Origin: Bacteroidota bacterium | Lineage (GTDB): Bacteria > Bacteroidota > Bacteroidia > B-17B0 > Aurantibacillaceae | Assembly (NCBI GenBank): GCA_030692515.1 | Contig: JAUXZS010000028.1 | Span: forward strand, 186,001-250,000 | DNA length: 64,000 nt | Reading direction: 5' to 3' | In this document: positions 1 through 64,000 of the stretch, piece by piece | Position numbering within the stretch: the stretch's first letter is position 1 | Layout: every line of letters starts with the position of its first letter | Program-made: the position numbers and the translations under genes | Notes under the pieces: generated by a model | What the model was told of the DNA's origin: nothing | Databases searched by the model: none | What the model saw: the letters and a program-made list of their open reading frames with translations, nothing else

Positions 1-2
1 CA

Positions 3-83
3 AGCTACATAAAAAGCCCTACATATCAGGACTATATTGATTGTGACAGAGAAGCGAGGGTTTTAGCCAATGAACTATTATAA
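3..83 (+). CDS. dxr: 3' end of 1-deoxy-D-xylulose-5-phosphate reductoisomerase (partial)
   Basis: Only the last 26 codons and the TAA stop lie in the window. The tail (…SPTYQDYIDCDREARVLANELL) matches the pattern at the end of DXR in Bacteroidota, where a Tyr-rich short helix and a 'D-x-E-A/T-R' helix close the C-terminal domain. DXR makes MEP from DXP in the non-mevalonate isoprenoid pathway. The next gene is rseP, and dxr-rseP is a common order in bacteria, which supports the call. The assignment rests on a short fragment and on gene order, so a different upstream gene cannot be excluded. Confidence 0.6.
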   Translation, partial: SYIKSPTYQDYIDCDREARVLANELL

Positions 84-204
84 GTTCATAATAATGCTTA
101 AAACAACCGTTTTTTCTTTAAAACTCACCCAAATAAATGTAACTTTACCTGCCTAATTAATTACACTTATCATTGGTAATTACTTAATAAAATAAAAACT
201 AATT

Positions 205-1536
205 ATGTTTATAAAAATCGCTCAACTATTTTTAAGTCTTACAATACTTGTATCCCTTCATGAATTTGGTCACTTTTGGTTTGCCAAAAAATTTAAATGC
301 CGTGTAGATAAATTTTATCTGTTTTTCGACTTTTTATTTCCGTTTGCAAACATTATGAATTTTGCAATCATTAAAAAGAAAATTGGTGATACAGAATATG
401 GCTTAGGATGGTTTCCTTTTGGAGGTTATGTTCAAATTGCCGGAATGGTAGATGAACAAATGGACAAATCTATCATTGACCGTCCCGCTGAACCATGGGA
501 ATTAAGGAGCAAACCAGCGTGGCAACGTTTATTAGTGATGATGGGTGGCATTATTGTTAACTTTTTATTAGGAATTTTTATTTTTTGGTTAGCAATATTT
601 GCTTGGGGAAAAGACACATTGCCAGTAACTAATTTACCTCATGGTTTAATGGTAGATAGCTCTGCGTACGAAATGGGATTAAGAAATGGAGATTATATAA
701 CTTCCTTAGACGGAAAAACTGTAAAATCGATTAACCGAATTCCTGTTGAAATAATTATGAATGGTGTTACAACAATTGAAGGTGTTCATGCTGACGGTAA
801 AAAATTCTCGCTTCCTGTTGATGATGATAATCGCGCAAGAATTTTAAAACGCCTAAAAAAATCTAAATTTGTAGAACCAAGATTTATCCCTGTAGTTTTA
901 GGCATTGATAGTACGAGTTTTGCTTCTAATTCTGATTTAAAAGTTCAAGATAGAATTATTGCAGTAAACAATGTTCCAGTAAAATATTATGATGAACTAA
1001 AAGCACAATTACTTATTAATAAAAGTACTAAAGCTGAACTTACGCTTTTAAGAGGTAATGATACCGTAAAAACCAGCAGTCAAGTTACGCCAATAGGTAC
1101 TATAGGTTTTTGGCCGGGCGCTCTTACTATTCCAAAAATAGAAGAACAAAAATTTGGCATCGGTCAAGCGTTTGTGCAAGGAGTTAAAGATGGCATGGAG
1201 CAAATAGTTATGCAAGCAAAACAGTTTGTAGTCATATTTACGGTTAAAGAAGCTCATAAACAAGTTGGTGGATTTTACACCATGGTGCAACAAATGAATC
1301 CTGAATGGGATTGGCAAAGTTTTTGGATGTTTACTGGATTTTTATCATTAGCCTTAGCATTCATGAATTTTTTACCAATTCCAATGTTAGATGGTGGATA
1401 CATTATGTTTATTTTGTGGGAAATGGTAACAGGCAAAAAAGTATCTGATAAAGTGGTTTATTATGCAAATAATGTTGGCTTATTTATTGTATTAGGACTA
1501 ATGGTTTATGCCAATACAGATTGGCTACGTAATTAA
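205..1536 (+). CDS. rseP: RIP metalloprotease RseP (site-2 protease)
   Basis: This is an inner-membrane site-2 zinc protease that cuts transmembrane substrates, typically anti-sigma factors, within the bilayer. At 443 residues it is the usual length. The zinc motif HEFGH is at residues 19-23 in the first membrane segment. The second metal/active-site motif, LPIPMLDGG, is near residue 390, just before the last membrane helix. Between them is a periplasmic stretch with two PDZ-like domains (approximately 140-310; for example 'MGLRNGDYITSLDG' and 'DLKVQDRIIAVNN'). The ATG start is kept because the HExxH lies at the expected distance from it. It follows the end of dxr by 121 nt, so the two may share a transcript. 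A natural client would be an anti-sigma factor such as the membrane protein at 18663, but that link is only inference. Confidence 0.93.
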   Translation: MFIKIAQLFLSLTILVSLHEFGHFWFAKKFKCRVDKFYLFFDFLFPFANIMNFAIIKKKIGDTEYGLGWFPFGGYVQIAGMVDEQMDKSIIDRPAEPWELRSKPAWQRLLVMMGGIIVNFLLGIFIFWLAIFAWGKDTLPVTNLPHGLMVDSSAYEMGLRNGDYITSLDGKTVKSINRIPVEIIMNGVTTIEGVHADGKKFSLPVDDDNRARILKRLKKSKFVEPRFIPVVLGIDSTSFASNSDLKVQDRIIAVNNVPVKYYDELKAQLLINKSTKAELTLLRGNDTVKTSSQVTPIGTIGFWPGALTIPKIEEQKFGIGQAFVQGVKDGMEQIVMQAKQFVVIFTVKEAHKQVGGFYTMVQQMNPEWDWQSFWMFTGFLSLALAFMNFLPIPMLDGGYIMFILWEMVTGKKVSDKVVYYANNVGLFIVLGLMVYANTDWLRN

Positions 1537-1566
1537 TTTTTTAGATTGTATTTAAAAGTTAATCTT

Positions 1567-2358
1567 ATGAAGACAAAAAATCTTATACTCGTTTTAACTT
1601 TCAATGTAATTTCAATTTTTTGTATTGGTCAAAGCACCACTGTTGGCGCCAGTAAAAATAATCGCGAGGCGGTTGCTGCTCATAAAGTAATGCTTATTCC
1701 TTTTGAATCTCGCCTGTACATGAGCGAAATTGATCAAAATATAAATGCCGAAACCAAATTAACAGCAAAAGAAATAAAATATAAATTTCGCGATGGTTTG
1801 AATGAACAATTATTCAAAGCATTTAAAATCAATAAATTTAATGTGGTTGATTTGATGGATGACACCACAAAATACAGAAAAGATTTAGATGGTATTTATC
1901 AATACCTCACTTACGAATTTCAAAAAATTCCTAATCAAGAAAACTACCAAGCTCCAAAAAAAGAAAAAGATCAAAAGAAAATCGAAAAAGGACAATTAAA
2001 TGTTGAAAGTAATTCTGACGCACGTTTTATGAATGCTAAAATTACAAACGCAAAAGTTGTACCACTACTTTATGGAAAATATAAAACAGATTTGTTTGTA
2101 TTTATAAATCAATTAGATATTAAAGCAAGTGGCTCTAAAGGACCTGCAGAATTAGGAGAAGGGAATGGTAATAGAAAAATAACCGTTCATTATACTGTTT
2201 ATACTTACGATGCTAAAGAAATTAACTCTGGCGTTGCTGAAGAAGAATTTGAGGCTACACTAAATAATCCAAAAAAAATAATTGATAAGTACTTTTTTAA
2301 AATTGCCACTATTATTGTGCAAAGGGTTAACAAAGGCCTAGTTGTTCCCACAAAATAA
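1567..2358 (+). CDS. Secreted protein of unknown function
   Basis: I do not recognise the family. The product has about 263 residues with an N-terminal signal peptide (MKTKNLILVLTF…FCIGQS, cleavage probably near residue 22). The mature part is soluble, rich in Lys and Asn, and contains a segment 'VMLIPFESRLYMSEID' and a helical 'KYKFRDGLNEQLFKAF', a pattern of some periplasmic or outer-membrane-associated Bacteroidota proteins. The open frame extends upstream to a TTG at 1546, but the ATG at 1567 puts the signal peptide at the terminus and is preferred. It lies 30 nt after rseP on the same strand and may be co-transcribed. Confidence 0.75.
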   Translation: MKTKNLILVLTFNVISIFCIGQSTTVGASKNNREAVAAHKVMLIPFESRLYMSEIDQNINAETKLTAKEIKYKFRDGLNEQLFKAFKINKFNVVDLMDDTTKYRKDLDGIYQYLTYEFQKIPNQENYQAPKKEKDQKKIEKGQLNVESNSDARFMNAKITNAKVVPLLYGKYKTDLFVFINQLDIKASGSKGPAELGEGNGNRKITVHYTVYTYDAKEINSGVAEEEFEATLNNPKKIIDKYFFKIATIIVQRVNKGLVVPTK

Positions 2359-2394
2359 TTTATACTAAAGTAAATAAAATACAGTCCAAATAAT

Positions 2395-2453
2395 TGTCAT
2401 GCTGACAAAGGAAGGATCTTAATAAAGAGATTTCTCCTTTCGTCGAAATGACA
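2395..2453. repeat. Interspersed GTCAT...ATGAC inverted repeat, copy 1
   Basis: About 57 nt with imperfect complementary ends. The left half runs GTCATGCTGACAAAGGAAGG and ends in GATCT. The right half is AGATTTCTCC then TTTCGTCGAAATGAC. It is closely similar, after reverse complementing, to the element at 59312-59368 and shares its left half with the one at 61359-61414. It lies in the gap between two convergent genes. It encodes nothing and looks like a non-autonomous palindromic repeat. Confidence 0.85.
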
Positions 2454-2500
2454 TATGGGATTATAAAATATTTGGATTTGGTATTAGTTTTATAAATCAA

Positions 2501-2534
2501 AAAAAAAGCGCTCCAGATAACTGAAGCGCTTTTA
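2501..2534 (-). terminator. Rho-independent terminator of lpdA
   Basis: Read on the minus strand, AAAAGCGCTTCAG pairs with CTGGAGCGCTTTT (one G-U pair) across a four-base loop, followed by a run of T. It lies 16 nt past the lpdA stop codon. Confidence 0.85.
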
Positions 2535-2549
2535 AATTTAGTTCTAATC

Positions 2550-3935
2550 TTATAAATGAATTACTTCGCCATAGGCAGCAGCAGCGGCTTCCATAATAGC
2601 TTCGCTCATTGTTGGATGAGGATGAATTGTTTTAATTAATTCGTGTCCTGTTGCTTCTAACTTTCTTAAAGCAACAATTTCGGCAATCATTTCTGTTACG
2701 TTTGCACCAATCATATGAGCGCCTAATATTTCGCCATACTTGGCATCAAAAATTATTTTAATAAATCCATCTTTAGCACCAGATGCGCTAGCTTTACCTG
2801 ACGCTGAGAAAGGAAATTTTCCAACTTTAACAGTGTAGCCAGCTTCTTTTGCTTTTTTCTCGGTAAAACCGACACTCGCAACTTCTGGTTGGCAATAAGT
2901 ACAACCCGGAATGTTATTATAATCAATCGCATCAACATGCATTCCCTTAATTTTTTCTATGCAAGTAATCCCTTCCGCGCTAGCAACATGTGCCAATGCT
3001 TGTCCGGGCACACAATCACCAATTGCGTAATAACCAGGAACGTTAGTTGCATAAAACTTATCTACAACAATTTTACCTTTATCTGTTTTCACACCGGTTT
3101 CTTCTAGTCCTAAACCTGAAATATTTGATTCAATACCAACAGCAGATAAAACAATTTCTGCATCTAATGTAATGTTGCCTGTTTTAGTTTTAATATTTAC
3201 CTTGCATCCTTCGCCTTTAGTATCAACGCTTTCAACTGAAGCTTCGGTCATAATTTCAATACCAACTTTTTTAAAGGATTTTTCTAATTGTTTACTTACC
3301 TCTTCATCTTCTACAGGAACAATATTTGGTAAAAACTCAACAATAGTAACTTTAGTGCCCATTGTTGCATAAAAATAAGCAAACTCTACTCCTATTGCGC
3401 CACTACCAACAACTACTAAAGATTTTGGAAGTTTTGGCAAAGTCATTGCTTCTCTATAACCAATAATTTTTTTACCATCTTGTGGTAAGTTAGGTAATTG
3501 ACGAGAGCGAGCACCAGTTGCAATAATTATATGTTTTCCTTCGTAAGATGTTGTTTTACCATCAGCAGTAACATCCACTTTTTTTCCGGCTTTAATTTTA
3601 GCCGTACCCATTATCACATCAATTTTATTTTTTTTCATCAAAAACTGAATGCCTTTGCTCATGCCATCAGCCACATCACGACTACGCTTTACAACTCCGT
3701 TAAAATCCGCCTTAATATTATCAGCACTTATGCCATATTCTTTAGCGTGGTTTAAATATTCATAAACCTGTGCGCTTTTTAACAAGGCTTTTGTAGGAAT
3801 ACAACCCCAATTTAAACAAATGCCACCAAGGCTCTCGCGCTCAATAATTGCGGTTTTAAATCCTAATTGTGATGCTCTAATAGCTGTAACATATCCACCT
3901 GGTCCGCTACCTATTACAATAATGTCGTAGTTCAT
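2550..3935 (-). CDS. lpdA: Dihydrolipoyl dehydrogenase
   Basis: This is the FAD-dependent E3 component of the 2-oxoacid dehydrogenase and glycine cleavage complexes. It reoxidises dihydrolipoyl groups with NAD+ in the cytoplasm. At 461 residues it is full length. The N-terminal FAD-binding motif GSGPGG is near residue 9 and the redox-active disulfide motif CLNWGCIPTKALL is at about 40-52. A second Rossmann motif for NAD (VVGSGAIGVEFA) is near 178, and 'YAIGDC' (FAD contact) is near 305. The catalytic C-terminal His-Glu dyad sits in 'IHPHPTMSEAIMEA'. No E1 or E2 gene is adjacent, so it is expressed alone here. Its own terminator follows. Confidence 0.96.
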   Translation of the reverse strand: MNYDIIVIGSGPGGYVTAIRASQLGFKTAIIERESLGGICLNWGCIPTKALLKSAQVYEYLNHAKEYGISADNIKADFNGVVKRSRDVADGMSKGIQFLMKKNKIDVIMGTAKIKAGKKVDVTADGKTTSYEGKHIIIATGARSRQLPNLPQDGKKIIGYREAMTLPKLPKSLVVVGSGAIGVEFAYFYATMGTKVTIVEFLPNIVPVEDEEVSKQLEKSFKKVGIEIMTEASVESVDTKGEGCKVNIKTKTGNITLDAEIVLSAVGIESNISGLGLEETGVKTDKGKIVVDKFYATNVPGYYAIGDCVPGQALAHVASAEGITCIEKIKGMHVDAIDYNNIPGCTYCQPEVASVGFTEKKAKEAGYTVKVGKFPFSASGKASASGAKDGFIKIIFDAKYGEILGAHMIGANVTEMIAEIVALRKLEATGHELIKTIHPHPTMSEAIMEAAAAAYGEVIHL

Positions 3936-3995
3936 AGTTATTAATTTTAAAGAGTTCTAATTTAAATAATTTATTTGACTTGAAAATTTTGATGT

Positions 3996-6866
3996 TTAAT
4001 TAATTGTTTTTCCATTGCTATCAATCTCAACTACGTCAAAACCAAGTTTTTTCACCTTTTCGAAATTTGATGCCTTATCCCCCACAATTACAATCACCAT
4101 ATTATTATAAGGCAAATATTTTTTTGCCAATGCATTAATTTCAGATGACGTAATTGAATTTAATATTTCGGTTTGTTTAGCAACGTAATCTTTCGATAAA
4201 TCATAGTCTAAAACACGCTTTATAAAATATAGTTTTTGAAAAGGAGACTCGTATTTTAAACCATCGGCTTGAGAAATAGCGTTTTTGGTAAATAACATTT
4301 CATCATCTTTAATACCATTTGCAACATATTCTTTTAATTCTTTAAAAATTTCCACAACAGTGCTATCGGTTGTATTAGCCTTAAATCCTCCACTAATACT
4401 GTAAACTCCTGGATATTTTGTTCCGGAAAATCCACCACGAACACCATAACTCCATCCTTTTATTTCGCGAAGTAAATAATTAATGCGGCTATTAAAAGCG
4501 CCAGCAAAACTAAAATTCATTATAGAGGCTTTATAATAATCGCCTAAAGCATCGTATGGGAGAGCTATATAACCAACACGAATTTCGCTTTGAGCCGCGT
4601 TTTTCTTGTCAACAAAATAAATTTTAGTTTTTTCTATTTTTGGTATTTCGCTAATATTTGCATTAGCAGGATCCCCCGATTTTAACTTAGAAAGAAAAGT
4701 AAGATTTTTTTCAATCTCTTCTTTATTAATATCACCACTAACTGCTACAGAAACCATACTACTATTTAAAGTGTTGTAATAATCTTTTATATCTTCCAAA
4801 GTAATGGAGGATACAGTTTCAGAAGTACCTTTTCCTAAATAACCCAATACATTATCTGGTCCATAAAGAATTTTCTTAAATGCCATTTCTGCCAAAGCGC
4901 CGGCGTTTGATTGTAATTGCATAAGCTGGTCTAGCTGACCTTTTTTCTCTATTTCAAATTCTTCTTTATCAAATTTTGGTTCAAATAAACTTTCCTCAAC
5001 AATTTTAAGTGTGGCTAATAAATTCTTCTTATGAGATTCTATGCTAATAGTTATATCCTCTTGCCCTGAATTAATATCAATAGATGAGCCTAATCTGGCC
5101 AGCTTATTTTCAACCTCTTCAGCACTTGTTTTTAAAGTACTTTGGCCTAATAATTTTGCCATTAACTCTGCTAAACCAGATTTTTCTTTAGGCTCAAATA
5201 GATGACCGGCTTTAAAACTGATTAAAATATTAATTTTTGGAAATTCTTTATCTGTAATTCCAATAACCGGAATTAAATTATTTATTTTAGTTGTATAAAA
5301 ATTTGGAACAGGAACGGGCGCAGCGGCTTTTGCAGTTGGAACAATTGCTCTGTTAAAATTATCTTTAGGTTCAGTAAAAGATAAGTTTTTATACTCTGCA
5401 CTTTCTTGTTCTACAATTCTATCATACATTTTCCAATTATCTGGCTGTGGTCTTAAATCTTCTTTTCCTTTAGGTAAACAACTTAAATATACCGCCGGTT
5501 TGTTTTTAATATAAGTAGTGTAAACACGCATAACATCTGCTTTTGTAACTGCCATAACTTCGGCTATTTCTTTCTTAATATAATTAGCATTACCTGTTAA
5601 TGTATAATAAGATGCTAAGGTTGCACCCTTACCTTGCACAGTGTTTAATCTGTCATATAAACTACTTTCGAATTGCGCTTTATACTTTATTAAATCATCA
5701 TCGGTGGCGCCCTTTTTTTCCCAATTATCTAAAACAGTTTTTAATTCTTTTTCTGTCTCAGCTAAAGAAACATCAGGATTAGTTCTAATAATAAACATAA
5801 ATTGCCCAGCTAACTCTCTAGTAAAATGAAAAGCATTTGCATTTAAGGCTTTTTTGGACTCAATAAATGCTTTATACATTGGCGAACCTTGAGAACCAGA
5901 AAGAATATCTCCAAGAATGTCTAAAGCCGCCTCATCCTTATGATTTGCAGGAACAGTAACATAAGAAATATTCATTTGAGGAAATTTCACATTATCTTCA
6001 TAAGAAACGTAACGACTTGCCTCTAACTTAAATGGCGGAACAATTTGCTTTTTTACTTCTGCCCCTTTTTCAATACTACCAAAATATTTTTGGGCCATTT
6101 GTAAAACTTCATTTGTATTAACATCGCCGGCAACAGTTAATACGGCATTGTTTGGGCCATACCAACGCATATAAAAGCGTTTTAAGTCATTAACATCTAC
6201 TCGATTTAAATCAACCAAATATCCAATAGTTGTCCAGCTATAAGGATGACCTTGAGGATAAAGAGCTTCGCCCATTTTCTCGCTCATTAATCCGTATGGA
6301 GCATTATCATAACGCTGTCCTCTTTCATTCTTTACAGTTGCACGCTGAACTTCAAACTTTTTTTGAGTAACAGAATCCAATAAAAAACCCATTCTATCGG
6401 CTTCTAACCAAAGCATTTTTTCTAACTGATTACTTGGAACAGTTTCAAAATAATTAGTTCTATCAGTATTAGTGCTTCCATTCAAAGTACCTCCAGCTTC
6501 TGTAATAATTTTAAAGTGTTGCTCGTCGGCAACATTTTTTGATCCTTGAAACATCATGTGTTCAAAAAAATGAGCAAAGCCACTTCTTCCTTGTTGCTCA
6601 CGAGCACTACCAACGTGGTAAGTTACATCCACATAACAAATTGGGTCGCTGTGATCTTCATGAATTAAAATAGTAAGTCCGTTAGGAAGTTGGTATTTTT
6701 TATATGTGATAACAATTTCATTCCCAACTTTTTTAACTTCTTCAATAAGAGTTGGAGTAGGAATAGTTGTTTTTGGTGCAGAACTTGCAATTGGAATGTT
6801 TTTTTGAGCATTAACCAAAACCAAACAATTGGTTATTAGGGCGACAGTTATTATTAGTTTTTTCAT
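3996..6866 (-). CDS. Secreted M16 family zinc peptidase, two-domain (pitrilysin/insulinase type)
   Basis: The exported metallopeptidase has about 956 residues and two tandem M16 halves. The inverted zinc motif HFFEH is at residues 99-103 in 'GFAHFFEHMMFQGS', followed by the expected downstream Glu region. The second half lacks the zinc motif but keeps the C-terminal 'R…Y' substrate-binding region ('FNSRINYLLREIKGWSYGVRG'), as in active two-domain members. A signal peptide (MKKLIITVALITNCLVLVNAQ) marks the true start at 6866. The frame is open back to an ATG at 6914, but a good -7 box (TATATTTG on the minus strand) lies between the two ATGs, which rules the upstream one out. It probably degrades peptides in the periplasm. 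Confidence 0.92.
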   Translation of the reverse strand: MKKLIITVALITNCLVLVNAQKNIPIASSAPKTTIPTPTLIEEVKKVGNEIVITYKKYQLPNGLTILIHEDHSDPICYVDVTYHVGSAREQQGRSGFAHFFEHMMFQGSKNVADEQHFKIITEAGGTLNGSTNTDRTNYFETVPSNQLEKMLWLEADRMGFLLDSVTQKKFEVQRATVKNERGQRYDNAPYGLMSEKMGEALYPQGHPYSWTTIGYLVDLNRVDVNDLKRFYMRWYGPNNAVLTVAGDVNTNEVLQMAQKYFGSIEKGAEVKKQIVPPFKLEASRYVSYEDNVKFPQMNISYVTVPANHKDEAALDILGDILSGSQGSPMYKAFIESKKALNANAFHFTRELAGQFMFIIRTNPDVSLAETEKELKTVLDNWEKKGATDDDLIKYKAQFESSLYDRLNTVQGKGATLASYYTLTGNANYIKKEIAEVMAVTKADVMRVYTTYIKNKPAVYLSCLPKGKEDLRPQPDNWKMYDRIVEQESAEYKNLSFTEPKDNFNRAIVPTAKAAAPVPVPNFYTTKINNLIPVIGITDKEFPKINILISFKAGHLFEPKEKSGLAELMAKLLGQSTLKTSAEEVENKLARLGSSIDINSGQEDITISIESHKKNLLATLKIVEESLFEPKFDKEEFEIEKKGQLDQLMQLQSNAGALAEMAFKKILYGPDNVLGYLGKGTSETVSSITLEDIKDYYNTLNSSMVSVAVSGDINKEEIEKNLTFLSKLKSGDPANANISEIPKIEKTKIYFVDKKNAAQSEIRVGYIALPYDALGDYYKASIMNFSFAGAFNSRINYLLREIKGWSYGVRGGFSGTKYPGVYSISGGFKANTTDSTVVEIFKELKEYVANGIKDDEMLFTKNAISQADGLKYESPFQKLYFIKRVLDYDLSKDYVAKQTEILNSITSSEINALAKKYLPYNNMVIVIVGDKASNFEKVKKLGFDVVEIDSNGKTIN

Positions 6867-6881
6867 AATTTTTAAGATTAG

Positions 6882-6889
6882 CAAATATA
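6882..6889 (-). promoter_or_regulatory. Bacteroidota-type -7 promoter element for the M16 peptidase
   Basis: TATATTTG on the minus strand matches the TAnnTTTG consensus of the Bacteroidota primary sigma factor, 15 nt before the chosen ATG. No clear TTG -33 box is seen at the ideal spacing. Confidence 0.55.
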
Positions 6890-6997
6890 ACAGAAATGTA
6901 ATTTTTTCCCACATTAAAAGCGTTAATTATGCCAATTTTATTTTTTTAGGTTTTGTATAATTTAACATGCTTCTGTTTTAAAACAAATTTTTGTGTG

Positions 6998-7005
6998 TAC
7001 CTTTA
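6998..7005 (+). promoter_or_regulatory. -7 promoter element for the bacilliredoxin gene
   Basis: TACCTTTA fits TAnnTTTG with one change and lies 19 nt before the ATG at 7025. It makes the in-frame TTG at 6953 an unlikely start. Confidence 0.45.
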
Positions 7006-7024
7006 CATTATAAAATCTCAAATC

Positions 7025-7435
7025 ATGTATCCAGAAGCAATAGTAAACCCGATGAAAGCCGAACTAACAATAGCTGGCTTTAAAGAATTAGTTAATCCTG
7101 AAGATGTAGATAACGCTATAAAAGCAGAAGGTACTACTTTACTGGTAGTAAATTCAGTTTGTGGTTGCGCCGCAGGTGCTTGTCGCCCGGGCGTTAAAAA
7201 AAGCCTAGAAAACGCTAAAAAGCCTAGCAATTTAACTACTGTTTTTGCAGGATTTGACGTAGATGCAGTAACTCAAGCAAGAAAACACTTTTCTCCATAC
7301 CCTGCTAGTAGCCCGGCAATTGCCTTGTTTAAAAATGGTGAATTAGTACACTTTGTTGAACGTCACAATATTGAAGGACATAATGCTGCTGCTATTTCTG
7401 AACATTTGAAGGCAGTTTATGATGAATTTTGTTAA
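7025..7435 (+). CDS. BrxA/BrxB family bacilliredoxin (YphP/YqiW-like)
   Basis: This is a 136-residue thioredoxin-fold protein of the UPF0403/bacilliredoxin family. The family signature CGC is at residues 46-48 in 'VVNSVCGCAAGACRPG', with a third Cys at 53. In Firmicutes these proteins remove bacillithiol from mixed disulfides, and many Bacteroidota carry homologues and make bacillithiol. The start at 7025 is chosen because it gives the family's usual N-terminus (MYPEAIVNPMKAEL) and lies just after a promoter-like box. The gene stands alone and has its own terminator. The family call is firm; the exact thiol partner in this organism is inferred. Confidence 0.9.
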   Translation: MYPEAIVNPMKAELTIAGFKELVNPEDVDNAIKAEGTTLLVVNSVCGCAAGACRPGVKKSLENAKKPSNLTTVFAGFDVDAVTQARKHFSPYPASSPAIALFKNGELVHFVERHNIEGHNAAAISEHLKAVYDEFC

Positions 7436-7458
7436 TTAGCTTAAATAATATATTTATT

Positions 7459-7486
7459 AAGACGTATAAAAATGCGTCTTTTTTTT
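7459..7486 (+). terminator. Rho-independent terminator after the bacilliredoxin gene
   Basis: AAGACG and CGTCTT pair around a ten-base loop and are followed by a T run. Confidence 0.75.
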
Positions 7487-7541
7487 ATTTATTTAGGTTA
7501 CTTTTACTAAAAATTAGAATCAATTAATAAAACAAATAAAA

Positions 7542-8402
7542 ATGAAATTATATAAAATTTTAGTGGCAAGTTTACTACTTACAATTGGGAGTTTAAGTTT
7601 TAATTCTTGCGGTGATAAGGAAAAAGAAGTTAACCCACTAGCGGATAGTTTACTAAGTGTAAATGGTGATTTGAATGGGAAGTTATCAGAGAAAGAGATT
7701 GCAATGCAAGAGTTCATTTCTACTTTTAATGAGATTCAGGAGAATTTAAACACCATAAAAGAAAAAGAAAAAATTGTTACAAAGGCAAGTACTACTGGTG
7801 ATGTAAAAAGTAAAGAAGATCAAATTAAGGAAGATATTCAAGCAATTTATGATTTGATGTCTAAAAACAAAAACCGAATTGGTTCATTAACTTCAAAATT
7901 AAAGAATAGCAATTTAAAGTTAGAAGGTTTAGAGAAAATGATTGAAAATTTGCAAAACAGTCTTAATTTAAAGGATAGCGAAATTTCTGATTTAAAAAAT
8001 CGTATTGAAGGATTAAATATTGAATTATCTAATTTAACAACAAATTATCAAGAAGTAGAAACAGAAAACGCATTAAAAACAGATGAAATAAACACTGCCT
8101 ATTATGCTATAGGAACTTCAAAAGAATTAAAAGAAAAAAATGTAATTTCTAAGGAGGGTGGTTTTATTGGTATAGGAAAAACTACAAAAGTAAAATCTGA
8201 TTTTAATAAGGAATATTTCACTAAGGTAAATATTGAACAAACAAATTCAATTACTATTGGAGCTAAAAAAGCTAAAATTATCACGACTCACCCAAGTAGT
8301 TCTTATAAAATAATTGGAGAAAAACCAGTGGAGAAAATTGAAATAACAAACTCTAAAGAATTTTGGAGTGCTTCAAAATACTTGGTTATAATTATTGAAT
8401 AA
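7542..8402 (+). CDS. Coiled-coil lipoprotein of unknown function
   Basis: The product has 286 residues with a lipoprotein signal peptide (MKLYKILVASLLLTIGSLSFNSC; lipid-attached Cys at 23). Residues about 45-175 form a continuous heptad-like coiled coil rich in Leu, Lys, Glu and Asn (for example 'LEGLEKMIENLQNSLNLKDSE'). The C-terminal 110 residues look globular: 'AYYAIGTSKELKEKNVISKEG', then a Gly-rich 'GFIGIGKTTKVK', then beta-rich sequence ending in 'YLVIIIE'. I recall this C-terminal pattern in uncharacterised Bacteroidota lipoproteins but know no function. It has its own terminator and no operon partner. Confidence 0.85.
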   Translation: MKLYKILVASLLLTIGSLSFNSCGDKEKEVNPLADSLLSVNGDLNGKLSEKEIAMQEFISTFNEIQENLNTIKEKEKIVTKASTTGDVKSKEDQIKEDIQAIYDLMSKNKNRIGSLTSKLKNSNLKLEGLEKMIENLQNSLNLKDSEISDLKNRIEGLNIELSNLTTNYQEVETENALKTDEINTAYYAIGTSKELKEKNVISKEGGFIGIGKTTKVKSDFNKEYFTKVNIEQTNSITIGAKKAKIITTHPSSSYKIIGEKPVEKIEITNSKEFWSASKYLVIIIE

Positions 8403-8416
8403 TTAAGGTTATTAAT

Positions 8417-8454
8417 AAAAAACCCGTACAATTTAGATAGTACGGGTTTTTTTT
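8417..8454. terminator. Bidirectional terminator between convergent genes
   Basis: AAAACCCGTA pairs with TACGGGTTTT around a 12-base loop. A-rich on the left and T-rich on the right, it can end the lipoprotein transcript (+) and the methyltransferase transcript (-). Confidence 0.85.
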
Positions 8455-8508
8455 ATGCTTTTAAATTCCTACTTTTTTACAAAACCAGAGTTAAATAAAA
8501 AGATTAAA

Positions 8509-9474
8509 TTATTTTATCTTTCTGGCTGCAACCATCATTTCTTCTCCAATATTTAAAAAAGAAAGCGTGTTGTATATAAAATTATGAATAAATACAAAAA
8601 GCTTTAATTGCCACATTGGTTTATTGGTAAATTTATTAAAGTATTGCTGGCGTTCCGCAGCATTAATACTCGTATTAGCCTGTGCTCTAGTTTGTTTTTT
8701 TTGGCTTTTAAATTTCTTAATAATAGGTAGTAAAGTGTACATGATAAATAACTTAATTTCGAACGACGATTTTATTTTCACAACCTCGTAACCGTTATTA
8801 GCAAGTATTTTAGTAATTGTGTCCTTACTAAAATAATTCACATGATCGAGCCCCATCATTTTCCAATTATCTTTATGGCGCTTGGCAAAGTAACTATCAA
8901 TTTGTGGAACTTGTAAAAATAAATAACCATCAGGCTTGTTAAGTTTAGCGCACTTTGCAAGAAACTCATCTGCTTTATCAATATGTTCTAAAACGTCCCA
9001 CATGGTTATAACATCAAACTTTTTTGACTCATCCATTTCAAAAAAATCAATATGGTCTACTGGTAGTTTAAGATCATTTACACAATATAAATAAGGTTGT
9101 TCAGAAATTTCAACGCCATAAACATCGTATCCTAACTCTTTACCTGCAAGCATAAAATGTCCCCAACCTGCGCCAAGATCAAATAATTTGCCAGACTTTG
9201 CGAACTTTTGAATGAATTTAAATCTTAGTTTATGCCGTTGAACTTTTATCCAATTATTACCGGCTCTAACAGCTGCAGTTACATCTGCATTTTTATATTG
9301 TGTGTATTCAATTTTTTTTCGGTAATACGGAGGGATAAAATGAAAAGAACAATTATTACAAGTAACAACTGCGAAGTTTTCTTTTTGATATTTTAATTGA
9401 AATTTAGTTTTATCATTATTTCCACAGACGCAACAATGTATATCTTCGGCCATAAAGGCTGGTAAAATTGCCAT
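8509..9474 (-). CDS. Class I SAM-dependent methyltransferase with N-terminal Cys4 motif
   Basis: The product has 321 residues. The N-terminus carries CCVC…CNNC (residues about 13-42), a likely small zinc-binding ribbon. It is followed by a Methyltransf_23 (UbiG-like) domain: SAM motif I 'LFDLGAGWGHF' near 95, the acidic residue of motif II in 'VYGVEIS', and motif IV/post-I 'FDVITMWDVLEHI' near 155. Bacteroidota proteins of this layout often act on sugars or lipids, but the substrate here is unknown. It starts 6 nt after the stop of the upstream repeat protein and is probably co-transcribed with it. A second in-frame ATG at 9453 would still keep the Cys motif. Confidence 0.85.
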   Translation of the reverse strand: MAILPAFMAEDIHCCVCGNNDKTKFQLKYQKENFAVVTCNNCSFHFIPPYYRKKIEYTQYKNADVTAAVRAGNNWIKVQRHKLRFKFIQKFAKSGKLFDLGAGWGHFMLAGKELGYDVYGVEISEQPYLYCVNDLKLPVDHIDFFEMDESKKFDVITMWDVLEHIDKADEFLAKCAKLNKPDGYLFLQVPQIDSYFAKRHKDNWKMMGLDHVNYFSKDTITKILANNGYEVVKIKSSFEIKLFIMYTLLPIIKKFKSQKKQTRAQANTSINAAERQQYFNKFTNKPMWQLKLFVFIHNFIYNTLSFLNIGEEMMVAARKIK

Positions 9475-9480
9475 AAATTA

Positions 9481-11787
9481 TTAAGGTTTTGTTTCTATTT
9501 CCCAAGTACTTTCGGTTATTGGGTTTTGGTCTCTAAAATAGGAAACGCCCCCCCAACTAAAAATTTTCTTTTGATAAACCCAAGCCATTTGTGCCTTTAC
9601 TACAACCCTTTGAACAATAACAACCCCTGTTCCATTAATTGTTTCTTCCGTAACACCTGGACCATATTTTGCTAATAATTGTTTCACTCTATCATCACCC
9701 TGGTTTTGATCAGAATTAATTCTTTTTTCGCACTCTATTAATCTAACTTTTGCATAAGCATCACCACCTTTATAGGTTAGAGCTTCTTCGTAATATTTTT
9801 TAGCATTACTAAAATCTTTTGAAGTAAAAAAACCATCCGCACTTTTTATTGCATCTTTATATTTCGAGTCTGTAGGCACTGCGGTAACAGACTGTGATTT
9901 AATTTCGTTTTGCTTTGCCAATTTATCGGCGGCTTCTTTATCTGCCTTTTCTTTAGCTAACTTATCAGCGAGTTCTTTTTCAGCTTTTGCCTTTGCAAGT
10001 TTATCTTCAGCTTCTTTATCAGCTTTTGCTTTTGCCTCAGCGGCAGCCTTTTCTTTAGCAAGTTTTTCTAATGCTGCTTTATCCCCTTTTGCTTTTGCAA
10101 TAGCTTCTGCATCGGCTTTTTCCTTGGCTAATTTATCCGCCAATTCTTTTTCTGCTTTTGCTTTTGCATCAGCTTCAGCTTTTTCTTTCGCTAGTTTATC
10201 AGCAATCTCCTTATCTGCCTTGGCTTTAGCCGCAGCTTCCGCCTCGGCTTTTTCTTTTGCTAGTTTATCGGCTAAATCTTTTTCTGCTTTTTCTTTCGCT
10301 AATTTAGCCGCCAATTCTTTATCGCCTTTAGCTTTGGCAGCTGCTTCTGCATCAGCTTTTTCCTTTGCTATTTTATCTGCTAACTCTTTTTCCGCTTTGG
10401 CTTTTGCATCAGCTTCTGCTTTTTCTTTCGCTAGTTTATCTGCTAATTCCTTTTCCGCTTTAGCTTTAGCCGCAGCGGCTGCATCGGCCTCAGCTTTTTC
10501 CTTTGCTAATTTATCTGCTAATTCTTTATCTCCTTTAGCTTTTGCTGCCGCTAATTCATCGGCAGCTTTTTTAGCTGCTGCGTCGGCGTCTGCTTTAGCT
10601 TTAGCGTCTGCAATTGCTTTTTCTTTAGCTAATTTATCTGCTAACTCTTTATCAGCCTTAGCCTTGGCTGCGGCTTCCGCGTCTGCTTTTTCTTTAGCTA
10701 ATTTATCAGCTAACTCTTTATCCGCTTTGGCTTTGGCTGCAGCATCAGCCGCCGCTTTTTCCTTTGCCAACTTATCTGCCAATTCTTTATCTGCCTTAGC
10801 TTTAGCTGCTGCATCTGCATCCGCCTTTTCTTTAGCCAACTTATCTGCTAATTCTTTATCTGCTTTGGCTTTGGCGGCTGCTTCTGCATCTGCTTTTTCT
10901 TTAGCTAACTTATCAGCTAACTCTTTATCCGCTTTGGCTTTAGCTGCTGCTTCTGCATCCGCTTTTTCTTTGGCTAATTTATCCGCTAATTCTTTATCCG
11001 CCTTGGCTTTTGCTGCAGCTTCTGCGGCGGCTTTTTCCTTAGCTAATTTATCTGCTAATTCTTTATCTGCCTTTGCTTTTGCTGCTGCGTCTGCTTTTGC
11101 TTGTGCATCGGCATCGGCAATTAATTTATTAATATTCGCAATTTGATCTTTTGGGTAAGACTCATTAGCCTTGATAGCCAAAGCAGCTTGATAGTTACCA
11201 ATTGCTGACTGCCATTCTTTTTTCCCAAACGCTTTATCGCCAGCTTTAATTGAAGCTTGATAATTTGCCTCTTTATCTTTTTCTTTATTTTTCGCGGCTT
11301 TTTCCGCTTCTTTTATAGACTGCATACCAGCAATCATCTGTTCTAAATAAGCTTTGTCGTATTCAAAATTATCTTTATTAGGGTTATAGCTATATTTATT
11401 TAAAGGTTGGTTCAGTAAGGAATAATCAACGCCTTCGTAACGCTTAAAAAGCGAAAGACTAGCCTCAATATCTGCAAATTTAATTGTTGCTTTTTCCGGA
11501 GGAACCCCCATTGTATTTACAGAGAATTTTTTAGAAACATAACCATCTTTTGAAACGGTTACTAAAAAGTCCCCTCCAAGTGGCAGGCTAAAAGAATAAT
11601 AACCACCACCGTCTGTTGTGACGTTTTGAACTGTTTTCCCTCCCTGTATAATTTGAATTGTAGCTCCTCCTAAATTAATACTCTCATCCGAAACAGTTCC
11701 CTCAAAACGAATAGGCACTTCCTGACAAATAAAAGGCAAAGAAATAGTAAGCAATAAAAATATATAAAATATGCGTTTTATAATCAT
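9481..11787 (-). CDS. Exported CarboxypepD_reg/TPR protein with about 18 Ala-Lys-Glu-rich repeats (TolA-like stalk)
   Basis: The 768-residue protein has a signal peptide (…FYIFLLLTISLPFICQE). A carboxypeptidase-regulatory-like beta domain follows (about 25-110, 'FEGTVSDESINLGGATIQI…GGYYSF'). Then come a TPR-like helical unit (about 175-215, 'KAFGKKEWQSAIGNYQAAL'), a long repeat stalk (about 230-625) and a second TPR-like unit ('FFTSKDFSNAKKYYEEAL'). The stalk repeats the roughly 20-residue pattern AKADKELADKLAKEKADAEA, with about 18 copies of the KLAKEKA core, and should form one long charged helix, like the TolA central domain. The C-terminus is basic and aromatic (VYQKKIFSWGG). Its role is unknown; a periplasm-spanning tether is an inference. 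It is followed by a methyltransferase at 6 nt. Confidence 0.88.
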   Translation of the reverse strand: MIIKRIFYIFLLLTISLPFICQEVPIRFEGTVSDESINLGGATIQIIQGGKTVQNVTTDGGGYYSFSLPLGGDFLVTVSKDGYVSKKFSVNTMGVPPEKATIKFADIEASLSLFKRYEGVDYSLLNQPLNKYSYNPNKDNFEYDKAYLEQMIAGMQSIKEAEKAAKNKEKDKEANYQASIKAGDKAFGKKEWQSAIGNYQAALAIKANESYPKDQIANINKLIADADAQAKADAAAKAKADKELADKLAKEKAAAEAAAKAKADKELADKLAKEKADAEAAAKAKADKELADKLAKEKADAEAAAKAKADKELADKLAKEKADADAAAKAKADKELADKLAKEKAAADAAAKAKADKELADKLAKEKADAEAAAKAKADKELADKLAKEKAIADAKAKADADAAAKKAADELAAAKAKGDKELADKLAKEKAEADAAAAAKAKAEKELADKLAKEKAEADAKAKAEKELADKIAKEKADAEAAAKAKGDKELAAKLAKEKAEKDLADKLAKEKAEAEAAAKAKADKEIADKLAKEKAEADAKAKAEKELADKLAKEKADAEAIAKAKGDKAALEKLAKEKAAAEAKAKADKEAEDKLAKAKAEKELADKLAKEKADKEAADKLAKQNEIKSQSVTAVPTDSKYKDAIKSADGFFTSKDFSNAKKYYEEALTYKGGDAYAKVRLIECEKRINSDQNQGDDRVKQLLAKYGPGVTEETINGTGVVIVQRVVVKAQMAWVYQKKIFSWGGVSYFRDQNPITESTWEIETKP
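9910..11115 (-). repeat. Tandem coding repeat (about 60-nt unit) in the TolA-like stalk
   Basis: The DNA encoding the KLAKEKA stalk consists of degenerate units of about 60 nt. Neighbouring units keep the protein sequence but differ at many third codon positions (for example gctaatttatcc versus gctaacttatca), so the array is old and held by protein-level selection rather than freshly expanded. Confidence 0.85.
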
Positions 11788-11806
11788 ACCTTAGTTTGAA
11801 GTAAGC

Positions 11807-11814
11807 CAAATATA
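11807..11814 (-). promoter_or_regulatory. -7 promoter element for the repeat-protein gene
   Basis: TATATTTG on the minus strand matches TAnnTTTG and lies 19 nt before the ATG at 11787, in the divergent gap with the FAD oxidoreductase gene. Confidence 0.5.
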
Positions 11815-11866
11815 GTTACTAAATTTACAAAATATTAATAAATTATTTCTTAATTTTTTTCTTTAA

Positions 11867-12994
11867 ATGCCTAAAAATGTTAACCATAGTTATTGGGAAA
11901 ATAAGTTTCTTTTTAAAAAATTTGATTTAATTATTATTGGAAGTGGTATTGTTGGGCTTAGCACCGCAATATCATTCAAACAAAAAAACAAAAAAGCAAC
12001 AGTATTAGTTTTAGAAAAGGGTATTTTGCCAAGTGGCGCAAGTACTAAAAATGCAGGTTTTGCTTGCTTTGGTAGTGTAAGCGAATTATTAGACGACTTA
12101 AGTAAAATGAATGATGAAACTGTTTGGCAAACTGTTGAAATGCGCTGGAATGGACTTAAACTATTAAGACAACGTTTGGGGGATAAGCATATTGACTATA
12201 AGGCTCTTGGAGGCTATGAACTATTTGACAAAGAAGAAAATTACTCAAATTGTGTAAATAAAATTGATGAATTAAATAAAAAAATAACAACTATAATAGG
12301 TCAAAAAAAATGTTACTCTACTCTTTCTCCAAAAAAATTAAACTTTAAAAATATTAAAGGGGTTATTTTAAATCAATACGAAGGTCAAATAGATACAAGT
12401 CTTATGACAAATAACTTATTATCTTTTGCACGCGACCTAGGAATTACAGTTTTAAATAGTATATCTGTTTCAAAAATTAATAGCTTATTAGATTCGGTTG
12501 AGTTATTAAGCGATTTTGGAATTTTTAAAGCTACAAAAGTTGTTGTTGCTACAAATGGCTTTGCAAAAGAGTTGCTCAACATTCCTGATGTAAAACCAGC
12601 CAGAGCTCAAGTTTTAATTACAAAACCAATTAAGAACCTTAAAATAAAAGGGGCTTTTCATTATCAAGAAGGCTATTATTATTTTAGAAATATTGATGAT
12701 AGAATTTTATTTGGTGGTGGAAGAAACCTTGATTTTAAAGGCGAAACAACTACAATACTTGAACTAAACAACACTATACAAAAACAATTAGATTACCTAT
12801 TAAAAGAAATGATTTTACCAGATACAAAATTTGAAGTAGATTATAGATGGAGCGGAATTATGGGGATTGGTAGCGAAAAAAAACCAATTATAAAATTTAT
12901 TCATTCAAATGTATTGGCCGCGGTGCGAATGGGCGGAATGGGAATAGCCATAGGGAGTATTGTTGGACAAGATGCCGCAAATAAAATTAGTTAA
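11867..12994 (+). CDS. FAD-dependent amino acid oxidase/dehydrogenase-like oxidoreductase (DAO family)
   Basis: The product has 375 residues. The Rossmann FAD motif 'FDLIIIGSGIVGLSTAISF' is at about 19-37, with an acidic adenosine-ribose contact at 'VLVLEKG' near 52. It is followed by 'GASTKNAGFACFG', the second conserved FAD loop of DadA/ThiO-type enzymes. The C-terminal motif 'YRWSGIMGIGSEKKPII' and the closing 'GGMGIAIGSIVGQ' are the family's flavin-contact loop. It oxidises an amine or amino acid, but the substrate cannot be told. There is no Shine-Dalgarno, and an 18-residue N-terminal extension precedes the Rossmann strand, so a shorter start is possible. It is divergent from the repeat protein and 41 nt upstream of cdd. 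Confidence 0.85.
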   Translation: MPKNVNHSYWENKFLFKKFDLIIIGSGIVGLSTAISFKQKNKKATVLVLEKGILPSGASTKNAGFACFGSVSELLDDLSKMNDETVWQTVEMRWNGLKLLRQRLGDKHIDYKALGGYELFDKEENYSNCVNKIDELNKKITTIIGQKKCYSTLSPKKLNFKNIKGVILNQYEGQIDTSLMTNNLLSFARDLGITVLNSISVSKINSLLDSVELLSDFGIFKATKVVVATNGFAKELLNIPDVKPARAQVLITKPIKNLKIKGAFHYQEGYYYFRNIDDRILFGGGRNLDFKGETTTILELNNTIQKQLDYLLKEMILPDTKFEVDYRWSGIMGIGSEKKPIIKFIHSNVLAAVRMGGMGIAIGSIVGQDAANKIS

Positions 12995-13020
12995 TTTTTA
13001 GTTCACGTAAATCAATTAAT

Positions 13021-13028
13021 TACCTTTA
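13021..13028 (+). promoter_or_regulatory. -7 element immediately before cdd
   Basis: TACCTTTA ends 7 nt before the cdd ATG, which would place the transcription start at or next to the start codon (leaderless or near-leaderless mRNA). Prediction from spacing only. Confidence 0.4.
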
Positions 13029-13035
13029 ACTTATT

Positions 13036-13524
13036 ATGCCAAAATTAATCACCGGAAATTATTCATACGAGGTTTACCAATCACTTGATAGTTTAAGTAA
13101 AATAGATCAGGAACTTTTATTAGAGGCGAAAAAAGCATTAATAAATGCCTACGCTCCTTATTCAAACTTTAAAGTAGGAGCTGCTGTTTTATTTGAGGAT
13201 GGTAAAATAATAACAGGAAACAATCAGGAAAATGCCGCTTACCCATCTGGGTTATGTGCCGAAAGAGTTGCGATATTTTATGCTTCATCTCAATACCCAG
13301 ACAAAAAAATTATTGCAATTGCAGTTTCAGTAAAATCTAAAAACCAAATTATAAACACTCCTGTTCCACCATGTGGAGCTTGCCGTCAGGCTTTAGCTGA
13401 GTATGAAATAAAATTCGATTCTCCTATTCGTTTAATTATGGCCGGCGAAGATGGTGAAGTGTTTATTAGTCCTTCGGTTTCAAATTTATTGCCGCTTTTA
13501 TTTTCAAGCAAAAATTTAGTTTAA
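13036..13524 (+). CDS. cdd: Cytidine deaminase
   Basis: This is a cytosolic zinc enzyme of pyrimidine salvage that deaminates cytidine and deoxycytidine to uridine and deoxyuridine. At 162 residues it is of the small homotetrameric type, with about 25 extra residues at the N-terminus. Zinc ligands and the catalytic Glu are visible: C74-A-E76 in 'GLCAERVAI' (Cys rather than His, as in tetrameric CDAs) and C113/C116 in 'PPCGACRQAL'. The substrate-binding 'NFKVGAAV' is at 44-51 and 'NQENAAYPSG' at 63-72. Confidence 0.95.
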   Translation: MPKLITGNYSYEVYQSLDSLSKIDQELLLEAKKALINAYAPYSNFKVGAAVLFEDGKIITGNNQENAAYPSGLCAERVAIFYASSQYPDKKIIAIAVSVKSKNQIINTPVPPCGACRQALAEYEIKFDSPIRLIMAGEDGEVFISPSVSNLLPLLFSSKNLV

Positions 13525-13808
13525 AATTATTTTTTTATTGGAAGATAGTTCTTAGCTATTTGAGCTAATATTCTTAAGCTTTAGCGAATTTATCACAATT
13601 AACAACTATTTGTTTGTAACCAAGCACAACCTTTCTATTTTCTTTTCGTAAAATATAATCAGAAATCCAATCTACCCTGAAACATTAATAAAACAAGGCT
13701 TTGGAGAGATTGTAATAAATTAACTTAAATTATAAAACCGAATAAAAATTTTAAAAACTATTATGAAAACAAAAAACAAAAAATTAACCCAACTAAAATC
13801 TCATTGTC

Positions 13809-16800
13809 ATGAAAACAAAAATCTACATTATCGCCCTGCTTGGCTTAATTGTTCAGACAATACTATACGGCCAAACTAAAATAAATACAGCCACTGAAAC
13901 AATTACTCCGTTTAATTCCTCTTTTTGGAATACATATGCAGACAAACTTAAACTTTCTGTACCCGATAGAAAAGAGTTTATCTCTTCGCATCAAAAGCTA
14001 AATTCAGCTACAACAAATCAATCAGAACAAAAACCTTATGTTCCTCAAAACCCAACCAACGTTAATGCAGGTCCTTGCGTTAATATTGATTTTGAAAGTG
14101 GAAACTTAAATGGCTGGACACCAACTTGCGGCTTTCATCCAATTTTTAATCCTTTAGGTTGCTGTCCAAACCCTGGTGGACAACAAACTTTAATGACTGG
14201 TGCAGGAAATGATCCTGCTGGCGGTTTTCCTGTTGTTGCAACAGGAGGAAATTTTTCTTTAAGAATAGGAAATAATATAACTGGCGGCCAAGCAGATAGA
14301 GTTGAACAAACATTTATGGTTAACGCCGCAAATGCAAATTTCACTTATCGTTATGCGGTTGTTTTTCAAGATCCTGGGCATACAGTTGCCCAACAACCCT
14401 CTTTTCAAATTGTAATGTTAGATAGTTTAGCAAATCAAATTCCTTGTACATTTTATAATGTATCTGCAGGAGGAAATATCCCAGGCTTTTTTAATTCGCC
14501 AACATTTAACGGTGTTGTTTATAAGCCTTGGACTAATGTAATAGTAGACTTAACAAATTATATTGGTCAAAATGTAACTATACGCTTTACAACATTTGAT
14601 TGTGCCTTAGGAGGACATTATGGCTATGCATATATAGATGGAAGTTGTATGGCTTTTGTAAAAGGCTCAGCAGATACCATTTGTGCGGGAGCAACCAAAA
14701 CCTTTTGCGCTCCATCAGGATTTGGAAGTTATACTTGGAATGGTCCAGGCTTATTAAATAATTCTACTACCTGTGTTAACGTTTCGGCGGTAGGTGTTTA
14801 TTCTTGCCAAACAACTTTAATGACTGGATGCACTGGTCCAGAGTTTACCTACACCTTAAGTAATTATCCAAATCCTACAGTTTCATTTAATAGTTTATCG
14901 CCAAATGCATGTGCTCCACAATATTCTTTTATGAATACTTCAAGTATCAGCAACGGTTTTATTACTAATTATAGTTGGAATTTTGGTACTACTCCAACTG
15001 TTTCTGCTCAAAACCCAGTGTATACATTTCCCGGTCCAGGAAATTATTCGGTAAGTTTAACAGCAGTTTCAAATCACAGTTGTGTTAATACCAGCACTCA
15101 AAGCATTGCCATTTATCCTTATCCGGTTGCAAATTTTACGGCGCCGGCAACTTGTCAAAATGCCAACGTAAACTTTACCAATTCGTCTACAATCGCAACA
15201 GGAAACATTAGTTCTTATACATGGAATTTTGGAAATGGAAATAACTCCAACTTAACTAACCCATCATATAATTATACTACTAGCGGAACGTTTCCAGTAA
15301 CTTTAACAGCAGTTAGTAATCAAAATTGTTCTTCAACTTTTGCTAGTAATGTTGTTATACATCCAGTACCGGTTGTTACATTTACTAATAACGATGCTTG
15401 CCTTGGGGCACCAACTTTTTTCACAAACGGTAGTACAATTAGCTCGGGAAATATTACTAATATACTTTGGAATTTTGATAACGTAGGAAATCCAACCTCT
15501 ACATTAGCTAATCCAAATTATATTTATCCTGCAGTTGGAAACTATGTGGCAAGTCTGCAAGCAATTAGCAATTTTAACTGTATAAATAATTATACAAGCA
15601 CTGTTGTGGTTCACGCTGTACCAACAACTTCATTTGTAGCACAAAACCAATGTTTTGGTACAGCTTCTACATTTACAAATTTATCTAGTATTGCTCCAGG
15701 AAACACAATTGCCTCATACATTTGGAATTTTGGTAACCAACAATCATCCTCTCAAACCAATCCTCAAATTAATTACAGTATTCCAAATAATTATATTGTA
15801 CAATTAACAGCAACATCCAATTTTAATTGCGCAACAACTCACACAGCTTTAGTTAGTATTTACAATTTACCAAATGTAAACTTTAACACTAATAATGCAT
15901 GTTTAAATCAAGCTACTCAATTTAATAACACTACAATTATAAGTGGAGGAAATATTACAAAATGGCGTTGGGATTTTCAAAATGATGGGATTTGGGATGA
16001 TACCATCTCAGTAAATCCATCAATAGTTTATCCAAACTATGGTAACTATAATACCAAACTACAAGCAGTTAGTAATTATCAATGCGCTGCTTCAAAAATC
16101 AATCAGGTAATTGTTCATGCCAATCCGGTTGCGAATTTCTCAACTAAGTCTACTTGTTTAGGTGATGTTACCAAATTCACTAACCTTTCTACCTCTGCCG
16201 ACGGTCCAATCATCAGCAATCAATGGGATTTTAATGGCGATAATGTAGTAGATAACTTGTTTCATAGTCCACAATTCACCTATACAGCCAGTGGTTCATA
16301 TTTAGTTAAACTTGAGGTACAAACAGTACATGGCTGTATAAATGTACAATCAAAATCAGCTTATGTTAACCCTAAACCAAACCCAGCATTTGTTGCACCA
16401 AATAAAGAAGGTTGTACCGGGTTATGCGTTTCATTTACCAATTCATCTACTATTTCTAATGGCTCAATTAGCACTTATCAATGGCAGTTTGGTGATGGTA
16501 GTTTACCAGATTACAGCACTAACCCAACTCATTGTTACAAATCAGGAAACTACGCTGTTACTTTAAAAGTAGTTAGTGATAGCGGATGTATAGGAACTTT
16601 GATTATGCCTGATTACGTAATTGTACATCCAAAACCTTTTGCAGATTTTAAAATCGAGCCTGAGGAGTTAGATGAAAATGATCCCTCTGCTACTATTAGC
16701 ACTAATGCTGGAGGCGCATACGCAACAAGTTATTATATAAATGATGGCTCGAGTTTTGGAGTTGAAAATTTTAATTACACTTTCAAAAATCTTGATAAAG

Positions 16801-17171
16801 TAACCCCAGTTATATTTCAAGTTGTAACTAATAAATATGGTTGTAAAGACACTACATCGCGCATAATTAAACTTAAGCCAAGTTGGATAATTTATGTACC
16901 AAATACCTTTACTCCAAATGGTGATGGCTTAAATGATGGTTTTACTGCTAAAGGTTATAATATTAATAAATTCACACTTCAGATTTATGATAGATGGGGA
17001 CATTTATTATTTGAAACGAATGATATTGAAAACAAATGGGATGGTCGCACTAGAAATAGTGACGAGCCAATTAAACAAGATATTTACGTTTGGAAAATAA
17101 ATGTTGTGGATATTTTTAATAAAAATCATGATTTAACAGGACATGTTACTTTATTGAAAAGTGAAGAATAG
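13809..17171 (+). CDS. Secreted PKD-repeat protein with gliding-type (type B) T9SS sorting domain
   Basis: The 1120-residue protein has a signal peptide (MKTKIYIIALLGLIVQTILYGQ). A large N-terminal beta-sandwich region (about 85-285) contains 'CVNIDFESGNLNGW' and Cys-rich Gly/Pro turns, resembling adhesion or lectin-like modules. Seven clear PKD repeats follow (about 355-935), each with the pattern 'F.…C.G….F.N.S….I..Y.W.FG…..NP…Y…G.Y.V.L.…S..GC', and an eighth degenerate one. The last 90 residues ('YVPNTFTPNGDGLND' … 'YDRWGHLLFET' … 'WDGR' … 'YVWKINV') are the gliding-motility-associated C-terminal domain that directs export through T9SS and surface attachment. The PKD repeats are Cys-paired, so disulfides are likely. 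Probably an adhesin; ligand unknown. Confidence 0.93.
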   Translation: MKTKIYIIALLGLIVQTILYGQTKINTATETITPFNSSFWNTYADKLKLSVPDRKEFISSHQKLNSATTNQSEQKPYVPQNPTNVNAGPCVNIDFESGNLNGWTPTCGFHPIFNPLGCCPNPGGQQTLMTGAGNDPAGGFPVVATGGNFSLRIGNNITGGQADRVEQTFMVNAANANFTYRYAVVFQDPGHTVAQQPSFQIVMLDSLANQIPCTFYNVSAGGNIPGFFNSPTFNGVVYKPWTNVIVDLTNYIGQNVTIRFTTFDCALGGHYGYAYIDGSCMAFVKGSADTICAGATKTFCAPSGFGSYTWNGPGLLNNSTTCVNVSAVGVYSCQTTLMTGCTGPEFTYTLSNYPNPTVSFNSLSPNACAPQYSFMNTSSISNGFITNYSWNFGTTPTVSAQNPVYTFPGPGNYSVSLTAVSNHSCVNTSTQSIAIYPYPVANFTAPATCQNANVNFTNSSTIATGNISSYTWNFGNGNNSNLTNPSYNYTTSGTFPVTLTAVSNQNCSSTFASNVVIHPVPVVTFTNNDACLGAPTFFTNGSTISSGNITNILWNFDNVGNPTSTLANPNYIYPAVGNYVASLQAISNFNCINNYTSTVVVHAVPTTSFVAQNQCFGTASTFTNLSSIAPGNTIASYIWNFGNQQSSSQTNPQINYSIPNNYIVQLTATSNFNCATTHTALVSIYNLPNVNFNTNNACLNQATQFNNTTIISGGNITKWRWDFQNDGIWDDTISVNPSIVYPNYGNYNTKLQAVSNYQCAASKINQVIVHANPVANFSTKSTCLGDVTKFTNLSTSADGPIISNQWDFNGDNVVDNLFHSPQFTYTASGSYLVKLEVQTVHGCINVQSKSAYVNPKPNPAFVAPNKEGCTGLCVSFTNSSTISNGSISTYQWQFGDGSLPDYSTNPTHCYKSGNYAVTLKVVSDSGCIGTLIMPDYVIVHPKPFADFKIEPEELDENDPSATISTNAGGAYATSYYINDGSSFGVENFNYTFKNLDKVTPVIFQVVTNKYGCKDTTSRIIKLKPSWIIYVPNTFTPNGDGLNDGFTAKGYNINKFTLQIYDRWGHLLFETNDIENKWDGRTRNSDEPIKQDIYVWKINVVDIFNKNHDLTGHVTLLKSEE

Positions 17172-17188
17172 TTGGGCACTATTCTAAT

Positions 17189-17224
17189 AAAAAAGGGTCG
17201 TTAATTTAACGACCCTTTTTTTAT
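17189..17224. terminator. Bidirectional terminator between the PKD protein and lipoprotein genes
   Basis: AAAAGGGTCGTTAA pairs with TTAACGACCCTTTT, A-rich on the left and T-rich on the right. It serves the convergent genes on both sides. Confidence 0.9.
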
Positions 17225-17244
17225 TTTATACATTGATTAAAATT

Positions 17245-17700
17245 TTATTTATTTAGTTTTCCCAATCTCGCAGTTGCCTTAACAGTTGTAATCTTGTATA
17301 AGAAACCTAAGCCAATTGGGCGCTTTACAGTTGCTTCGTATTGTGGATACAAGACTACATCGTAACCCGGATTTTTTTTCATCATATCATATAATGCATA
17401 TCCTGCAGTTGGATCCATAACAAAACCGCCAATAACGGGAATAGAGGCTAAATTAATTGGCAGAGAGGGTCTTAAATTATCATTATTGTGGCTTCCACTC
17501 TCTTTTAAAAATAAACGATTCCAATCAATTGATAATATTTTTGTTGAAGTTGCTTCCCCCGTAACTTGGTCTGATAAACTAAAATCTTTTTTCTCCAAAT
17601 TTAAACGCGTATTAGGTTCACGCATACTTCTGTTAATGTTTGTACAGCTTGTTAAAAAAATTCCGGTAGCAATTGCCACTATTGTAATTAATTTTTTCAT
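17245..17700 (-). CDS. Small lipoprotein of unknown function
   Basis: The product has 151 residues with a lipobox (LITIVAIATGIFLTSC, lipid Cys at 19). The mature part has 'LSIDWNRLFLKESG' and 'DPTAGYALYDMMKKNPGYDVVLYPQYEATV', a helix plus beta pattern similar to what I recall from uncharacterised Bacteroidota lipoproteins in which a short helix is followed by a 'D-V/A-V-L/I-x-P-x-Y' strand. The function is not known. It is a monocistronic gene with a shared terminator. Confidence 0.8.
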   Translation of the reverse strand: MKKLITIVAIATGIFLTSCTNINRSMREPNTRLNLEKKDFSLSDQVTGEATSTKILSIDWNRLFLKESGSHNNDNLRPSLPINLASIPVIGGFVMDPTAGYALYDMMKKNPGYDVVLYPQYEATVKRPIGLGFLYKITTVKATARLGKLNK

Positions 17701-18079
17701 TTGTTGTTTTTTTACAGTTCCATTAAACTGTTTTAATTATAAGGGTTAATATTTTATTAATTATTTAAGAATGGAATTAAATAATTGATCGAAGCTATAT
17801 AAAATATAAAAAAGAACTAGTGATAAGAATCAGATTTATAATTATAAATTCCATTAAAAAAAAATCCCTTTAATTAAAAAATAGAAAGTTATTATCGCTA
17901 TTCACTCACTCAAAACACCATTTCACCCATTAAAAAGTATTTTTCACTCATTTTAACTAAAGTTTTTGTAACTGATTATCAATTACTTAATTATAAACTA
18001 TAAGTTATTTGAAATTTTGGCGTAACCCTAAAGGGCTATTTTGCTTATAAGAACATAAGTCAATTAAACTTAAGCTTTT
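17701..18079. other. AT-rich intergenic region upstream of the sigma-factor operon
   Basis: 379 nt between divergent genes. I see no ORF, RNA gene or repeat here. A short palindrome, CCCTAAAGGG, lies near 18027-18036, about 45 nt before the sigma-factor start, and could be an operator or a chance match. No convincing TAnnTTTG box is seen, which would be consistent with autoregulated transcription from an ECF-type promoter. Confidence 0.4.
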
Positions 18080-18655
18080 ATGGCAATTAACCCACATTTT
18101 CATCATACCAACGAGCAACTTAATGAGGAGTTAATAATAATTGAAGCTGCAAAATTAAATCCTGAAAATTTTGGTCCGCTTTATAATAAATATTATAAAC
18201 AAATCTTTCAATACTTGTATCAAAGGATGGATGACAAGGATACCGCTTTTGATATTACTAGTCAGGTATTTTTAAAAGCTTTAACTAATCTTCCAAATTA
18301 TCAATTTAAAGGTGTTCCATTTGCAAGTTGGTTATACCGTATTGCTCATAATGAGTTAATGCAAGTTTTCAGAATACAAAAAGATCGTCGTGCTATTAAT
18401 GCGGACATTGGCGATCTAAAATTTATTTGTGAAGAAAACGAAGAGCCATTTTTTGAAGAGTATATTCCTGCAATAAAAAAATTGCTTACAGAATTAGATA
18501 GTGATGACTTAAATATGGTTGAACTCAGATTTTTTGAAAAAAGACCATTTAAAGAAATTGCAGAGATATTAGATATTACCGAGGTAAACGCCAAAGTTAG
18601 AATGTACAGAATTATTGAGAAATTAAAAAAATCGATGAGTAAAATTAAAATATAA
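18080..18655 (+). CDS. ECF-type RNA polymerase sigma factor
   Basis: The product has 191 residues. Sigma-70 region 2 is at about 30-100 ('FGPLYNKYYKQIFQYLYQRMDDKDTAFDITSQVFLKAL', with the -10-binding 'FASWLYRIAHNELM'), and region 4 is at about 125-185 ('LDSDDLNMVELRFFEKRPFKEIAEILDITEVNAKVRMYRIIEKL', a helix-turn-helix). There is no region 1.1 or 3, as is normal for ECF factors. The gene is 7 nt upstream of a single-pass membrane protein and two genes upstream of a SUMF1-like exported protein. This suggests a membrane-gated envelope response in which the membrane protein holds the sigma factor until a signal arrives. The target promoters are unknown. Confidence 0.93.
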   Translation: MAINPHFHHTNEQLNEELIIIEAAKLNPENFGPLYNKYYKQIFQYLYQRMDDKDTAFDITSQVFLKALTNLPNYQFKGVPFASWLYRIAHNELMQVFRIQKDRRAINADIGDLKFICEENEEPFFEEYIPAIKKLLTELDSDDLNMVELRFFEKRPFKEIAEILDITEVNAKVRMYRIIEKLKKSMSKIKI

Positions 18656-18662
18656 TAACACA

Positions 18663-20450
18663 ATGGAACCAAAATTTAATATAGACAGACCAAAGATTAG
18701 TGATGAAGAAATTAAAAAACACCAGAATTTTGAGCAACTTGTTAAACAATTTAAACAGCAAAGTTTAAATAAAGCCAAACACGATAAAAGTTGGTGGAAG
18801 AGTAAAAAAGTCCGATACTCGGCCGTAATTGCAGGTATCACTGTAATTTGCACTATTAGCTACCTAACCTTATTTAATAACGAAACCAAACAAAATACAA
18901 AGCATGAAGAAATAACTACTCAAACATTAGCTCAAAAAAAATCTCCTCCAACAAAAAAATTTATTAACGAACCATCTCAAAAGCTCAAAGTAAATTATAC
19001 TTCTTATAAAATTAATAATGCAAAAGGTGGAGAAATAAAACATCCATCCAACTCTAAAATAAAAGTTCCAAAAAACACCTTTGTAGATAAGGCAGGTAAG
19101 GATGTTATTGGTGATGTTATTATTGAATACCGTGAGTTTCACGATGCCGCAGACATTATTGCGTCGGGTATACCAATGGCTTATGATAGCGCTGGAACAA
19201 AATATAATTTAGAAAGCGCCGGAATGTTTGATATTAAAGGTTCACAAAATGGCGAGCCTGTGTTTATTAAACCAAATAAAAAGGTAGAGGTAGAACTTGT
19301 ATCAACATCTCAAGAAAATCGTTTTAACCAATATTATTTGGATACAATTTCAAAAAACTGGGAGTATCTTAAAAAAGACGATAAACTTTCTTCTATCAAT
19401 ACTGAAAACAATAATTCTAAAAAAGTTAACAACAACGAAATTAATTCTAAACTTCAAGCATTAAAAAATCAGATTGATGTCGTTATCCCTAAAAAAATTG
19501 ATAGTGTTAAAATTGTTTATACTAAAAAAGTAGAGGCTTTGCCAAAAGCTAAAGAGCCTAAAAAATTAAATAAACCAACGCCTGGGCGCCCTACATTCTT
19601 CTTAGAGGGTAGCTACAAAGAGTTCCCAGAGCTATCTGCATTTGACAATGTAATTTTTGAAGTTGGACCAGAAAATAAAAATTATTCTAAAGAACTGCAT
19701 GAAATAACATGGAGCGATGTTAAAGTAAGCGAAGGTCCGGTTAAAGGTAAAAATTATCTACTTACCCTTTCCTATCGAAATAAAGTCGAAAAATTAATTG
19801 TGTACCCTACCCTTAATGGTGCAGATTTTGAAAAAGCAGAGAAAAAATACCAGAAAAAATTTACTGAATATGAAGCTCTTGTCGAAAAACGTAAAGATGA
19901 CGAAAAACGTTTAATGGCAGAAATGGCAGCGAAACAGCAGGTATATCTTGCCGAGCTTAAAAAGAAAGAAGACGAATACCAAAAAGAAAGAAGGCTTATT
20001 GAAGACCGTTCGCGAGCAAATGACCAAAAGAATTTAGAGAATTCTTTTAGCTCTTTAAGTAATAGCGTAAAAGCAATTCGTGTTTTTAGTATTTCAAAAT
20101 TTGGGATTTTCAATTCTGATTGTCCACATGGAGAGCCAGTGGGCAAAACAGTTGCGCCCATTTTTGTTTTAAACGAAAAAGAAAATTTCATGGTTCCTGA
20201 TATGATTTATGTTGTTGACCATAACACAAAAACGGTGCTTAATATCAACGCAAAAGATGGTTTTAAAATTAATTATAACCCACTTAATAGCTACTCTATT
20301 TGCGTATTTAAAAACAATAAACTTTTTATTTGTAAAAAAGATTTATTTAAAGCTATTGTCGATAAAGGCGGAAACAAATTTACAATCACCGAAATTTCAG
20401 AAAGCGCCGATAATTTAATTGATTTAAAGAAAGCTTTGGAAATTATATGA
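18663..20450 (+). CDS. Single-pass membrane protein with large periplasmic region; putative anti-sigma partner
   Basis: 595 residues. The N-terminal about 50 residues are charged and cytoplasmic, followed by one membrane helix (about 52-73, 'RYSAVIAGITVICTISYLTLF'). The periplasmic part begins with a beta domain (about 105-230) containing 'GGEIKHPSNSKIKVPKNTFVD' and 'EFHDAADIIASGIPMAYDS', a family seen beside sigma factors in Bacteroidota. A charged coiled coil (about 395-460) follows, then a second beta domain beginning 'FGIFNSDCPHGEPVGKTVAP'. There is no zinc anti-sigma motif (HxxxCxxC) in the short cytoplasmic part. Position and topology make an anti-sigma or sensor role likely but unproven. 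It overlaps the next gene by ATGA. Confidence 0.8.
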   Translation: MEPKFNIDRPKISDEEIKKHQNFEQLVKQFKQQSLNKAKHDKSWWKSKKVRYSAVIAGITVICTISYLTLFNNETKQNTKHEEITTQTLAQKKSPPTKKFINEPSQKLKVNYTSYKINNAKGGEIKHPSNSKIKVPKNTFVDKAGKDVIGDVIIEYREFHDAADIIASGIPMAYDSAGTKYNLESAGMFDIKGSQNGEPVFIKPNKKVEVELVSTSQENRFNQYYLDTISKNWEYLKKDDKLSSINTENNNSKKVNNNEINSKLQALKNQIDVVIPKKIDSVKIVYTKKVEALPKAKEPKKLNKPTPGRPTFFLEGSYKEFPELSAFDNVIFEVGPENKNYSKELHEITWSDVKVSEGPVKGKNYLLTLSYRNKVEKLIVYPTLNGADFEKAEKKYQKKFTEYEALVEKRKDDEKRLMAEMAAKQQVYLAELKKKEDEYQKERRLIEDRSRANDQKNLENSFSSLSNSVKAIRVFSISKFGIFNSDCPHGEPVGKTVAPIFVLNEKENFMVPDMIYVVDHNTKTVLNINAKDGFKINYNPLNSYSICVFKNNKLFICKKDLFKAIVDKGGNKFTITEISESADNLIDLKKALEII

Positions 20451-21235
20451 TAAAACTAAAAATCTCAAGCTCTATCATAATTGTTGCACTTGCCTTATCA
20501 TTTACTACAATTAAAAACAAAAGTTTTATACCGCCAGGAACAGCGCAAATAACAGAAACATTTTTTGCAGATGAAACTGAAATTTCAAATTTTTCTTGGC
20601 AAGAATATGAATTCTGGATTAAAAATAAATACGGTTCATTATCACAAGAACACATTTCTGCGTTGCCAGACACATTAGTCTGGCGCGAGAAAACAACCAC
20701 TAATGAGCCTTATGTAAAATATTATTACCGTCATTTAGCTTATAGAGATTATCCGGTAGTTGGCATTTCACACGAACAAGCAATTGCATTTTGCAAATGG
20801 AGAACCGAAAGAGTAAAAGAATATTGGTATATCAAAAATAAAAAAGAAATAACTCTCGAATACCGTTTACCCACAAAAGAAGAATGGGAATTAATTAGCA
20901 ACCATGGAAAAGAATTTTTTTTAAATGGGGGTAAAAATAAAAAAGGTGAGGTAATGTTTAATCATCGTTGGATGACTGACAGTATTTGGAAAAAATATTT
21001 TGAAGAGCACAACAAATATCCCGATGTTACAGCGCCCACATATTCTTTTTGGAAAAATAATTTTGGATTATACAATACTTTTGGAAACGTTGCAGAAATG
21101 ATAAACGAAAAAGGTGTAAGTAAAGGTGGTAGCTGGAGAAACTTGTTAGAAGAGTGTCGCGCAGGTAAAGAGATTTCCTATACTGAACCAACAGCATGGC
21201 TTGGCTTTAGGTGTGTTTGTGTTGTAACTAAGTAA
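20447..21235 (+). CDS. Exported SUMF1/FGE-like domain protein (GldK/GldJ-related fold)
   Basis: 262 residues with an N-terminal hydrophobic export signal (MIKLKISSSIIIVALALSFTT) and no lipobox. The body matches the formylglycine-generating-enzyme-like (SUMF1) fold: 'FIPPGTAQITETFFADETEISNFSWQEYEFWI' at the start, 'YPVVGISHEQAIAFCKWR' (conserved helix) near 100, 'YRLPTKEEWELIS' near 140, 'FGLYNTFGNVAEMI' near 205, and the closing 'KGGSWRNLLEECRAG' and 'WLGFRCV'. In Bacteroidota this fold serves as a structural or binding module, for example in the gliding/T9SS proteins GldJ and GldK, and the active-site Cys pair of true FGE is not evident. The ATGA overlap with the upstream membrane protein implies translational coupling. 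Confidence 0.85.
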   Translation: MIKLKISSSIIIVALALSFTTIKNKSFIPPGTAQITETFFADETEISNFSWQEYEFWIKNKYGSLSQEHISALPDTLVWREKTTTNEPYVKYYYRHLAYRDYPVVGISHEQAIAFCKWRTERVKEYWYIKNKKEITLEYRLPTKEEWELISNHGKEFFLNGGKNKKGEVMFNHRWMTDSIWKKYFEEHNKYPDVTAPTYSFWKNNFGLYNTFGNVAEMINEKGVSKGGSWRNLLEECRAGKEISYTEPTAWLGFRCVCVVTK

Positions 21236-21267
21236 AAATTCCTTTTCCTAAAAATCTTTTTTTTGAC

Positions 21268-21275
21268 TATATTTA
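21268..21275 (+). promoter_or_regulatory. -7-like element before gpmA
   Basis: TATATTTA lies 9 nt before the gpmA ATG, so the transcript would have almost no leader. One mismatch from TAnnTTTG. Confidence 0.35.
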
Positions 21276-21284
21276 TGCCCTATT

Positions 21285-21890
21285 ATGGCACAATTAGTAA
21301 TTTTCAGACACGGACAAAGCACTTGGAATTTAGAAAATAAATTTACAGGTTGGGTTGATGTTCCACTTACAGAAAAAGGAAAAGAAGAAGCAAAAAATGC
21401 TGGCTTAAAAATAAAGGGTTATCATTTTGATTATGCATATGCCTCTGATTTAAAAAGAGCGCAAAATACATTAACAATTGCTTTAGAAACTGCTGGTCAT
21501 CCCCCACTCGTTCCAACGTACAGTAAAGCTTTAAACGAAAGAATGTATGGCGATTTACAAGGTTTAGATAAAACCGAAACAGCTTTAAAATACGGTGATG
21601 AGCAAGTAAAAATTTGGCGTAGAAGCTTTGATATACCACCTCCAAATGGAGAAAGTTTAAAAGATACAGCCGCTCGTGTAATTCCATATTTTGAAACTGA
21701 AATTATTCCTAAACTTAAAGTCGGTAAAAATGTTGTAATTGCGGCACATGGTAATAGTTTACGCGCCTTAATTATGTATTTAGAAAAAATGACCCCAGCT
21801 CAAATTCTTGAATTTGAAATTGGCACTGGTAAACCTCGTTTATATGAGTTGGATAAAGATTTAAATTTAATTTCGGCTAAGAATTTATAA
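21285..21890 (+). CDS. gpmA: 2,3-bisphosphoglycerate-dependent phosphoglycerate mutase
   Basis: The glycolytic enzyme interconverts 3- and 2-phosphoglycerate through a phosphohistidine. The product has 201 residues, the short form common in Bacteroidota. The RHG catalytic motif is at 8-10 ('FRHGQSTWN', phospho-acceptor His 9), with 'FTGWVDVPLTEKG' at 20-32. The catalytic Glu is in 'ALNERMYGDLQG' near 86, and the second catalytic His is in 'VVIAAHGNSLRALIMYL' near 153. It is followed at 2 nt by a HAD-fold gene, then map; the three are probably one transcript. Confidence 0.93.
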   Translation: MAQLVIFRHGQSTWNLENKFTGWVDVPLTEKGKEEAKNAGLKIKGYHFDYAYASDLKRAQNTLTIALETAGHPPLVPTYSKALNERMYGDLQGLDKTETALKYGDEQVKIWRRSFDIPPPNGESLKDTAARVIPYFETEIIPKLKVGKNVVIAAHGNSLRALIMYLEKMTPAQILEFEIGTGKPRLYELDKDLNLISAKNL

Positions 21891-21892
21891 CA

Positions 21893-22357
21893 ATGCAACA
21901 ACCATTTTTAAATATAAATAGTAAAGTAATTGCAGTTGATTTTGATGGTACTATTGTAGAGCATAAACATCCCGCTATTGGAAAAGAAATGCTTTTTGCA
22001 TTTGCTACCCTTAAAGAACTTCAAAAAAAAGGACATAAACTACTATTATGGACTATCAGAACCGGGCCATTATTAGATGAAGCTGTTGAATATTGTAAAT
22101 CTAATGGTGTAGAATTTTACGCGGTAAACAAAAACTATCCTGAAGAAGAATTAAATGAAAGAACTTCACGCAAATTAAACGCCGACGTTTTTATTGATGA
22201 TAGAAGCTTAGGTGGTTTTATTGGTTGGAGCGAAGTATGGCAAATGTTGCATCCTGAGGGTGGTGAATTTTCTCACCAATTAAAAAACCCAGAAGCGCAT
22301 CATAATTACAAAAAAACTGAAGGTTCAATATTTAAAAAAATATTTGGTTCAAAATGA
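21893..22357 (+). CDS. Small HAD-superfamily phosphatase-like protein (BT_0820-like)
   Basis: 154 residues. The HAD motif I DxD is at residues 16-18 in 'VIAVDFDGTIVEH', motif II Thr is in 'LLLWTIRTG' near 58-60, and the motif IV acidic pair is in 'ADVFIDDRSLGG' near 101. There is no cap domain, so it belongs to the small capless group typified by Bacteroides BT0820, which acts on small phosphate esters or nucleotides in vitro; the physiological substrate is unknown. It overlaps the map start by ATGA, indicating translational coupling. Confidence 0.85.
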   Translation: MQQPFLNINSKVIAVDFDGTIVEHKHPAIGKEMLFAFATLKELQKKGHKLLLWTIRTGPLLDEAVEYCKSNGVEFYAVNKNYPEEELNERTSRKLNADVFIDDRSLGGFIGWSEVWQMLHPEGGEFSHQLKNPEAHHNYKKTEGSIFKKIFGSK

Positions 22358-23145
22358 TTTATTTAAAAACAAGAGACGAAATTGAATTAATGCGAGAGTC
22401 CGCTTTAATGGTTTCAAAAACTTTGGCGATAATTGCAAAAGAAGTTAAACCCGGCGTTGAACCAATAAAATTAGATAAGTTAGCAGAAGAATTTATTCGC
22501 GATAATGGCGGTATCCCTGCATTTAAAGGCTACGGCCACAAAAACAATCCTTTTCCGGCAACATTATGTATTTCAATAAACGAGGCGGTAGTTCATGGCA
22601 TTCCTACCAATAAACCCTTAATAGAAGGCGATATTATTTCTGTTGATTGTGGTGTAAAAAAGAATGGCTATTATGGTGATCATGCATACACTTTTGCTGT
22701 TGGAGAAATAAAACCTGAAGTCCAAAAATTAATTGATGTTACTAAACAAAGTTTATTATATGGCATTGAGCAAATGGTTAGTGGAAATCGTATTGGTGAT
22801 ATTAGTTATGCAATACAAAAATACGCAGAGGAAAATGGCTTCGGTGTTGTTAGAGAATTAGTGGGCCATGGTTTAGGTAAAAATTTACACGAGGAGCCAG
22901 AAGTTCCTAATTATGGAAAGCGAGGTAATGGTCCAAAATTAACAGAAGGTATGGTTTTAGCAATTGAACCTATGATTAATTTAGGAACTAAAAACATTAA
23001 ACAATTAAAGGATGGCTGGACAATTATTACCGCAGATGGTAAGCCTAGCGCACATTTCGAACATGATGTTGCCATCGTTGACGGAAAACCAGAAATATTA
23101 AGTTCTTATATATTTATTGAAGAAGCATTGGCTTCTCTAAAATAA
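22354..23145 (+). CDS. map: Type I methionine aminopeptidase
   Basis: Removes the initiator Met from nascent proteins; an essential dimetal enzyme. 263 residues, standard length without an N-terminal zinc extension (type Ia). The five metal ligands can be placed: Asp in 'ISVDCGV', Asp in 'YGDHAYTF', His in 'GHGLGKNLHEEP', Glu in 'LAIEPMI' and Glu in 'HFEHDVAIV'. The substrate His is in 'EAVVHGIPT'. The gene is coupled to the HAD gene upstream. The same reading frame stays open after its stop codon into the next gene. Confidence 0.96.
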   Translation: MIYLKTRDEIELMRESALMVSKTLAIIAKEVKPGVEPIKLDKLAEEFIRDNGGIPAFKGYGHKNNPFPATLCISINEAVVHGIPTNKPLIEGDIISVDCGVKKNGYYGDHAYTFAVGEIKPEVQKLIDVTKQSLLYGIEQMVSGNRIGDISYAIQKYAEENGFGVVRELVGHGLGKNLHEEPEVPNYGKRGNGPKLTEGMVLAIEPMINLGTKNIKQLKDGWTIITADGKPSAHFEHDVAIVDGKPEILSSYIFIEEALASLK

Positions 23146-23241
23146 AGTCCTATATCTGTTTTCCAAAAAATATCTGTTAAAGAATTACGTGATAAAATCA
23201 CATTAAGAGAAGAAAGAAAACTTTCTTTATTTAATAAAATT

Positions 23242-24312
23242 ATGCTTTGGCTGCACTATTTTATTATTGTTAGTTTACTAATTTCTGTTTCTGCGAAATA
23301 CATTTCCCCTTTACTTTTCTGGATTCCCACTTTTTTTGGTTTAGCTTATCCATTTTTATTTCTTCTTAATTTACTCTTTGTGTTATACTGGTTAGTACAA
23401 TTTAAATCCGTCATAACATTTGGCTTAATTGCTTTAGCTATAAGTGTTCCAACTGCATTAAGATATGTACAAATAAGTTTTCCAAAAAAATCAGAAGCCA
23501 AACAATTAAAAGTAACCTCTTACAATAGTATGCTATTTGATTTATACAATTGGACTAAAAACAAAGAAACTCGTAATAAAATATTTTCAAGCTTATCAGA
23601 AACCGACCCAGATATTTTATGTCTTCAGGAGTTTTACACTTCAGAATTAAAAGGCGGTTATAACAATATCGATACTTTAAAATCACTTCTTAAAACCCCT
23701 TATCACCATACAGAATTTACTTCTACACTAAGAGAAGTAGACCATTGGGGTGTTGCCACCTTTAGTAAATACCCAATAATAAATCAGGGTAAAATTATTT
23801 TTAAAACTAAATCCAACAACATTTGTATTTTTTCAGATATGATCATTAATAAAGATACCATCAGGGTTTACAATCTGCACTTACAGTCTATAAGTTTTAG
23901 TAAGGGCGACAATAAATTTTTAGAAGATGTAATATCTGATAAAAAAGATGCCGCGGATGAAGTTGAAAACAGTAAGAGTATTTTAAGAAGGTTAAAACGA
24001 GCTTTTACCCGGCGGACTAAACAGGTAGACATGGTAGTGGCACACATGAAAACTTGCAAGTATAAAATTATTTTATGCGGCGATTTTAATGATACCGCGG
24101 CATCATATACCTATCAACAAATCTCCAAAAAATTAAAAGATACTTTTATTGAAAAAGGAAATGGCTTTGGGCAGACATATGCCGGCAAATGGCCACAGTT
24201 TAGAATTGATTATATAATGCATGATAAAGCATTAAAATGCGTAAATTACAAACGCAGCGAAGAAACTTTTACTGACCATTACCCAATAACTGCCTATTTT
24301 CAAAAAAATTAA
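23242..24312 (+). CDS. Membrane-anchored endonuclease/exonuclease/phosphatase (EEP) family protein
   Basis: 356 residues from the first ATG. Two or three N-terminal membrane segments (about 1-75) precede an EEP domain: 'KQLKVTSYNSMLFD' near 92, the catalytic Glu in 'DPDILCLQEFYTSE' near 130, 'IRVYNLHLQSISF' near 215, the Asp/Asn pair in 'KIILCGDFNDTAAS' near 280 and the closing 'TDHYPITAYF'. The active site therefore looks complete. Such proteins usually cleave phosphodiesters of nucleic acids or phospholipids outside the membrane; the substrate is not known. The frame is open without a stop for 32 codons upstream of this ATG and those codons look protein-like, so the true start may be earlier with a non-standard codon. 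Confidence 0.85.
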   Translation: MLWLHYFIIVSLLISVSAKYISPLLFWIPTFFGLAYPFLFLLNLLFVLYWLVQFKSVITFGLIALAISVPTALRYVQISFPKKSEAKQLKVTSYNSMLFDLYNWTKNKETRNKIFSSLSETDPDILCLQEFYTSELKGGYNNIDTLKSLLKTPYHHTEFTSTLREVDHWGVATFSKYPIINQGKIIFKTKSNNICIFSDMIINKDTIRVYNLHLQSISFSKGDNKFLEDVISDKKDAADEVENSKSILRRLKRAFTRRTKQVDMVVAHMKTCKYKIILCGDFNDTAASYTYQQISKKLKDTFIEKGNGFGQTYAGKWPQFRIDYIMHDKALKCVNYKRSEETFTDHYPITAYFQKN

Positions 24313-24356
24313 TTTGAAAATTGAAAATTTGATTTTAAATTTAACTAACCTAAAAA

Positions 24357-24965
24357 ATGCAAAAAATGAAAAACAAAATTATTTTACCCTTAATCGCTAT
24401 TATTTTTCTTAGTTCATGTGCTACTAAATTTAATTTAACGAAACGCAAATACACAAAAGGCTATTATTTTGCTTCATCAAAAAATAGTTCATCTCACAGA
24501 AAAGAAAATGAGCAAAAAAATTATGTAGTTAAAAAATTACCAATAAAAAACACTCCTGTTTTAATTGAAAATAGTAAAAACCCAGAGGTAATTACTACTA
24601 TTACTTCGAACGAACCAATTAAAATAGTTAAAGCTCCAATTAAAACAAATGAGCCTAAAAATAATTCAGTAAATTATACTGCATCAACAGACACTAAAAA
24701 TAATTTCGAAACTAAAGCAAATATTAAACCGGTTTCCAGTAAGCAAGACAATATTGTTAAGGCTAAAAAGAAAGGTGGTTCTGATACAGATTTAATAATA
24801 TTAGTAATCTTAAGTATATTTCCAATTTTAGCTTTAATAGCAATGTATTTGCATGACGGAAAATCAATCACATTGAATTTTTGGATTGACTTACTACTTC
24901 ACTTTATCTTTCTTTATTGGTTATTTGCATTATTAGTAGTATTTGATATTATTGATCTTAGATAA
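24357..24965 (+). CDS. Lipoprotein-YqaE/Pmp3-like fusion protein
   Basis: 202 residues. A lipoprotein signal (…ILPLIAIIFLSSC) ends at Cys 21 and is followed by 'TKFNLTKRKYTKGYYF', a short motif common behind the lipid Cys in Bacteroidota. A low-complexity Lys/Asn/Thr linker (about 40-140) comes next. The C-terminal 60 residues form two membrane helices of the YqaE/Pmp3 type ('LIILVILSIFPILALIAMYLHD', then 'WIDLLLHFIFLYWLFALLVVF', separated by 'HDGKSITLNF'). Stand-alone Pmp3 proteins affect membrane potential; the fused form's role is unknown. Alternative ATG at 24366. Confidence 0.8.
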   Translation: MQKMKNKIILPLIAIIFLSSCATKFNLTKRKYTKGYYFASSKNSSSHRKENEQKNYVVKKLPIKNTPVLIENSKNPEVITTITSNEPIKIVKAPIKTNEPKNNSVNYTASTDTKNNFETKANIKPVSSKQDNIVKAKKKGGSDTDLIILVILSIFPILALIAMYLHDGKSITLNFWIDLLLHFIFLYWLFALLVVFDIIDLR

Positions 24966-25038
24966 TAAACATGAGCTAAATCATTTTAAAATGTTACTAA
25001 TTTGATGAAATTTAACATTTTAAACAATATATAAAACT

Positions 25039-25046
25039 TACCTTTA
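25039..25046 (+). promoter_or_regulatory. -7 element for the Cys/Lys-rich small protein
   Basis: TACCTTTA lies 28 nt before the ATG at 25075, followed by an A-rich leader. It is identical to the -7-like box before the bacilliredoxin gene. Confidence 0.45.
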
Positions 25047-25074
25047 CAACATTAACTAGTTAAAAACCAACTCT

Positions 25075-25305
25075 ATGAAAAAATTAATTTTAATGGCTGC
25101 TTTTGCAGGCTTATTCGGAACTACAGTTGTTGCTAACACTTTAGGTGATGACAAGGACAAAAAAGCTAAAAAAGAATGTTGTAAAAAAGGCGAAGGTAAA
25201 GCTTGTGCTGGTGAGAAAAAAGAAGCTTGCGCTGCAGGTGAGAAAAAAACTTGTTGCAAAAGCAAAGCTGCTGCTGAAACTAAAGGAGCAGAAGAAAAAA
25301 AATAA
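25075..25305 (+). CDS. Small exported Cys/Lys/Ala-rich protein
   Basis: 76 residues with a signal peptide (MKKLILMAAFAGLFGTTVVA, cleavage likely after residue 20). The mature 56 residues are almost only Lys, Glu, Ala, Gly and Cys, with six Cys arranged as CC, C, C, CC ('ECCKKGEGKACAG' … 'EACAAG' … 'KTCCKS'). The pattern would suit metal binding or a disulfide-linked peptide, but I know no named family. It has its own promoter-like box and a perfect palindromic terminator, so it is a genuine monocistronic gene and probably well expressed. Function unknown. Confidence 0.75.
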   Translation: MKKLILMAAFAGLFGTTVVANTLGDDKDKKAKKECCKKGEGKACAGEKKEACAAGEKKTCCKSKAAAETKGAEEKK

Positions 25306-25327
25306 TTTTGTAATAAATTACAAATTC

Positions 25328-25363
25328 AAAAACCCTTTCTGTTTAAACAGAAAGGGTTTTTTT
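25328..25363 (+). terminator. Strong rho-independent terminator after the small Cys-rich gene
   Basis: AAAACCCTTTCTGTTT is perfectly complementary to AAACAGAAAGGGTTTT and followed by T residues. Confidence 0.9.
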
Positions 25364-25479
25364 GTTGATTAAGTAGCAACCAATAAAGTGCTTTATAGCT
25401 TTACACTTCAATCCTCCCCCATTTAGGGGTATTTTATTAAAATGTTGTTAACCGGTAAATTTATCACCATGCAATATTC

Positions 25480-25487
25480 TATATTTG
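25480..25487 (+). promoter_or_regulatory. -7 promoter element for the subtilase gene
   Basis: TATATTTG matches TAnnTTTG, 19 nt upstream of the ATG at 25507, with an A-rich leader (ATAAATAAAAACAAATC). Confidence 0.55.
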
Positions 25488-25506
25488 TTATAAATAAAAA
25501 CAAATC

Positions 25507-27117
25507 ATGAAACACTTTTTTTTATCCCTAATACTTCTTTCTGCATTATTATTTAATGCGCAAGAAAAACGTCCCGAAAATTGGTTTAATCTTGACCCAA
25601 CCACCGATAAAATTAATGGTGTTGGTACAGAGAGAACTTATCAGGAATTATTAAAAGACAAAAAATCAAAAACAGTTATTGTTGGTGTTATTGATAGTGG
25701 TGTTGATTACATGCACGAAGACTTAAAAGGTGTTATGTGGACTAACCCAAAGGAAATAGCGGGAAATGGCATTGATGACGATAATAACGGCTATATAGAC
25801 GATATTCATGGATGGAATTTTATTGGTGGTAAAGACGGAAAAAATGTAGATGGTGAAAATCTTGAAATGACAAGACTTATTCGCAAAATGAAACCAAAAT
25901 TTGATGGTAAAGTAGAAAGCGATTTTAAATCTAAAGAAGATAAACAAGATTATAAATTATATCAAGAATTATTAGCAGATTATTCTAAAACAAAAGATAA
26001 GTTTGAAGGTGGTTACAACCAACTAAAATTTTTATACGAAGGCTTAAACACGTTAAATAAAAATGCAAAAGACCAATTAAAGCTTGAAATAATTGATGCG
26101 GCAGCTCTACAAAAATTTGAACCAGTAGAAAAAACTGACAAGCAATTAAAAATGATTGGTAGCGCCATGATGAAAAGTGGACAAGGAACAAATCTAGATG
26201 AGCTTGCCCTTGAAATGAAAGAAGGCTATGACCAATATAAAACTTATGTTGAATGTGGTTTAAATATGGATTTTGATCCTCGCCCAATTATTGGTGATGA
26301 TTACAATAACCCAAATGATAGAAATTATGGCAATCCAGATTGCAAAGGCCCTAACAGTTTTCATGGCACACACGTTGCCGGTATTATCGCAGCTTCTAGA
26401 AAAAATGGTTTAGGAATGGATGGTGTTGCTAACGATGTTCAAATTATGGCAATTCGCTGTGTACCGGCAGGTGATGAGCGTGATAAAGATGTTGCTAGCT
26501 CTATTCGTTATGCTGTTGATAATGGTGCTACCATAATAAATATGAGTTTCGGGAAAAAGTATAGCTGGGATAAAAAAGTGGTTGATGACGCTGTAAAATA
26601 TGCCGAAAGCAAAGGTGTATTATTAATGCATGCTGCGGGTAACGACCATACAAATATTGATGAAGTAACACATTATCCTTGCAAAAAATTTGAGGACAAA
26701 GGTGAGGCTACTAATTTTATGGATATTGGTGCTTTAAGCTGGAAGGCTGGAGTTAAAATAGTTGCACCTTTTTCAAATTACGGAAAAAAAACAGTAGATG
26801 TTTTTGCACCTGGCGTTGATATTTATTCGACCGTGCCAGAGGGCGAATACAAAGATGCAAGCGGAACAAGTATGGCAACTCCAGTAGCTTGTGGTGTTGC
26901 GGCAGTTTTAAAATCTTACTACCCAAGCCTAACGCCTCAACAAATAAAAAAGATTTTAATTAAAAGCAGTTTAAAAACTTATAAAAAAGAAAAAGTACTT
27001 ATGCCTGGCTCTAAGGATGAAATGGTAAAGTTTGAAAAATTAGGAAAAAATGGCGGTATAGTAAGTTTATACGAAGCAGTTAAAATGGCTGAAAAATTCA
27101 CTAAAAGCAAAACATAA
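25507..27117 (+). CDS. Exported subtilisin-like serine peptidase (S8) with internal insertion
   Basis: 536 residues with a signal peptide (MKHFFLSLILLSALLFNAQ). The catalytic triad is clear: D63 in 'VGVIDSGVDYMHEDL', H286 in 'SFHGTHVAGIIAA', and S455 in 'ASGTSMATPVACGVAA'. Asp and His are more than 220 residues apart, against about 30 in subtilisin. The insertion (about 110-270) begins after 'DDDNNGYIDDIHGWNFIGG' and is largely helical and charged. Insertions of this kind occur in a recognised group of Bacteroidota S8 peptidases. There is no T9SS C-terminal domain, so it probably stays periplasmic or cell-associated. Own promoter and terminator. Confidence 0.93.
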   Translation: MKHFFLSLILLSALLFNAQEKRPENWFNLDPTTDKINGVGTERTYQELLKDKKSKTVIVGVIDSGVDYMHEDLKGVMWTNPKEIAGNGIDDDNNGYIDDIHGWNFIGGKDGKNVDGENLEMTRLIRKMKPKFDGKVESDFKSKEDKQDYKLYQELLADYSKTKDKFEGGYNQLKFLYEGLNTLNKNAKDQLKLEIIDAAALQKFEPVEKTDKQLKMIGSAMMKSGQGTNLDELALEMKEGYDQYKTYVECGLNMDFDPRPIIGDDYNNPNDRNYGNPDCKGPNSFHGTHVAGIIAASRKNGLGMDGVANDVQIMAIRCVPAGDERDKDVASSIRYAVDNGATIINMSFGKKYSWDKKVVDDAVKYAESKGVLLMHAAGNDHTNIDEVTHYPCKKFEDKGEATNFMDIGALSWKAGVKIVAPFSNYGKKTVDVFAPGVDIYSTVPEGEYKDASGTSMATPVACGVAAVLKSYYPSLTPQQIKKILIKSSLKTYKKEKVLMPGSKDEMVKFEKLGKNGGIVSLYEAVKMAEKFTKSKT

Positions 27118-27137
27118 TATTTTTTTAAATTAAAATT

Positions 27138-27169
27138 TAAAGCCATCTCTTTTTAGGGATGGCTTTTTT
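27138..27169 (+). terminator. Rho-independent terminator after the subtilase gene
   Basis: AAAGCCATC pairs with GATGGCTTT, followed by a T run. Confidence 0.85.
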
Positions 27170-27204
27170 GTTTTTCGGTGATAGTAATTTTGTTACACAT
27201 AAAA

Positions 27205-27237
27205 AGACCTTCAAGGTTTTAAAAACCTTGAAGGTCT
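27205..27237. repeat. Perfect 33-nt palindrome of the AGACCTTCAAGG type
   Basis: AGACCTTCAAGGTTTT, one A, then its exact reverse complement. It is separate from the terminator just upstream and resembles the AACCTTGAAGGT palindromes scattered in many Bacteroidota genomes. It could fold in RNA or cruciform DNA. Confidence 0.8.
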
Positions 27238-27299
27238 GACATAAGCTCAATTAAAAAGTTGGTTGTTGAGACTGCCGAAGTTCCAAATAAACAAACAAA

Positions 27300-28916
27300 T
27301 TACTTATACATCTTTTCTCTTTGCTCTTTAATCGCGGGATTTTCTAAATATTCATCATAAGTACAAACCTTATCAATAATACCTTTTGGCGTTAACTCAA
27401 TAATTCTATTAGCAACTGTTTGCATTAATTGATGATCATGACTGGTAAATAAAATAGTTCCTGCATAATCTTTTAAAGCATCGTTATAAGCAATAATACT
27501 TTCCAAATCTAAGTGATTAGTGGGCTCATCTAAAATTAAAAAATTAGGGTTTAACAACATCATTCGGCTTGTCATACAACGCACCTTTTCTCCTCCACTT
27601 AAAACATTACACTTTTTTAAAACCTCTTCGCCGCTAAATAACATTTTACCCAAAAATCCTCGAATATATGTTTCGTCTTTATCTTTACTAAACTGGCGTA
27701 ACCAATCAATTAAATTTAAATCGGCATTCTGAAAATATTTATGATTATCGTTTGGTAAATAAGCTTTATAAATTGTTGTACCAAAAGTAAAGGTGCCTTT
27801 AAAATCAGTATCCTCATCTGCTAAAACAGAAAATAAACTCGATACTGCTAATTGATTTTTACTAATAAAAGCAATTTTATCTCCTTTTCTAACATTAATA
27901 TTTACATCTTTAAAAACCGCACCATCGGCATTAGTTTTATTTAAATTTTCAATTAATAATAATTGATCTCCAGCTTCACGTTCTTGTCTGAAAATAATAC
28001 CCGGATATTTACGTGTACTAGCCGGAATTTCGTCAACCGTTAATTTTTCTAATAATTTTTTACGACTAGTTGCCTGACTGCTTTTACTTGCATTAGCGCT
28101 AAAACGACGAACAAATTCTTGTAGCTCTAAGCGCTTATCTTCAATCTTTTTATTTTGATCGCTACGTTGTTTCAACTGCAGTTGGCTCATGTGATACCAA
28201 AAACTATAGTTACCAGTGTAAATACTCAACTTTCCAAAATCAATATCACAAATATTTGTACATACGGCATCTAAAAAGTGTCTATCGTGACTAATAACAA
28301 TAACTGTATTTGTAAAATCCGCTAAAAAATTCTCTAACCAACTTATAGTTTCAACATCCAAATCGTTAGTTGGCTCATCTAATAATAAAATATCAGGATT
28401 ACCAAAAAGCGCTTGCGCTAACAATGTTTTAACTTTTTCTTTACCTGTTAAATCTTTTACTAAACGCGTGTGCATCGCAGGCATAATACCCATATTAGTA
28501 AGCATTTCGGCAGCCTCACTATCAGCATTCCAACCATTCATTTCGGCAAACTCTGCTTCTAATTCACTGGCTTTAATACCATCCTCATCATTAAAATCGG
28601 GCTTAGCGTAAATGGCGTCTTTTTCTTTTATGATTTGGAATAAACGTTTGTTACCCATCATTACAGTATCTAATACTGTAAACTCATTATACTCAAAGTG
28701 ATTTTGTTTTAGCGCGCTCATTCGCATACCAGGCAAAATATTAACCCTTCCTTTAGTTGGGTCTATCTCTCCGCTAAGTATTTTCATAAAAGTGGTTTTA
28801 CCGGCACCATTAGCACCAATAATACCATAACAATTACCCGGTGTAAAATTTACATTTACCTCGTCGAACAAAACGCGTTTGCCATATTGCAAACTTACAT
28901 TACTAGCTGAAATCAT
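27300..28916 (-). CDS. ABC-F family ATPase, YbiT-like, with one degenerate ATP site
   Basis: 538 residues with two ABC domains joined by the ABC-F linker (about 240-300, 'QEFVRRFSANASKSSQATSRKKLLEKL'), closely matching YbiT. ABC-F proteins act on the ribosome and have no membrane domain. NBD1 has an intact Walker A (GANGAGKTT, 34-42) and Walker B (D180-E181), but its signature is LTGKEK (156-161) instead of LSGGE. NBD2 has an intact signature (LSGGEKVR, 439-446) and Walker B (D463-E464), but its P-loop position reads 'FISKNQLAVSS' (350-360), without the GxxGxGKS/T consensus. The two defects fall on the same composite site, so only one site should hydrolyse ATP. It stands alone. Confidence 0.93.
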   Translation of the reverse strand: MISASNVSLQYGKRVLFDEVNVNFTPGNCYGIIGANGAGKTTFMKILSGEIDPTKGRVNILPGMRMSALKQNHFEYNEFTVLDTVMMGNKRLFQIIKEKDAIYAKPDFNDEDGIKASELEAEFAEMNGWNADSEAAEMLTNMGIMPAMHTRLVKDLTGKEKVKTLLAQALFGNPDILLLDEPTNDLDVETISWLENFLADFTNTVIVISHDRHFLDAVCTNICDIDFGKLSIYTGNYSFWYHMSQLQLKQRSDQNKKIEDKRLELQEFVRRFSANASKSSQATSRKKLLEKLTVDEIPASTRKYPGIIFRQEREAGDQLLLIENLNKTNADGAVFKDVNINVRKGDKIAFISKNQLAVSSLFSVLADEDTDFKGTFTFGTTIYKAYLPNDNHKYFQNADLNLIDWLRQFSKDKDETYIRGFLGKMLFSGEEVLKKCNVLSGGEKVRCMTSRMMLLNPNFLILDEPTNHLDLESIIAYNDALKDYAGTILFTSHDHQLMQTVANRIIELTPKGIIDKVCTYDEYLENPAIKEQREKMYK

Positions 28917-28988
28917 TTTTTTTGAAACTCTTTATAATAAGTTTGCAAAAGTACTAAATAATTGCCAGCTGTTTAGTAGTTTCGGACT

Positions 28989-29846
28989 GTGAAATTTACA
29001 TTGCTATTTATTGCTTTATCAACCACTATTTTTGCCCAACAAAAAGTAAGCGGGCAAATTTTTGATAAATCTACAAAACAAGCTATTTCTTATGTAAGCG
29101 TTGGTATTGTTGCAAAATCTGTTGGCACAATTAGTAGTGAACTGGGAATTTTTGAGTTTTTTGTATCTGAAAAACAAAAAAGTGATAGTTTAAAAATTTC
29201 AGCAATAGGTTATAAATCTCAAAGCTATTTAATTTCTGATTTTATAAAAGAGCCAACAAAAACAGTGTTTTTAGAGGTTTTACCAATGCAATTGAACGAA
29301 ATTGTTATAAAATCAAAAAAAGTAAAATTTAAAACCATAGGTACCACTCATTACACAAAAAATAATTGCACAGGTTTTGCTGATATTGAGGGTAATTGGA
29401 AAGGTGCAGAAGCAGCAATTTTAATTAGAAATAACAAAAATTGTTTGTTGGAAGATTTTAGTTTCTATGTGATTCAAAACAAATACGATGATTCTTTAGT
29501 GTTTCGATTAAATATTTACGAACGCATTTCTCCACCTGCTGGCAGTCCCGAATGGATGGGCAAAGATTGGGTTGGCCCTACTCTCTTAAAAAAAGCCATT
29601 ATATTTAAAGTTGGTATTAAGCAGGGCGAATTTACTTTACCGATTAAAAATTACAACATTCAAACAGCTAAAGATTTTTATATAAGCTTAGAATGTTTAA
29701 TGGATGAAATGCAAATAAAAAAGTTTTGTTATGCGGCCTCAGTTTCAACGGTTTCTTTTTTTAAGGTAAAAGCTTTTTCTACTTGGCGCAGAGGCAAGTC
29801 TGGCGGCGGTGCCGATTTTAATGTAAAAGTATCGTATACCGATTAA
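28989..29846 (+). CDS. Exported CarboxypepD_reg-like domain protein
   Basis: 285 residues starting at GTG. A short signal peptide (MKFTLLFIALSTTIFAQ) leads into a carboxypeptidase-regulatory-like beta-sandwich (about 18-100, 'KVSGQIFDKSTKQAISYVSVGI', 'GIFEFFV', 'LKISAIGYKSQSYLI'). Such domains often lie at the N-terminus of TonB-dependent receptors, but here about 180 further residues of unrecognised beta-rich sequence follow ('NNCTGFADIEGNWKGAEAAILIRN', 'YERISPPAGSPEWMGKDWV') and there is no barrel or plug. Probably an envelope protein of unknown role. The GTG start is forced by the signal peptide and has almost no room for a leader: TAGTTTCG lies 5 nt upstream. Confidence 0.8.
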   Translation: MKFTLLFIALSTTIFAQQKVSGQIFDKSTKQAISYVSVGIVAKSVGTISSELGIFEFFVSEKQKSDSLKISAIGYKSQSYLISDFIKEPTKTVFLEVLPMQLNEIVIKSKKVKFKTIGTTHYTKNNCTGFADIEGNWKGAEAAILIRNNKNCLLEDFSFYVIQNKYDDSLVFRLNIYERISPPAGSPEWMGKDWVGPTLLKKAIIFKVGIKQGEFTLPIKNYNIQTAKDFYISLECLMDEMQIKKFCYAASVSTVSFFKVKAFSTWRRGKSGGGADFNVKVSYTD

Positions 29847-29896
29847 AATTTGTTTTATTAATTATTCACAATTTAAAGTCAAAATAAATTAAAATA

Positions 29897-29904
29897 TATC
29901 TTTA
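29897..29904 (+). promoter_or_regulatory. -7-like element immediately before the TerC gene
   Basis: TATCTTTA lies 6 nt before the ATG, predicting a leaderless or near-leaderless transcript. Confidence 0.35.
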
Positions 29905-29910
29905 CGTACT

Positions 29911-30681
29911 ATGTTCGAACACTTATTATCTATAGATGGTTTATTAAGCTTACTTAGCTTAACCATTATGGAAGTTTTATTAGGAATTGACAATGTAATA
30001 TTTGTTTCTATTGTAATGAATCGTTTACCATTAGAACAAGCAAAAAAAGCCAGTTTAATTTGGATGACTGTTGGTATTGCGATGAGGATTTTCCTTTTGT
30101 TTTCTTTAGTTTTTTTAATAAAAATTGAACAAGAATTATTTATTCTCTTTAATCATCCAGTTCAATTAAAAGATATTATTATGTTGGCAGGAGGTTTATT
30201 TTTATTAGTAAATAGTACTTTAGAGATTCATAATAAATTAGAAGGCGCTAATGAAGAAGGAGATGAAGCGAAACAAAATCTTAAAAAAGGTTTCCGTTCA
30301 ATTATCACTCAAATTTTATTAATAGATATTGTTTTTAGTGTAGATGGCATTGTAACTGCAATAGGCATGGCACGCGAAGTTTTAACCATGTCTATTGCTG
30401 TAATTATTAGCATGGCAATTATGTTTTATTATGCGCCAAAAATTTCTACATTTATCGAAAAGCATCCTACGTTTAAAATTTTAGCTTTATCATTTTTGGT
30501 TTTAATTGCAGTGTTATTAATAGTAGAAGGCGTGCACGTGCAAGAGCTACATATACCTAAAGGTTACATTTATTTTGCAATGGCTTTTAGTTTCGGTGTA
30601 GAATTATTAAATTTAAAGTTCCGTAAAAAACGCAATCCAGTTGTATTGAGGAAGAACAGTATTGAAGAAGAAACTAAATAA
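29911..30681 (+). CDS. TerC family integral membrane protein
   Basis: 256 residues with seven to eight membrane helices. The family hallmarks are the acidic motif in the first helix ('LTIMEVLLGIDNVIFVSIV', residues about 18-36) and its repeat in the middle ('ILLIDIVFSVDGIVTAIGMA', about 138-157). TerC proteins are linked to tellurite resistance and, in characterised cases, to manganese export associated with metallation of exported enzymes. The substrate here is not shown. It is monocistronic and followed by a short inverted repeat. Confidence 0.93.
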   Translation: MFEHLLSIDGLLSLLSLTIMEVLLGIDNVIFVSIVMNRLPLEQAKKASLIWMTVGIAMRIFLLFSLVFLIKIEQELFILFNHPVQLKDIIMLAGGLFLLVNSTLEIHNKLEGANEEGDEAKQNLKKGFRSIITQILLIDIVFSVDGIVTAIGMAREVLTMSIAVIISMAIMFYYAPKISTFIEKHPTFKILALSFLVLIAVLLIVEGVHVQELHIPKGYIYFAMAFSFGVELLNLKFRKKRNPVVLRKNSIEEETK

Positions 30682-30685
30682 AAGA

Positions 30686-30775
30686 GCCACAGATTTCGCA
30701 AATCTCACAGAGTCTTTTATTTTTGCATATAAATAAATGATTTATTTGTTTGTTTAAATCTGTGTAATCTGCGGT
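30686..30775. repeat. Interspersed imperfect inverted repeat of the CCACAGATT / TGTGTAATCTG type
   Basis: The left arm GCCACAGATTTCGCAAATCT (30686-30705) and right arm AAATCTGTGTAATCTGCGGT (30756-30775) are imperfect reverse complements 50 nt apart. A right-arm-like copy lies at 61600-61627. It resembles a repeat type I recall from many Bacteroidota intergenic regions. Confidence 0.65.
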
Positions 30776-30797
30776 AAAAAAAATTGATATTAAAACT

Positions 30798-32339
30798 ATG
30801 AACGATAAAATAAAAATATTAGAAGATAAAAAAGCCGAGGCGCTTTTAGGCGGTGGTCAAAAACGTATTGATGCACAACACAAAAAAGGAAAATTAACCG
30901 CTCGTGAGCGTGTTCATTTTTTAATGGACGAAGGCAGTTTTGAAGAGATTGGTATGTTTGTGCAACACCGTAGTAATGATTTTGGTTTAGATAAGGAAAA
31001 ATATTTGGGCGATGGCGTTGTTACAGGATATGGCAATGTTAATGGGCGTTTAACCTATGTATTTTCGCAAGATTTTACTGTGTTTGGAGGAAGCTTAAGC
31101 GAAACGCATGCCGAAAAAATTTGCAAAATAATGGATTTGGCAATGAAAAACGGCGCACCCGTAATTGGCTTAAACGATAGCGGTGGCGCACGTATTCAAG
31201 AAGGTGTAGTCTCGTTAGGAGGATACGCTGATATATTTTACCGTAATGTACGCAGCAGTGGTGTTATACCGCAACTTAGTGCTATTATGGGGCCCTGCGC
31301 TGGCGGTGCCGTTTATAGTCCTGCAATTACTGATTTTATTTTAATGGTAGAAAACACAAGTTACATGTTTGTAACCGGACCAAACGTTGTAAAAACAGTT
31401 ACTCACGAAGAAGTTACTAGTGAAGAATTAGGAGGTGCAATTACACATGCCTCTAAAAGCGGCGTAACGCATTTTGCTTGCGCTAATGAGGTTGAAGCCA
31501 TTAATTATTTAAAACAATTATTAAGTTACGTTCCTCAAAATTGCGAAGAAGATGCGCCATCTGTGCCTTACGAAATTGGAAATGAATTACGTCCCGAATT
31601 AAATACAATTATTCCAAATAACGCCAATCAACCTTACGACATAAGAGAAGTAATAGAAAAAGTAATAGATACCGACACATTTTTTGAAGTACATAAATTA
31701 TTTGCCGAAAACATTGTTGTTGGATTTGGGCGCTTGGCAGGAAGAAGCATTGGTATTGTGGCTAACCAGCCGGCTGTGTTAGCGGGAGTTTTAGATATAC
31801 ATTCCAGCACAAAAGCAGCTCGTTTTGTACGTTTTTGCGATAGCTTTAATATACCATTATTAGTATTTGAAGATGTACCAGGCTTTTTACCAGGAACAGA
31901 CCAAGAGTGGAATGCTATTATTACTAACGGTGCAAAATTATTATATGCATTTAGCGAGGCAACGGTTCCCAGAATTACGGTAATTACCCGCAAGGCCTAT
32001 GGTGGAGCTTATGATGTAATGAATAGTAAACACATTGGTGCCGATATGAATTTTGCTTGGCCTTCGAGTGAAATTGCTGTAATGGGTGCGAAAGGCGCTG
32101 CCGAAATTATTTTTAAAGCGGAAATTGCAGCTGCAAAAGATAAAGATGCCAAGTGGAAAGAAAAAGAAGCGGAATATCAAGCTATGTTTGCTAACCCATA
32201 CCGCGCAGCGGAAAGAGGTTTTGTTGATGAAGTAATTAAACCTGAGGAAACACGCATCAAATTAATTAAAGCGTTTAAGATGCTGGAAAATAAAGTAGAT
32301 AATTTACCTAAAAAGAAACATGGTAATATTCCTTTATAA
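30798..32339 (+). CDS. Acyl-CoA carboxylase beta subunit (propionyl-CoA carboxylase / methylmalonyl-CoA decarboxylase type)
   Basis: 513 residues, the usual size of the carboxyltransferase (PccB/MmdA) subunit, with two crotonase-fold halves. Motifs include '[20 protein letters not shown]' at about 33-52, the first oxyanion/acyl-CoA loop '[14 protein letters not shown]' near 125 with '[25 protein letters not shown]' near 157, and the second-half biotin-binding region '[20 protein letters not shown]' near 355 with 'AYGGAYDVM' near 397. It transfers carboxylate between carboxybiotin and propionyl- or methylmalonyl-CoA. No biotin carrier or biotin carboxylase gene is adjacent, so the partner subunits are encoded elsewhere and the direction cannot be decided here. 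Confidence 0.94.
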
Positions 32340-32408
32340 AATAATTAACCTAATAAATTTAAATCCTTCTCCAAAAGAGAAGTTATATTAACATAAAGTA
32401 TTCTCCTT

Positions 32409-34103
32409 TTGAAAATTATAGCTAAAAGTTTTGCCGGCATATTGTTTTTTTGTAATGGTCTTTTGGCGCAAATTTCTCCGCCATCAGGTGCCCAACTTAA
32501 TTACAACCAAGTAATGTTTAGGTATCAGGAAGTTGAAGGAGCTTTTTTATATAAGTTATACATTAACTCTTTTGATTCTTTAAAGGCCGAAATACCTTCT
32601 GCCAATTTCGTTTATAATGATTCTAATACATGTACATTAGTAAAAAATCTAGAATTTGGCAAAAAATATGTATGGAACACGGAAGCATACTCCCAAGCCG
32701 GACAAAAAATATCTACTTCAGAGTCATATAGTTTTTCACTCTTGAAAAATGATTTTAATGACCCAACTATTTTTTCGGTTTCTCAATACATTAATAAACC
32801 TGCAAAATATAGAGATGGTATAATATGGCTTGACAAATATTTTTGTGCGCTCGATCGCAGCGGAAAGGTTGTTTGGCAATTTCCTAAAAGTGTTAAAAAC
32901 GCATTTATCCCTGATAACATGGTTGATTTACACATGTACAACAATGGTAATATTTCTTTTTCAAACGATACGTCTTTGTACTACTTTAATCGCGATCTTA
33001 AATTAATTTGGTATTGTCACGTGAGTATGCTTAGTCATATTCTAAAAGTCACTAATTTTCATCACGTATTCAATCGTTTACCAAATGGTAATTTTATTGC
33101 TTTAGGTGCAACAACGGAAAAATTTAAATTGGACAAAAATGATAAAGCAACCTATACTTATGATAACAGTATTATACTTGAATTTGATTCATTGGGCAAA
33201 CTTTTGTGGCATTGGGAATTTTCGAAAAATTTTGATACTCTGATAATTAAAGACGTTTTAAAAAAATATGGTACAAAAAATGCAAAGTTATCGGTAATGG
33301 TGCATTGTAATTCGGTGGCGTATGATTCTACATACAAACATCTCTATTTAGGTTGCCGCGACTTTGACCGTATTATTAAAATTGATAAGGCATCAAAAAA
33401 AATTGTGGCTCAGTATGGACCTAAATTAACCAATTCGGACACAAAAGTATTTCAAACAAATTTATTTTCGCGACAGCACGATGTAAAGCCAATTGGAAAA
33501 AATGAAGTCTTGTTGTTTAATAATGGAGAAGAAACAGAAAAAGGCAAAAGCACAGTAATGCGAATTTTGTTGCCGCAAAACGCCAAAGAAACTTTTAAAA
33601 AAACTTGGGAATTAGATTTAGATATTGATACAATACCTGGAAAAGCAATAAAATATGGTAGTGCCGAATTACTTAGCAACGGAAATTATTTAATTTGTGG
33701 TGGTACTAATGGTAGAATATTGGAAGTTACTGCAAATAAGGAACCTGTTTGGGATTTATATTTAAAAGCAAAAACATTAGCCGTTTTTCCGTTTCAACTG
33801 TTTGCGCAATACCGGGCGTATTATAGTAGTTCGCTTTATCCGTATTATTTTGCGCTCTCAATAAATAAAGGCAATCCAAAAAACATAAAATTATTTAACG
33901 AAGGTACAGATAGTGACAGTTATCTACTTGAGTTTTTTGACGTGCCTTCAGATACAATTTCAAAATCCCTTCACACATTAACTACCCCGATAATTAAGGC
34001 AGGTTGTAGTTATGTTGTACAATCGAAAATTGATACTATTAAAAGTATAAAGGTTACGTCTTTAAGTTCAGGAATTATTCGGTGGTACACTATTAATAAA
34101 TAG
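32409..34103 (+). CDS. Secreted arylsulfotransferase (ASST)-like beta-propeller protein
   Basis: 564 residues from a TTG start with a signal peptide (MKIIAKSFAGILFFCNGLLAQ). An N-terminal Fn3-like domain (about 25-110, 'SPPSGAQLNYNQVMFRYQEVEGAFLYKLYI') precedes a propeller that matches the ASST family: 'HVFNRLPNGNFIALG' near 217, 'LLWHWEFSKNFD' near 265, 'HCNSVAYDS…GCRDFDRIIKIDKASKKIVAQYG' near 300-340, and 'RQHDVKPIGKNEVLLFNNGEE' near 355-375. The histidines in the last three motifs align with conserved His of ASST, one of which carries the sulfate. ASST moves sulfate between phenols in the periplasm. Activity is plausible but not certain, since many homologues are only structural. No T9SS tail. 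Confidence 0.75.
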   Translation: MKIIAKSFAGILFFCNGLLAQISPPSGAQLNYNQVMFRYQEVEGAFLYKLYINSFDSLKAEIPSANFVYNDSNTCTLVKNLEFGKKYVWNTEAYSQAGQKISTSESYSFSLLKNDFNDPTIFSVSQYINKPAKYRDGIIWLDKYFCALDRSGKVVWQFPKSVKNAFIPDNMVDLHMYNNGNISFSNDTSLYYFNRDLKLIWYCHVSMLSHILKVTNFHHVFNRLPNGNFIALGATTEKFKLDKNDKATYTYDNSIILEFDSLGKLLWHWEFSKNFDTLIIKDVLKKYGTKNAKLSVMVHCNSVAYDSTYKHLYLGCRDFDRIIKIDKASKKIVAQYGPKLTNSDTKVFQTNLFSRQHDVKPIGKNEVLLFNNGEETEKGKSTVMRILLPQNAKETFKKTWELDLDIDTIPGKAIKYGSAELLSNGNYLICGGTNGRILEVTANKEPVWDLYLKAKTLAVFPFQLFAQYRAYYSSSLYPYYFALSINKGNPKNIKLFNEGTDSDSYLLEFFDVPSDTISKSLHTLTTPIIKAGCSYVVQSKIDTIKSIKVTSLSSGIIRWYTINK

Positions 34104-34428
34104 GTTTACTTGGCAGACTCAATGAAATTAGCCCGTTCATTTATTCTTAAAAACATACTGCAACCTATTTTATTGTCTTTATATTCTCACGCCAATGAAC
34201 CAAACCTCATTAACTTATTCTAAATTTCATTTTCAATTACCAAAAACATCAATTAGTTTTTTTGTTTTTGAGTTTCCAATGGTTTATTTGCAATTAATAA
34301 TAACAGTTCTTGTAATTGACTAGTGCTTAGTGTTAAATTTTAAATATTTAAAGACTCTATTGAATTTAAAAATGGCGTTGCTCAACCTAAATTATGAATT
34401 ATAATGTTTTTACTGTAATTTTCGTTCT
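34104..34428. other. Intergenic region without recognisable features
   Basis: 325 nt between co-oriented genes. AT-rich, with stops in all frames. No strong hairpin, repeat or RNA signature seen. It probably holds the promoter of the OmpA-family gene, whose likely -7 box (TAATTTTCG, about 34414-34422) is a weak match just before the GTG. Confidence 0.4.
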
Positions 34429-35601
34429 GTGAAATTAATTTGTTCATATATTCTATTTTTAATTTGTCACCAATACACTTTGGCGCAACAAAATTTAATT
34501 GCAGATTCTAGTTTTGAAAAAAATAAATTTATACCAATAGACTATTCTGCAATAAGCGCTTCTACATCATGGAGCTCTCCTAGTCGCGGCACAACCGACC
34601 TATTTTGCAAATGCAACGATAAAAAATTAAAAAAACTATCGATGGTTAATGTGCCTCAAAATTCTATGGGTAACCAGGAAGCACGCACAGGTAATTGTTA
34701 TGCAGGCATTTTCGCCTGTTCGCATGGTTTTTATAGGGAATATCTTCAAACTACTCTAGCCCAACCCTTAGAAAGAAATAAGGAATATATTTTTAGCATG
34801 TACATTAGTTTATCAGATTATTCGCGACTGGCAATTGATAAAATTGGTGTTTGTTTTTTAAACAAAGCTGTAAAATACGAACATTCAAATGTGATTACAG
34901 ATTTACGTCCCTTATATATTAATTTAGAAGAAGAAGTGGGAATGGATATTAATGAATGGCATCAACTCACACTACTTTATAAAGCAAAGGGTGGCGAAAA
35001 CAATTTATTAATTGGAAGTTTTGGAATAAAAAGATTGTGGCATACCGGTAACACAGTGCCAAAAGAAATAAGCTCTCCAATAAATAAAAACATTGAGCGA
35101 GACGCTTATTATTATATTGATGATGTAAGTATTTTTGAATACAAACCCGAAATAATTGATACAGCAGAAGTTTTTAACCCTTATTTTGCGCAACAAGAAC
35201 AAGAAGTTCCCGAAACCGAAATTGTGGAGCCGGATGAAATACAAAAATTACCATCAGATGTTGTGATGGCGTTTAAAAATGTTCTTTTTCAAAGTGGAGA
35301 AGCTATCCTTTCACCACAATCATTTCCTGAATTAAATATAATTGCTGCATATATGAGAGTAGATCCTAAAATGTATATTGAAATATATGGGCATACAGAT
35401 AACGCAGGAGACGAAGCTAAAAATTTAGAATTATCCATTAAAAGAGCTGCCGCGGTGGGTAATTATTTAATTGCAAAAGGCGTTATAAGTTCTAATGTAA
35501 ATTCGGACGGTTATGGTAGCAAGAGACCCGTTGAATCAAATGAAACTGCCGAAGGAAGAAAACAAAACAGGAGAGTTGAATTTATATTAAAGAAACGCTG
35601 A
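34429..35601 (+). CDS. OmpA-family peptidoglycan-binding protein with N-terminal beta-sandwich domain
   Basis: 390 residues from a GTG start, with a signal peptide (MKLICSYILFLICHQYTLAQ). Residues about 22-240 form a lectin/CBM-like beta-sandwich ('NLIADSSFEKNKFIPIDYS', 'NCYAGIFACSHGFYREYLQTTLAQPLERNKEYIFSMYIS', 'YYIDDVSIFEY'). A Glu/Pro-rich linker leads to an OmpA C-terminal domain (about 280-390): 'LFQSGEAILSP', 'MYIEIYGHTDNAGDEAKNLELSIKRAAAVGNYLI', 'GYGSKRPVESNETAEGRKQNRRVEFIL'. The Asp of 'HTDN' and Arg of 'NRRVEF' that hold diaminopimelate are present, so it should anchor to the cell wall. In Bacteroidota this layout is common in proteins that link outer-membrane or surface structures to peptidoglycan. 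Confidence 0.88.
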   Translation: MKLICSYILFLICHQYTLAQQNLIADSSFEKNKFIPIDYSAISASTSWSSPSRGTTDLFCKCNDKKLKKLSMVNVPQNSMGNQEARTGNCYAGIFACSHGFYREYLQTTLAQPLERNKEYIFSMYISLSDYSRLAIDKIGVCFLNKAVKYEHSNVITDLRPLYINLEEEVGMDINEWHQLTLLYKAKGGENNLLIGSFGIKRLWHTGNTVPKEISSPINKNIERDAYYYIDDVSIFEYKPEIIDTAEVFNPYFAQQEQEVPETEIVEPDEIQKLPSDVVMAFKNVLFQSGEAILSPQSFPELNIIAAYMRVDPKMYIEIYGHTDNAGDEAKNLELSIKRAAAVGNYLIAKGVISSNVNSDGYGSKRPVESNETAEGRKQNRRVEFILKKR

Positions 35602-35603
35602 TT

Positions 35604-35864
35604 TTATTTTCGTTTAACTCGTTTAACCTTATCTACTATTCTTAAAATAGTATAATTGTCTTTTTTAGAATGTGTGTTTACAATATCTTTTCCTAATAAA
35701 TTTAATGTAATTGTACAGGTGAAATTTTTCTTTAACTCCGTATCATTAAAATCTGAGTATAAAATCTTTTTATCGCCATTTTCAAATGCCTCAGATTCGC
35801 GCTCAATAAATTTATTTAGAGCTTCACTATTTTCAAAATTAAATGCTTCAAGCTTTGCCATCAT
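35604..35864 (-). CDS. Small hypothetical protein
   Basis: 86 residues, charged, with no signal peptide or membrane segment ('MAKLEAFNFENSEALNKFIERESEAF…'). I do not recognise a family. It is convergent with the OmpA-family gene, with only two bases between the stop codons. Codon usage and amino-acid balance look normal for the window, so it is probably a real gene, but no second line of evidence supports it. Confidence 0.5.
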   Translation of the reverse strand: MMAKLEAFNFENSEALNKFIERESEAFENGDKKILYSDFNDTELKKNFTCTITLNLLGKDIVNTHSKKDNYTILRIVDKVKRVKRK

Positions 35865-35932
35865 ACAATTTTTATGTTTACTATCAAACGAAGTTAGTAA
35901 AGATTAAAAATAATATTATTGACTTTTATCAA

Positions 35933-36973
35933 TTATGCCTGTGAATTTGATTTAAGATGCACTGTACGAATTGGAAAGGGAATTTCTATACTATTTAATT
36001 TGTACTTTTTTTGTAAAGCCTTAATAAATTCATGTTTTAATAAAAACTGATTCTCAAACTCAAATCCTCGTAAAATAACCGAAAAATTTATACTCGAATC
36101 AGAAAAAGTATGGTAACGAATAAATGGTTCGAAGTTTTTAATCCCACCCTCAAATAATTGCATTACCTCTTTAGCAGTTTCAATTGTTAGTTTTTCAACA
36201 ACATCAAGATCGCTATCATAACTTACACCAACTTGTATTATAACAGAAAGTTCATTTTCCGGAAAATTATAATTGGTAATAATTGCAGATGAGAGCTTTG
36301 AATTTGGAATAATAATTAAATTATTTTGTATTGCTCTAATTATAGTATTTCTCCATGTTATATCCATCACATATCCCTCCTGCCCTGAGTCAAGTTTGAT
36401 ATAATCACCGTTACGAATTTTTTTTGAAGCAATTATTTGAATACCAGCAAAGAGGTTTGATAAAGTTTCCTGTAATGCAAGGGCTACAGCTAAACCCCCA
36501 ACTCCTAATGCTGTTAAAATTGGTGCAATCGAAATTCCAAATGCTCGAAGGATTAACATTATACCAATTAAAAAAACTATTACCCTAATTATATTTTGAA
36601 TAATAGAAGTTGATGGTGAATTACCCGAAACGTCTGCTGTTTTAAGTTTAATAAATTTTATTAAAACTCTTCCGGTAAAAATAGAAACGGTTAATATAAA
36701 AATGGCAAATGTTGTTTTGTTTGAGAAAGATAAAACAGAACTATTATCTATTAAACGATTTGCAGATATAGAGAAAGCTAAAACAAAAAACCAAATTGTA
36801 ATTAGTTTATTTAAGGAACTAATAATTATATCATCAAACTTCCATTTTGTTTTAACTGCAAATATTTGAATTCTTGATATAAATATTTTTTCAATGAGAA
36901 AGCCAATAAAAAGACCAAATAATGAAAACAGAAAGACATATAAATATTGTTGAAAATAATGGGGTATATTCAT
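35933..36973 (-). CDS. MscS-family small-conductance mechanosensitive channel
   Basis: 346 residues with about four membrane helices (near 10-30, 50-70, 85-105, 125-175). The pore helix is Ala/Gly-rich, as in MscS ('FGISIAPILTALGVGGLAVALALQETLSNLFAGIQI', about 143-178). The beta domain follows ('KKIRNGDYIKLDSGQEGYVMDITWRNTIIRAIQNNLIIIPNSKL', about 182-226). The cytoplasmic cage domain is shorter than in E. coli. Opens under membrane tension to release osmolytes. Monocistronic. Confidence 0.93.
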   Translation of the reverse strand: MNIPHYFQQYLYVFLFSLFGLFIGFLIEKIFISRIQIFAVKTKWKFDDIIISSLNKLITIWFFVLAFSISANRLIDNSSVLSFSNKTTFAIFILTVSIFTGRVLIKFIKLKTADVSGNSPSTSIIQNIIRVIVFLIGIMLILRAFGISIAPILTALGVGGLAVALALQETLSNLFAGIQIIASKKIRNGDYIKLDSGQEGYVMDITWRNTIIRAIQNNLIIIPNSKLSSAIITNYNFPENELSVIIQVGVSYDSDLDVVEKLTIETAKEVMQLFEGGIKNFEPFIRYHTFSDSSINFSVILRGFEFENQFLLKHEFIKALQKKYKLNSIEIPFPIRTVHLKSNSQA

Positions 36974-37154
36974 AATTTAATTTTTAGGAAAATAAAAAAA
37001 GTAAAAACCAGACCTTCAATAACCAACCGAACTAATGTTTTTAAACATCAATAAATAAAAAAGCACAAATCGAATATTGCTTGATTTATGAAAGTATTTA
37101 CTTTAATTTATTGACACATATCAATTTTACATTTTTTTCTATTTAATTTTATTT

Positions 37155-37556
37155 TTAAATAATATTTTCAACTTCTAATAACTTCCTGAATTCAACTGGA
37201 TTTATAGGTTTATCCATAAGAGTTAAAATTCTGGGATTTTCTTTTGCCCGCATTTCATCTCCATCAAATAAGGAAGAAGAAACCATAATAATTTTACATT
37301 TTTCTTTTAAAGATATAGGTAGTAATTCAAATTCATTAACAAAATCAAATCCAGTCATGCTAGGCATATGAATATCAGTTAATATTAAATCGGGCCAATT
37401 TAACTCGCCATTTTCTTGAAGATATTTTAATGCTTCGGTTGCTAAAGAAAATTCTAAAATAGAGTTAGCTATATTCATTTGGTTAATAAACTGGCTATGA
37501 ATAAATAAATCTATTTTATTATCATCAATGAGCATTATTTTAATTTTCTTATTCAC
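37155..37556 (-). CDS. Single-domain response regulator (REC), last gene of the signalling cluster
   Basis: 133 residues, REC fold only. Acidic pair D11/D12 ('MLIDDNKIDLF'), phospho-acceptor D61 ('DLILTDIHMPSMTGFDF'), a Ser in the T/S switch position ('IIMVSSSLF') and the conserved Lys in 'LTLMDKPINPVEF'. All residues for phosphorylation are intact, and there is no output domain. It overlaps the upstream REC-histidine kinase hybrid by 8 nt, so it is probably phosphorylated by that kinase or by the 7TMR kinase of the same operon. It may act by protein contact or as a phosphate shuttle. Confidence 0.9.
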   Translation of the reverse strand: MNKKIKIMLIDDNKIDLFIHSQFINQMNIANSILEFSLATEALKYLQENGELNWPDLILTDIHMPSMTGFDFVNEFELLPISLKEKCKIIMVSSSLFDGDEMRAKENPRILTLMDKPINPVEFRKLLEVENII

Positions 37557-38649
37557 TTACCACAAATTTATTTGGAATTAATAATTCAAATGTAGTGCCA
37601 ATTAAAAGTGACGATGAAACCTTTATATTACCCCCCATTTTTTCAACAGATTCTTTTACCATATATAAACCAATTCCAGTTCCTTCAATATTTAGAGAAT
37701 TTTCTGTTCTAAAAAAAAGTTGAAAAATATTCTCCAAATGTTTTTTATCAATCCCGATGCCATTATCTTCTATCAAAATATGTAGATTATCTTTATCAGC
37801 TTTGACACTTAATTTTATTTGCTGATTTCCGACCGAAGGATTTTGATATTTGATAGCGTTAGAAATTAAGTTTTTGAAAACAACCGCAAGTCTATGTTTA
37901 TCGCCAAAAAATTCTTTTTCTTGATTTACAATTAATTCAAAATTAATTAATTTACTAGGGTCTTTTAGAGAGTCCCATATTTCTAAAATAAAAGATTGTA
38001 AATCAATTCTAGAAGTAGCTACCTCTAACCTTGCATTTTTATGATAGTCGATAATATTTTTGATGAATGTATCTAACTTAATTACTCTTCCTTCAATCAT
38101 ATCAAAATAACTATCTGCCACTCTTAATTCCGGCATTAATTTTGTGACATTTATTACTCCTAATATTGAGGTTAAGGGAGAACGTAAATCATGAGAGACG
38201 CTATAAACAAATTTATTTAGTTCTTCGTTAGCTTTAGTTAACTCGCCATTTTTTAATTTAATTTCTAATCGTGAATTATAAATTGTAACACAATGATCAA
38301 TAGCAATTGATAGTTTATCCCAATCCCATGGTTTTTGAATAAATTTACTTATTTGCCCTCGGTTAATTGCATCAATAACAACATTAATATCAGAATAACC
38401 TGTAATTAATAGGCGTACGCTATCGGGATATAAGTCTTTGACTTTTTCGAGAAATTCAACGCCGCTTATATCGGGCATTCTTTCATCGGATATGATAATA
38501 AAAATCGGAAAAATTTCTAAGATGGAAAATGCTACTTCGGCACTTATTGCAGTGTGAACTTCATAGTCTTTTCTGAAATGTGACCGGAACGCGACAAGGT
38601 TATTTTCCTCATCATCAACGTAAAGTATTTTTATTTTTTCAGTTATCAT
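37549..38649 (-). CDS. REC-histidine kinase hybrid protein
   Basis: 366 residues. The N-terminal REC domain (about 5-122) has phospho-acceptor D55 ('IIIISDERMPDISG') and 'KFIQKPWDWDKL'. A short coiled coil (about 123-145) leads to HisKA (H153 in 'FVYSVSHDLRSPLTSILG') and a HATPase_c domain (N box 'FKNLISNAIKYQN', G1 'IEDNGIGI', 'TGIGLYMVKESVEKMGG'). There is no membrane segment, so it is a cytoplasmic phosphorelay intermediate. The REC domain is closely similar to the stand-alone REC at 44034 ('YVDDEENNL', 'GYSD', 'QKPW'), which suggests duplication. It is joined to the sensor kinase upstream by a TAATG overlap and to the next REC by an 8-nt overlap. Confidence 0.93.
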   Translation of the reverse strand: MITEKIKILYVDDEENNLVAFRSHFRKDYEVHTAISAEVAFSILEIFPIFIIISDERMPDISGVEFLEKVKDLYPDSVRLLITGYSDINVVIDAINRGQISKFIQKPWDWDKLSIAIDHCVTIYNSRLEIKLKNGELTKANEELNKFVYSVSHDLRSPLTSILGVINVTKLMPELRVADSYFDMIEGRVIKLDTFIKNIIDYHKNARLEVATSRIDLQSFILEIWDSLKDPSKLINFELIVNQEKEFFGDKHRLAVVFKNLISNAIKYQNPSVGNQQIKLSVKADKDNLHILIEDNGIGIDKKHLENIFQLFFRTENSLNIEGTGIGLYMVKESVEKMGGNIKVSSSLLIGTTFELLIPNKFVVSE

Positions 38650-40787
38650 TAGCTTCTATTGGCTGCAATCTTAGCGTTCAAAATTACTAAAATTTTTGTA
38701 CCTACTCCATGTTCCGATTCAACTTCTATTTTTGCACCGTGACTCTCTATTATCTTAAAAACAATAGACATGCCTAAACCAGTACCTTCACCAACACCTT
38801 TAGTCGTAAAAAAAGGTTCAAACAACTTGTTTTTAACCTCTTCTGTCATACCAATACCTGTATCTTCGATTAAAACAAAAACTTGACTATTGGAAGAATA
38901 ACTTGATATAATTAATTTACCTCCACTATTATTCTTTTTACTATTGATTGCAAATATGGCATTGCTCAGCAAATTCATAAAAACTTGATTTAACTTCCCC
39001 GGTAAACATTCTATTAAAGGAATTTCTCCTAAGTTAACAATAACTTCTGTATGGTTTTGAACTGAACTATTTAATAATAAAAGGGTGGATTGAATTCCTT
39101 CGTTAATATTTACTTCTTTTATTTCCGTTTCATCTAACCTAGAAAAATTCTTTAAACCATAAACTATTTCTGCGGTTCGCCTAGCACCATCATCAATTCC
39201 GTTAAGAAGTAATTGCATTTCTTTTTTAATGTATTCAAAGTCAATTTTCTGTTTAAACTCATCAATCTTTTTTAATTCATTAATAGTTGTGTCATTTTTA
39301 GGAATAGTCTCATACTTTTTAACTAACTCCAATACATCATCAATATCCATTTTTAATGGCTTAATATTTGCGCTTACAAAATTAATGGGGTTATTAATTT
39401 CATGAGCAATTCCTGCCGTAAGTTGCCCAAGAGAAGCCATTTTTTCTGCACTAACTAATTGCGCTTGAGTATCTTTTAAACTAGAAAGTGTTTTTTTTAA
39501 TTCGAGAGTTCGCTCTTCAACATTTTTTTCTAGTTGTATATTTTGTTCGGTAATTAATTTTTCATTTTCTTTTAGCGCTTCCAATGTTAAAGCTTGAGAC
39601 ATTTCTTTTTCTTTTTTAAGAATATTAATCCTATCTGCAAGCGCAAATGATAATAAAACAGTTTCTATTGCTGACCCAATTTGCATAGTATAACGCGTAA
39701 AGTTATTGAAGGGTAAAATTTCTAAATCCTTAAGAACATAAATGCAAACTCCAATTAAAAAAACCGACCAAGCTAATAAGAAAAATTTGGCTGGTTTAAA
39801 ACCCCTCCTTAAAATTATTATAGGTGTGACTAACATGTAAACAGAAACAATCATAGCATTGATTTCCATGCTAACTTGACTTGCTTTGAAATAGTTAAGT
39901 AAAAAAAGGACTATTGAAAGTAAATATGGCAAAATTAAACCTAACCCAATAAAATGTAATGTTTTGCTAAAATATTTCAAATGAAGAAAACTATTCATAA
40001 ACAACATTGCCGAAATCCCAACTAAGGAAGGTAGTGTAAATAAACTTGTTTGAGCCAAAACTGGTGAATTAGGCCAGAGAAATTGAAAAGTATATCCTTG
40101 AAGTGATGTTTGCGTAAGTAGAATTAAAAGCACATAACTTACATAATACAAATAACTATTATCTTTTATTGAAAAGTAAATAAATAAATTATAAAAAATA
40201 ATCACCAGCATGATTCCAAAATAAATTCCTGATAAAATTCCTTTGTTTTTTATTTGCCCTAAAATCGTACCTTCGGTTCCAATCTTAATTGGAAGTTGAA
40301 TTCCTTCTTTACTAGCAATTTTGAAATAAACAACTTTTGATTCGCCGGGAGAAATAATCAAATCAAAAATATAATCAGGATCGTCATATATTCTATTATT
40401 AAATGGAAGATGCTCTCCCATTTCATTGACTAAATATTTATTGTTTTTATCTAGATAATAGAATTCAATAAAATCAATTGTTGGCACCGAGAGATTAATT
40501 AAAAAATGATTTTGGTTGGACATATTTTTAATTGGAATCTTTACCCAAAAAACAGATTTTGAAATTCCAAGATTTGCCACTTTTTTATTAGTCCGAATAA
40601 ATTGTTTATCAATAATCAGCTCTAACGGAAGTTCTGCTGTTGCATCTTCATAAATATGAATAGAAGAGCTAACGTCTATTAATCGGGTACTATTTCTTAA
40701 TATAATTGTATCACTGGCAAAAGATGAACTTATAACAATTAAAATTAGAGTTAAAAGGACATAATATTTCGTGTAATTACTGTTCAT
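38649..40787 (-). CDS. 7TMR-DISM sensor histidine kinase
   Basis: 712 residues. Signal peptide (about 1-25), then an extracytoplasmic 7TMR-DISM extracellular-2 jelly-roll domain (about 40-165, 'SVFWVKIPIKNMSNQNHFLINLSVPTIDFIEFYYL'), seven membrane helices (about 183-385), a coiled coil (about 388-450), and a HisKA/HATPase pair: phospho-acceptor H462 in 'LGQLTAGIAHEINNPINFVSANI', N box 'FMNLLSNAIFAIN', G1 'IEDTGIGM', and 'GEGTGLGMSIVFKIIESHGA'. The DISM domain in such receptors is thought to bind small extracellular ligands, often carbohydrate-like. It lies 9 nt from the GNAT gene and overlaps the next kinase by TAATG. The co-encoded enzymes may make its ligand, which is inference. Confidence 0.93.
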   Translation of the reverse strand: MNSNYTKYYVLLTLILIVISSSFASDTIILRNSTRLIDVSSSIHIYEDATAELPLELIIDKQFIRTNKKVANLGISKSVFWVKIPIKNMSNQNHFLINLSVPTIDFIEFYYLDKNNKYLVNEMGEHLPFNNRIYDDPDYIFDLIISPGESKVVYFKIASKEGIQLPIKIGTEGTILGQIKNKGILSGIYFGIMLVIIFYNLFIYFSIKDNSYLYYVSYVLLILLTQTSLQGYTFQFLWPNSPVLAQTSLFTLPSLVGISAMLFMNSFLHLKYFSKTLHFIGLGLILPYLLSIVLFLLNYFKASQVSMEINAMIVSVYMLVTPIIILRRGFKPAKFFLLAWSVFLIGVCIYVLKDLEILPFNNFTRYTMQIGSAIETVLLSFALADRINILKKEKEMSQALTLEALKENEKLITEQNIQLEKNVEERTLELKKTLSSLKDTQAQLVSAEKMASLGQLTAGIAHEINNPINFVSANIKPLKMDIDDVLELVKKYETIPKNDTTINELKKIDEFKQKIDFEYIKKEMQLLLNGIDDGARRTAEIVYGLKNFSRLDETEIKEVNINEGIQSTLLLLNSSVQNHTEVIVNLGEIPLIECLPGKLNQVFMNLLSNAIFAINSKKNNSGGKLIISSYSSNSQVFVLIEDTGIGMTEEVKNKLFEPFFTTKGVGEGTGLGMSIVFKIIESHGAKIEVESEHGVGTKILVILNAKIAANRS

Positions 40788-40796
40788 TTACAATTA

Positions 40797-41558
40797 TTAA
40801 ATTATTTTTTTTTGACCGCTATTAACGCCGTAATGATTAATGGAAATATTTTTATAAAGCAAATTGTAGCTGATTTCAGAAATGAAGTTGTTATTCTTTT
40901 CCGTCCTTTTCATTACCGGACGTTCCCTTAATGAAGTCATAATTTCTTTATCAAAACTTGAGGCTGTTTCTAAGGTAATTGCATTTAATATGCCAATAAC
41001 ATGTGCTGTTAAATCATCGGTAGGATAAGGGAATCCACCGTTTTTACCCAAAGAATGATCAATTACAAAACCTGCATTATTAAACATAGATAGTGTGTTA
41101 ATTCCACAAATTCCAAACAAAGTAACTAAATGAAGTTGATTTAACGAAGCAATTGACGCCCGAACAAGAATTGGTCCCATTCCAACTCCCCTTAGTTTAT
41201 TTGCCACCCAGAAACCGCATAATTCAGCGGCACCACCGTTAAAGGCATGATCTTTAACTATGTCATATATTCGATTATCCATAAAACCAACAGCAACCTC
41301 CACCGGCAAAGGTAAAGTACCATCTGCAATTTGAATTCTAATACCACCTAACAACTCTTTAGTAACTGAGTCTTCTACTACAACACAATACATGTTTTGG
41401 TTGGTAGTCCATAAATTATTATTTGAAGTAATACTGGTAATTCCATAATCGGCAAGCACTTTAACGTGCCCCTTAATGTATTCTTTACATATTTCATTTT
41501 CATCGATAGCACGAAAAGCCCAAACATTAAAGCGATTATGTATTTCGGTATTACTCAT
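40797..41558 (-). CDS. GNAT-fold acyltransferase-like protein
   Basis: 253 residues. The central part fits a GNAT/acyl-transferase fold: strand 'LLGGIRIQIAD' near 69-79, then 'AELCGFWVANKLRGVGMGPILVRASIASL' (111-139). In the latter, RGVGMG (123-128) occupies the acyl-CoA pyrophosphate loop (Q/RxxGxG/A), and 'NTLSMFNNAGFVID' further on is a typical GNAT C-terminal segment. The arrangement of a basic/acidic strand followed by the P-loop resembles autoinducer synthases and other amino-acid N-acyltransferases, but I cannot assign a substrate. It overlaps the upstream ThiF-nitroreductase gene by 8 nt, so the two enzymes are probably made together and act in one pathway. Confidence 0.72.
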   Translation of the reverse strand: MSNTEIHNRFNVWAFRAIDENEICKEYIKGHVKVLADYGITSITSNNNLWTTNQNMYCVVVEDSVTKELLGGIRIQIADGTLPLPVEVAVGFMDNRIYDIVKDHAFNGGAAELCGFWVANKLRGVGMGPILVRASIASLNQLHLVTLFGICGINTLSMFNNAGFVIDHSLGKNGGFPYPTDDLTAHVIGILNAITLETASSFDKEIMTSLRERPVMKRTEKNNNFISEISYNLLYKNISINHYGVNSGQKKII

Positions 41559-43875
41559 TTATCAAAACATCATCAATTTTTCGTCTTAATGATTTTTTTT
41601 CAGGTAAATTGGCAATACACAATCTAAACAAAAAAACATCGCATCTGTGAGATTCAGTATTCATTATTTTTAAAAATTGATTCCTTAACAAATTAAGCTC
41701 ATTTTTACAATCTTCATCAATGCCAACTCCATTACCTTTTATTAATCGTGCAAATAAAAAGGTTGCAGGAGATTGTGGCTGAAATGAAATGTTTAATTTA
41801 TTTGCAGCTAACCATGTTCTTTGAACAGATCTACCGCCATTAAAATAAGAAATAGGCGAATATTCGGGCATTGTTATTAAACACATAGCTGAAGAGCTTA
41901 AAACTGTTTTTTTAGCTAGTTTTTCGAATGCAGTACCTTTTCTCCACTTTTTTAATAGTTTAATTACATTCCAATTTTTGGCTACAATTAACCCAGCTTT
42001 TTCTGCTGCAGTAATATCAACGGTTTTTAAATCAACCCCATCCCTTTTTAACTCATGCTCCTCATCCGTCCATCTAATTTCCTTTACAAAATCAGAATGT
42101 CCTCTTTGGTTCATCATTCTTAATCTCTCAACATTTGAAATAACATGAGCCAGCTTCTCAATATCAGCAATAGAGTCTATAACCTTCATTTGAGCGCCAT
42201 CAATTGAAGATGCTACTTGTTGTAACTGTAATAGTAAATCAGGATTAATTAATTGCCTATCTGAAATGGTTCTATTTGTTAATCTAGCGTCAATTTCTTC
42301 TACTAAATAATTATATTCTTTTTGATTAGAATTAGATTGCTCTTTTGTAAAAACAAATTGACAAACAACTCTTAAATCTGTTTTTAAAGGAAAAGGAATA
42401 CTATTTGGATTCAACCCAATTTGATTGGCTTTTAAAATTAAATTTTCAGTAGCAGCGCCAAAACTTATATACGACGCTAAATTATCAAAATCTAAAAGAG
42501 AGTACGACCTATTTACATCATGAAATAAAAATAAATTTCCTTTAGAATAATACCAGGTCCATGCTTGCGCATTACCTCCAGATGGTGCCTTAATTGCCGC
42601 TTCAACTAAGGTATTTATTTGTTGATGTGTTGGTGTTATTAGTGTTTCATTTATCTCGATAATTAGTTTACCGGCAATTGTTTGCATTTCGTTTTGCGAA
42701 AGCGACGCTTTAAAATTTTCATTGTTTGAAATTTCCAATAGTTCGTTTTCCTCATTTTTTTTATTTCCAATTAATTCTTCTATATCTACATGATATCTTC
42801 CAGATTCGGTAAATTGATTTAATAATAACCTTCGACTAACGTCTGTTGCAATGCCACCACCCATAGTTACAGCTGAAGCTAATTGAGGCCATGTATTTAT
42901 AGTCTGTTCAATTTCAAGCATAGAAGCTTTTAATCGCAACGAAGAAGTTTCAATCCCTAACATATCTAACATGTATGGAATTTTTTCTTCGGTTGTTTTA
43001 AGTTTTTTTAAAGTTTCAATATCCAAATGGTCCACTAATCCATGTAAAATACTGCGCTTGGGCTCCAAATCAAAGCGCTCAACATCTACGGTACATCTAT
43101 CACTTGCTTCCATTACTACCGGAATTTTTAATTCGCGTGCTTTATAGCGACTGAGTATTTTTATATCAAATCCATCCGACTCTTCTATCAATAAATCTAA
43201 CTTTCCCCCACCTAAAAAAAATTCATCCATATTAGAATCAATTAATCCTTGAGGAAAACAAATTACTTTTAAGAATGGGTCAATTTCAGCAATTTCTCTT
43301 GCAACCGAATAAACTTTTGCTAAGCCTAAATTATGAACACCGGTTCTTATTCTATTTAAATTAGTTAATTCAAGCAAATCAAAATCGGCTAATCTAATTT
43401 CTCCGCAAACTCTTTCCATTGCAAGTGTAACAGAAACAGATTGACCAACTGACAATCCAATAATTCCAATTTTTTTTTGTTCTAAAATTGCACGTTCTTC
43501 TCTGGTAATTTTATTTTGATTTCTACTTGTTCGAACATTCACAAACTCTTCTTCATCTAAAATGTGAACAAGCCGGTTTGACCATGGATAATACACCCAA
43601 ACTCCATATTCTTCGATAGGAATTAAGCCAATTTGTTTTTTTACGGCTTCAGAAAGATTAGCTGCAGAAAATTTTATTGATGGATTTTTAACTTTTACGA
43701 GTTCCTCAATTTGATTATATATTTGGTCGAATACTTTAACATCACTGTTTGCTTCTAGCAACACATCTAATTTTTGTTTGTCGCTATTATTCGATAATCG
43801 AAAAAATTGGGGTAAAAAAATAGTATCCAATGCTTTATTCCGATGATTTATAGTATCAAGTTTTGTTTTCATCAT
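41551..43875 (-). CDS. ThiF/E1-like adenylyltransferase fused to nitroreductase-like domain (Rv1355c/MoeY type)
   Basis: 774 residues. After a helical N-terminal region (about 1-125), an E1-like Rossmann domain (about 126-365) carries the nucleotide loop 'IGIIGLSVGQSVSVTLAM' (135-152), 'LADFDLLELTNLNRIRTGV' (162-180, the Asp and N-x-N-R that hold ATP-Mg) and 'EESDGFDIKILSRYKARELKIPVVM'. A CxxC zinc site is absent. The second half (about 405-774) is nitroreductase-like, with the FMN-binding 'AAIKAPSGGNAQAWTWYY' (426-443) and 'ATFLFARLIKGNG' near 710. The layout matches the Rv1355c family, named MoeY in Mycobacterium, whose function is not established. It heads the signalling cluster and overlaps the GNAT gene. 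Confidence 0.87.
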   Translation of the reverse strand: MMKTKLDTINHRNKALDTIFLPQFFRLSNNSDKQKLDVLLEANSDVKVFDQIYNQIEELVKVKNPSIKFSAANLSEAVKKQIGLIPIEEYGVWVYYPWSNRLVHILDEEEFVNVRTSRNQNKITREERAILEQKKIGIIGLSVGQSVSVTLAMERVCGEIRLADFDLLELTNLNRIRTGVHNLGLAKVYSVAREIAEIDPFLKVICFPQGLIDSNMDEFFLGGGKLDLLIEESDGFDIKILSRYKARELKIPVVMEASDRCTVDVERFDLEPKRSILHGLVDHLDIETLKKLKTTEEKIPYMLDMLGIETSSLRLKASMLEIEQTINTWPQLASAVTMGGGIATDVSRRLLLNQFTESGRYHVDIEELIGNKKNEENELLEISNNENFKASLSQNEMQTIAGKLIIEINETLITPTHQQINTLVEAAIKAPSGGNAQAWTWYYSKGNLFLFHDVNRSYSLLDFDNLASYISFGAATENLILKANQIGLNPNSIPFPLKTDLRVVCQFVFTKEQSNSNQKEYNYLVEEIDARLTNRTISDRQLINPDLLLQLQQVASSIDGAQMKVIDSIADIEKLAHVISNVERLRMMNQRGHSDFVKEIRWTDEEHELKRDGVDLKTVDITAAEKAGLIVAKNWNVIKLLKKWRKGTAFEKLAKKTVLSSSAMCLITMPEYSPISYFNGGRSVQRTWLAANKLNISFQPQSPATFLFARLIKGNGVGIDEDCKNELNLLRNQFLKIMNTESHRCDVFLFRLCIANLPEKKSLRRKIDDVLINE

Positions 43876-44033
43876 TTATTTTAAAAATTACCTAAGTGTG
43901 TTTACGCATTCCAATAAATTAAAATTTAAAAATAAAGTTTATTTACAAAGTAGTCTATTTTATTTTTAAAAACGAAAAAAAAATTATATATTTAATCTAA
44001 TAAAACCTATTATATAAATTTTAATTTCGTTTA

Positions 44034-44501
44034 ATGAAAGAGGATGTTGTAATTAATGTTTTGTATGTTGATGATGAAGAAAATAATTTAATTGCCTTTA
44101 AAGCGGCTTTCAGACGTTATTTTACCATCTACACAGCGCTATCCGCCGATATTGCGCAAAATATCTTAAGTCAAAACAACATACATGTTCTTATCACAGA
44201 TCAAAGAATGCCAGGAACTTTGGGCACTGAATTATTGGCACAAGCAGCAATAGATTATCCTGACCAAACTCGCCTTTTGTTAACCGGTTATTCAGATATT
44301 GAAGCATTAAAAGATGCAGTGAATAGAGGTCATATTTTTCGTTATTTACAAAAACCTTGGAATGATGAGGAATTAAAAAAAACAATCGAAGATTCATTCC
44401 AAATTTATTTCATTAAAAAAGAACAAAAGGAACAAAATGAAAAATTAGTTTTAACCAATGAGCAATTAGAATTTATGCTAAGACAAAAATTGATATCCTA
44501 A
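44034..44501 (+). CDS. Single-domain response regulator, divergent from the cluster
   Basis: 155 residues. REC domain with 'VLYVDDEENNLIAFKAAFRRYF', phospho-acceptor D56 ('HVLITDQRMPGTLGTELL') and 'FRYLQKPWNDEELKKTI', then a short coiled tail ending 'NEQLEFMLRQKLIS'. The REC part is strikingly like the REC domain of the hybrid kinase at 37549-38649 and stops where that protein continues into its HisKA domain. It is a natural fifth signalling partner for the cluster, 158 nt upstream in the opposite direction, so both transcripts start in the same gap. Confidence 0.9.
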   Translation: MKEDVVINVLYVDDEENNLIAFKAAFRRYFTIYTALSADIAQNILSQNNIHVLITDQRMPGTLGTELLAQAAIDYPDQTRLLLTGYSDIEALKDAVNRGHIFRYLQKPWNDEELKKTIEDSFQIYFIKKEQKEQNEKLVLTNEQLEFMLRQKLIS

Positions 44502-44549
44502 ACGGGGAAAATTTAAATTTCATAAAGACAATCAAGAAAAAAGTGAAAT

Positions 44550-44945
44550 TTATTTTTTATTTTTAAGCTCAAGCAGCCATTTATGCGCTTCCTCTTTACT
44601 AGTAAAAAATTTTTGCGGAAATTCTTTTTTACTAAGTTTTTGTAAGTATTTTAAAACAGTAGCTTTAAGTTTATTTGAAACAACAATTGCTCTTGCGGCT
44701 GTATAAATCTTTGAGTTTTCCATTTCTACTCTTGCCTTAGCTTTTTCATTTAAATCCCAATCTGCATTTGCCTCTAATAATTTATAAGCAGGTTTTTGGT
44801 TAGCTTTAAAACGAATTACAAAATTAGCATCAATCACATCATACTCATCAATTAAACCGCAATTTTTCATTGTGATAATTATTATCCCGTGTTCATCAAG
44901 GAAAATTGTTGAAGTTCTAGTTTCTATTGGATTATCATCACTCAT
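44550..44945 (-). CDS. STAS/SpoIIAA-like fold protein (DUF7793-like)
   Basis: 131 residues with no signal peptide. The 'ARAIVVSNKLKATVLKYLQKLSKKEFPQKFFTSKEEAHKWL' C-terminal half (about 84-125) matches small Bacteroidota STAS-like proteins of unknown function, with a helix over a sheet and the closing 'F.SKEEA..WL' typical of the group. The first half has 'IFLDEHGIIIITMKNCGLIDEYDVIDAN'. It lies 22 nt downstream of porD on the same strand and could be the last gene of that transcript. Confidence 0.7.
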   Translation of the reverse strand: MSDDNPIETRTSTIFLDEHGIIIITMKNCGLIDEYDVIDANFVIRFKANQKPAYKLLEANADWDLNEKAKARVEMENSKIYTAARAIVVSNKLKATVLKYLQKLSKKEFPQKFFTSKEEAHKWLLELKNKK

Positions 44946-44967
44946 ATTGATTGTTTATGAGATATAA

Positions 44968-45870
44968 TTAACCTGTAATTTTCAAATACTTTGTTGTGTT
45001 TGCAGGGTCAATAAGCATTAAAGTTTCTACTGCTTTTGTTTTTTCTTCGGGCAAACCGCCTTTAAAAATATTAATTAATTCATCGGCTTTTGCATTAAAA
45101 AATAATTGCATGGCAAACGAAGCTGGTCTAGCCTGATAAACCGGCTTTAATAAATCCAAAGCTTTTAAAATATTAGCTCTGCCCTCCTCTACTTTTTCAT
45201 GCATAATATCTAAACCCTTACAATACTCATAATTACAATTTCTAATCCCCTTAAAAACGGGCTGCTGTGCATTTTCAGCTATCCAATAACGATTCCGTTG
45301 GCTTTCATTATTTCTCCAGCCTTTTTCGGCTGCAGTTTGTGCGTTATTTACAATAAGCTGAGCTTTCTGCCAATGTTCAGTTCCACCTAAAGGCGAAAAC
45401 GAATCACCATCGGTTGCTAATACCACATATGCATAAAAAGCTAAAACGGAAGTTAAGTTATTTTGAAAAGTAGTTTCATTAAATTCTAACTGAGAAAATT
45501 GCTGAAATTTAAAAGCAAAGTTATCATCTTCATAATTAAAAAGTTGGGTATAATAAGAGCTTTTGTAAACTGGGCGTCGACTTTGCACTTGAATTGAAGC
45601 TGAAAAATCCTCGGTACTAATAGCCTCTTTTATGTTAATAAATACAGAACAATCTATGCGCTCGTTGGTAGTGTATACTTCTTTTGTCCATTTTTTATTA
45701 TTCATGAACTCATAAATTGCCTTTTCTAATTGATCAAAAATTTGCTTATTGGCAGTACCTTGAATTTGAGTGTAATTTATTTTTACCTGGCAATTTAGTT
45801 CCTGCCCAATTGAACTTAGTTGGATAAAAAAAAGGGTTAGTATTATAATAAAATATTTTTTCATTTTCAT
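44968..45870 (-). CDS. porD: DUF4835 family exported protein (type IX secretion PorD)
   Basis: 300 residues with a signal peptide (MKMKKYFIIILTLFFIQLSSIGQ). Family-typical stretches: 'ELNCQVKINYTQIQGTANKQIFDQLEKAIYEFMNNKKW' at about 24-62, 'IDCSVFINIKE' and 'IQVQSRRPVYKSSYYTQLFNYEDDNF' at about 70-115, 'LAFYAYVVLATDGDSFSPLGG' at about 145-165, and 'GLDIMHEKVEEGRANILKAL' near 225. DUF4835 proteins are named PorD in connection with T9SS function in Porphyromonas; the exact mechanism is not clear. It overlaps coaBC by 4 nt, an order conserved in many Bacteroidota. Confidence 0.85.
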   Translation of the reverse strand: MKMKKYFIIILTLFFIQLSSIGQELNCQVKINYTQIQGTANKQIFDQLEKAIYEFMNNKKWTKEVYTTNERIDCSVFINIKEAISTEDFSASIQVQSRRPVYKSSYYTQLFNYEDDNFAFKFQQFSQLEFNETTFQNNLTSVLAFYAYVVLATDGDSFSPLGGTEHWQKAQLIVNNAQTAAEKGWRNNESQRNRYWIAENAQQPVFKGIRNCNYEYCKGLDIMHEKVEEGRANILKALDLLKPVYQARPASFAMQLFFNAKADELINIFKGGLPEEKTKAVETLMLIDPANTTKYLKITG

Positions 45871-47060
45871 TTAATAAAATCAATAAGGTAATTTACAATA
45901 TCAACTGCAACTTCATGTTTTGATTTTAACTCAAAATTAGAGATTTTATTGTGTTTATCAATAATTGTAATTTTATTAGTATCTGCTCCAAAAACAGTAC
46001 CGTTTTCAGAAGCTGAATTAGCAACTATAAAATCTAAATTTTTGTTTTTTAACTTTTCTTCTGCGTACTCGAGCAATTTTTCGGTTTCTAAAGCAAAGCC
46101 AATTAAAATTTGTTGTTTTTTTTGTTGACCAAGTTCAGATAATATATCTTTTGTTTTTGTTAATTCTAAATTAAAATTTTCTGTTTTCTTTTTAATTTTA
46201 GATGAACTTAAATTAGCGGGTTTGTAATCAGCAACAGCAGCGGAACAAATAACTATGTCTTTATTATCATAATTAGAGAGCATAGCTTCATACATTTGAT
46301 CACTGTTTTCAATATTAATTATTTTTATTGCCGAATTTATTATTTTTTCATTAGTCGGGCCCAAAACCAAAGTTACATTTGCTCCTTTATTAGCAAGCGT
46401 TTCGGCGATAGCTATGCCCATTTTTCCACTGCTTCTGTTTCCAATAAATCTAACCGGATCTATAGCTTCGTAAGTAGGCCCTGCATTTATGAGCGCATTT
46501 TTACCATTTAAAGGAAGGTTTTGTTTAAAATATTCTTGGATAAAAACGACAATATTCTCAGGTTCAGCCATACGTCCTTCACCAACCAAACCACTGGCTA
46601 GTTCTCCGCTTTCGGCCGGAATAATTAAATTCCCATTGCGTTTTAATGTTTCTAAATTATGTTTAACGGTAGGATGTTGATACATATCTAAATCCATTGC
46701 AGGAGCTACGATACATTTACTTTTTGCAGATAAATAAGTTGCTAATAAAATATTATCGCATAAACCATTTGCCATTTTAGCTAAGGTATTAGCTGTTAAG
46801 GGAGCTATAAGCATTATATCGGCCCACTCAGCTAAATGAACGTGATTGTTCCAATTAAAATTGGCATCAAAAAAATCAACAATTACTTGATTGTTACTTA
46901 AGACCGAAAGAGTTTGCGGAGTGATAAATTCGGCCGCAGCAGGCGTTAATATAACTTTTACTACGGCACCTTGCTTTATTAATAATCTAACCAAATGAGC
47001 GCATTTATAGGCTGAAATACCGCCTGTTACTCCAAGTATTATTTTTTTATTGTAAAGCAT
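45867..47060 (-). CDS. coaBC: Bifunctional phosphopantothenoylcysteine decarboxylase / phosphopantothenate-cysteine ligase
   Basis: Catalyses two cytoplasmic steps of coenzyme A synthesis: ligation of cysteine to 4'-phosphopantothenate and decarboxylation to 4'-phosphopantetheine. 397 residues. The N-terminal CoaC flavoprotein domain has 'ILGVTGGISAYKCAHLVRLL' (8-27), the catalytic His in 'NNHVHLAEWADIMLIAPLTANTLAKMANGLCDNILL' and 'APAMDLDMYQHPT' near 125. The C-terminal CoaB domain starts at about 185 ('ALINAGPTYEAIDPVRFIGNRSSGKMG') and has 'KKTENFNLELTKTKDIL' near 290. Coupled to porD by a 4-nt overlap. Confidence 0.95.
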   Translation of the reverse strand: MLYNKKIILGVTGGISAYKCAHLVRLLIKQGAVVKVILTPAAAEFITPQTLSVLSNNQVIVDFFDANFNWNNHVHLAEWADIMLIAPLTANTLAKMANGLCDNILLATYLSAKSKCIVAPAMDLDMYQHPTVKHNLETLKRNGNLIIPAESGELASGLVGEGRMAEPENIVVFIQEYFKQNLPLNGKNALINAGPTYEAIDPVRFIGNRSSGKMGIAIAETLANKGANVTLVLGPTNEKIINSAIKIINIENSDQMYEAMLSNYDNKDIVICSAAVADYKPANLSSSKIKKKTENFNLELTKTKDILSELGQQKKQQILIGFALETEKLLEYAEEKLKNKNLDFIVANSASENGTVFGADTNKITIIDKHNKISNFELKSKHEVAVDIVNYLIDFIK

Positions 47061-47067
47061 ATAAAGT

Positions 47068-47104
47068 AAAAAGGCAGTAAAGCGTTTGCTTACTGCCTTT
47101 TAAT
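47068..47104 (-). terminator. Hairpin terminator between rpoZ and coaBC
   Basis: On the minus strand, AAAAGGCAGTAAGC and GCTTTACTGCCTTTT can pair with a one-base bulge and are followed by T-rich sequence. It lies 15 nt past the rpoZ stop and before coaBC, so bamD-rpoZ and coaBC-porD may be separate or attenuated transcripts. Confidence 0.75.
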
Positions 47105-47118
47105 AGGTTTTTGAAAAA

Positions 47119-47445
47119 TTATTCAGCAACTTTTGTTGGATTACGGAAATATACTTTTTCTTCTAAAAATTCTTGAATTGCAATTAAAGTTGGTTTTGGT
47201 AATTTTTCGTAATGTTTTGAAATTTCAATTTGCTCACGATTTTCAAACACTTCTTCTAGATTATCAGTATGACTGCTAAACTCTTGTAACTTGCCAGATA
47301 ATTCTTCTTTTAATTCCGAGCTAATTTGATTGGCACGTTTACTCATGATAGAAACTGCTTCATAAATATTACCAGTTGGTGCATCAAATCTACGAATATC
47401 ACGAGTTACGATACTTTGTTCTGCGTTTGTTTTTTTAAAATCCAT
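47119..47445 (-). CDS. rpoZ: RNA polymerase omega subunit, Bacteroidota type
   Basis: 108 residues. The N-terminus 'MDFKKTNAEQSIVTRDIRRFDAPTGNIYEAVSIMSKRANQI' matches the Bacteroidota omega family, with 'NIYEAVSIMSKRANQI' corresponding to the conserved helix that clamps the beta' C-terminus. The C-terminal half (about 55-108) is longer than in proteobacterial omega. It lies 2 nt after the bamD stop, so bamD and rpoZ are translationally linked, as in many relatives. Confidence 0.88.
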   Translation of the reverse strand: MDFKKTNAEQSIVTRDIRRFDAPTGNIYEAVSIMSKRANQISSELKEELSGKLQEFSSHTDNLEEVFENREQIEISKHYEKLPKPTLIAIQEFLEEKVYFRNPTKVAE

Positions 47446-47447
47446 GA

Positions 47448-48272
47448 TTAATTTAGGTTTTCTTTTAATTTGTTACAGCTATTATATATAGATTCTGTGC
47501 GGCTAAGATAAGAACTTTTAGGGTACAAATCTACAAATTTTATATAATTTTCAATTGCTAAGTCTAAACGCTCCTCTTTTTTGGCTTTAATACTGTTAAT
47601 TGCTAGTAAATAATAAGAATTTATCATTAAATAATAAATTTCTTCGTTAAAAGCACTTGAAGGATACTCTTTCACGAAATTTTTGGTAGAAACTATGGCA
47701 GCCTTCCAGTCGCTTACCTTATAATATAATTTTACGATTTCGTAATCTTTCTTTTCTAATTTGTAGCGTAATTTATCTATTAAAATGTTACAAGTATCAA
47801 TTCTGTTACTTTCCGGATAAATATCTACAAAAGACTGAAATTCATTAATTGCATTTTTAGTGCTAGTTTGGTCTAATTTATAATTTGCAGAAGTTAAAAA
47901 GTAGCAATAGGCATTCATAAAATAACATTCTTCAGAATGTTTACTTAAAGGAAATTGTTTCGTAAAATTTTTAAAATGGTATTGACTAATTATAAAATCA
48001 CCCATATTATATTCACTCCAAGAGTAATAATAATAAACTTCCTCTGCCTTGTCTGTGCCTTTTACAACAGGAATAAGTTCTTCATATAATTGAGAGGATT
48101 TGATATAATGCTCTTTATCATAATACTCTTTAGCTTTAGTCATTTTTAGCTCATAGTCGGTACTTTTGAGAAGTTTATTAAAGCCATCGCAAGATGTTAA
48201 TAAACAAACTAATAATAAGAAAATAAATATTTTAATGATTTTCAGCGTTGCAAAAATACTATTATTTACCAT
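47448..48272 (-). CDS. bamD: Outer membrane assembly lipoprotein BamD
   Basis: Lipoprotein of the BAM complex that supports folding of outer-membrane beta-barrels. 274 residues with a lipobox (…FLLLVCLLTSC, lipid Cys near 28). TPR repeats fill the mature part: 'KAKEYYDKEHYIKSSQLYEELI', 'YYYYSWSEYNMGDFIISQYHFKNFTKQFPLSKHSEECYFMNAYCYFL', 'KNAINEFQSFVDIYPESNRIDTCNILIDKLRYKLEKKDYEIVKLYYK', ending 'SSYLSRTESIYNSCNKLKEN'. This is the typical BamD order with the 'FP.S.…EA' turns. It lies between the T9SS gene and rpoZ, in the usual Bacteroidota context. Confidence 0.9.
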   Translation of the reverse strand: MVNNSIFATLKIIKIFIFLLLVCLLTSCDGFNKLLKSTDYELKMTKAKEYYDKEHYIKSSQLYEELIPVVKGTDKAEEVYYYYSWSEYNMGDFIISQYHFKNFTKQFPLSKHSEECYFMNAYCYFLTSANYKLDQTSTKNAINEFQSFVDIYPESNRIDTCNILIDKLRYKLEKKDYEIVKLYYKVSDWKAAIVSTKNFVKEYPSSAFNEEIYYLMINSYYLLAINSIKAKKEERLDLAIENYIKFVDLYPKSSYLSRTESIYNSCNKLKENLN

Positions 48273-48302
48273 AAAAAAAGCCCGAGTAAACCCGGGCTTT
48301 TA
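48273..48302 (-). terminator. Terminator of the first T9SS cargo gene
   Basis: On the minus strand, AAAAGCCCG pairs with CGGGCTTTT and is followed by T-rich sequence. It lies directly against the bamD start codon, so bamD must be transcribed from a promoter within or just beyond this hairpin. Confidence 0.75.
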
Positions 48303-48321
48303 AAATAAATGTTAATTAAAA

Positions 48322-49992
48322 TTATTGGTTAATAATTTTAACTGTTTTAGTACCATTACTAGAATTAGTAATTTTTACTAAGTAATTACCCATAGGTTGA
48401 TTAACTAAATCTATAGAAACTACTTCTTTATCGGAAGTAAAATTCATTACTTGTTGTCCTAACATGTTATAAACAGTAATTGTATTAGCACCTTCTAAAC
48501 CAGCAATAGTAGCTTTACCATTAACAGTTGGATTAGGGTAAATAGTTACTTTTGGAGTAGAAACTAATTCAGCGATACCAACAGAACCACAAGTACTAGT
48601 AAATGCAGGCTCGATTTTGAAATAACCTAAGTTTGAAGTTAAAGGAGTCAATGAATTACCAGCAACTGGAGAAGTAAAATAATTGTTTGGTGTATTTAAA
48701 ACTGCTTGTGAACCTAAAGGAAAATATCCAGTTGGGTTAGCTGTTTGTAAATATCCAACATAATAATTTACACCTGCAGTAATTGATACTGGACTAGCAA
48801 AAACTAATGTTTGAGCTGTACTTAACATACCTGTTGTAAGAGTAATTGTGTTAGTTGTAGCTATAATTGATCCTGTAGCATTCATTAAAACACCAACTGC
48901 AGGGTTACCTGGAGTATTAACATCACTTGAAATACCAATACTAACGGCAATACATGTTGCAGATACTGGAGTCACAAAATTACTTGAAATAATACCAGAA
49001 CCAGTATTAAAACCTACTCCGCTAGTATAAGTACCTGTTGGAGGATTATAAGCCCAAAAATCACAAGTAATACTTTGAGTTACAGTAATATTATTATTGA
49101 TATTGTTTTGATCAGGTAAAACCCCAACCGAAATTGTATTAATCCCTTGAACAGTTGAAGTCATTGGAGCAAAAGTTACAGTTGTTACTGCTCCAGCAGC
49201 TAAAGCTCCAATAAATTGAGCGTTTGTAAATGTATTAACACCAGTAACACTTAATCCAACTGCAATATTAGTTTTTGCAATATTACTACCGTTCATAATT
49301 TGAGCAGTAATTACTTGTGGAGAACCAAAAGTTGTTGGATATTTTCCTGCAGCACCAACACTTTGAACGATAATTTCGTTTGTGTATGTGTTTGGTGTAC
49401 CGAATCTAAAAACTGGTCTAAAACCCGTACCACCCAATACTGGAGCAGTTGCTGTAGTTGAAGATGCACCAGTAGCGCCTAAAGCAGAGCCAGCGAAAGC
49501 TGTATAAACCGCAGCATTAGTAGCAGTTACAGCAGCTGTATACTCATATGCAATATTTAATGCACCACCAGTATAACTAAATGCAGAAGGCAAAGTTAAA
49601 TCAACATTAGCTGCAGCTGATCCAACAGGAATTGCATAACTTCCAGTATAAATAGTAGTCATACCTGCTGTACCCCAAGTAGTTCCTGCGGTATAAGAAG
49701 TTGCGCCTGTATGCTGCAAGTAAACAGTTAGAGTCCCATTTGCAGCACTTGCAACACCACTTGTTAAAGCAAAACCAAAAGAGGTAATAGTTGGTGATAA
49801 AGCAGATAAATCAGCAGCAGATATAAAATACTGACCTCTCATAACTGTGTGACCAGCTGTACCGTTTGGTGCACGAAGACCAGTTGTACCAGGTGCTGTA
49901 TTAGGTGTAGGCACGTTTACAACTGTGTTCACTTGAGCAACTGAAGCTAAAGAAAGCAAAGCAGTAAATAAAGTTAATGTAATTTTTTTCAT
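48322..49992 (-). CDS. Secreted T9SS type A cargo protein, Thr/Ala/Gly-rich
   Basis: 556 residues with a signal peptide (MKKITLTLFTALLSLASVAQ). The body is beta-rich and very poor in charged residues, rich in Thr, Ala, Gly, Asn and Val ('YTAGTTWGTAGMTTIYTGSYAIP', 'NTFTNAQFIGALAAGAVTTVTFAPM'). It resembles extracellular beta-sandwich modules with CARDB-like character near 215-310. The last about 75 residues ('VTIYPNPTVNGKATI', 'TVYNMLGQQVM', 'MGNYLVKI', 'KTVKIINQ') are the type A T9SS sorting signal. Probably surface-displayed or released. It is the first of three consecutive cargo genes with the same style of promoter, leader and terminator. Ligand unknown. Confidence 0.88.
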   Translation of the reverse strand: MKKITLTLFTALLSLASVAQVNTVVNVPTPNTAPGTTGLRAPNGTAGHTVMRGQYFISAADLSALSPTITSFGFALTSGVASAANGTLTVYLQHTGATSYTAGTTWGTAGMTTIYTGSYAIPVGSAAANVDLTLPSAFSYTGGALNIAYEYTAAVTATNAAVYTAFAGSALGATGASSTTATAPVLGGTGFRPVFRFGTPNTYTNEIIVQSVGAAGKYPTTFGSPQVITAQIMNGSNIAKTNIAVGLSVTGVNTFTNAQFIGALAAGAVTTVTFAPMTSTVQGINTISVGVLPDQNNINNNITVTQSITCDFWAYNPPTGTYTSGVGFNTGSGIISSNFVTPVSATCIAVSIGISSDVNTPGNPAVGVLMNATGSIIATTNTITLTTGMLSTAQTLVFASPVSITAGVNYYVGYLQTANPTGYFPLGSQAVLNTPNNYFTSPVAGNSLTPLTSNLGYFKIEPAFTSTCGSVGIAELVSTPKVTIYPNPTVNGKATIAGLEGANTITVYNMLGQQVMNFTSDKEVVSIDLVNQPMGNYLVKITNSSNGTKTVKIINQ

Positions 49993-50019
49993 TTTTTTTT
50001 ATTTTTTAAGTTTAGGTAT

Positions 50020-50027
50020 CAAATATA
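50020..50027 (-). promoter_or_regulatory. -7 promoter element of the first T9SS cargo gene
   Basis: TATATTTG on the minus strand, 27 nt before the ATG at 49992, with an A/T-rich leader ('ACCTAAACTTAAAAAA…') and no Shine-Dalgarno. Confidence 0.55.
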
Positions 50028-50120
50028 TGTAAAATTCAAATTCATAATAATTAATAAAATAAAATATTTATCTTTTAACATGTTATTGAAAAAATTCTTT
50101 TTTCCTAAACCCATTTAAAC

Positions 50121-50152
50121 AAAAAAGGCCGTCTTTTTGAGACAGCCTTTAA
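50121..50152 (-). terminator. Terminator of the second T9SS cargo gene
   Basis: On the minus strand, AAAGGCTGTCT and AGACGGCCTTT pair (one G-U) around a short loop, followed by a T run. Nearly identical to the hairpin at 51317-51348. Confidence 0.85.
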
Positions 50153-50169
50153 AAATTATTAGTAACGAA

Positions 50170-51192
50170 TTACTTATTTAAAATCAAACGTTGAACCATT
50201 TTGTCTTTTCCATTACTTACAGTAACAAAATAAACACCATTTGATTGGTTTGTAAGATCTAAAGAAATTAGTTCATTAGAAATACCATCATATTTAGTCG
50301 ATAATACTTGTTGACCTAAAGCATTTGTAACCGAAACGCTAATATTCTCAGTTTGAGCTAATGTTAAAAGAACATTTACTAAACCAGTTGAAGGATTTGG
50401 CATAATTCTAACGTCTTTGCTTAATCCTAAGTTGTTAGAAATTCCAGTAGTAATGTTTGAACCACAAACAATCGGTAACATAACGTGGTTTACATTTAAA
50501 TTCCAATTAGCGTTTGCGCTTGACCAAGTAGCTGCCATTTTTCCCCAAGCATTATTAGTTGCACTAGGTGTAACAGAAGTTGTTTGAGTATAAATTACCG
50601 CAGTGTCTCCCGTAACTGTAGGTAACACTAAGGACGCATAAAATCCTGATGAAGCTATTGCAGTAGGAGTTAGAGTAAACGTATAAAAAAACAATGAACT
50701 CGTGCTTGTTTGAGCAGCTACTACTTGAGCTAGAGTTGCTGTTGTTGAAGTAATAGTTGAACCCGGCATAACAGTATTTGATGTTCCTGAATAAACATTC
50801 ATACCTACAGTACCTGTAGTCCCTTTTGTTCCTCTTAAAGTTATTGCATTTCTATAAAAACCAACTGCCACAGCAGTTATCGAAGGGCCAGTTACTGCTG
50901 CAAAAGATGCTGCATCAAAATAAGTGGCAATCTCAGTAAATCCATAGCAATTATTTCCAAAAACATAACCGCCTGTTGTACAAGCAGATGAAGTGCTCAC
51001 CGTATATAAAGATATATTCGCTGTTGGATTAATAACCGAAACAGTAGAGCAACCTGGAGCAGAACTTGCTTTATCTGTTGAAATAGTTATTGGCATAACC
51101 TCGGAAATAGTATTGCTAGATATTTTTCCATTTTGGGAGTTAGCTGAAACAGTCAACAAAACCGTAGCAATAGTGAGTAATTTTTTAATCAT
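50170..51192 (-). CDS. Secreted T9SS type A cargo protein, paralog 1
   Basis: 340 residues with a signal peptide (MIKKLLTIATVLLTVSANSQ). The mature beta-rich body has conserved Cys pairs ('APGCSTVSVINPTANISLYT', 'CTTGGYVFGNNCYGFTEIATYF') and a type A T9SS tail ('VRIMPNPSTGLVNVLLTL', 'VSVTNALGQQVLSTKYDG', 'NGVYFVTVSNGKDKMVQRLILNK'). The gene at 51367-52389 encodes a close paralog of identical length and layout. The function is unknown; the lack of any enzyme motif suggests a structural or adhesive surface protein. Confidence 0.9.
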   Translation of the reverse strand: MIKKLLTIATVLLTVSANSQNGKISSNTISEVMPITISTDKASSAPGCSTVSVINPTANISLYTVSTSSACTTGGYVFGNNCYGFTEIATYFDAASFAAVTGPSITAVAVGFYRNAITLRGTKGTTGTVGMNVYSGTSNTVMPGSTITSTTATLAQVVAAQTSTSSLFFYTFTLTPTAIASSGFYASLVLPTVTGDTAVIYTQTTSVTPSATNNAWGKMAATWSSANANWNLNVNHVMLPIVCGSNITTGISNNLGLSKDVRIMPNPSTGLVNVLLTLAQTENISVSVTNALGQQVLSTKYDGISNELISLDLTNQSNGVYFVTVSNGKDKMVQRLILNK

Positions 51193-51218
51193 TTTTCGTT
51201 TTTTTTAAGTTTAGATAC

Positions 51219-51226
51219 CAAATATA
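51219..51226 (-). promoter_or_regulatory. -7 promoter element of paralog 1
   Basis: TATATTTG on the minus strand, 26 nt before the ATG at 51192. The leader (GTATCTAAACTTAAAAAAA…) is nearly the same as that of the first cargo gene. Confidence 0.55.
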
Positions 51227-51316
51227 TATAAAATTCAACTTATTTTAAAAAATCACTAAAATATTTTGATTTTAAAAAACTATTGAAAAACATTTTTTTA
51301 AAGACTTATAATCAAA

Positions 51317-51348
51317 GAAAAAGGCCGTCCTTTTGAGACAGCCTTTTT
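51317..51348 (-). terminator. Terminator of the third T9SS cargo gene
   Basis: On the minus strand, AAAAAGGCTGTCT and GGACGGCCTTTTT pair around a short loop, then T-rich. It closely copies the hairpin at 50121-50152, as expected from duplication of the whole transcription unit. Confidence 0.85.
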
Positions 51349-51366
51349 AAAATTATAATTTTAAAA

Positions 51367-52389
51367 TTATTTATTTAAAATCAAACGTTGAACCATTTTA
51401 TCTTGACCATTGCTAACTGTAACAAAATAAACACCGTTAGTGTTATTAGTTAAATCTAAAGCAATAACTTCATTTAAAACAGAATTGTATTTGTTGTTTA
51501 CAATAACTTGACCTAAAGCATTAGTAACAGTAACAGATATATCTTGAGAGTTAGCTAAATTGATGTCTAAATTCACTAAACCAGTTGAAGGATTAGGCAT
51601 AATTCTAACATCTTTGCTTAAACCTAAGTTTTTAGAAATGCCAGTAGTGATATTTGAACCACAAACTACAGGAATCATAACATGATTCACATTAAGGTTC
51701 CATCCTGAAGTAGCATCATACCAACCCGCAGGATCTTTACTCCATGCACCGTTAACATTCCCTGGAGCAGGAGCAGAAGAAGCCGTCTGTGTATAAACTA
51801 CAGCAGTATCACCTGAATTAGTAGGAAGAACAACAGAGGTAAAAAAACCTGCTGTAGGAATAGCAAATGAACTTAATGTGAAAGTGTATACGAATAAGGC
51901 TGTGGTACCTGTTTGAGATGCAACAATAGAAGCTAATGTAGCTGTTGTTGAAGTGATTGCAGCACCTGTTGGTCCTGAAGCAATTGTACCAGAATATATT
52001 TTCATTCCAACAGTATTAACTGTTCCTTTAGTACCATTTAAAGATATTGGATTTCTGTAAAAACCAACAGAAACTGCAGTTATAGAAGGTGCAGTAACTC
52101 CAGAATAATAACTTGCCGGAAAATATGTAGCTATTTCTTGCTCACCATAACAGTTATTACCAAATACGTAACCACCAGTTGGGCAAGATGTACCTGTACT
52201 AGCAGTATAAAGCGATACATTTGCAGTAGGACTAATTACTGAAAGAGTTTGACAACCTGGCGCAGAAGTTGCTTTCTGCATCTGTGAGTTAGAAATGGCT
52301 ACATTAATATGGTTTGCCACTTTAGAATTTTGTGCAGTTGCAAAACCGAAAGATCCGATTGCAACGATTGTAAGTAATTTTTTAATCAT
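51367..52389 (-). CDS. Secreted T9SS type A cargo protein, paralog 2
   Basis: 340 residues with a signal peptide (MIKKLLTIVAIGSFGFATAQ). It aligns along its length with the gene at 50170 ('APGCQTLSVISPTANVSLYT', 'CPTGGYVFGNNCYGEQEIATYF', 'ITTGISKNLGLSKDVRIMPNPSTG'). The N-terminal 45 residues and several loops differ, while the sorting tail is almost the same. This is a tandem duplicate old enough to have diverged in the presumed exposed loops. The type A signal routes it through T9SS. Confidence 0.9.
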   Translation of the reverse strand: MIKKLLTIVAIGSFGFATAQNSKVANHINVAISNSQMQKATSAPGCQTLSVISPTANVSLYTASTGTSCPTGGYVFGNNCYGEQEIATYFPASYYSGVTAPSITAVSVGFYRNPISLNGTKGTVNTVGMKIYSGTIASGPTGAAITSTTATLASIVASQTGTTALFVYTFTLSSFAIPTAGFFTSVVLPTNSGDTAVVYTQTASSAPAPGNVNGAWSKDPAGWYDATSGWNLNVNHVMIPVVCGSNITTGISKNLGLSKDVRIMPNPSTGLVNLDINLANSQDISVTVTNALGQVIVNNKYNSVLNEVIALDLTNNTNGVYFVTVSNGQDKMVQRLILNK

Positions 52390-52416
52390 TTTTTTTAATT
52401 TTTAGGGTTTAATATG

Positions 52417-52424
52417 CAAATATA
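52417..52424 (-). promoter_or_regulatory. -7 promoter element of paralog 2
   Basis: TATATTTG on the minus strand, 27 nt before the ATG at 52389, followed by an A-rich leader. Confidence 0.55.
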
Positions 52425-52539
52425 AATTAATAATTTAAATTATAGTTAATTTACTTTAATTTTTTACAGAGCCGATATGGAATTTTTATAGATATAGCAC
52501 CTTAATAATAAATATTATTAAATTTACAGCAATTGAATT

Positions 52540-55500
52540 ATGAAACTAAGGTTTAATACCTTAATAAGCGTTTTGTTACCCGAACTTAAAATTGTTAAAA
52601 AAACGATTGTTTTATTGACATTGGTAATCTGTTGCCCTATTTATTCTCAAAACGTTTCAATTGACGATATAAAAAAAGACGCCAATAAATTATTCGAAGA
52701 AGAAGAGTTTACAAAAGCATACAAACTCTACGCGCAATTGGTTGCAAATTATCCAAAAGACCCTGAATACAATTTTAAACTCGGTGTTTGTATGATTTAC
52801 AGCGAGCCAGATAAAAAGAAATGTTTACCCTACCTTATTTTCGCAAATAGCAAAGCTGATGAAGCTCCTAAAGAAGTTAAATTTTATTTAGGAAAAGCCT
52901 ATCACATAAATTATCAATTTGACGAAGCAATTAAATATTATAACGAATATAAAAAAGTTGGCTCATCATCAAAGCAAAAAAAATTAATGGTTGATAGAGA
53001 AATAATGTCTTGCGGTTATGGCAAAAGACTATTAAGTAATTTATCCGACTTAGAAGTAAAAAGTAAAAAACAATTAAACGAAGCCGATTATTTTAGAAGT
53101 TATGATCTAAAAAATATTGGAGGAAAATTATTAATAAAACCGGAAACCTTTAGAACTGCATCCGACAAAAAGAAAAAAGAAAAATCAGTTGTTTATTTGC
53201 CTAGAGCAGCTGACAAAGTTTTTTTTAGTAGTTATGGCGAAACTACTGATAATAAAGACATTTATTATGCGATTAAACTAGCCAACGGAGAATTTGCAAA
53301 ACCTGTAAAATTAAATGGTATAAATACCGATTATGATGAAGATTATCCATTTTTACATCCAAACGGAAAAACATTATACTTTGCCAGTAAAGGTCATAAT
53401 GGTATGGGAGGTTATGATATTTTTAAATCTAATTATATTGAGGCAACCGACTCTTGGACACAACCGGAAAACCTTGAATTTCCAATAAACTCTCCAGATG
53501 ATGATTATTTATATGTTACAGATTCATTAGAAAAAGTAGCTTATTTTAGCACAGGCAGACAAAGTCCACCCGGCAAAATTGATGTCTTAAAAATAAATAC
53601 AGAACGAAAGGTTATTGATATTTTAGCCTTAAAAGGAACCGTTGTTAAAGAAAACGCGGAGCAAAGTTTAAAAAGTAAAATCACCGTTAAAAACATGGGC
53701 AACGGCGAAATTGTGGGTGTATTCGAGGCTCAAGATAATGGCGATTATTTAATGAATTTACCAAATGGCGCAAAACTTTTATATACTGTTGAAACACCAG
53801 GTTTAAAAACGCAATCAGAAAGAGTTGGATTGCCTTTTGCTACAAACTCAAGACCGTTAAAACAAACTATTTCATACGACAAAGGTATTTTAAAGATAAT
53901 TAACTACTTTGACGAGACACCAACAGACGAAAGTTATTTGCAATACTTAACGTTGATAGAAAAGAAATCTAAGCTTGATGTAAATGAAGGTCAAAACAAC
54001 TTAGGTGCTTCAACGTCTGATAATGCAATCTCTCTTAATACTTCAACTAATACTGTTACATCTAATAATAAAAACACACCAACTATTGAAAATTCAGAAC
54101 AAGACACTACTTCTAAAGTTGCTATTACTAACACAAAAACAGTAAATACACCTTCTAATACTTCATCAATAAAAAGCGTAAGTACTAAAGAGTTAGTTGA
54201 TATTGCTAAACAAGATGCAAATGACTCTAAAAAAGAAGCTGATCAATTAACACAGGATAGCTGGGACGCAGAACAAGTTGGCGAACAGAAAAAAATAGAA
54301 GCTACAACTAAATTAAAAGAAGCTGATGAAATTTTAAAAAATGCTCAGTCTATTACCAACGAAGATGAAAAAAACAAAGAAACAGAAAGAGGTAATAGCA
54401 TAAAAACAGAAGGAGAAAATGAATTAGCTGTGGCAAATAAAATTATAAATTTTTCGAATACTTTAAAAGAAGATGCCGCTAATAAACAGAAAGAGGCAAT
54501 CTTAAATGAAAAATATGCAGCGGAATTAGAGAAAATAAATATAAATAAAAACAAAGACAATAAAGAATCATTAGCTAAACTGGATGAATTGCAAAAAGAA
54601 ATTGCCAAATTATCAAACAAAGAAAGCAGTTCTGAAAATCTTTATAATTCAATTAAAACCGACATAGAACAAAAAGAAAAAGAAATAGCAACAGTTGAAA
54701 AATCTAATGCTGCTATAAATTCTAGTATAAAAGATATTAAATCTGAAATAAATAGTGATCAAATAGATCTTAGTAAAGCCAAGAAGAAAAAAGAAAAGGA
54801 AATATTAAACAATCAAATTACTGAATTAAAAACAGAACAAATAGAAAAAGAGAAACTGGCTGATCAAAATCAAACAGAAATTAAGAAACTAAATGATGAA
54901 TTGACTTCATTAAAAAGTGAGTTAGAACTTACGAATAAAATTAAAACAGAAACAATAGCTGCGGCAAAAACAAATTCTATTAATAACAGCATTTCTAACC
55001 AAGTTGAACCAACTAACGCAATAAAAACAAATTCTCCAACTTTAACTTCGTCTCAAAAAATTACTAATAAAGCATTAGAAGACAAATACAAAGATAAGAT
55101 TGCAGTTCTAGATATAAATAATCCATCAAGTATTCAAGAAAGCACAAAAGAAATTAAGAACTTCAACAAAGAAATTGATGCAGCTCTTGCAAAAAACAAA
55201 AAAGATTTACTTAATGCAAAAACTACAACGAGTAAGCAACAAATTACAAATGAAATAAAACAATTAGAGGGTAGTAAAAAAGATAACAATCAATTAATAG
55301 CCGCTAACAATAAACAATTACAAACTTTAAACCAAGAAATAACAAAAAACAATACTGCTAATAACACAATTGAAAAACCCATAAACTTAAGTCCTATTAC
55401 TGCAAAAAACAGCAACGATGCTATAAAAAATCTAGATGAATTAAGTAAACAATTAAATTCAAATGATAATGCAAATTTCGAATACAATGCTTACCAAAAT

Positions 55501-58500
55501 ACTGATGCTCAAAAATTAAAAATAGAAGCTGACGCTAAAATAAACGAGGCTTTTATTCAGCAGAAAAAATTAAAAGATTTAATTACGATAACTAAAGAAG
55601 AAGTTCAAAATTCTAATTCTGAAAGTAATCCTAATAAAGTAACACCAACAGAATTATATATTGAAGCTGAAGAACTTTTAAATAAGGCTCAAAAATTAAA
55701 AAGTGATGCTCAAACAAAAACCGGAGATGAAAAAGTAAAACTATTATCCGAAGCAAAGTCATTTGAAGAAAAAGGAAATTCAAAAAATATACAAGCTGCA
55801 GAAATTGTTAAGGCCGACAATACTGCCATTTACAATGTAAATTTAGCCAACATAAAAACTTTAATTGATGCTAATAAGGCTTCAGAAAACGAAGTTACAA
55901 AGGCCAAAACATTAAATGATGAAGCAACAACTGCTTTTAAGCAAGCATCTGCTATTAGAGAAGAGTCTAATTCTTTAACCAACATTGGCGCTAAGCTAGG
56001 TGGTTTAAGTAATGCGGAAGAAAAAGAAGCTTGGGCGCTTGCTAAACAAAAAGAAGCAATTGAACTACTTAAAGATTCTAATCCTACCACAGTATTAAAA
56101 ACGGCAATAACTTCTACATCTACAATTAAAGTTGTTAAAGAAGATAATGCTGTAAACACAAAACTGACAACAGTTAATGCGAGTTTAAATGAACTTGCAA
56201 AAACTAAAACTGATGCCTATCAAAAAATGTATGAGGCAAATGTTTTAGAACTTGAACAATTAGACTCAAATTTAAAAGAAAATGATGCTCTAATTTCAAA
56301 TACCCCTAGCCTAAAAAGCGAATCAATTGCTAGCAATAACAAAATAAATTCAGCAAAGGCTTTAAAACAAAAATCTGATTCTACTACAAATAGTAATGAT
56401 AAGCTAAATGAACTTATAGCCGCTACAAAAAAACAAATTGAAGCAATAAATCAAATAAATACACTAAACAAAAAAGTAGGCAGTCAAATTGCCAATAATA
56501 AAGCTAAAGAAAACACAGTTCCAAAAGATAATGCAATAGCAACTACTAATACTAATACTAATTCTACTAAAGATAATTCAGCTATAAACAATAATGCAAC
56601 TAAGGACAACGCTACTACAAAAAACAACACAACTAATGATAATGCCACTACAAAAAACAACTCTGCAACCAACAATAACACAACTAAAGATAACGCTACC
56701 GCAAAAACTAACTCTACAACTAATACAACTGTAGCCGAAAACAACTTTACAAATGCAATTGACACTAAAACTGTTGATATTAATGAGCTAAGTAAAACTG
56801 ATACTACAGCCGCTCAAGTAATAAATTATTTTGAAAATAAAACAAGCACTCTTAAAAATCCCCAAGCAAATAGCTTAAAAAATAAAGCTATAAATGAATT
56901 AAAAATTAATGACACAGAAAACAAAGCCATTGAACTTGAAATAAATAATTATAAAGACAAAAACCCTTCTTCAAATTTAACTTCTAAGGACCTTAAAACT
57001 AAAGCAGATGAATTATTAATTCAAGCAGAAGAGTTAAGTAATAAAGCATTTGAATTGAAAAACAAAGCTAATAATGCATCTGGCGCTGAGAAAGAAAATC
57101 TAATATCTGAAGCAAACCAACTTGAAAATCAATCACAAGATAAAAAAATTGAATCGTCTAATTTAAGCCAACAAAGCAATGAAATAGATTATAAAACAAA
57201 TAATGTTGCTATTAGCGAACTCCTAACAAAATTAGAAAACGATAATCCAACCTTAACTTCCGAATTAGAACAAAAAAATAGTGAAGTAGCTCTTCTTAAA
57301 TCCCAAGCTCAAAAATTAAGAGAAGAAGCTAATGCTCAATCAAACCTATCTGCTAAACTAGGGGCTTTAGGAAATGTAGAAGAAAAAGAAGCGGAATTTT
57401 TAATTAAACAAAATCAAATTATTACAGAATTAAAAAAACAATATCCTGATTATGTGGTTAAGCCATTTGTTAATGATAACAATACTTCAAACACAAATTT
57501 ACCTAGCAATTTAGTTCAAAAACAAAAACAAATTCAAGATAAACAAGCAACAGAATTAACCAATTTAACTAATGCTTTAAGTTTAGAATACGAAACTACT
57601 AAAATGTATGTTCCTAAAAATTTAAATAACGATCAGGAATTAGTTAAACAAAATGCCGAAAACCTTAATTCTGAATCCAAAAGACTATTGATAAAAGCAA
57701 CGCAAGAACCAAACCCGAAAGAAAAAGCTAAATTACTTACGCTCGCGGCAAAAAGCGGCAACGCTGCTAATGAACAATTAAATAAAATTATTGGAAACAA
57801 AGTTGTTACAAATAATAATAATACTAAAAACAATACTAATGTTGCCTTAAACACTAATCCTAAAAACAATAGCAACACAACTAAAAATACTAATCCAAAA
57901 AACAATACAAACTCAACTGCTACTAATACAGAAAATAACACAAATGCAACAGCAAAAAATACTACTAAAAATAATACCGAAGACACTAATAACCCAAGTG
58001 TAAACAACGCTAAAGGCACAGTTAAAATAGAAGGTTTGGAAATTGTGTCTAAAAATGCATACAGCGATGAAAAACCAATTCCTCTTGATTCTAAAATGCC
58101 GGATGGTTTAATTTTCCGTGTTCAAATAGGTGCCTTTAAAACTCAATTACCAAATGATGCCTTTAAAGGGTTGAGTCCGCTTAATGGTGAAACTGTTGGT
58201 AACGGTTATATACGTTACACTGCGGGTAATTTTATTAAATTTGAAAATGCAGATGCCGTTAAAAACGATCTTCGTAATCTTGGATATAGTGATGCGTTTG
58301 TTGTTGGATATTTTAATGGTAAACGTATAACTGTTGCCGAAGCAATTGCCCTATTAAATAAAGAAGGGAAAACAATTAATAGCAATGCTCCAACAACTGC
58401 TGGCATCACAGCAAATTCAAATATTCCAAACATAAATTCAAATGTAACACAACCAACTATAAATTCGCAAGAGGTTGTTAACGTAACAAAAGAGTTAGAA

Positions 58501-59238
58501 AAAATTAATGGTTTACTTTTCACCGTTCAAATTGGTGTTTATAATAAACAAGTAAGAAAAGGGCAGTTAAAAAACTTGGGTCCGATTTTTAGCGAAAGGT
58601 TACCAAGTGGATTGTACAGATACACTGCTGGTATTTATAATGATACAGAACGATTATTAACTGATAAACGTAAAGTTGTTGATTTAGGTATTAGCGACGC
58701 TTTTGTAAGTGCCTATTTAAATGGCAAACGAATTACATTTGCAGATGCTAAGGATAAAAAAGCAAACGATCCAACGGTTAAATTAGAAACACAAAACCCT
58801 ATTATTTTTCCAGAAGGTGGAGCAATAAATAAAACACCTGAGACAAATACTCCAGCCACTAACAACACGCCTGCTGTAAACACAAGTACAGTGCAGGCAT
58901 TTAAAAACGATGTTACAAATTATCCTGCCGCAACCGCTGAAAATGGCGTTAAAGCAACAGAAGAAGGAGTTAGCTTTAAAGTACAAATTGGTGCTTACAG
59001 TAAACAAATCCCAAATGATGTTGCGGCAAGATTCTCTGCCATTAAAAACTGGCCAATTGAAAACAAACAAATAAATAGCTTGTTTATTTATAACATTGGT
59101 AATTTTACAGATGCAAAATTTGCAAAATCATTAAAAGAGCAAGCCGTTAGTATTGGTATATCAGATGCATTTATTACTGTTTATAAAGATGGCAAAAAAG
59201 TTTATGGTGCCGAGGCTGCAGCGCTTTTAAATAGATAA
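52540..59238 (+). CDS. Giant PorE-like envelope protein: TPR, beta-propeller, CRD, coiled-coil stalk, three SPOR-like domains
   Basis: 2232 residues with an export signal (hydrophobic core about 20-35, 'IVLLTLVICCPIYSQ'). Domains in order: TPR-like helices (about 40-150, 'LFEEEEFTKAYKLYAQLVANYPKDPEYNFKLGVCM'); PD40/WD40-like propeller (about 195-355, 'VFFSSYGETTDNKDIYY', 'DYDEDYPFLHPNGKTLYFASKGHNGMGGYDIF', 'SPDDDYLYVT'); CRD-like beta domain (about 360-470); an Asn/Thr/Lys/Glu-rich coiled coil (about 540-1840) with internal duplication; and three SPOR-like repeats starting at about 1857, 1992 and 2144 ('FRVQIGAF', 'FTVQIGVY', 'FKVQIGAY'), each ending 'SDAF…Y..GK..' plus a helix. The first three domains copy the T9SS protein PorE, but its OmpA-like end is missing and SPOR modules stand in its place. 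SPOR binds glycan-denuded peptidoglycan. Monocistronic with its own terminator. Confidence 0.85.
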   Translation: MKLRFNTLISVLLPELKIVKKTIVLLTLVICCPIYSQNVSIDDIKKDANKLFEEEEFTKAYKLYAQLVANYPKDPEYNFKLGVCMIYSEPDKKKCLPYLIFANSKADEAPKEVKFYLGKAYHINYQFDEAIKYYNEYKKVGSSSKQKKLMVDREIMSCGYGKRLLSNLSDLEVKSKKQLNEADYFRSYDLKNIGGKLLIKPETFRTASDKKKKEKSVVYLPRAADKVFFSSYGETTDNKDIYYAIKLANGEFAKPVKLNGINTDYDEDYPFLHPNGKTLYFASKGHNGMGGYDIFKSNYIEATDSWTQPENLEFPINSPDDDYLYVTDSLEKVAYFSTGRQSPPGKIDVLKINTERKVIDILALKGTVVKENAEQSLKSKITVKNMGNGEIVGVFEAQDNGDYLMNLPNGAKLLYTVETPGLKTQSERVGLPFATNSRPLKQTISYDKGILKIINYFDETPTDESYLQYLTLIEKKSKLDVNEGQNNLGASTSDNAISLNTSTNTVTSNNKNTPTIENSEQDTTSKVAITNTKTVNTPSNTSSIKSVSTKELVDIAKQDANDSKKEADQLTQDSWDAEQVGEQKKIEATTKLKEADEILKNAQSITNEDEKNKETERGNSIKTEGENELAVANKIINFSNTLKEDAANKQKEAILNEKYAAELEKININKNKDNKESLAKLDELQKEIAKLSNKESSSENLYNSIKTDIEQKEKEIATVEKSNAAINSSIKDIKSEINSDQIDLSKAKKKKEKEILNNQITELKTEQIEKEKLADQNQTEIKKLNDELTSLKSELELTNKIKTETIAAAKTNSINNSISNQVEPTNAIKTNSPTLTSSQKITNKALEDKYKDKIAVLDINNPSSIQESTKEIKNFNKEIDAALAKNKKDLLNAKTTTSKQQITNEIKQLEGSKKDNNQLIAANNKQLQTLNQEITKNNTANNTIEKPINLSPITAKNSNDAIKNLDELSKQLNSNDNANFEYNAYQNTDAQKLKIEADAKINEAFIQQKKLKDLITITKEEVQNSNSESNPNKVTPTELYIEAEELLNKAQKLKSDAQTKTGDEKVKLLSEAKSFEEKGNSKNIQAAEIVKADNTAIYNVNLANIKTLIDANKASENEVTKAKTLNDEATTAFKQASAIREESNSLTNIGAKLGGLSNAEEKEAWALAKQKEAIELLKDSNPTTVLKTAITSTSTIKVVKEDNAVNTKLTTVNASLNELAKTKTDAYQKMYEANVLELEQLDSNLKENDALISNTPSLKSESIASNNKINSAKALKQKSDSTTNSNDKLNELIAATKKQIEAINQINTLNKKVGSQIANNKAKENTVPKDNAIATTNTNTNSTKDNSAINNNATKDNATTKNNTTNDNATTKNNSATNNNTTKDNATAKTNSTTNTTVAENNFTNAIDTKTVDINELSKTDTTAAQVINYFENKTSTLKNPQANSLKNKAINELKINDTENKAIELEINNYKDKNPSSNLTSKDLKTKADELLIQAEELSNKAFELKNKANNASGAEKENLISEANQLENQSQDKKIESSNLSQQSNEIDYKTNNVAISELLTKLENDNPTLTSELEQKNSEVALLKSQAQKLREEANAQSNLSAKLGALGNVEEKEAEFLIKQNQIITELKKQYPDYVVKPFVNDNNTSNTNLPSNLVQKQKQIQDKQATELTNLTNALSLEYETTKMYVPKNLNNDQELVKQNAENLNSESKRLLIKATQEPNPKEKAKLLTLAAKSGNAANEQLNKIIGNKVVTNNNNTKNNTNVALNTNPKNNSNTTKNTNPKNNTNSTATNTENNTNATAKNTTKNNTEDTNNPSVNNAKGTVKIEGLEIVSKNAYSDEKPIPLDSKMPDGLIFRVQIGAFKTQLPNDAFKGLSPLNGETVGNGYIRYTAGNFIKFENADAVKNDLRNLGYSDAFVVGYFNGKRITVAEAIALLNKEGKTINSNAPTTAGITANSNIPNINSNVTQPTINSQEVVNVTKELEKINGLLFTVQIGVYNKQVRKGQLKNLGPIFSERLPSGLYRYTAGIYNDTERLLTDKRKVVDLGISDAFVSAYLNGKRITFADAKDKKANDPTVKLETQNPIIFPEGGAINKTPETNTPATNNTPAVNTSTVQAFKNDVTNYPAATAENGVKATEEGVSFKVQIGAYSKQIPNDVAARFSAIKNWPIENKQINSLFIYNIGNFTDAKFAKSLKEQAVSIGISDAFITVYKDGKKVYGAEAAALLNR
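56520..56760 (+). repeat. Asn/Thr/Lys low-complexity coding repeat in the giant protein (first tract)
   Basis: About 80 codons of near-repeating ACT AAT / AAA AAC / GCT ACT triplets, translating as 'NTNTNSTKDNSAINNNATKD' and similar. Repeated words such as ACTAAAGATAA and ACAAAAAACAA make this tract prone to length change. Confidence 0.8.
57800..58010 (+). repeat. Asn/Thr/Lys low-complexity coding repeat in the giant protein (second tract)
   Basis: About 70 codons, translating as 'NNTKNNTNVALNTNPKNNSN' and variants, directly in front of the SPOR-like domains. A flexible linker. Confidence 0.8.
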
Positions 59239-59258
59239 TCTTAATTTAAAAATCCATT

Positions 59259-59298
59259 AAAAAAGGCTAGCTGAAATTTATCAACTAGCCTTTTTTTG
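59259..59298 (+). terminator. Terminator of the giant-protein gene
   Basis: AAAAAGGCTAG pairs with CTAGCCTTTTT around a loop of about 16 nt, followed by T residues. Confidence 0.85.
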
Positions 59299-59311
59299 AA
59301 TACAAATCTCT

Positions 59312-59368
59312 GTCATTTCGACGAAAGGAGAAATCTCATTTCATAGATCCTTCCTTCGTCAGGATGAC
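59312..59368. repeat. Interspersed GTCAT...ATGAC inverted repeat, copy 2
   Basis: GTCATTTCGACGAAAGG … AGATCCTTCCTTCGTCAGGATGAC. Its reverse complement matches the element at 2395-2453 over nearly all its length. It lies 18 nt from the htpG stop codon, on the far side from copy 3. Confidence 0.88.
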
Positions 59369-59386
59369 AAATTTTCTAATGTTCTA

Positions 59387-61309
59387 TTAAATCAATTCAA
59401 CACTTCTCTTAATAAAGTTGGTTAAGCTTTCTCCCTTTAATAATCCTTGAGATAGTAAAGCCAAATCTGTTGCTTGTTTAGCTAAACTAGTTTGTTTTTC
59501 AGTGTTCTTTTCATCCAATATTTTTGTAATTAATGGATGATTAGAGTTAACTACTAAATTATACATATCAGGCATATTACCATAAAAGCCCATTGCTCCT
59601 CCTCCACCCATCTGGTTCATGTCTTTCATTCTTCTCATAAACTCTGGACGAGTAATAACCATTGGCGCATCTTTTTCACTTAAATTTTCAAAGCTAACCA
59701 TAAACTGATCTTTACTTACCGTTCCTTCAATAATTGGTTGCAATTGTTTTTGTTGTTCTTCAGTAATTTTACTTACAGTATTTTCGTCTTTCTTAATTAG
59801 TTTATCAATTGTATCTGCATCTACGCGCACAAAAGAAATGTCTTTTAATTTTCCTTCTAATTGATTAATGTAATGAGGATCTAACATAGTTTCCATTAAC
59901 AACACTTCGTATCCTCTACTTTTTGCAGCATCAATATAAGCATGTTGCTCCTGAACATTTGTTGCGTATAAATAAATTAATTTTTTATCCTTATCTGTTT
60001 GAATTGGTTTAACCAAATTTTCAAATTCTTCAAACGTAAAGTATTTATTATCAGTTGTTTTTAATAATGCAAACTTGATTGCTTTTTCGTAAAACTTCTC
60101 ATCACTAATCATTCCATACTGAACAAATATTTTAATGTCATCCCATTTCTTTTCAAAATCCGGACGTTCTTTTTTAAATAATTCTTCAAGTTTATCAGCT
60201 ACTTTTTTAGTAATATGACTGGAAATCTTTTTTACATTACTATCAGCTTGTAAATAACTACGGCTAACGTTTAATGGAATATCCGGACTATCAATAACCC
60301 CACGTAATAAGGTTAAAAAATCTGGAACAATATTTTCAACATTATCGGTAACAAAAACTTGGTTACTGTATAATTGTATGCGGTCTTTTGGCATCTCTAG
60401 CTTATTACTAAGCTTAGGGAAATATAAAATACCGGTTAAATTAAAAGGATAATCGACATTTAAGTGAATGTGAAATAACGGCTCTTCGAATTGCATTGGA
60501 TACAATTCGTGATAAAAACTTTTATAGTTTTCAGGTGATAAATCAGTTGGTTTTTTTGTCCAAGCTGGAGCAGGATTATTAATAATATTATCAACTACAA
60601 TTTCAACTTCTTTTACATCTTCTTCTTTTTCGCCTTCTTTTAATTCGGGTTTAATTCTATCTTTTTTAGTTCCAAATTTTATTTCAACAGGTAAAAATTT
60701 ACAATATTTAGTTAGTAAACCTTCAATTTTATGATCATCTAAAAACTCTTCGCAATCATCGGCAATATGCAATACGATATCTGTACCACGTTGTGTTTTT
60801 GTTTCAATTTCTTCTACTTGATATTCAGGACTTCCATCACATTCCCAACGTACAGCTTTTGCGCCTTCTTTGTAGGATAACGAAAATATCTCAACTTGTT
60901 TGGCAACCATAAATGCAGAATAAAAGCCTAAGCCAAAATGACCTATCACTACATTTTTATCTACCTTATCTTTGTATTTATTTACGAACTCTTCTGCGCC
61001 ACTAAAAGCAATTTGAGCAATGTATTTATCAATTTCTTCAGCTGTCATACCTAAGCCTTTATCCTTAATGGTAATGGTTTTAGCTGCTTTATCAACAACA
61101 ACTTCAATTTTAGTATCACCTAAATCACCTTTTACTTCGCCCATACTTGCAAGGGCTTTAAGTTTTTTAGTTGCATCTACTGCATTACTAACTAACTCAC
61201 GTAAAAAAATCTCATTATCACTGTATAGAAACTTCTTAATGATCGGAAAAATATTTTCTGTTTGAACGTTAATTTTTCCTTTTGTGGTTGTACTTTTAGT
61301 TTTACTCAT
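59387..61309 (-). CDS. htpG: Molecular chaperone HtpG (bacterial Hsp90)
   Basis: Cytosolic dimeric ATP-dependent chaperone. 640 residues. N-terminal GHKL ATPase: 'FLYSDNEIFLRELVSNAVDATKKLK' at about 27-51 (metal/ATP Glu and Asn), 'TIKDKGLGMTAEEI' near 75, and 'VIGHFGLGFYSAFMV' near 121. The middle domain contains the family motif 'LPLNVSRSYLQ'-type sequence ('DIPLNVSRSYLQADSNVKKI' near 338-357). The C-terminal dimerisation region ends without a MEEVD tail, as in all bacterial forms. Bacteroidota-specific features are the charged linker near 215-235 ('KEGEKEEDVKEVEIVVD') and a length slightly above E. coli HtpG. Flanked by inverted copies of an intergenic repeat. Confidence 0.96.
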   Translation of the reverse strand: MSKTKSTTTKGKINVQTENIFPIIKKFLYSDNEIFLRELVSNAVDATKKLKALASMGEVKGDLGDTKIEVVVDKAAKTITIKDKGLGMTAEEIDKYIAQIAFSGAEEFVNKYKDKVDKNVVIGHFGLGFYSAFMVAKQVEIFSLSYKEGAKAVRWECDGSPEYQVEEIETKTQRGTDIVLHIADDCEEFLDDHKIEGLLTKYCKFLPVEIKFGTKKDRIKPELKEGEKEEDVKEVEIVVDNIINNPAPAWTKKPTDLSPENYKSFYHELYPMQFEEPLFHIHLNVDYPFNLTGILYFPKLSNKLEMPKDRIQLYSNQVFVTDNVENIVPDFLTLLRGVIDSPDIPLNVSRSYLQADSNVKKISSHITKKVADKLEELFKKERPDFEKKWDDIKIFVQYGMISDEKFYEKAIKFALLKTTDNKYFTFEEFENLVKPIQTDKDKKLIYLYATNVQEQHAYIDAAKSRGYEVLLMETMLDPHYINQLEGKLKDISFVRVDADTIDKLIKKDENTVSKITEEQQKQLQPIIEGTVSKDQFMVSFENLSEKDAPMVITRPEFMRRMKDMNQMGGGGAMGFYGNMPDMYNLVVNSNHPLITKILDEKNTEKQTSLAKQATDLALLSQGLLKGESLTNFIKRSVELI

Positions 61310-61358
61310 CTTTCTATATTTTTTAATTATCTGTTTTTAATTTTTATTCCCTAAAATT

Positions 61359-61414
61359 GTCATCCTGACGAAGGAAGGATCTATTTGCAAAGATTCCTCA
61401 TTCTTCGGAATGAC
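61359..61414. repeat. Interspersed GTCAT...ATGAC inverted repeat, copy 3
   Basis: GTCATCCTGACGAAGGAAGG leads into ATCT; the right half AGATTCCTCATTCTTCGGAATGAC is more diverged than in copies 1 and 2. It has the same orientation as copy 1 and the opposite orientation to copy 2. Confidence 0.85.
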
Positions 61415-61510
61415 AAAAGAGTACTCAATCTTCTGTGTAACTTGATATTACACAATTTCACAAACTTTATATCAAAAATAATACCATCAACAATAAAATG
61501 ACAAAATGGC

Positions 61511-61548
61511 AAAAAAAAGTCCTTCCTGTTAAACAGGAAGGACTTTTG
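61511..61548 (-). terminator. Terminator of the TPR protein gene
   Basis: AAAAGTCCTTCCTGTT and its exact reverse complement flank one base; on the minus strand it is followed by a T run. Perfect 16-bp stem. Confidence 0.85.
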
Positions 61549-61599
61549 AAGTTTAGTTTTAACAAGAATTTCAGTAATTAACTCAAAACTCTTTCTTAA

Positions 61600-61627
61600 A
61601 ATTTGTGTAATCCGTGTAATTAGTGCC
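61600..61627. repeat. TGTGTAATC-type repeat, partial copy
   Basis: AATTTGTGTAATCCGTG then TAATTAGTGCC. Shares TGTGTAATC(C/T)G(C/T)G with the right arm of the element at 30756-30775. Confidence 0.55.
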
Positions 61628-61647
61628 TTTATTGTATACAAACTTCA

Positions 61648-61660
61648 CGGCAGCTTGCCG
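61648..61660. repeat. Short palindrome CGGCAGCTTGCCG
   Basis: Five-base arms CGGCA/TGCCG around GCT, 14 nt past the TPR gene stop codon, so it lies in the 3' end of that transcript. Confidence 0.5.
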
Positions 61661-61673
61661 CAAGACTATAATT

Positions 61674-63038
61674 CTATTTAGCAGCTTTCATTTTTTCATT
61701 CATTTCTTTACCCTTAGCCTCATTACCAGTTAATAGGTATAATTTACGTAAAGCGCTCATAGTAGCCTTATCGTCTGCCTTAACTGTTAAAGCTTGTTCT
61801 AAAAGTGGAATTGCTTTTTTATAATATTCTTGGCTTTTTGATTCTAAGCCAGACTGCAAAGTTTTATCTTTTGCAATTTGAGCAATAGTTAACGCCGAGG
61901 CCTTGTTTTGTAAAAAACCGCCATAATTATTATACATAGCTCCTAAATTAAAAAGAGAGTTATAAAGTAATTCTGATTCAGGTTTTAATTCTATGGCTTT
62001 TGAATAATTTGTTTCGGCATTTTTAAATAAGGCATCAAAATCGGCAGGCTTATCTAAATCTTTACCGGTTGTTTTGTCTTTAGGGTTTGCCATATTATCA
62101 TAAATATTACCTGAAACTAAAAAAAACAAAGCGTTAGTTGGGTCTTTTTCGCTAGCAGTTTTTAAATTACTTAAAGCTTCCTGTTGTTTACCTTTAGCTA
62201 AAAATTGATTTGTTTCCTGAGTTAATAACCCCATATCATTAGGGAAAGCCGCTCTACCTTTTCTTAAAGCCTCAAGTGCGGCTGTAGAATCACCTTTTGA
62301 AATATTTGCATTAAATATTGATTCATAATTATACGGCGTAGAAATTTTACCATCAATCATTTTTTTATTGTACTCAATAATTTTAGCGGTATTTTTTGCT
62401 TTAGCAGCAGAAACACAAGCATTATAAAAATTAGCGGTGTCTTTTACTTTGTATAACATTGTGTTCATGAAACCAGTCTTATAAAAATAATCAGCAGCTT
62501 CGTCATACTTTTTTGCTTTGTATTTTCCGCTGGCAATATTTCCCGATTCCATTTTCATTTGTTGAGCTACTAATGCAAATTTAATATCATCTTCACCTAA
62601 CATAGAAGTGCCTTTTGTTAAACCTTCTTTTATAGTTTCCATAAATTTAGGATCTAACTCCTGAATTTTATTAAGTTCTTCGTTAGCATTCTCAAAATCA
62701 GTTAAAGGCACATTACCATAAGCTAACATCGCTCTCTCGTTTTTATCAGGCGTAGTTGCTTCTAGCTTTTTTAACTCTTGTGTTAAACTATACTGATAAA
62801 AAGCGTAACTAATTCTTGCTTTATAAGCATGTGTTTTACCTTGATTTTTTGTTTCTTCGTTTGATAAAGCTATATCAATTGCATCTTTTGCCTTAGTTAA
62901 ATAAACTAAATCAGGTTTACCATCTTTTACAGTAGCCTCGTAATCATTTAATGATCTCCATGCTGTTTGTACTTTTGATTTTTGCGAAATACCAAAAAAT
63001 GGCACAAGGGCTAAAGTTAATATTGTTATTTTTTTCAT
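61674..63038 (-). CDS. Exported TPR-repeat protein downstream of gyrA
   Basis: 454 residues with a signal peptide (MKKITILTLALVPFFGISQ). About eight helical TPR-like units, for example 'KYKAKKYDEAADYFYKTGFM', 'GDSTAALEALRKGRAAFPNDMGLLTQETNQFLAKGKQQEALSNL', 'NYSKAIELKPESELLYNSLFNLGAMYNNYGG' and 'EYYKKAIPLLEQALTVKADDKATMSALRKLYLLTGNEAKG'. Probably periplasmic protein-protein scaffold; partner unknown. A TPR protein in this position after gyrA is common in Flavobacteriia and relatives. The gap to gyrA is 73 nt with no obvious terminator, so read-through is possible. Confidence 0.88.
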   Translation of the reverse strand: MKKITILTLALVPFFGISQKSKVQTAWRSLNDYEATVKDGKPDLVYLTKAKDAIDIALSNEETKNQGKTHAYKARISYAFYQYSLTQELKKLEATTPDKNERAMLAYGNVPLTDFENANEELNKIQELDPKFMETIKEGLTKGTSMLGEDDIKFALVAQQMKMESGNIASGKYKAKKYDEAADYFYKTGFMNTMLYKVKDTANFYNACVSAAKAKNTAKIIEYNKKMIDGKISTPYNYESIFNANISKGDSTAALEALRKGRAAFPNDMGLLTQETNQFLAKGKQQEALSNLKTASEKDPTNALFFLVSGNIYDNMANPKDKTTGKDLDKPADFDALFKNAETNYSKAIELKPESELLYNSLFNLGAMYNNYGGFLQNKASALTIAQIAKDKTLQSGLESKSQEYYKKAIPLLEQALTVKADDKATMSALRKLYLLTGNEAKGKEMNEKMKAAK

Positions 63039-63111
63039 ATTTCTTTTTATCTGTTTATATGACGGTTATTTTTTCAATTTCCATACCAAACATTGGTATT
63101 TAACATTATTT

Positions 63112-64000
63112 TTATTCTTTTGTATCTGTTGGAGTTTCTGTTGTAGTATCTGCGTCACCCTTTGGTGTTTCAGAATCATCAGCAGTTGTATCAGTAATAG
63201 TACCTTCAACTACACCTTCATTTTCTTCTTCATCTTCGATATGATCTACTTTTGTTACTGCAGCAATCTCATCAGAATCAGAAATATTAATCAACTTAAC
63301 ACCTTGAGTAGCTCTTCCCATAACTCTTAAGGTACTTACATTTAAGCGAATTGTAATTCCATTTTTTGTAATTATCATTAAGTCGTTAGCATCGGTTACA
63401 GATTTAATACCAATTAAATTGCCGGTTTTTTCGGTAATATTAATTGTTTTAACTCCTTTACCGCCTCTATTCGTAATTCTGTATTCTTCAATATCTGAAC
63501 GTTTACCATATCCTTTTTCAGACACAACTAAAACGTTTGCATTCATATCATCAATACAGATCATACCAATAACTTCGTTATTACCCCCTTCTTCATCGTT
63601 TAAATCGATTCCAATTACCCCAGAGGCATTTCTACCCATTGGACGAACTTTAGCTTCGTTAAAACGACAAACCTTACCTAATTTAGTAGCTAACATTATT
63701 TCATTCTTACCATTAGTTAAAGCAGCTTCTAATAAAATATCTCCTTCACGAATAGTTACAGCGTTAATACCGTTAGCACGTGGACGAGTATAGGCTTCTA
63801 AAGTTGTTTTCTTAATAATACCGTTTTTAGTAGCAAGAACTATAAAGTTGTTATTAATATATTCTTCGTCGCTTAAACTGGTAACATTAATAAATGCTTT
63901 TACTTTATCGTCTGGCGCAATGCTAATTAAATTTTGAATAGCGCGGCCTTTACTTGTTTTAGTTCCTTCAGGCACTTCATAAGCTCTTAACCAAAAACAT
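63112..64000 (-). CDS. gyrA: DNA gyrase subunit A, C-terminal part (truncated by window edge)
   Basis: About 296 codons of the C-terminal DNA-wrapping beta-pinwheel. The frame runs off the window edge (coding sequence before the GTG at 63975 reads 'CFWLRAYEVPEG'), so the N-terminal catalytic Tyr domain and the GyrA box are outside. Blade-type repeats are clear: 'NNFIVLATKNGIIKKTTLEAY', 'NEIMLATKLGKVCRFNEAKVRPMGRNASGVIGI', 'NVLVVSEKGYGKRSDIEEYRITNRGGKGVKTI', 'DLMIITKNGITIRLNVSTLRVMGRATQGVKLI'. The end is an acidic Asp/Glu/Thr tail ('DHIEDEEENEG…TDTKE'), a feature that tunes supercoiling in GyrA. Gyrase introduces negative supercoils using ATP. Confidence 0.95.
   Translation of the reverse strand, partial: CFWLRAYEVPEGTKTSKGRAIQNLISIAPDDKVKAFINVTSLSDEEYINNNFIVLATKNGIIKKTTLEAYTRPRANGINAVTIREGDILLEAALTNGKNEIMLATKLGKVCRFNEAKVRPMGRNASGVIGIDLNDEEGGNNEVIGMICIDDMNANVLVVSEKGYGKRSDIEEYRITNRGGKGVKTINITEKTGNLIGIKSVTDANDLMIITKNGITIRLNVSTLRVMGRATQGVKLINISDSDEIAAVTKVDHIEDEEENEGVVEGTITDTTADDSETPKGDADTTTETPTDTKE

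Follow-up and report, generated by a model that had tools for sequence, protein, structure and literature searches.

The window, the 64,000-nt stretch of Bacteroidota DNA analysed here, contains a compact six-gene locus in which two biosynthetic enzymes adjoin two histidine kinases and two receiver proteins. Its features are:

41551-43875, minus strand: ThiF-type adenylating cyclase fused to an FMN-dependent oxidase/nitroreductase (TrzS/OxzB-like), 774 aa (NF005901, PF00899, PF00881)
40797-41558, minus strand: GNAT-fold protein, predicted N-acyl amino acid synthase (FeeM/OxzA/TrzA-like), 253 aa (AlphaFold2 model, fold match)
38649-40787, minus strand: 7TMR-DISM sensor histidine kinase (DISMED2, 7TM, HisKA/HATPase), 712 aa, predicted product receptor (PF07695, PF07696, PF02518)
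37549-38649, minus strand: REC-HisKA-HATPase relay kinase, 366 aa (PF00072, PF00512, PF02518)
37155-37556, minus strand: stand-alone receiver, 133 aa, GTG start (PF00072)
44034-44501, plus strand: divergent receiver protein, 155 aa (PF00072)
43876-44033: divergent intergenic region of 158 nt between the fusion gene and the 155-aa receiver gene (from ORF coordinates)

The fusion and GNAT genes overlap by 8 nt (41551/41558), the GNAT and sensor kinase genes are 9 nt apart (40788-40796), the two kinase genes meet in a TAATG junction at 38649, and the relay kinase and 133-aa receiver genes again overlap by 8 nt (37549/37556). Coordinates and junctions of all six genes matched an earlier, sequence-only reading when the ORFs were checked. 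The arrangement is far beyond chance, because it recurs throughout the phylum (see below). Annotation of the six ORFs with Pfam and NCBIfam profiles detected neither an exporter nor a DNA-binding output domain in any of the six proteins.

By profile match the fusion is a member of the Rv1355c/TrzS family. It scores 782.3 bits against NF005901 ('Rv1355c family'; cut-off 476) and covers positions 6-718 of the 722 in the profile, which bears out the proposed Rv1355c layout of an E1-like adenylyltransferase joined to a nitroreductase; the nitroreductase domain itself (PF00881) is barely over its cut-off (23.6 vs 23.5 bits). When the PDB was searched with the ThiF profile, the nearest entry was TcdA, an enzyme that closes N-carbamoyl-threonine into a ring. 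In alignments the fusion shares 39-70% identity with three relatives from Bacteroidota and 31-32% with two actinobacterial Rv1355c-family proteins, with which it has invariant residues in common. Window residues D234 and R584 are invariant and equate to D199 and R522 in the homologue encoded on an M. dioxanotrophicus plasmid. The latter pair differs by a constant offset of 18 from D217 and R540, residues of published importance in M. smegmatis TrzS, a likeness that is suggestive as a comparison of numbering only. The mapping did not place TrzS Q651. Oxazolones are labile towards acid and alcohols (PMC12856293). According to two papers (PMC12856293, PMC10404671), ThiF-nitroreductase fusions working with an N-acyltransferase yield N-acyl oxazolones, and the biosynthetic half of the locus therefore has a precedent. 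Relatives of the fusion in genome contigs were located by an alignment scan; a protein-only scan with the fusion gave no match. At one locus (L041) ThiF, FDO and GNAT are joined in a single gene, and at another (L109) the fusion is present with neither GNAT nor kinase within the extent of its contig.

The GNAT protein matches PF00583 (Acetyltransf_1) weakly, with 15.5 bits against a cut-off of 20.7, and a profile search of PDB sequences gave no significant match for it. Its AlphaFold2 model (pLDDT 89) has chains of FeeM (PDB 2g0b) at Foldseek ranks 1-4 (E 7e-8). FeeM, which comes from uncultured soil microbes and has no adjacent kinase known to us, is also VIA rank 1 (Z 17.0, rmsd 2.7 over 179 residues), where ranks 1-7 lie within 1 Z and are therefore tied, AHL synthases and plain GNATs being among them. 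It is the nearest solved fold, yet only 11-14% identical to the window protein. Since FeeM is the top structural match and the AHL synthases BjaI and LasI are among the next, the model supports the suggestion that the protein has a LuxI-like fold and makes an acylated molecule. Membership of the LuxI family itself was rejected, as no match to the Pfam family of LuxI AHL synthases (PF00765) appeared up to E 0.1 and Acetyltransf_1 alone was reported; the likeness is one of fold only. Similarity to the protein adjoining an Rv1355c-family gene on a Rhodococcus plasmid is remote. The window protein has the 'RGVGMG' acyl-CoA loop, which the family as a whole does not conserve: most of 20 aligned relatives have other sequences at this point (e.g. 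AGxGLS, AGYGIG). On the basis of its modelled fold, the protein is predicted to join an acyl group to an amino acid.

The sensor kinase is assigned to the 7TMR-DISM group by PF07695 (179 bits, cut-off 29) and PF07696 (100 bits, cut-off 22). Its HATPase_c domain (PF02518) is over the cut-off, and HisKA, at 25.0 bits, is slightly below the cut-off of 26.9. In model comparisons the periplasmic domain has a fold like that of RetS, and the 7TM part gave only Wntless and GPCR matches of poor rmsd. A relay kinase, by the same criteria, is found in 46 of 75 class-sample loci, and the 133-aa receiver is kept in some relatives. The REC domain of the 155-aa receiver, which is of the same type as that of the relay kinase, carries no known output domain; short homologues of this receiver occur in 66 of the 75 loci, a figure that rises to 70 when longer proteins carrying this REC are added.

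The coupling of GNAT and sensor kinase is very strong. In a phylum sample (395 genomes of Bacteroidota), the identical 13 genomes carried both the GNAT gene and a particular 7TMR-DISM sensor subclass, and the remaining 382 had no sensor match of at least 354 bits among the best four candidates scored per genome. In a class sample (395 genomes) the kinase adjoins the GNAT gene on the same strand at 74 of 76 loci, one of the misses being at a contig end, and in an order sample it does so at 22 of 22; both counts include the window locus. The question of whether the enzyme pair usually occurs without the kinases was thus answered in favour of coupling inside Bacteroidota, and synthase and candidate receptor are genetically linked as in quorum-sensing systems. 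One class-sample genome (G625, L301) has GNAT and ThiF but no kinase, and at five loci outside the phylum (L132, L163-L166; plasmid gene tables incomplete) no such kinase adjoins the fusion or ThiF gene.

Synthase and receptor are the constant part of the cassette, and the tailoring enzyme varies, being a ThiF-nitroreductase, ThiF alone, or one of three kinds of methyltransferase. It has been exchanged at least five times with synthase and kinase kept (seven including two 'none' tips), and the signal chemistry of the cassette would accordingly be interchangeable. Replacement of the oxazolone-forming enzyme by ThiF alone or by methyltransferases suggests a general rule: an N-acyl amino acid synthase, a capping enzyme and a dedicated 7TMR-DISM kinase. 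Five independent tailoring-swap pairs were compared with 33 same-chemistry pairs. The residual of 7TM divergence was positive in all five swap pairs (mean z 1.56), as was that of GNAT (5/5, mean z 0.97), and that of the extracellular domain in four of five (mean 0.78). Because the GNAT and extracellular-domain residuals are positive as well as that of the 7TM part, a tie between sensor divergence and tailoring swaps is only suggestive. In the strongest pair (L265/L284), the kinase half is 88%, GNAT 75% and the sensor 44% identical.

Seven syntenic loci of the window's genus fall into three types in which sensor and GNAT co-segregate, and neither the kinase half nor the 155-aa receiver goes with these types (partial Mantel 0.87 for GNAT-7TM, p 0.0024, against -0.04 for receiver-7TM). 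A similar gap between sensor and kinase is seen in one ordinary family of short kinases of the same genus. The GNAT-7TM correlation has the same sign for 12 Pedobacter loci (0.85, p 0.0001) and for 14 loci of genus g188 (0.47, p 0.0001); several tests were made, and partial Mantel p-values tend to run low. Related species thus carry, at a single locus, deep sensor and GNAT types beside a conserved kinase half. Co-segregation was present in three of five groups and absent in two, namely Mucilaginibacter (7 loci), where GNAT instead tracks the kinase half (0.86), and a group of five loci from Daejeonella and a relative. Co-segregation tracks the physical adjacency of the genes: at 22 loci with the order GNAT-ThiF-kinase, it is ThiF that follows the sensor (0.41), and GNAT barely does (0.16, p 0.065), so that linkage in a recombining block may suffice. 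Across the whole set (3655 pairs), partial correlations of GNAT were 0.39 with the kinase half, 0.32 with the 7TM part and 0.18 with the extracellular domain, and once the signal of the kinase itself is allowed for, no phylum-wide GNAT-sensor co-segregation is seen. The order test, the two negative groups and the phylum-wide correlation with the kinase half weaken the case that co-divergence proves cognate pairing.

Taken together, the locus is probably a self-contained synthesis-and-sensing cassette: its enzymes would make an N-acyl amino acid with a capped carboxyl group, and the 7TMR-DISM kinase dedicated to this molecule would be its sensor. Judging from fold and homology, the GNAT protein would acylate an amino acid, probably an aromatic one. 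By analogy with its homologues, the ThiF domain would use ATP to adenylate the carboxylate of this N-acyl amino acid, giving a five-membered oxazolone, and the FMN domain would then desaturate the ring. We infer that the receptor senses the enzyme product, which, being neutral and membrane-permeable, would leave the cell and bind the DISM/7TM part of the adjacent kinase. The domains suggest that phosphate would pass to the receiver proteins, directly or via the REC-HK, and that these act on partners encoded elsewhere.

A less likely, but serious, alternative is that the kinase responds to stress, envelope or redox, and controls the enzymes encoded beside it. Their product would then be a protective lipid, pigment or antibiotic never bound by the kinase. 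Pathway-specific two-component systems often adjoin biosynthetic genes, the receivers have no output domain, and phylum-wide GNAT correlates as strongly with the kinase half as with the sensor; the available discussion in PMC12856293 also ties oxazolones to stress physiology. Against this reading, the kinase is kept where unrelated methyltransferases replace the tailoring enzyme, and the sensor subclass was not found, at the 354-bit threshold and among the best four candidates of each genome, in the 382 genomes where GNAT was not found. Extreme divergence of sensor and GNAT beside a conserved kinase half would not be expected of a plain stress sensor.

It is improbable that the capped N-acyl amino acids are toxic to, or interfere with, related strains, the kinase detecting self and foreign product and triggering tolerance, with deep types persisting by frequency-dependent selection. 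The three deep sensor/GNAT types at one locus in related species would fit, as would the antimicrobial N-acyl tyrosine derivatives of Stieleria mentioned in the available text of PMC12856293, but no extra recurring gene was recognised beside the cassette genes in an unsystematic view of the flanking ORFs, among which an immunity gene may yet occur. Antagonism and signalling are not separable by sequence. That a housekeeping modification pathway merely lies next to an unrelated two-component system is hardly credible: the kinase is missing from G625 and from the five loci outside the phylum, but a chance arrangement is already contradicted by the co-occurrence in 13 identical genomes and the same-strand adjacency at 74 of 76 loci, and flanking ORFs vary among many loci.

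The synthesis-and-sensing layout has counterparts in LuxM/LuxN, CqsA/CqsS and PhcB/PhcS-type systems, where a synthase gene has a phosphorelay and a membrane sensor kinase of the multi-pass kind as neighbours; their synthases and sensor domains are unrelated to those of the window, for which the signal is a predicted one. The product of PhcB is a methyl ester, and may be comparable to that of the methyltransferase variants. In agr and ComQXP, the synthesis genes and the sensor half are hypervariable, and the kinase half and response regulator of the same locus are conserved. The sensor/kinase-half pattern is the same here, but those signals are peptides rather than the predicted small N-acyl amino acid derivatives, and linkage is a possible cause in the present case. 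The same enzyme pair, a ThiF-FDO fusion and an N-acyltransferase gene, is known from TrzAS (Mycobacterium/Rhodococcus) and OxzAB (Pseudoalteromonas rubra) (PMC12856293, PMC10404671). TrzS is of the same NCBIfam family as the window fusion, and the ThiF and FDO residues are conserved with actinobacterial homologues. Unlike in the window, neither receivers nor a 7TMR-DISM kinase of their own is described for these systems, and the words 'kinase' and 'receptor' are absent from the text of PMC12856293, where oxazolone signalling is proposed from structural analogy and c-di-GMP neighbours. The sequence-only reading, largely right, had missed this N-acyl oxazolone pathway: what it took for an undescribed circuit has a known chemistry (PMC12856293, PMC10404671), and the kinase coupling is the part for which no precedent was found in the literature searched.

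There is, in our view, an even chance that an intercellular signalling class not yet described is widespread in Bacteroidota, with LuxI/FeeM-fold synthases, carboxyl-capped N-acyl amino acids, dedicated 7TMR-DISM kinases and exchangeable specificity types ('dialects' among close relatives), the cap being an oxazolone ring (made by ThiF, alone or joined to the flavin domain) or a methyl ester (three methyltransferase families). What oxazolones do in bacterial physiology is, in the words of PMC12856293, 'a major unresolved question', and a receptor kinase tied to the synthase phylum-wide makes this role directly testable in the cultured genera Pedobacter, Mucilaginibacter and Daejeonella, where Pedobacter nyackensis (L111) and Daejeonella lutea (L075) are among the carriers. 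If the proposal is true, Bacteroidota would gain a signalling class of their own. It would also supply a ligand class for 7TMR-DISM receptors, which to our knowledge are largely orphan, and the natural swaps of signal chemistry would be usable for studies of receptor specificity.

The six open reading frames of the cassette (37155–44501; genome G000, contig C58, 4.33 Mb, with relatives that are Bacteroidota by organism name) were recomputed, and their overlaps and 158-nt divergent gap match the sequence-only reading exactly. The domain make-up proposed there was borne out by Pfam and NCBIfam: ThiF and nitroreductase domains in the fusion, a weakly matching GNAT, 7TMR-DISMED2, 7TM and histidine kinase domains in the sensor, a receiver and histidine kinase in the relay kinase, and two receivers. 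The six-gene arrangement is confirmed, and the H-box and receiver aspartates are legible in the translated proteins. As Pfam found no DNA-binding or other known output domain in any cassette protein of the window, the output presumably acts elsewhere. Just past the divergent receiver, a gene of opposite orientation (44550–44945, minus) encodes a DUF7793 protein (41 bits, cut-off 26), no homologue of which was seen in 20 relative loci (L007, L034–L052).

These 20 loci derive from strong matches to either the fusion or its ThiF portion, which occur in 12 of 61 genomes of the window's family (window genome counted) and 10 of 395 phylum genomes. GNAT and DISM kinase adjoin in all 20, counting L041, in which the GNAT is fused. 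Searching the 395 phylum genomes with the sensor alone gave matches in 57 (at most four candidates scored per genome), and with the GNAT alone in 13 (at most seven scored). The 13 top sensor-scoring genomes (354–528 bits; next 341) are exactly the 13 GNAT genomes, the line at 354 bits having been set post hoc, after the scores were known. Among 20 neighbourhoods of sensor matches outside the ThiF set, a GNAT adjoins all three at ≥354 bits, one of which (L167) also shows the end of a ThiF gene where the contig breaks off; the remaining 17 have no GNAT next door.

The expectation that the enzymes would stand beside such a kinase holds inside Bacteroidota. GNAT was found in 76 of 395 class genomes, and all 76 neighbourhoods were examined; at 74 a DISM kinase shares the GNAT's strand, no more than 60 nt away or separated from it by a single tailoring gene (for the enzyme paired with the GNAT). 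At one of the two misses (L286) the contig ends at the GNAT. The other, L301 (G625, 7504–9359), is the sole real exception in the class sample: its GNAT is divergent (E 4e-19 against the family by hhalign) and stands beside a ThiF-only gene, without a kinase. The order sample has the GNAT in 22 of 87 genomes and the kinase in all 22. With the ThiF alignment as query, a scan of contigs confirmed at least 571 relatives, those listed including Pedobacter, Mucilaginibacter, Daejeonella, Parapedobacter, Cryomorpha, Arachidicoccus and many MAGs. At the best 80 named loci of these, the kinase is present in 73; five of the seven misses are contig ends, and L109 and L132 are true absences within the reach of their contigs. 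L132, on a contig labelled Blastocatellia, has a different GNAT, without a kinase. A contig labelled Azovibrio (Proteobacteria; L071) bears a complete Bacteroidota-type cassette, and the label is probably a binning error.

Some cassettes vary in their receivers. Two adjacent copies of the 155-aa receiver (44034–44501, plus strand, in the window) occur in six Pedobacter cassettes (L078, L090, L095, L096, L099 and L110; L078 shares its genome with L245) and in L278. Four loci of family f9 (L044, L045, L046, L050) have a 520–573-aa receiver-containing gene close to the cassette (about 4400–6450), which might be PorX-like; genes further upstream are possibly lpx genes.

The 774-aa fusion belongs to the NCBIfam Rv1355c family (782 bits, cut-off 476). 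In a 2025 paper Rv1355c goes by the name TrzS; together with the N-acyltransferase TrzA it converts acyl-CoA and tryptophan to N-acyl tryptazolones, with ATP-dependent ring closure by the ThiF domain and O2-dependent desaturation by the flavin domain (PMC12856293). OxzAB and TyzACB (PMC10404671) and Planctomycetes N-acyl tyrosine clusters (PMC12479983) are related. The fusion aligns over nearly its full length with two actinobacterial plasmid homologues (31–32% identity), with common invariant residues in both domains, and the ThiF profile matches TcdA best in the PDB (E 6e-10); the matches next in rank are also E1-like, UBA5, MoeB and ThiF among them. The predicted biosynthetic chemistry of the cassette is already known in other phyla.

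The GNAT protein (253 aa), modelled from a 21-sequence alignment (pLDDT 89), had been likened to LuxI-type synthases, which is partly upheld: the AHL synthases BjaI and LasI are near, but rank after FeeM, an N-acyl amino acid synthase and the nearest solved structure (Foldseek E 7e-8, VIA Z 17.0; plain GNATs almost equal in VIA), and Pfam gives no match to the LuxI family. In L041 (G049, contig C9, 4025–7045) a single 1006-aa ThiF-FDO-GNAT gene, FDO being the flavin domain, is a natural fusion joining all enzymatic steps, with a DISM kinase gene directly after. L035 (G048, contig C55, 11026–12476) has tandem GNAT genes in one cassette (sharing 31% and 43% identity with the window GNAT), possibly representing two signals or an ongoing type switch.

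The gene tables of four actinobacterial plasmids, which are incomplete, list no such kinase next to the enzyme genes; on the Streptomyces plasmid a sensor–regulator pair lies some 5 kb off. The GNAT adjoining the Streptomyces ThiF has no detectable relation to that of the cassette. A 252-aa protein adjoining the Rv1355c-family gene of a Rhodococcus plasmid is, judging by profile alignment, apparently a distant homologue (hhalign E 8e-5, 174 columns, probability 61%). On the Rhodococcus qingshengii plasmid (L164, 4826–8974) a GGDEF gene, a remote GNAT homologue (opposite strand) and the Rv1355c-family gene stand in a row. This GGDEF gene, two genes away on one of the four plasmids, recalls the c-di-GMP genes that PMC12856293 describes as adjoining trzAS, and in actinobacteria the system may be linked to c-di-GMP.

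Occupants of the tailoring slot in the class sample (76 loci)
ThiF-FDO: 42/76 (window counted)
ThiF without flavin domain: 21/76
Class I SAM methyltransferase, about 255 aa: 7/76
O-methyltransferase, PF00891 type: 1/76
ICMT-type membrane methyltransferase: 1/76 (L168 of the phylum sample has another)
FDO part only: 2/76
No tailoring enzyme: 2/76 (L286, contig end; L280)

Pfam identified four of the seven class I methyltransferases, the PF00891 enzyme and both ICMT-type enzymes; a profile built on this kind of class I enzyme picked out the remaining three. In a tree of 91 concatenated GNAT and kinase alignments, made by a quick method, the tailoring type changes seven times, including the two tips without an enzyme (one a contig end), leaving at least five exchanges among ThiF and methyltransferases, and 10 changes are required to account for where the flavin domain was gained or lost. 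Exchange is seen inside single families (f3, f60, f61, f85). Ring closure by ThiF and the putative carboxyl methylation would both leave an N-acyl amino acid without its negative charge; we infer this to be their shared purpose.

In the window's genus, seven loci occupy one syntenic place with five flanking genes in common. They form three types in the GNAT (71–92% identity within, 51–58% between) and 7TM region (71–86% and 42–46%), of which the kinase half (64–91%) and 155-aa receiver (69–95%) are independent. Partial Mantel correlations, conditioned on flanks and kinase, were 0.87 for GNAT and 7TM (p 0.0024), 0.84 for GNAT and extracellular domain (p 0.0004), 0.64 for FDO and 7TM (p 0.0044), 0.33 for ThiF and 7TM (p 0.079) and -0.04 for receiver and 7TM (p 0.58). 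L035 and L307 group together in the GNAT, extracellular and 7TM trees (100/99) but not in the flank tree, whose branches there have only 76–77/88 support. In another genus, L044 and L045 share 60–96% identity in the flanks, 87% in the receiver, 81% in the kinase half and 80% in the relay kinase, with 61% in the fusion, 46% in the GNAT and 35% in the sensor. Given the kinase, the correlation recurs in Pedobacter (12 loci, 0.85, p 0.0001) and genus g188 (14 loci, 0.47, p 0.0001), and is not significant in Mucilaginibacter (7 loci, 0.08) or Daejeonella and a relative (5 loci, 0.02); in Mucilaginibacter it is the kinase half that the GNAT follows (0.86, p 0.0006). In the structural model of the sensor (pLDDT 86), the periplasmic domain resembles RetS (Foldseek E 2e-6) and the 7TM-region helices come after it.

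Such co-segregating types resemble the specificity groups of the agr and ComQXP systems. Counting against this reading, the GNAT over the whole set (3655 pairs) correlates with the kinase half (partial correlation 0.39) no less than with 7TM (0.32) or the extracellular domain (0.18). Gene order also counts against it: at 22 loci ordered GNAT-ThiF-kinase, GNAT and sensor give 0.16 (p 0.065) and the adjoining ThiF and sensor 0.41 (p 0.0005), while at 119 loci ordered ThiF-GNAT-kinase, GNAT and sensor give 0.59 (p 0.002), with GNAT and kinase half given 7TM still at 0.35. The pattern thus tracks adjacency, and co-segregation may reflect a linked recombination block. N-terminal and kinase identities between sensor types (40–47/63–80%; within, 63–78/73–91%) differ by a large margin, but not a unique one, since control kinases of the genus give 52–69/60–70% in two families and 47–68/82–93% in one short family.

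The sequence-only claim of an undescribed circuit does not extend to the chemistry, but stands for its coupling to a receptor kinase, which is undescribed in the mostly open-access literature searched by title and abstract opening. The words kinase and receptor are absent from the text of PMC12856293, as are DISM and oxazol- from the passages searched of a review of two-component quorum sensing (PMC8895600). To our knowledge, both the phylum-wide, nearly exceptionless tie to a single subclass of receptor kinase and the exchange of tailoring enzymes at a constant synthase-receptor core are new. The main rival, that the kinase regulates enzymes making a non-signal product, is considered rather unlikely. 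Phylum-wide coupling together with tailoring exchange at a fixed core makes a dedicated signalling system the best explanation, and a reasonably probable one: a capped N-acyl amino acid would be made by the cassette enzymes and sensed by the cassette's own 7TMR-DISM kinase.
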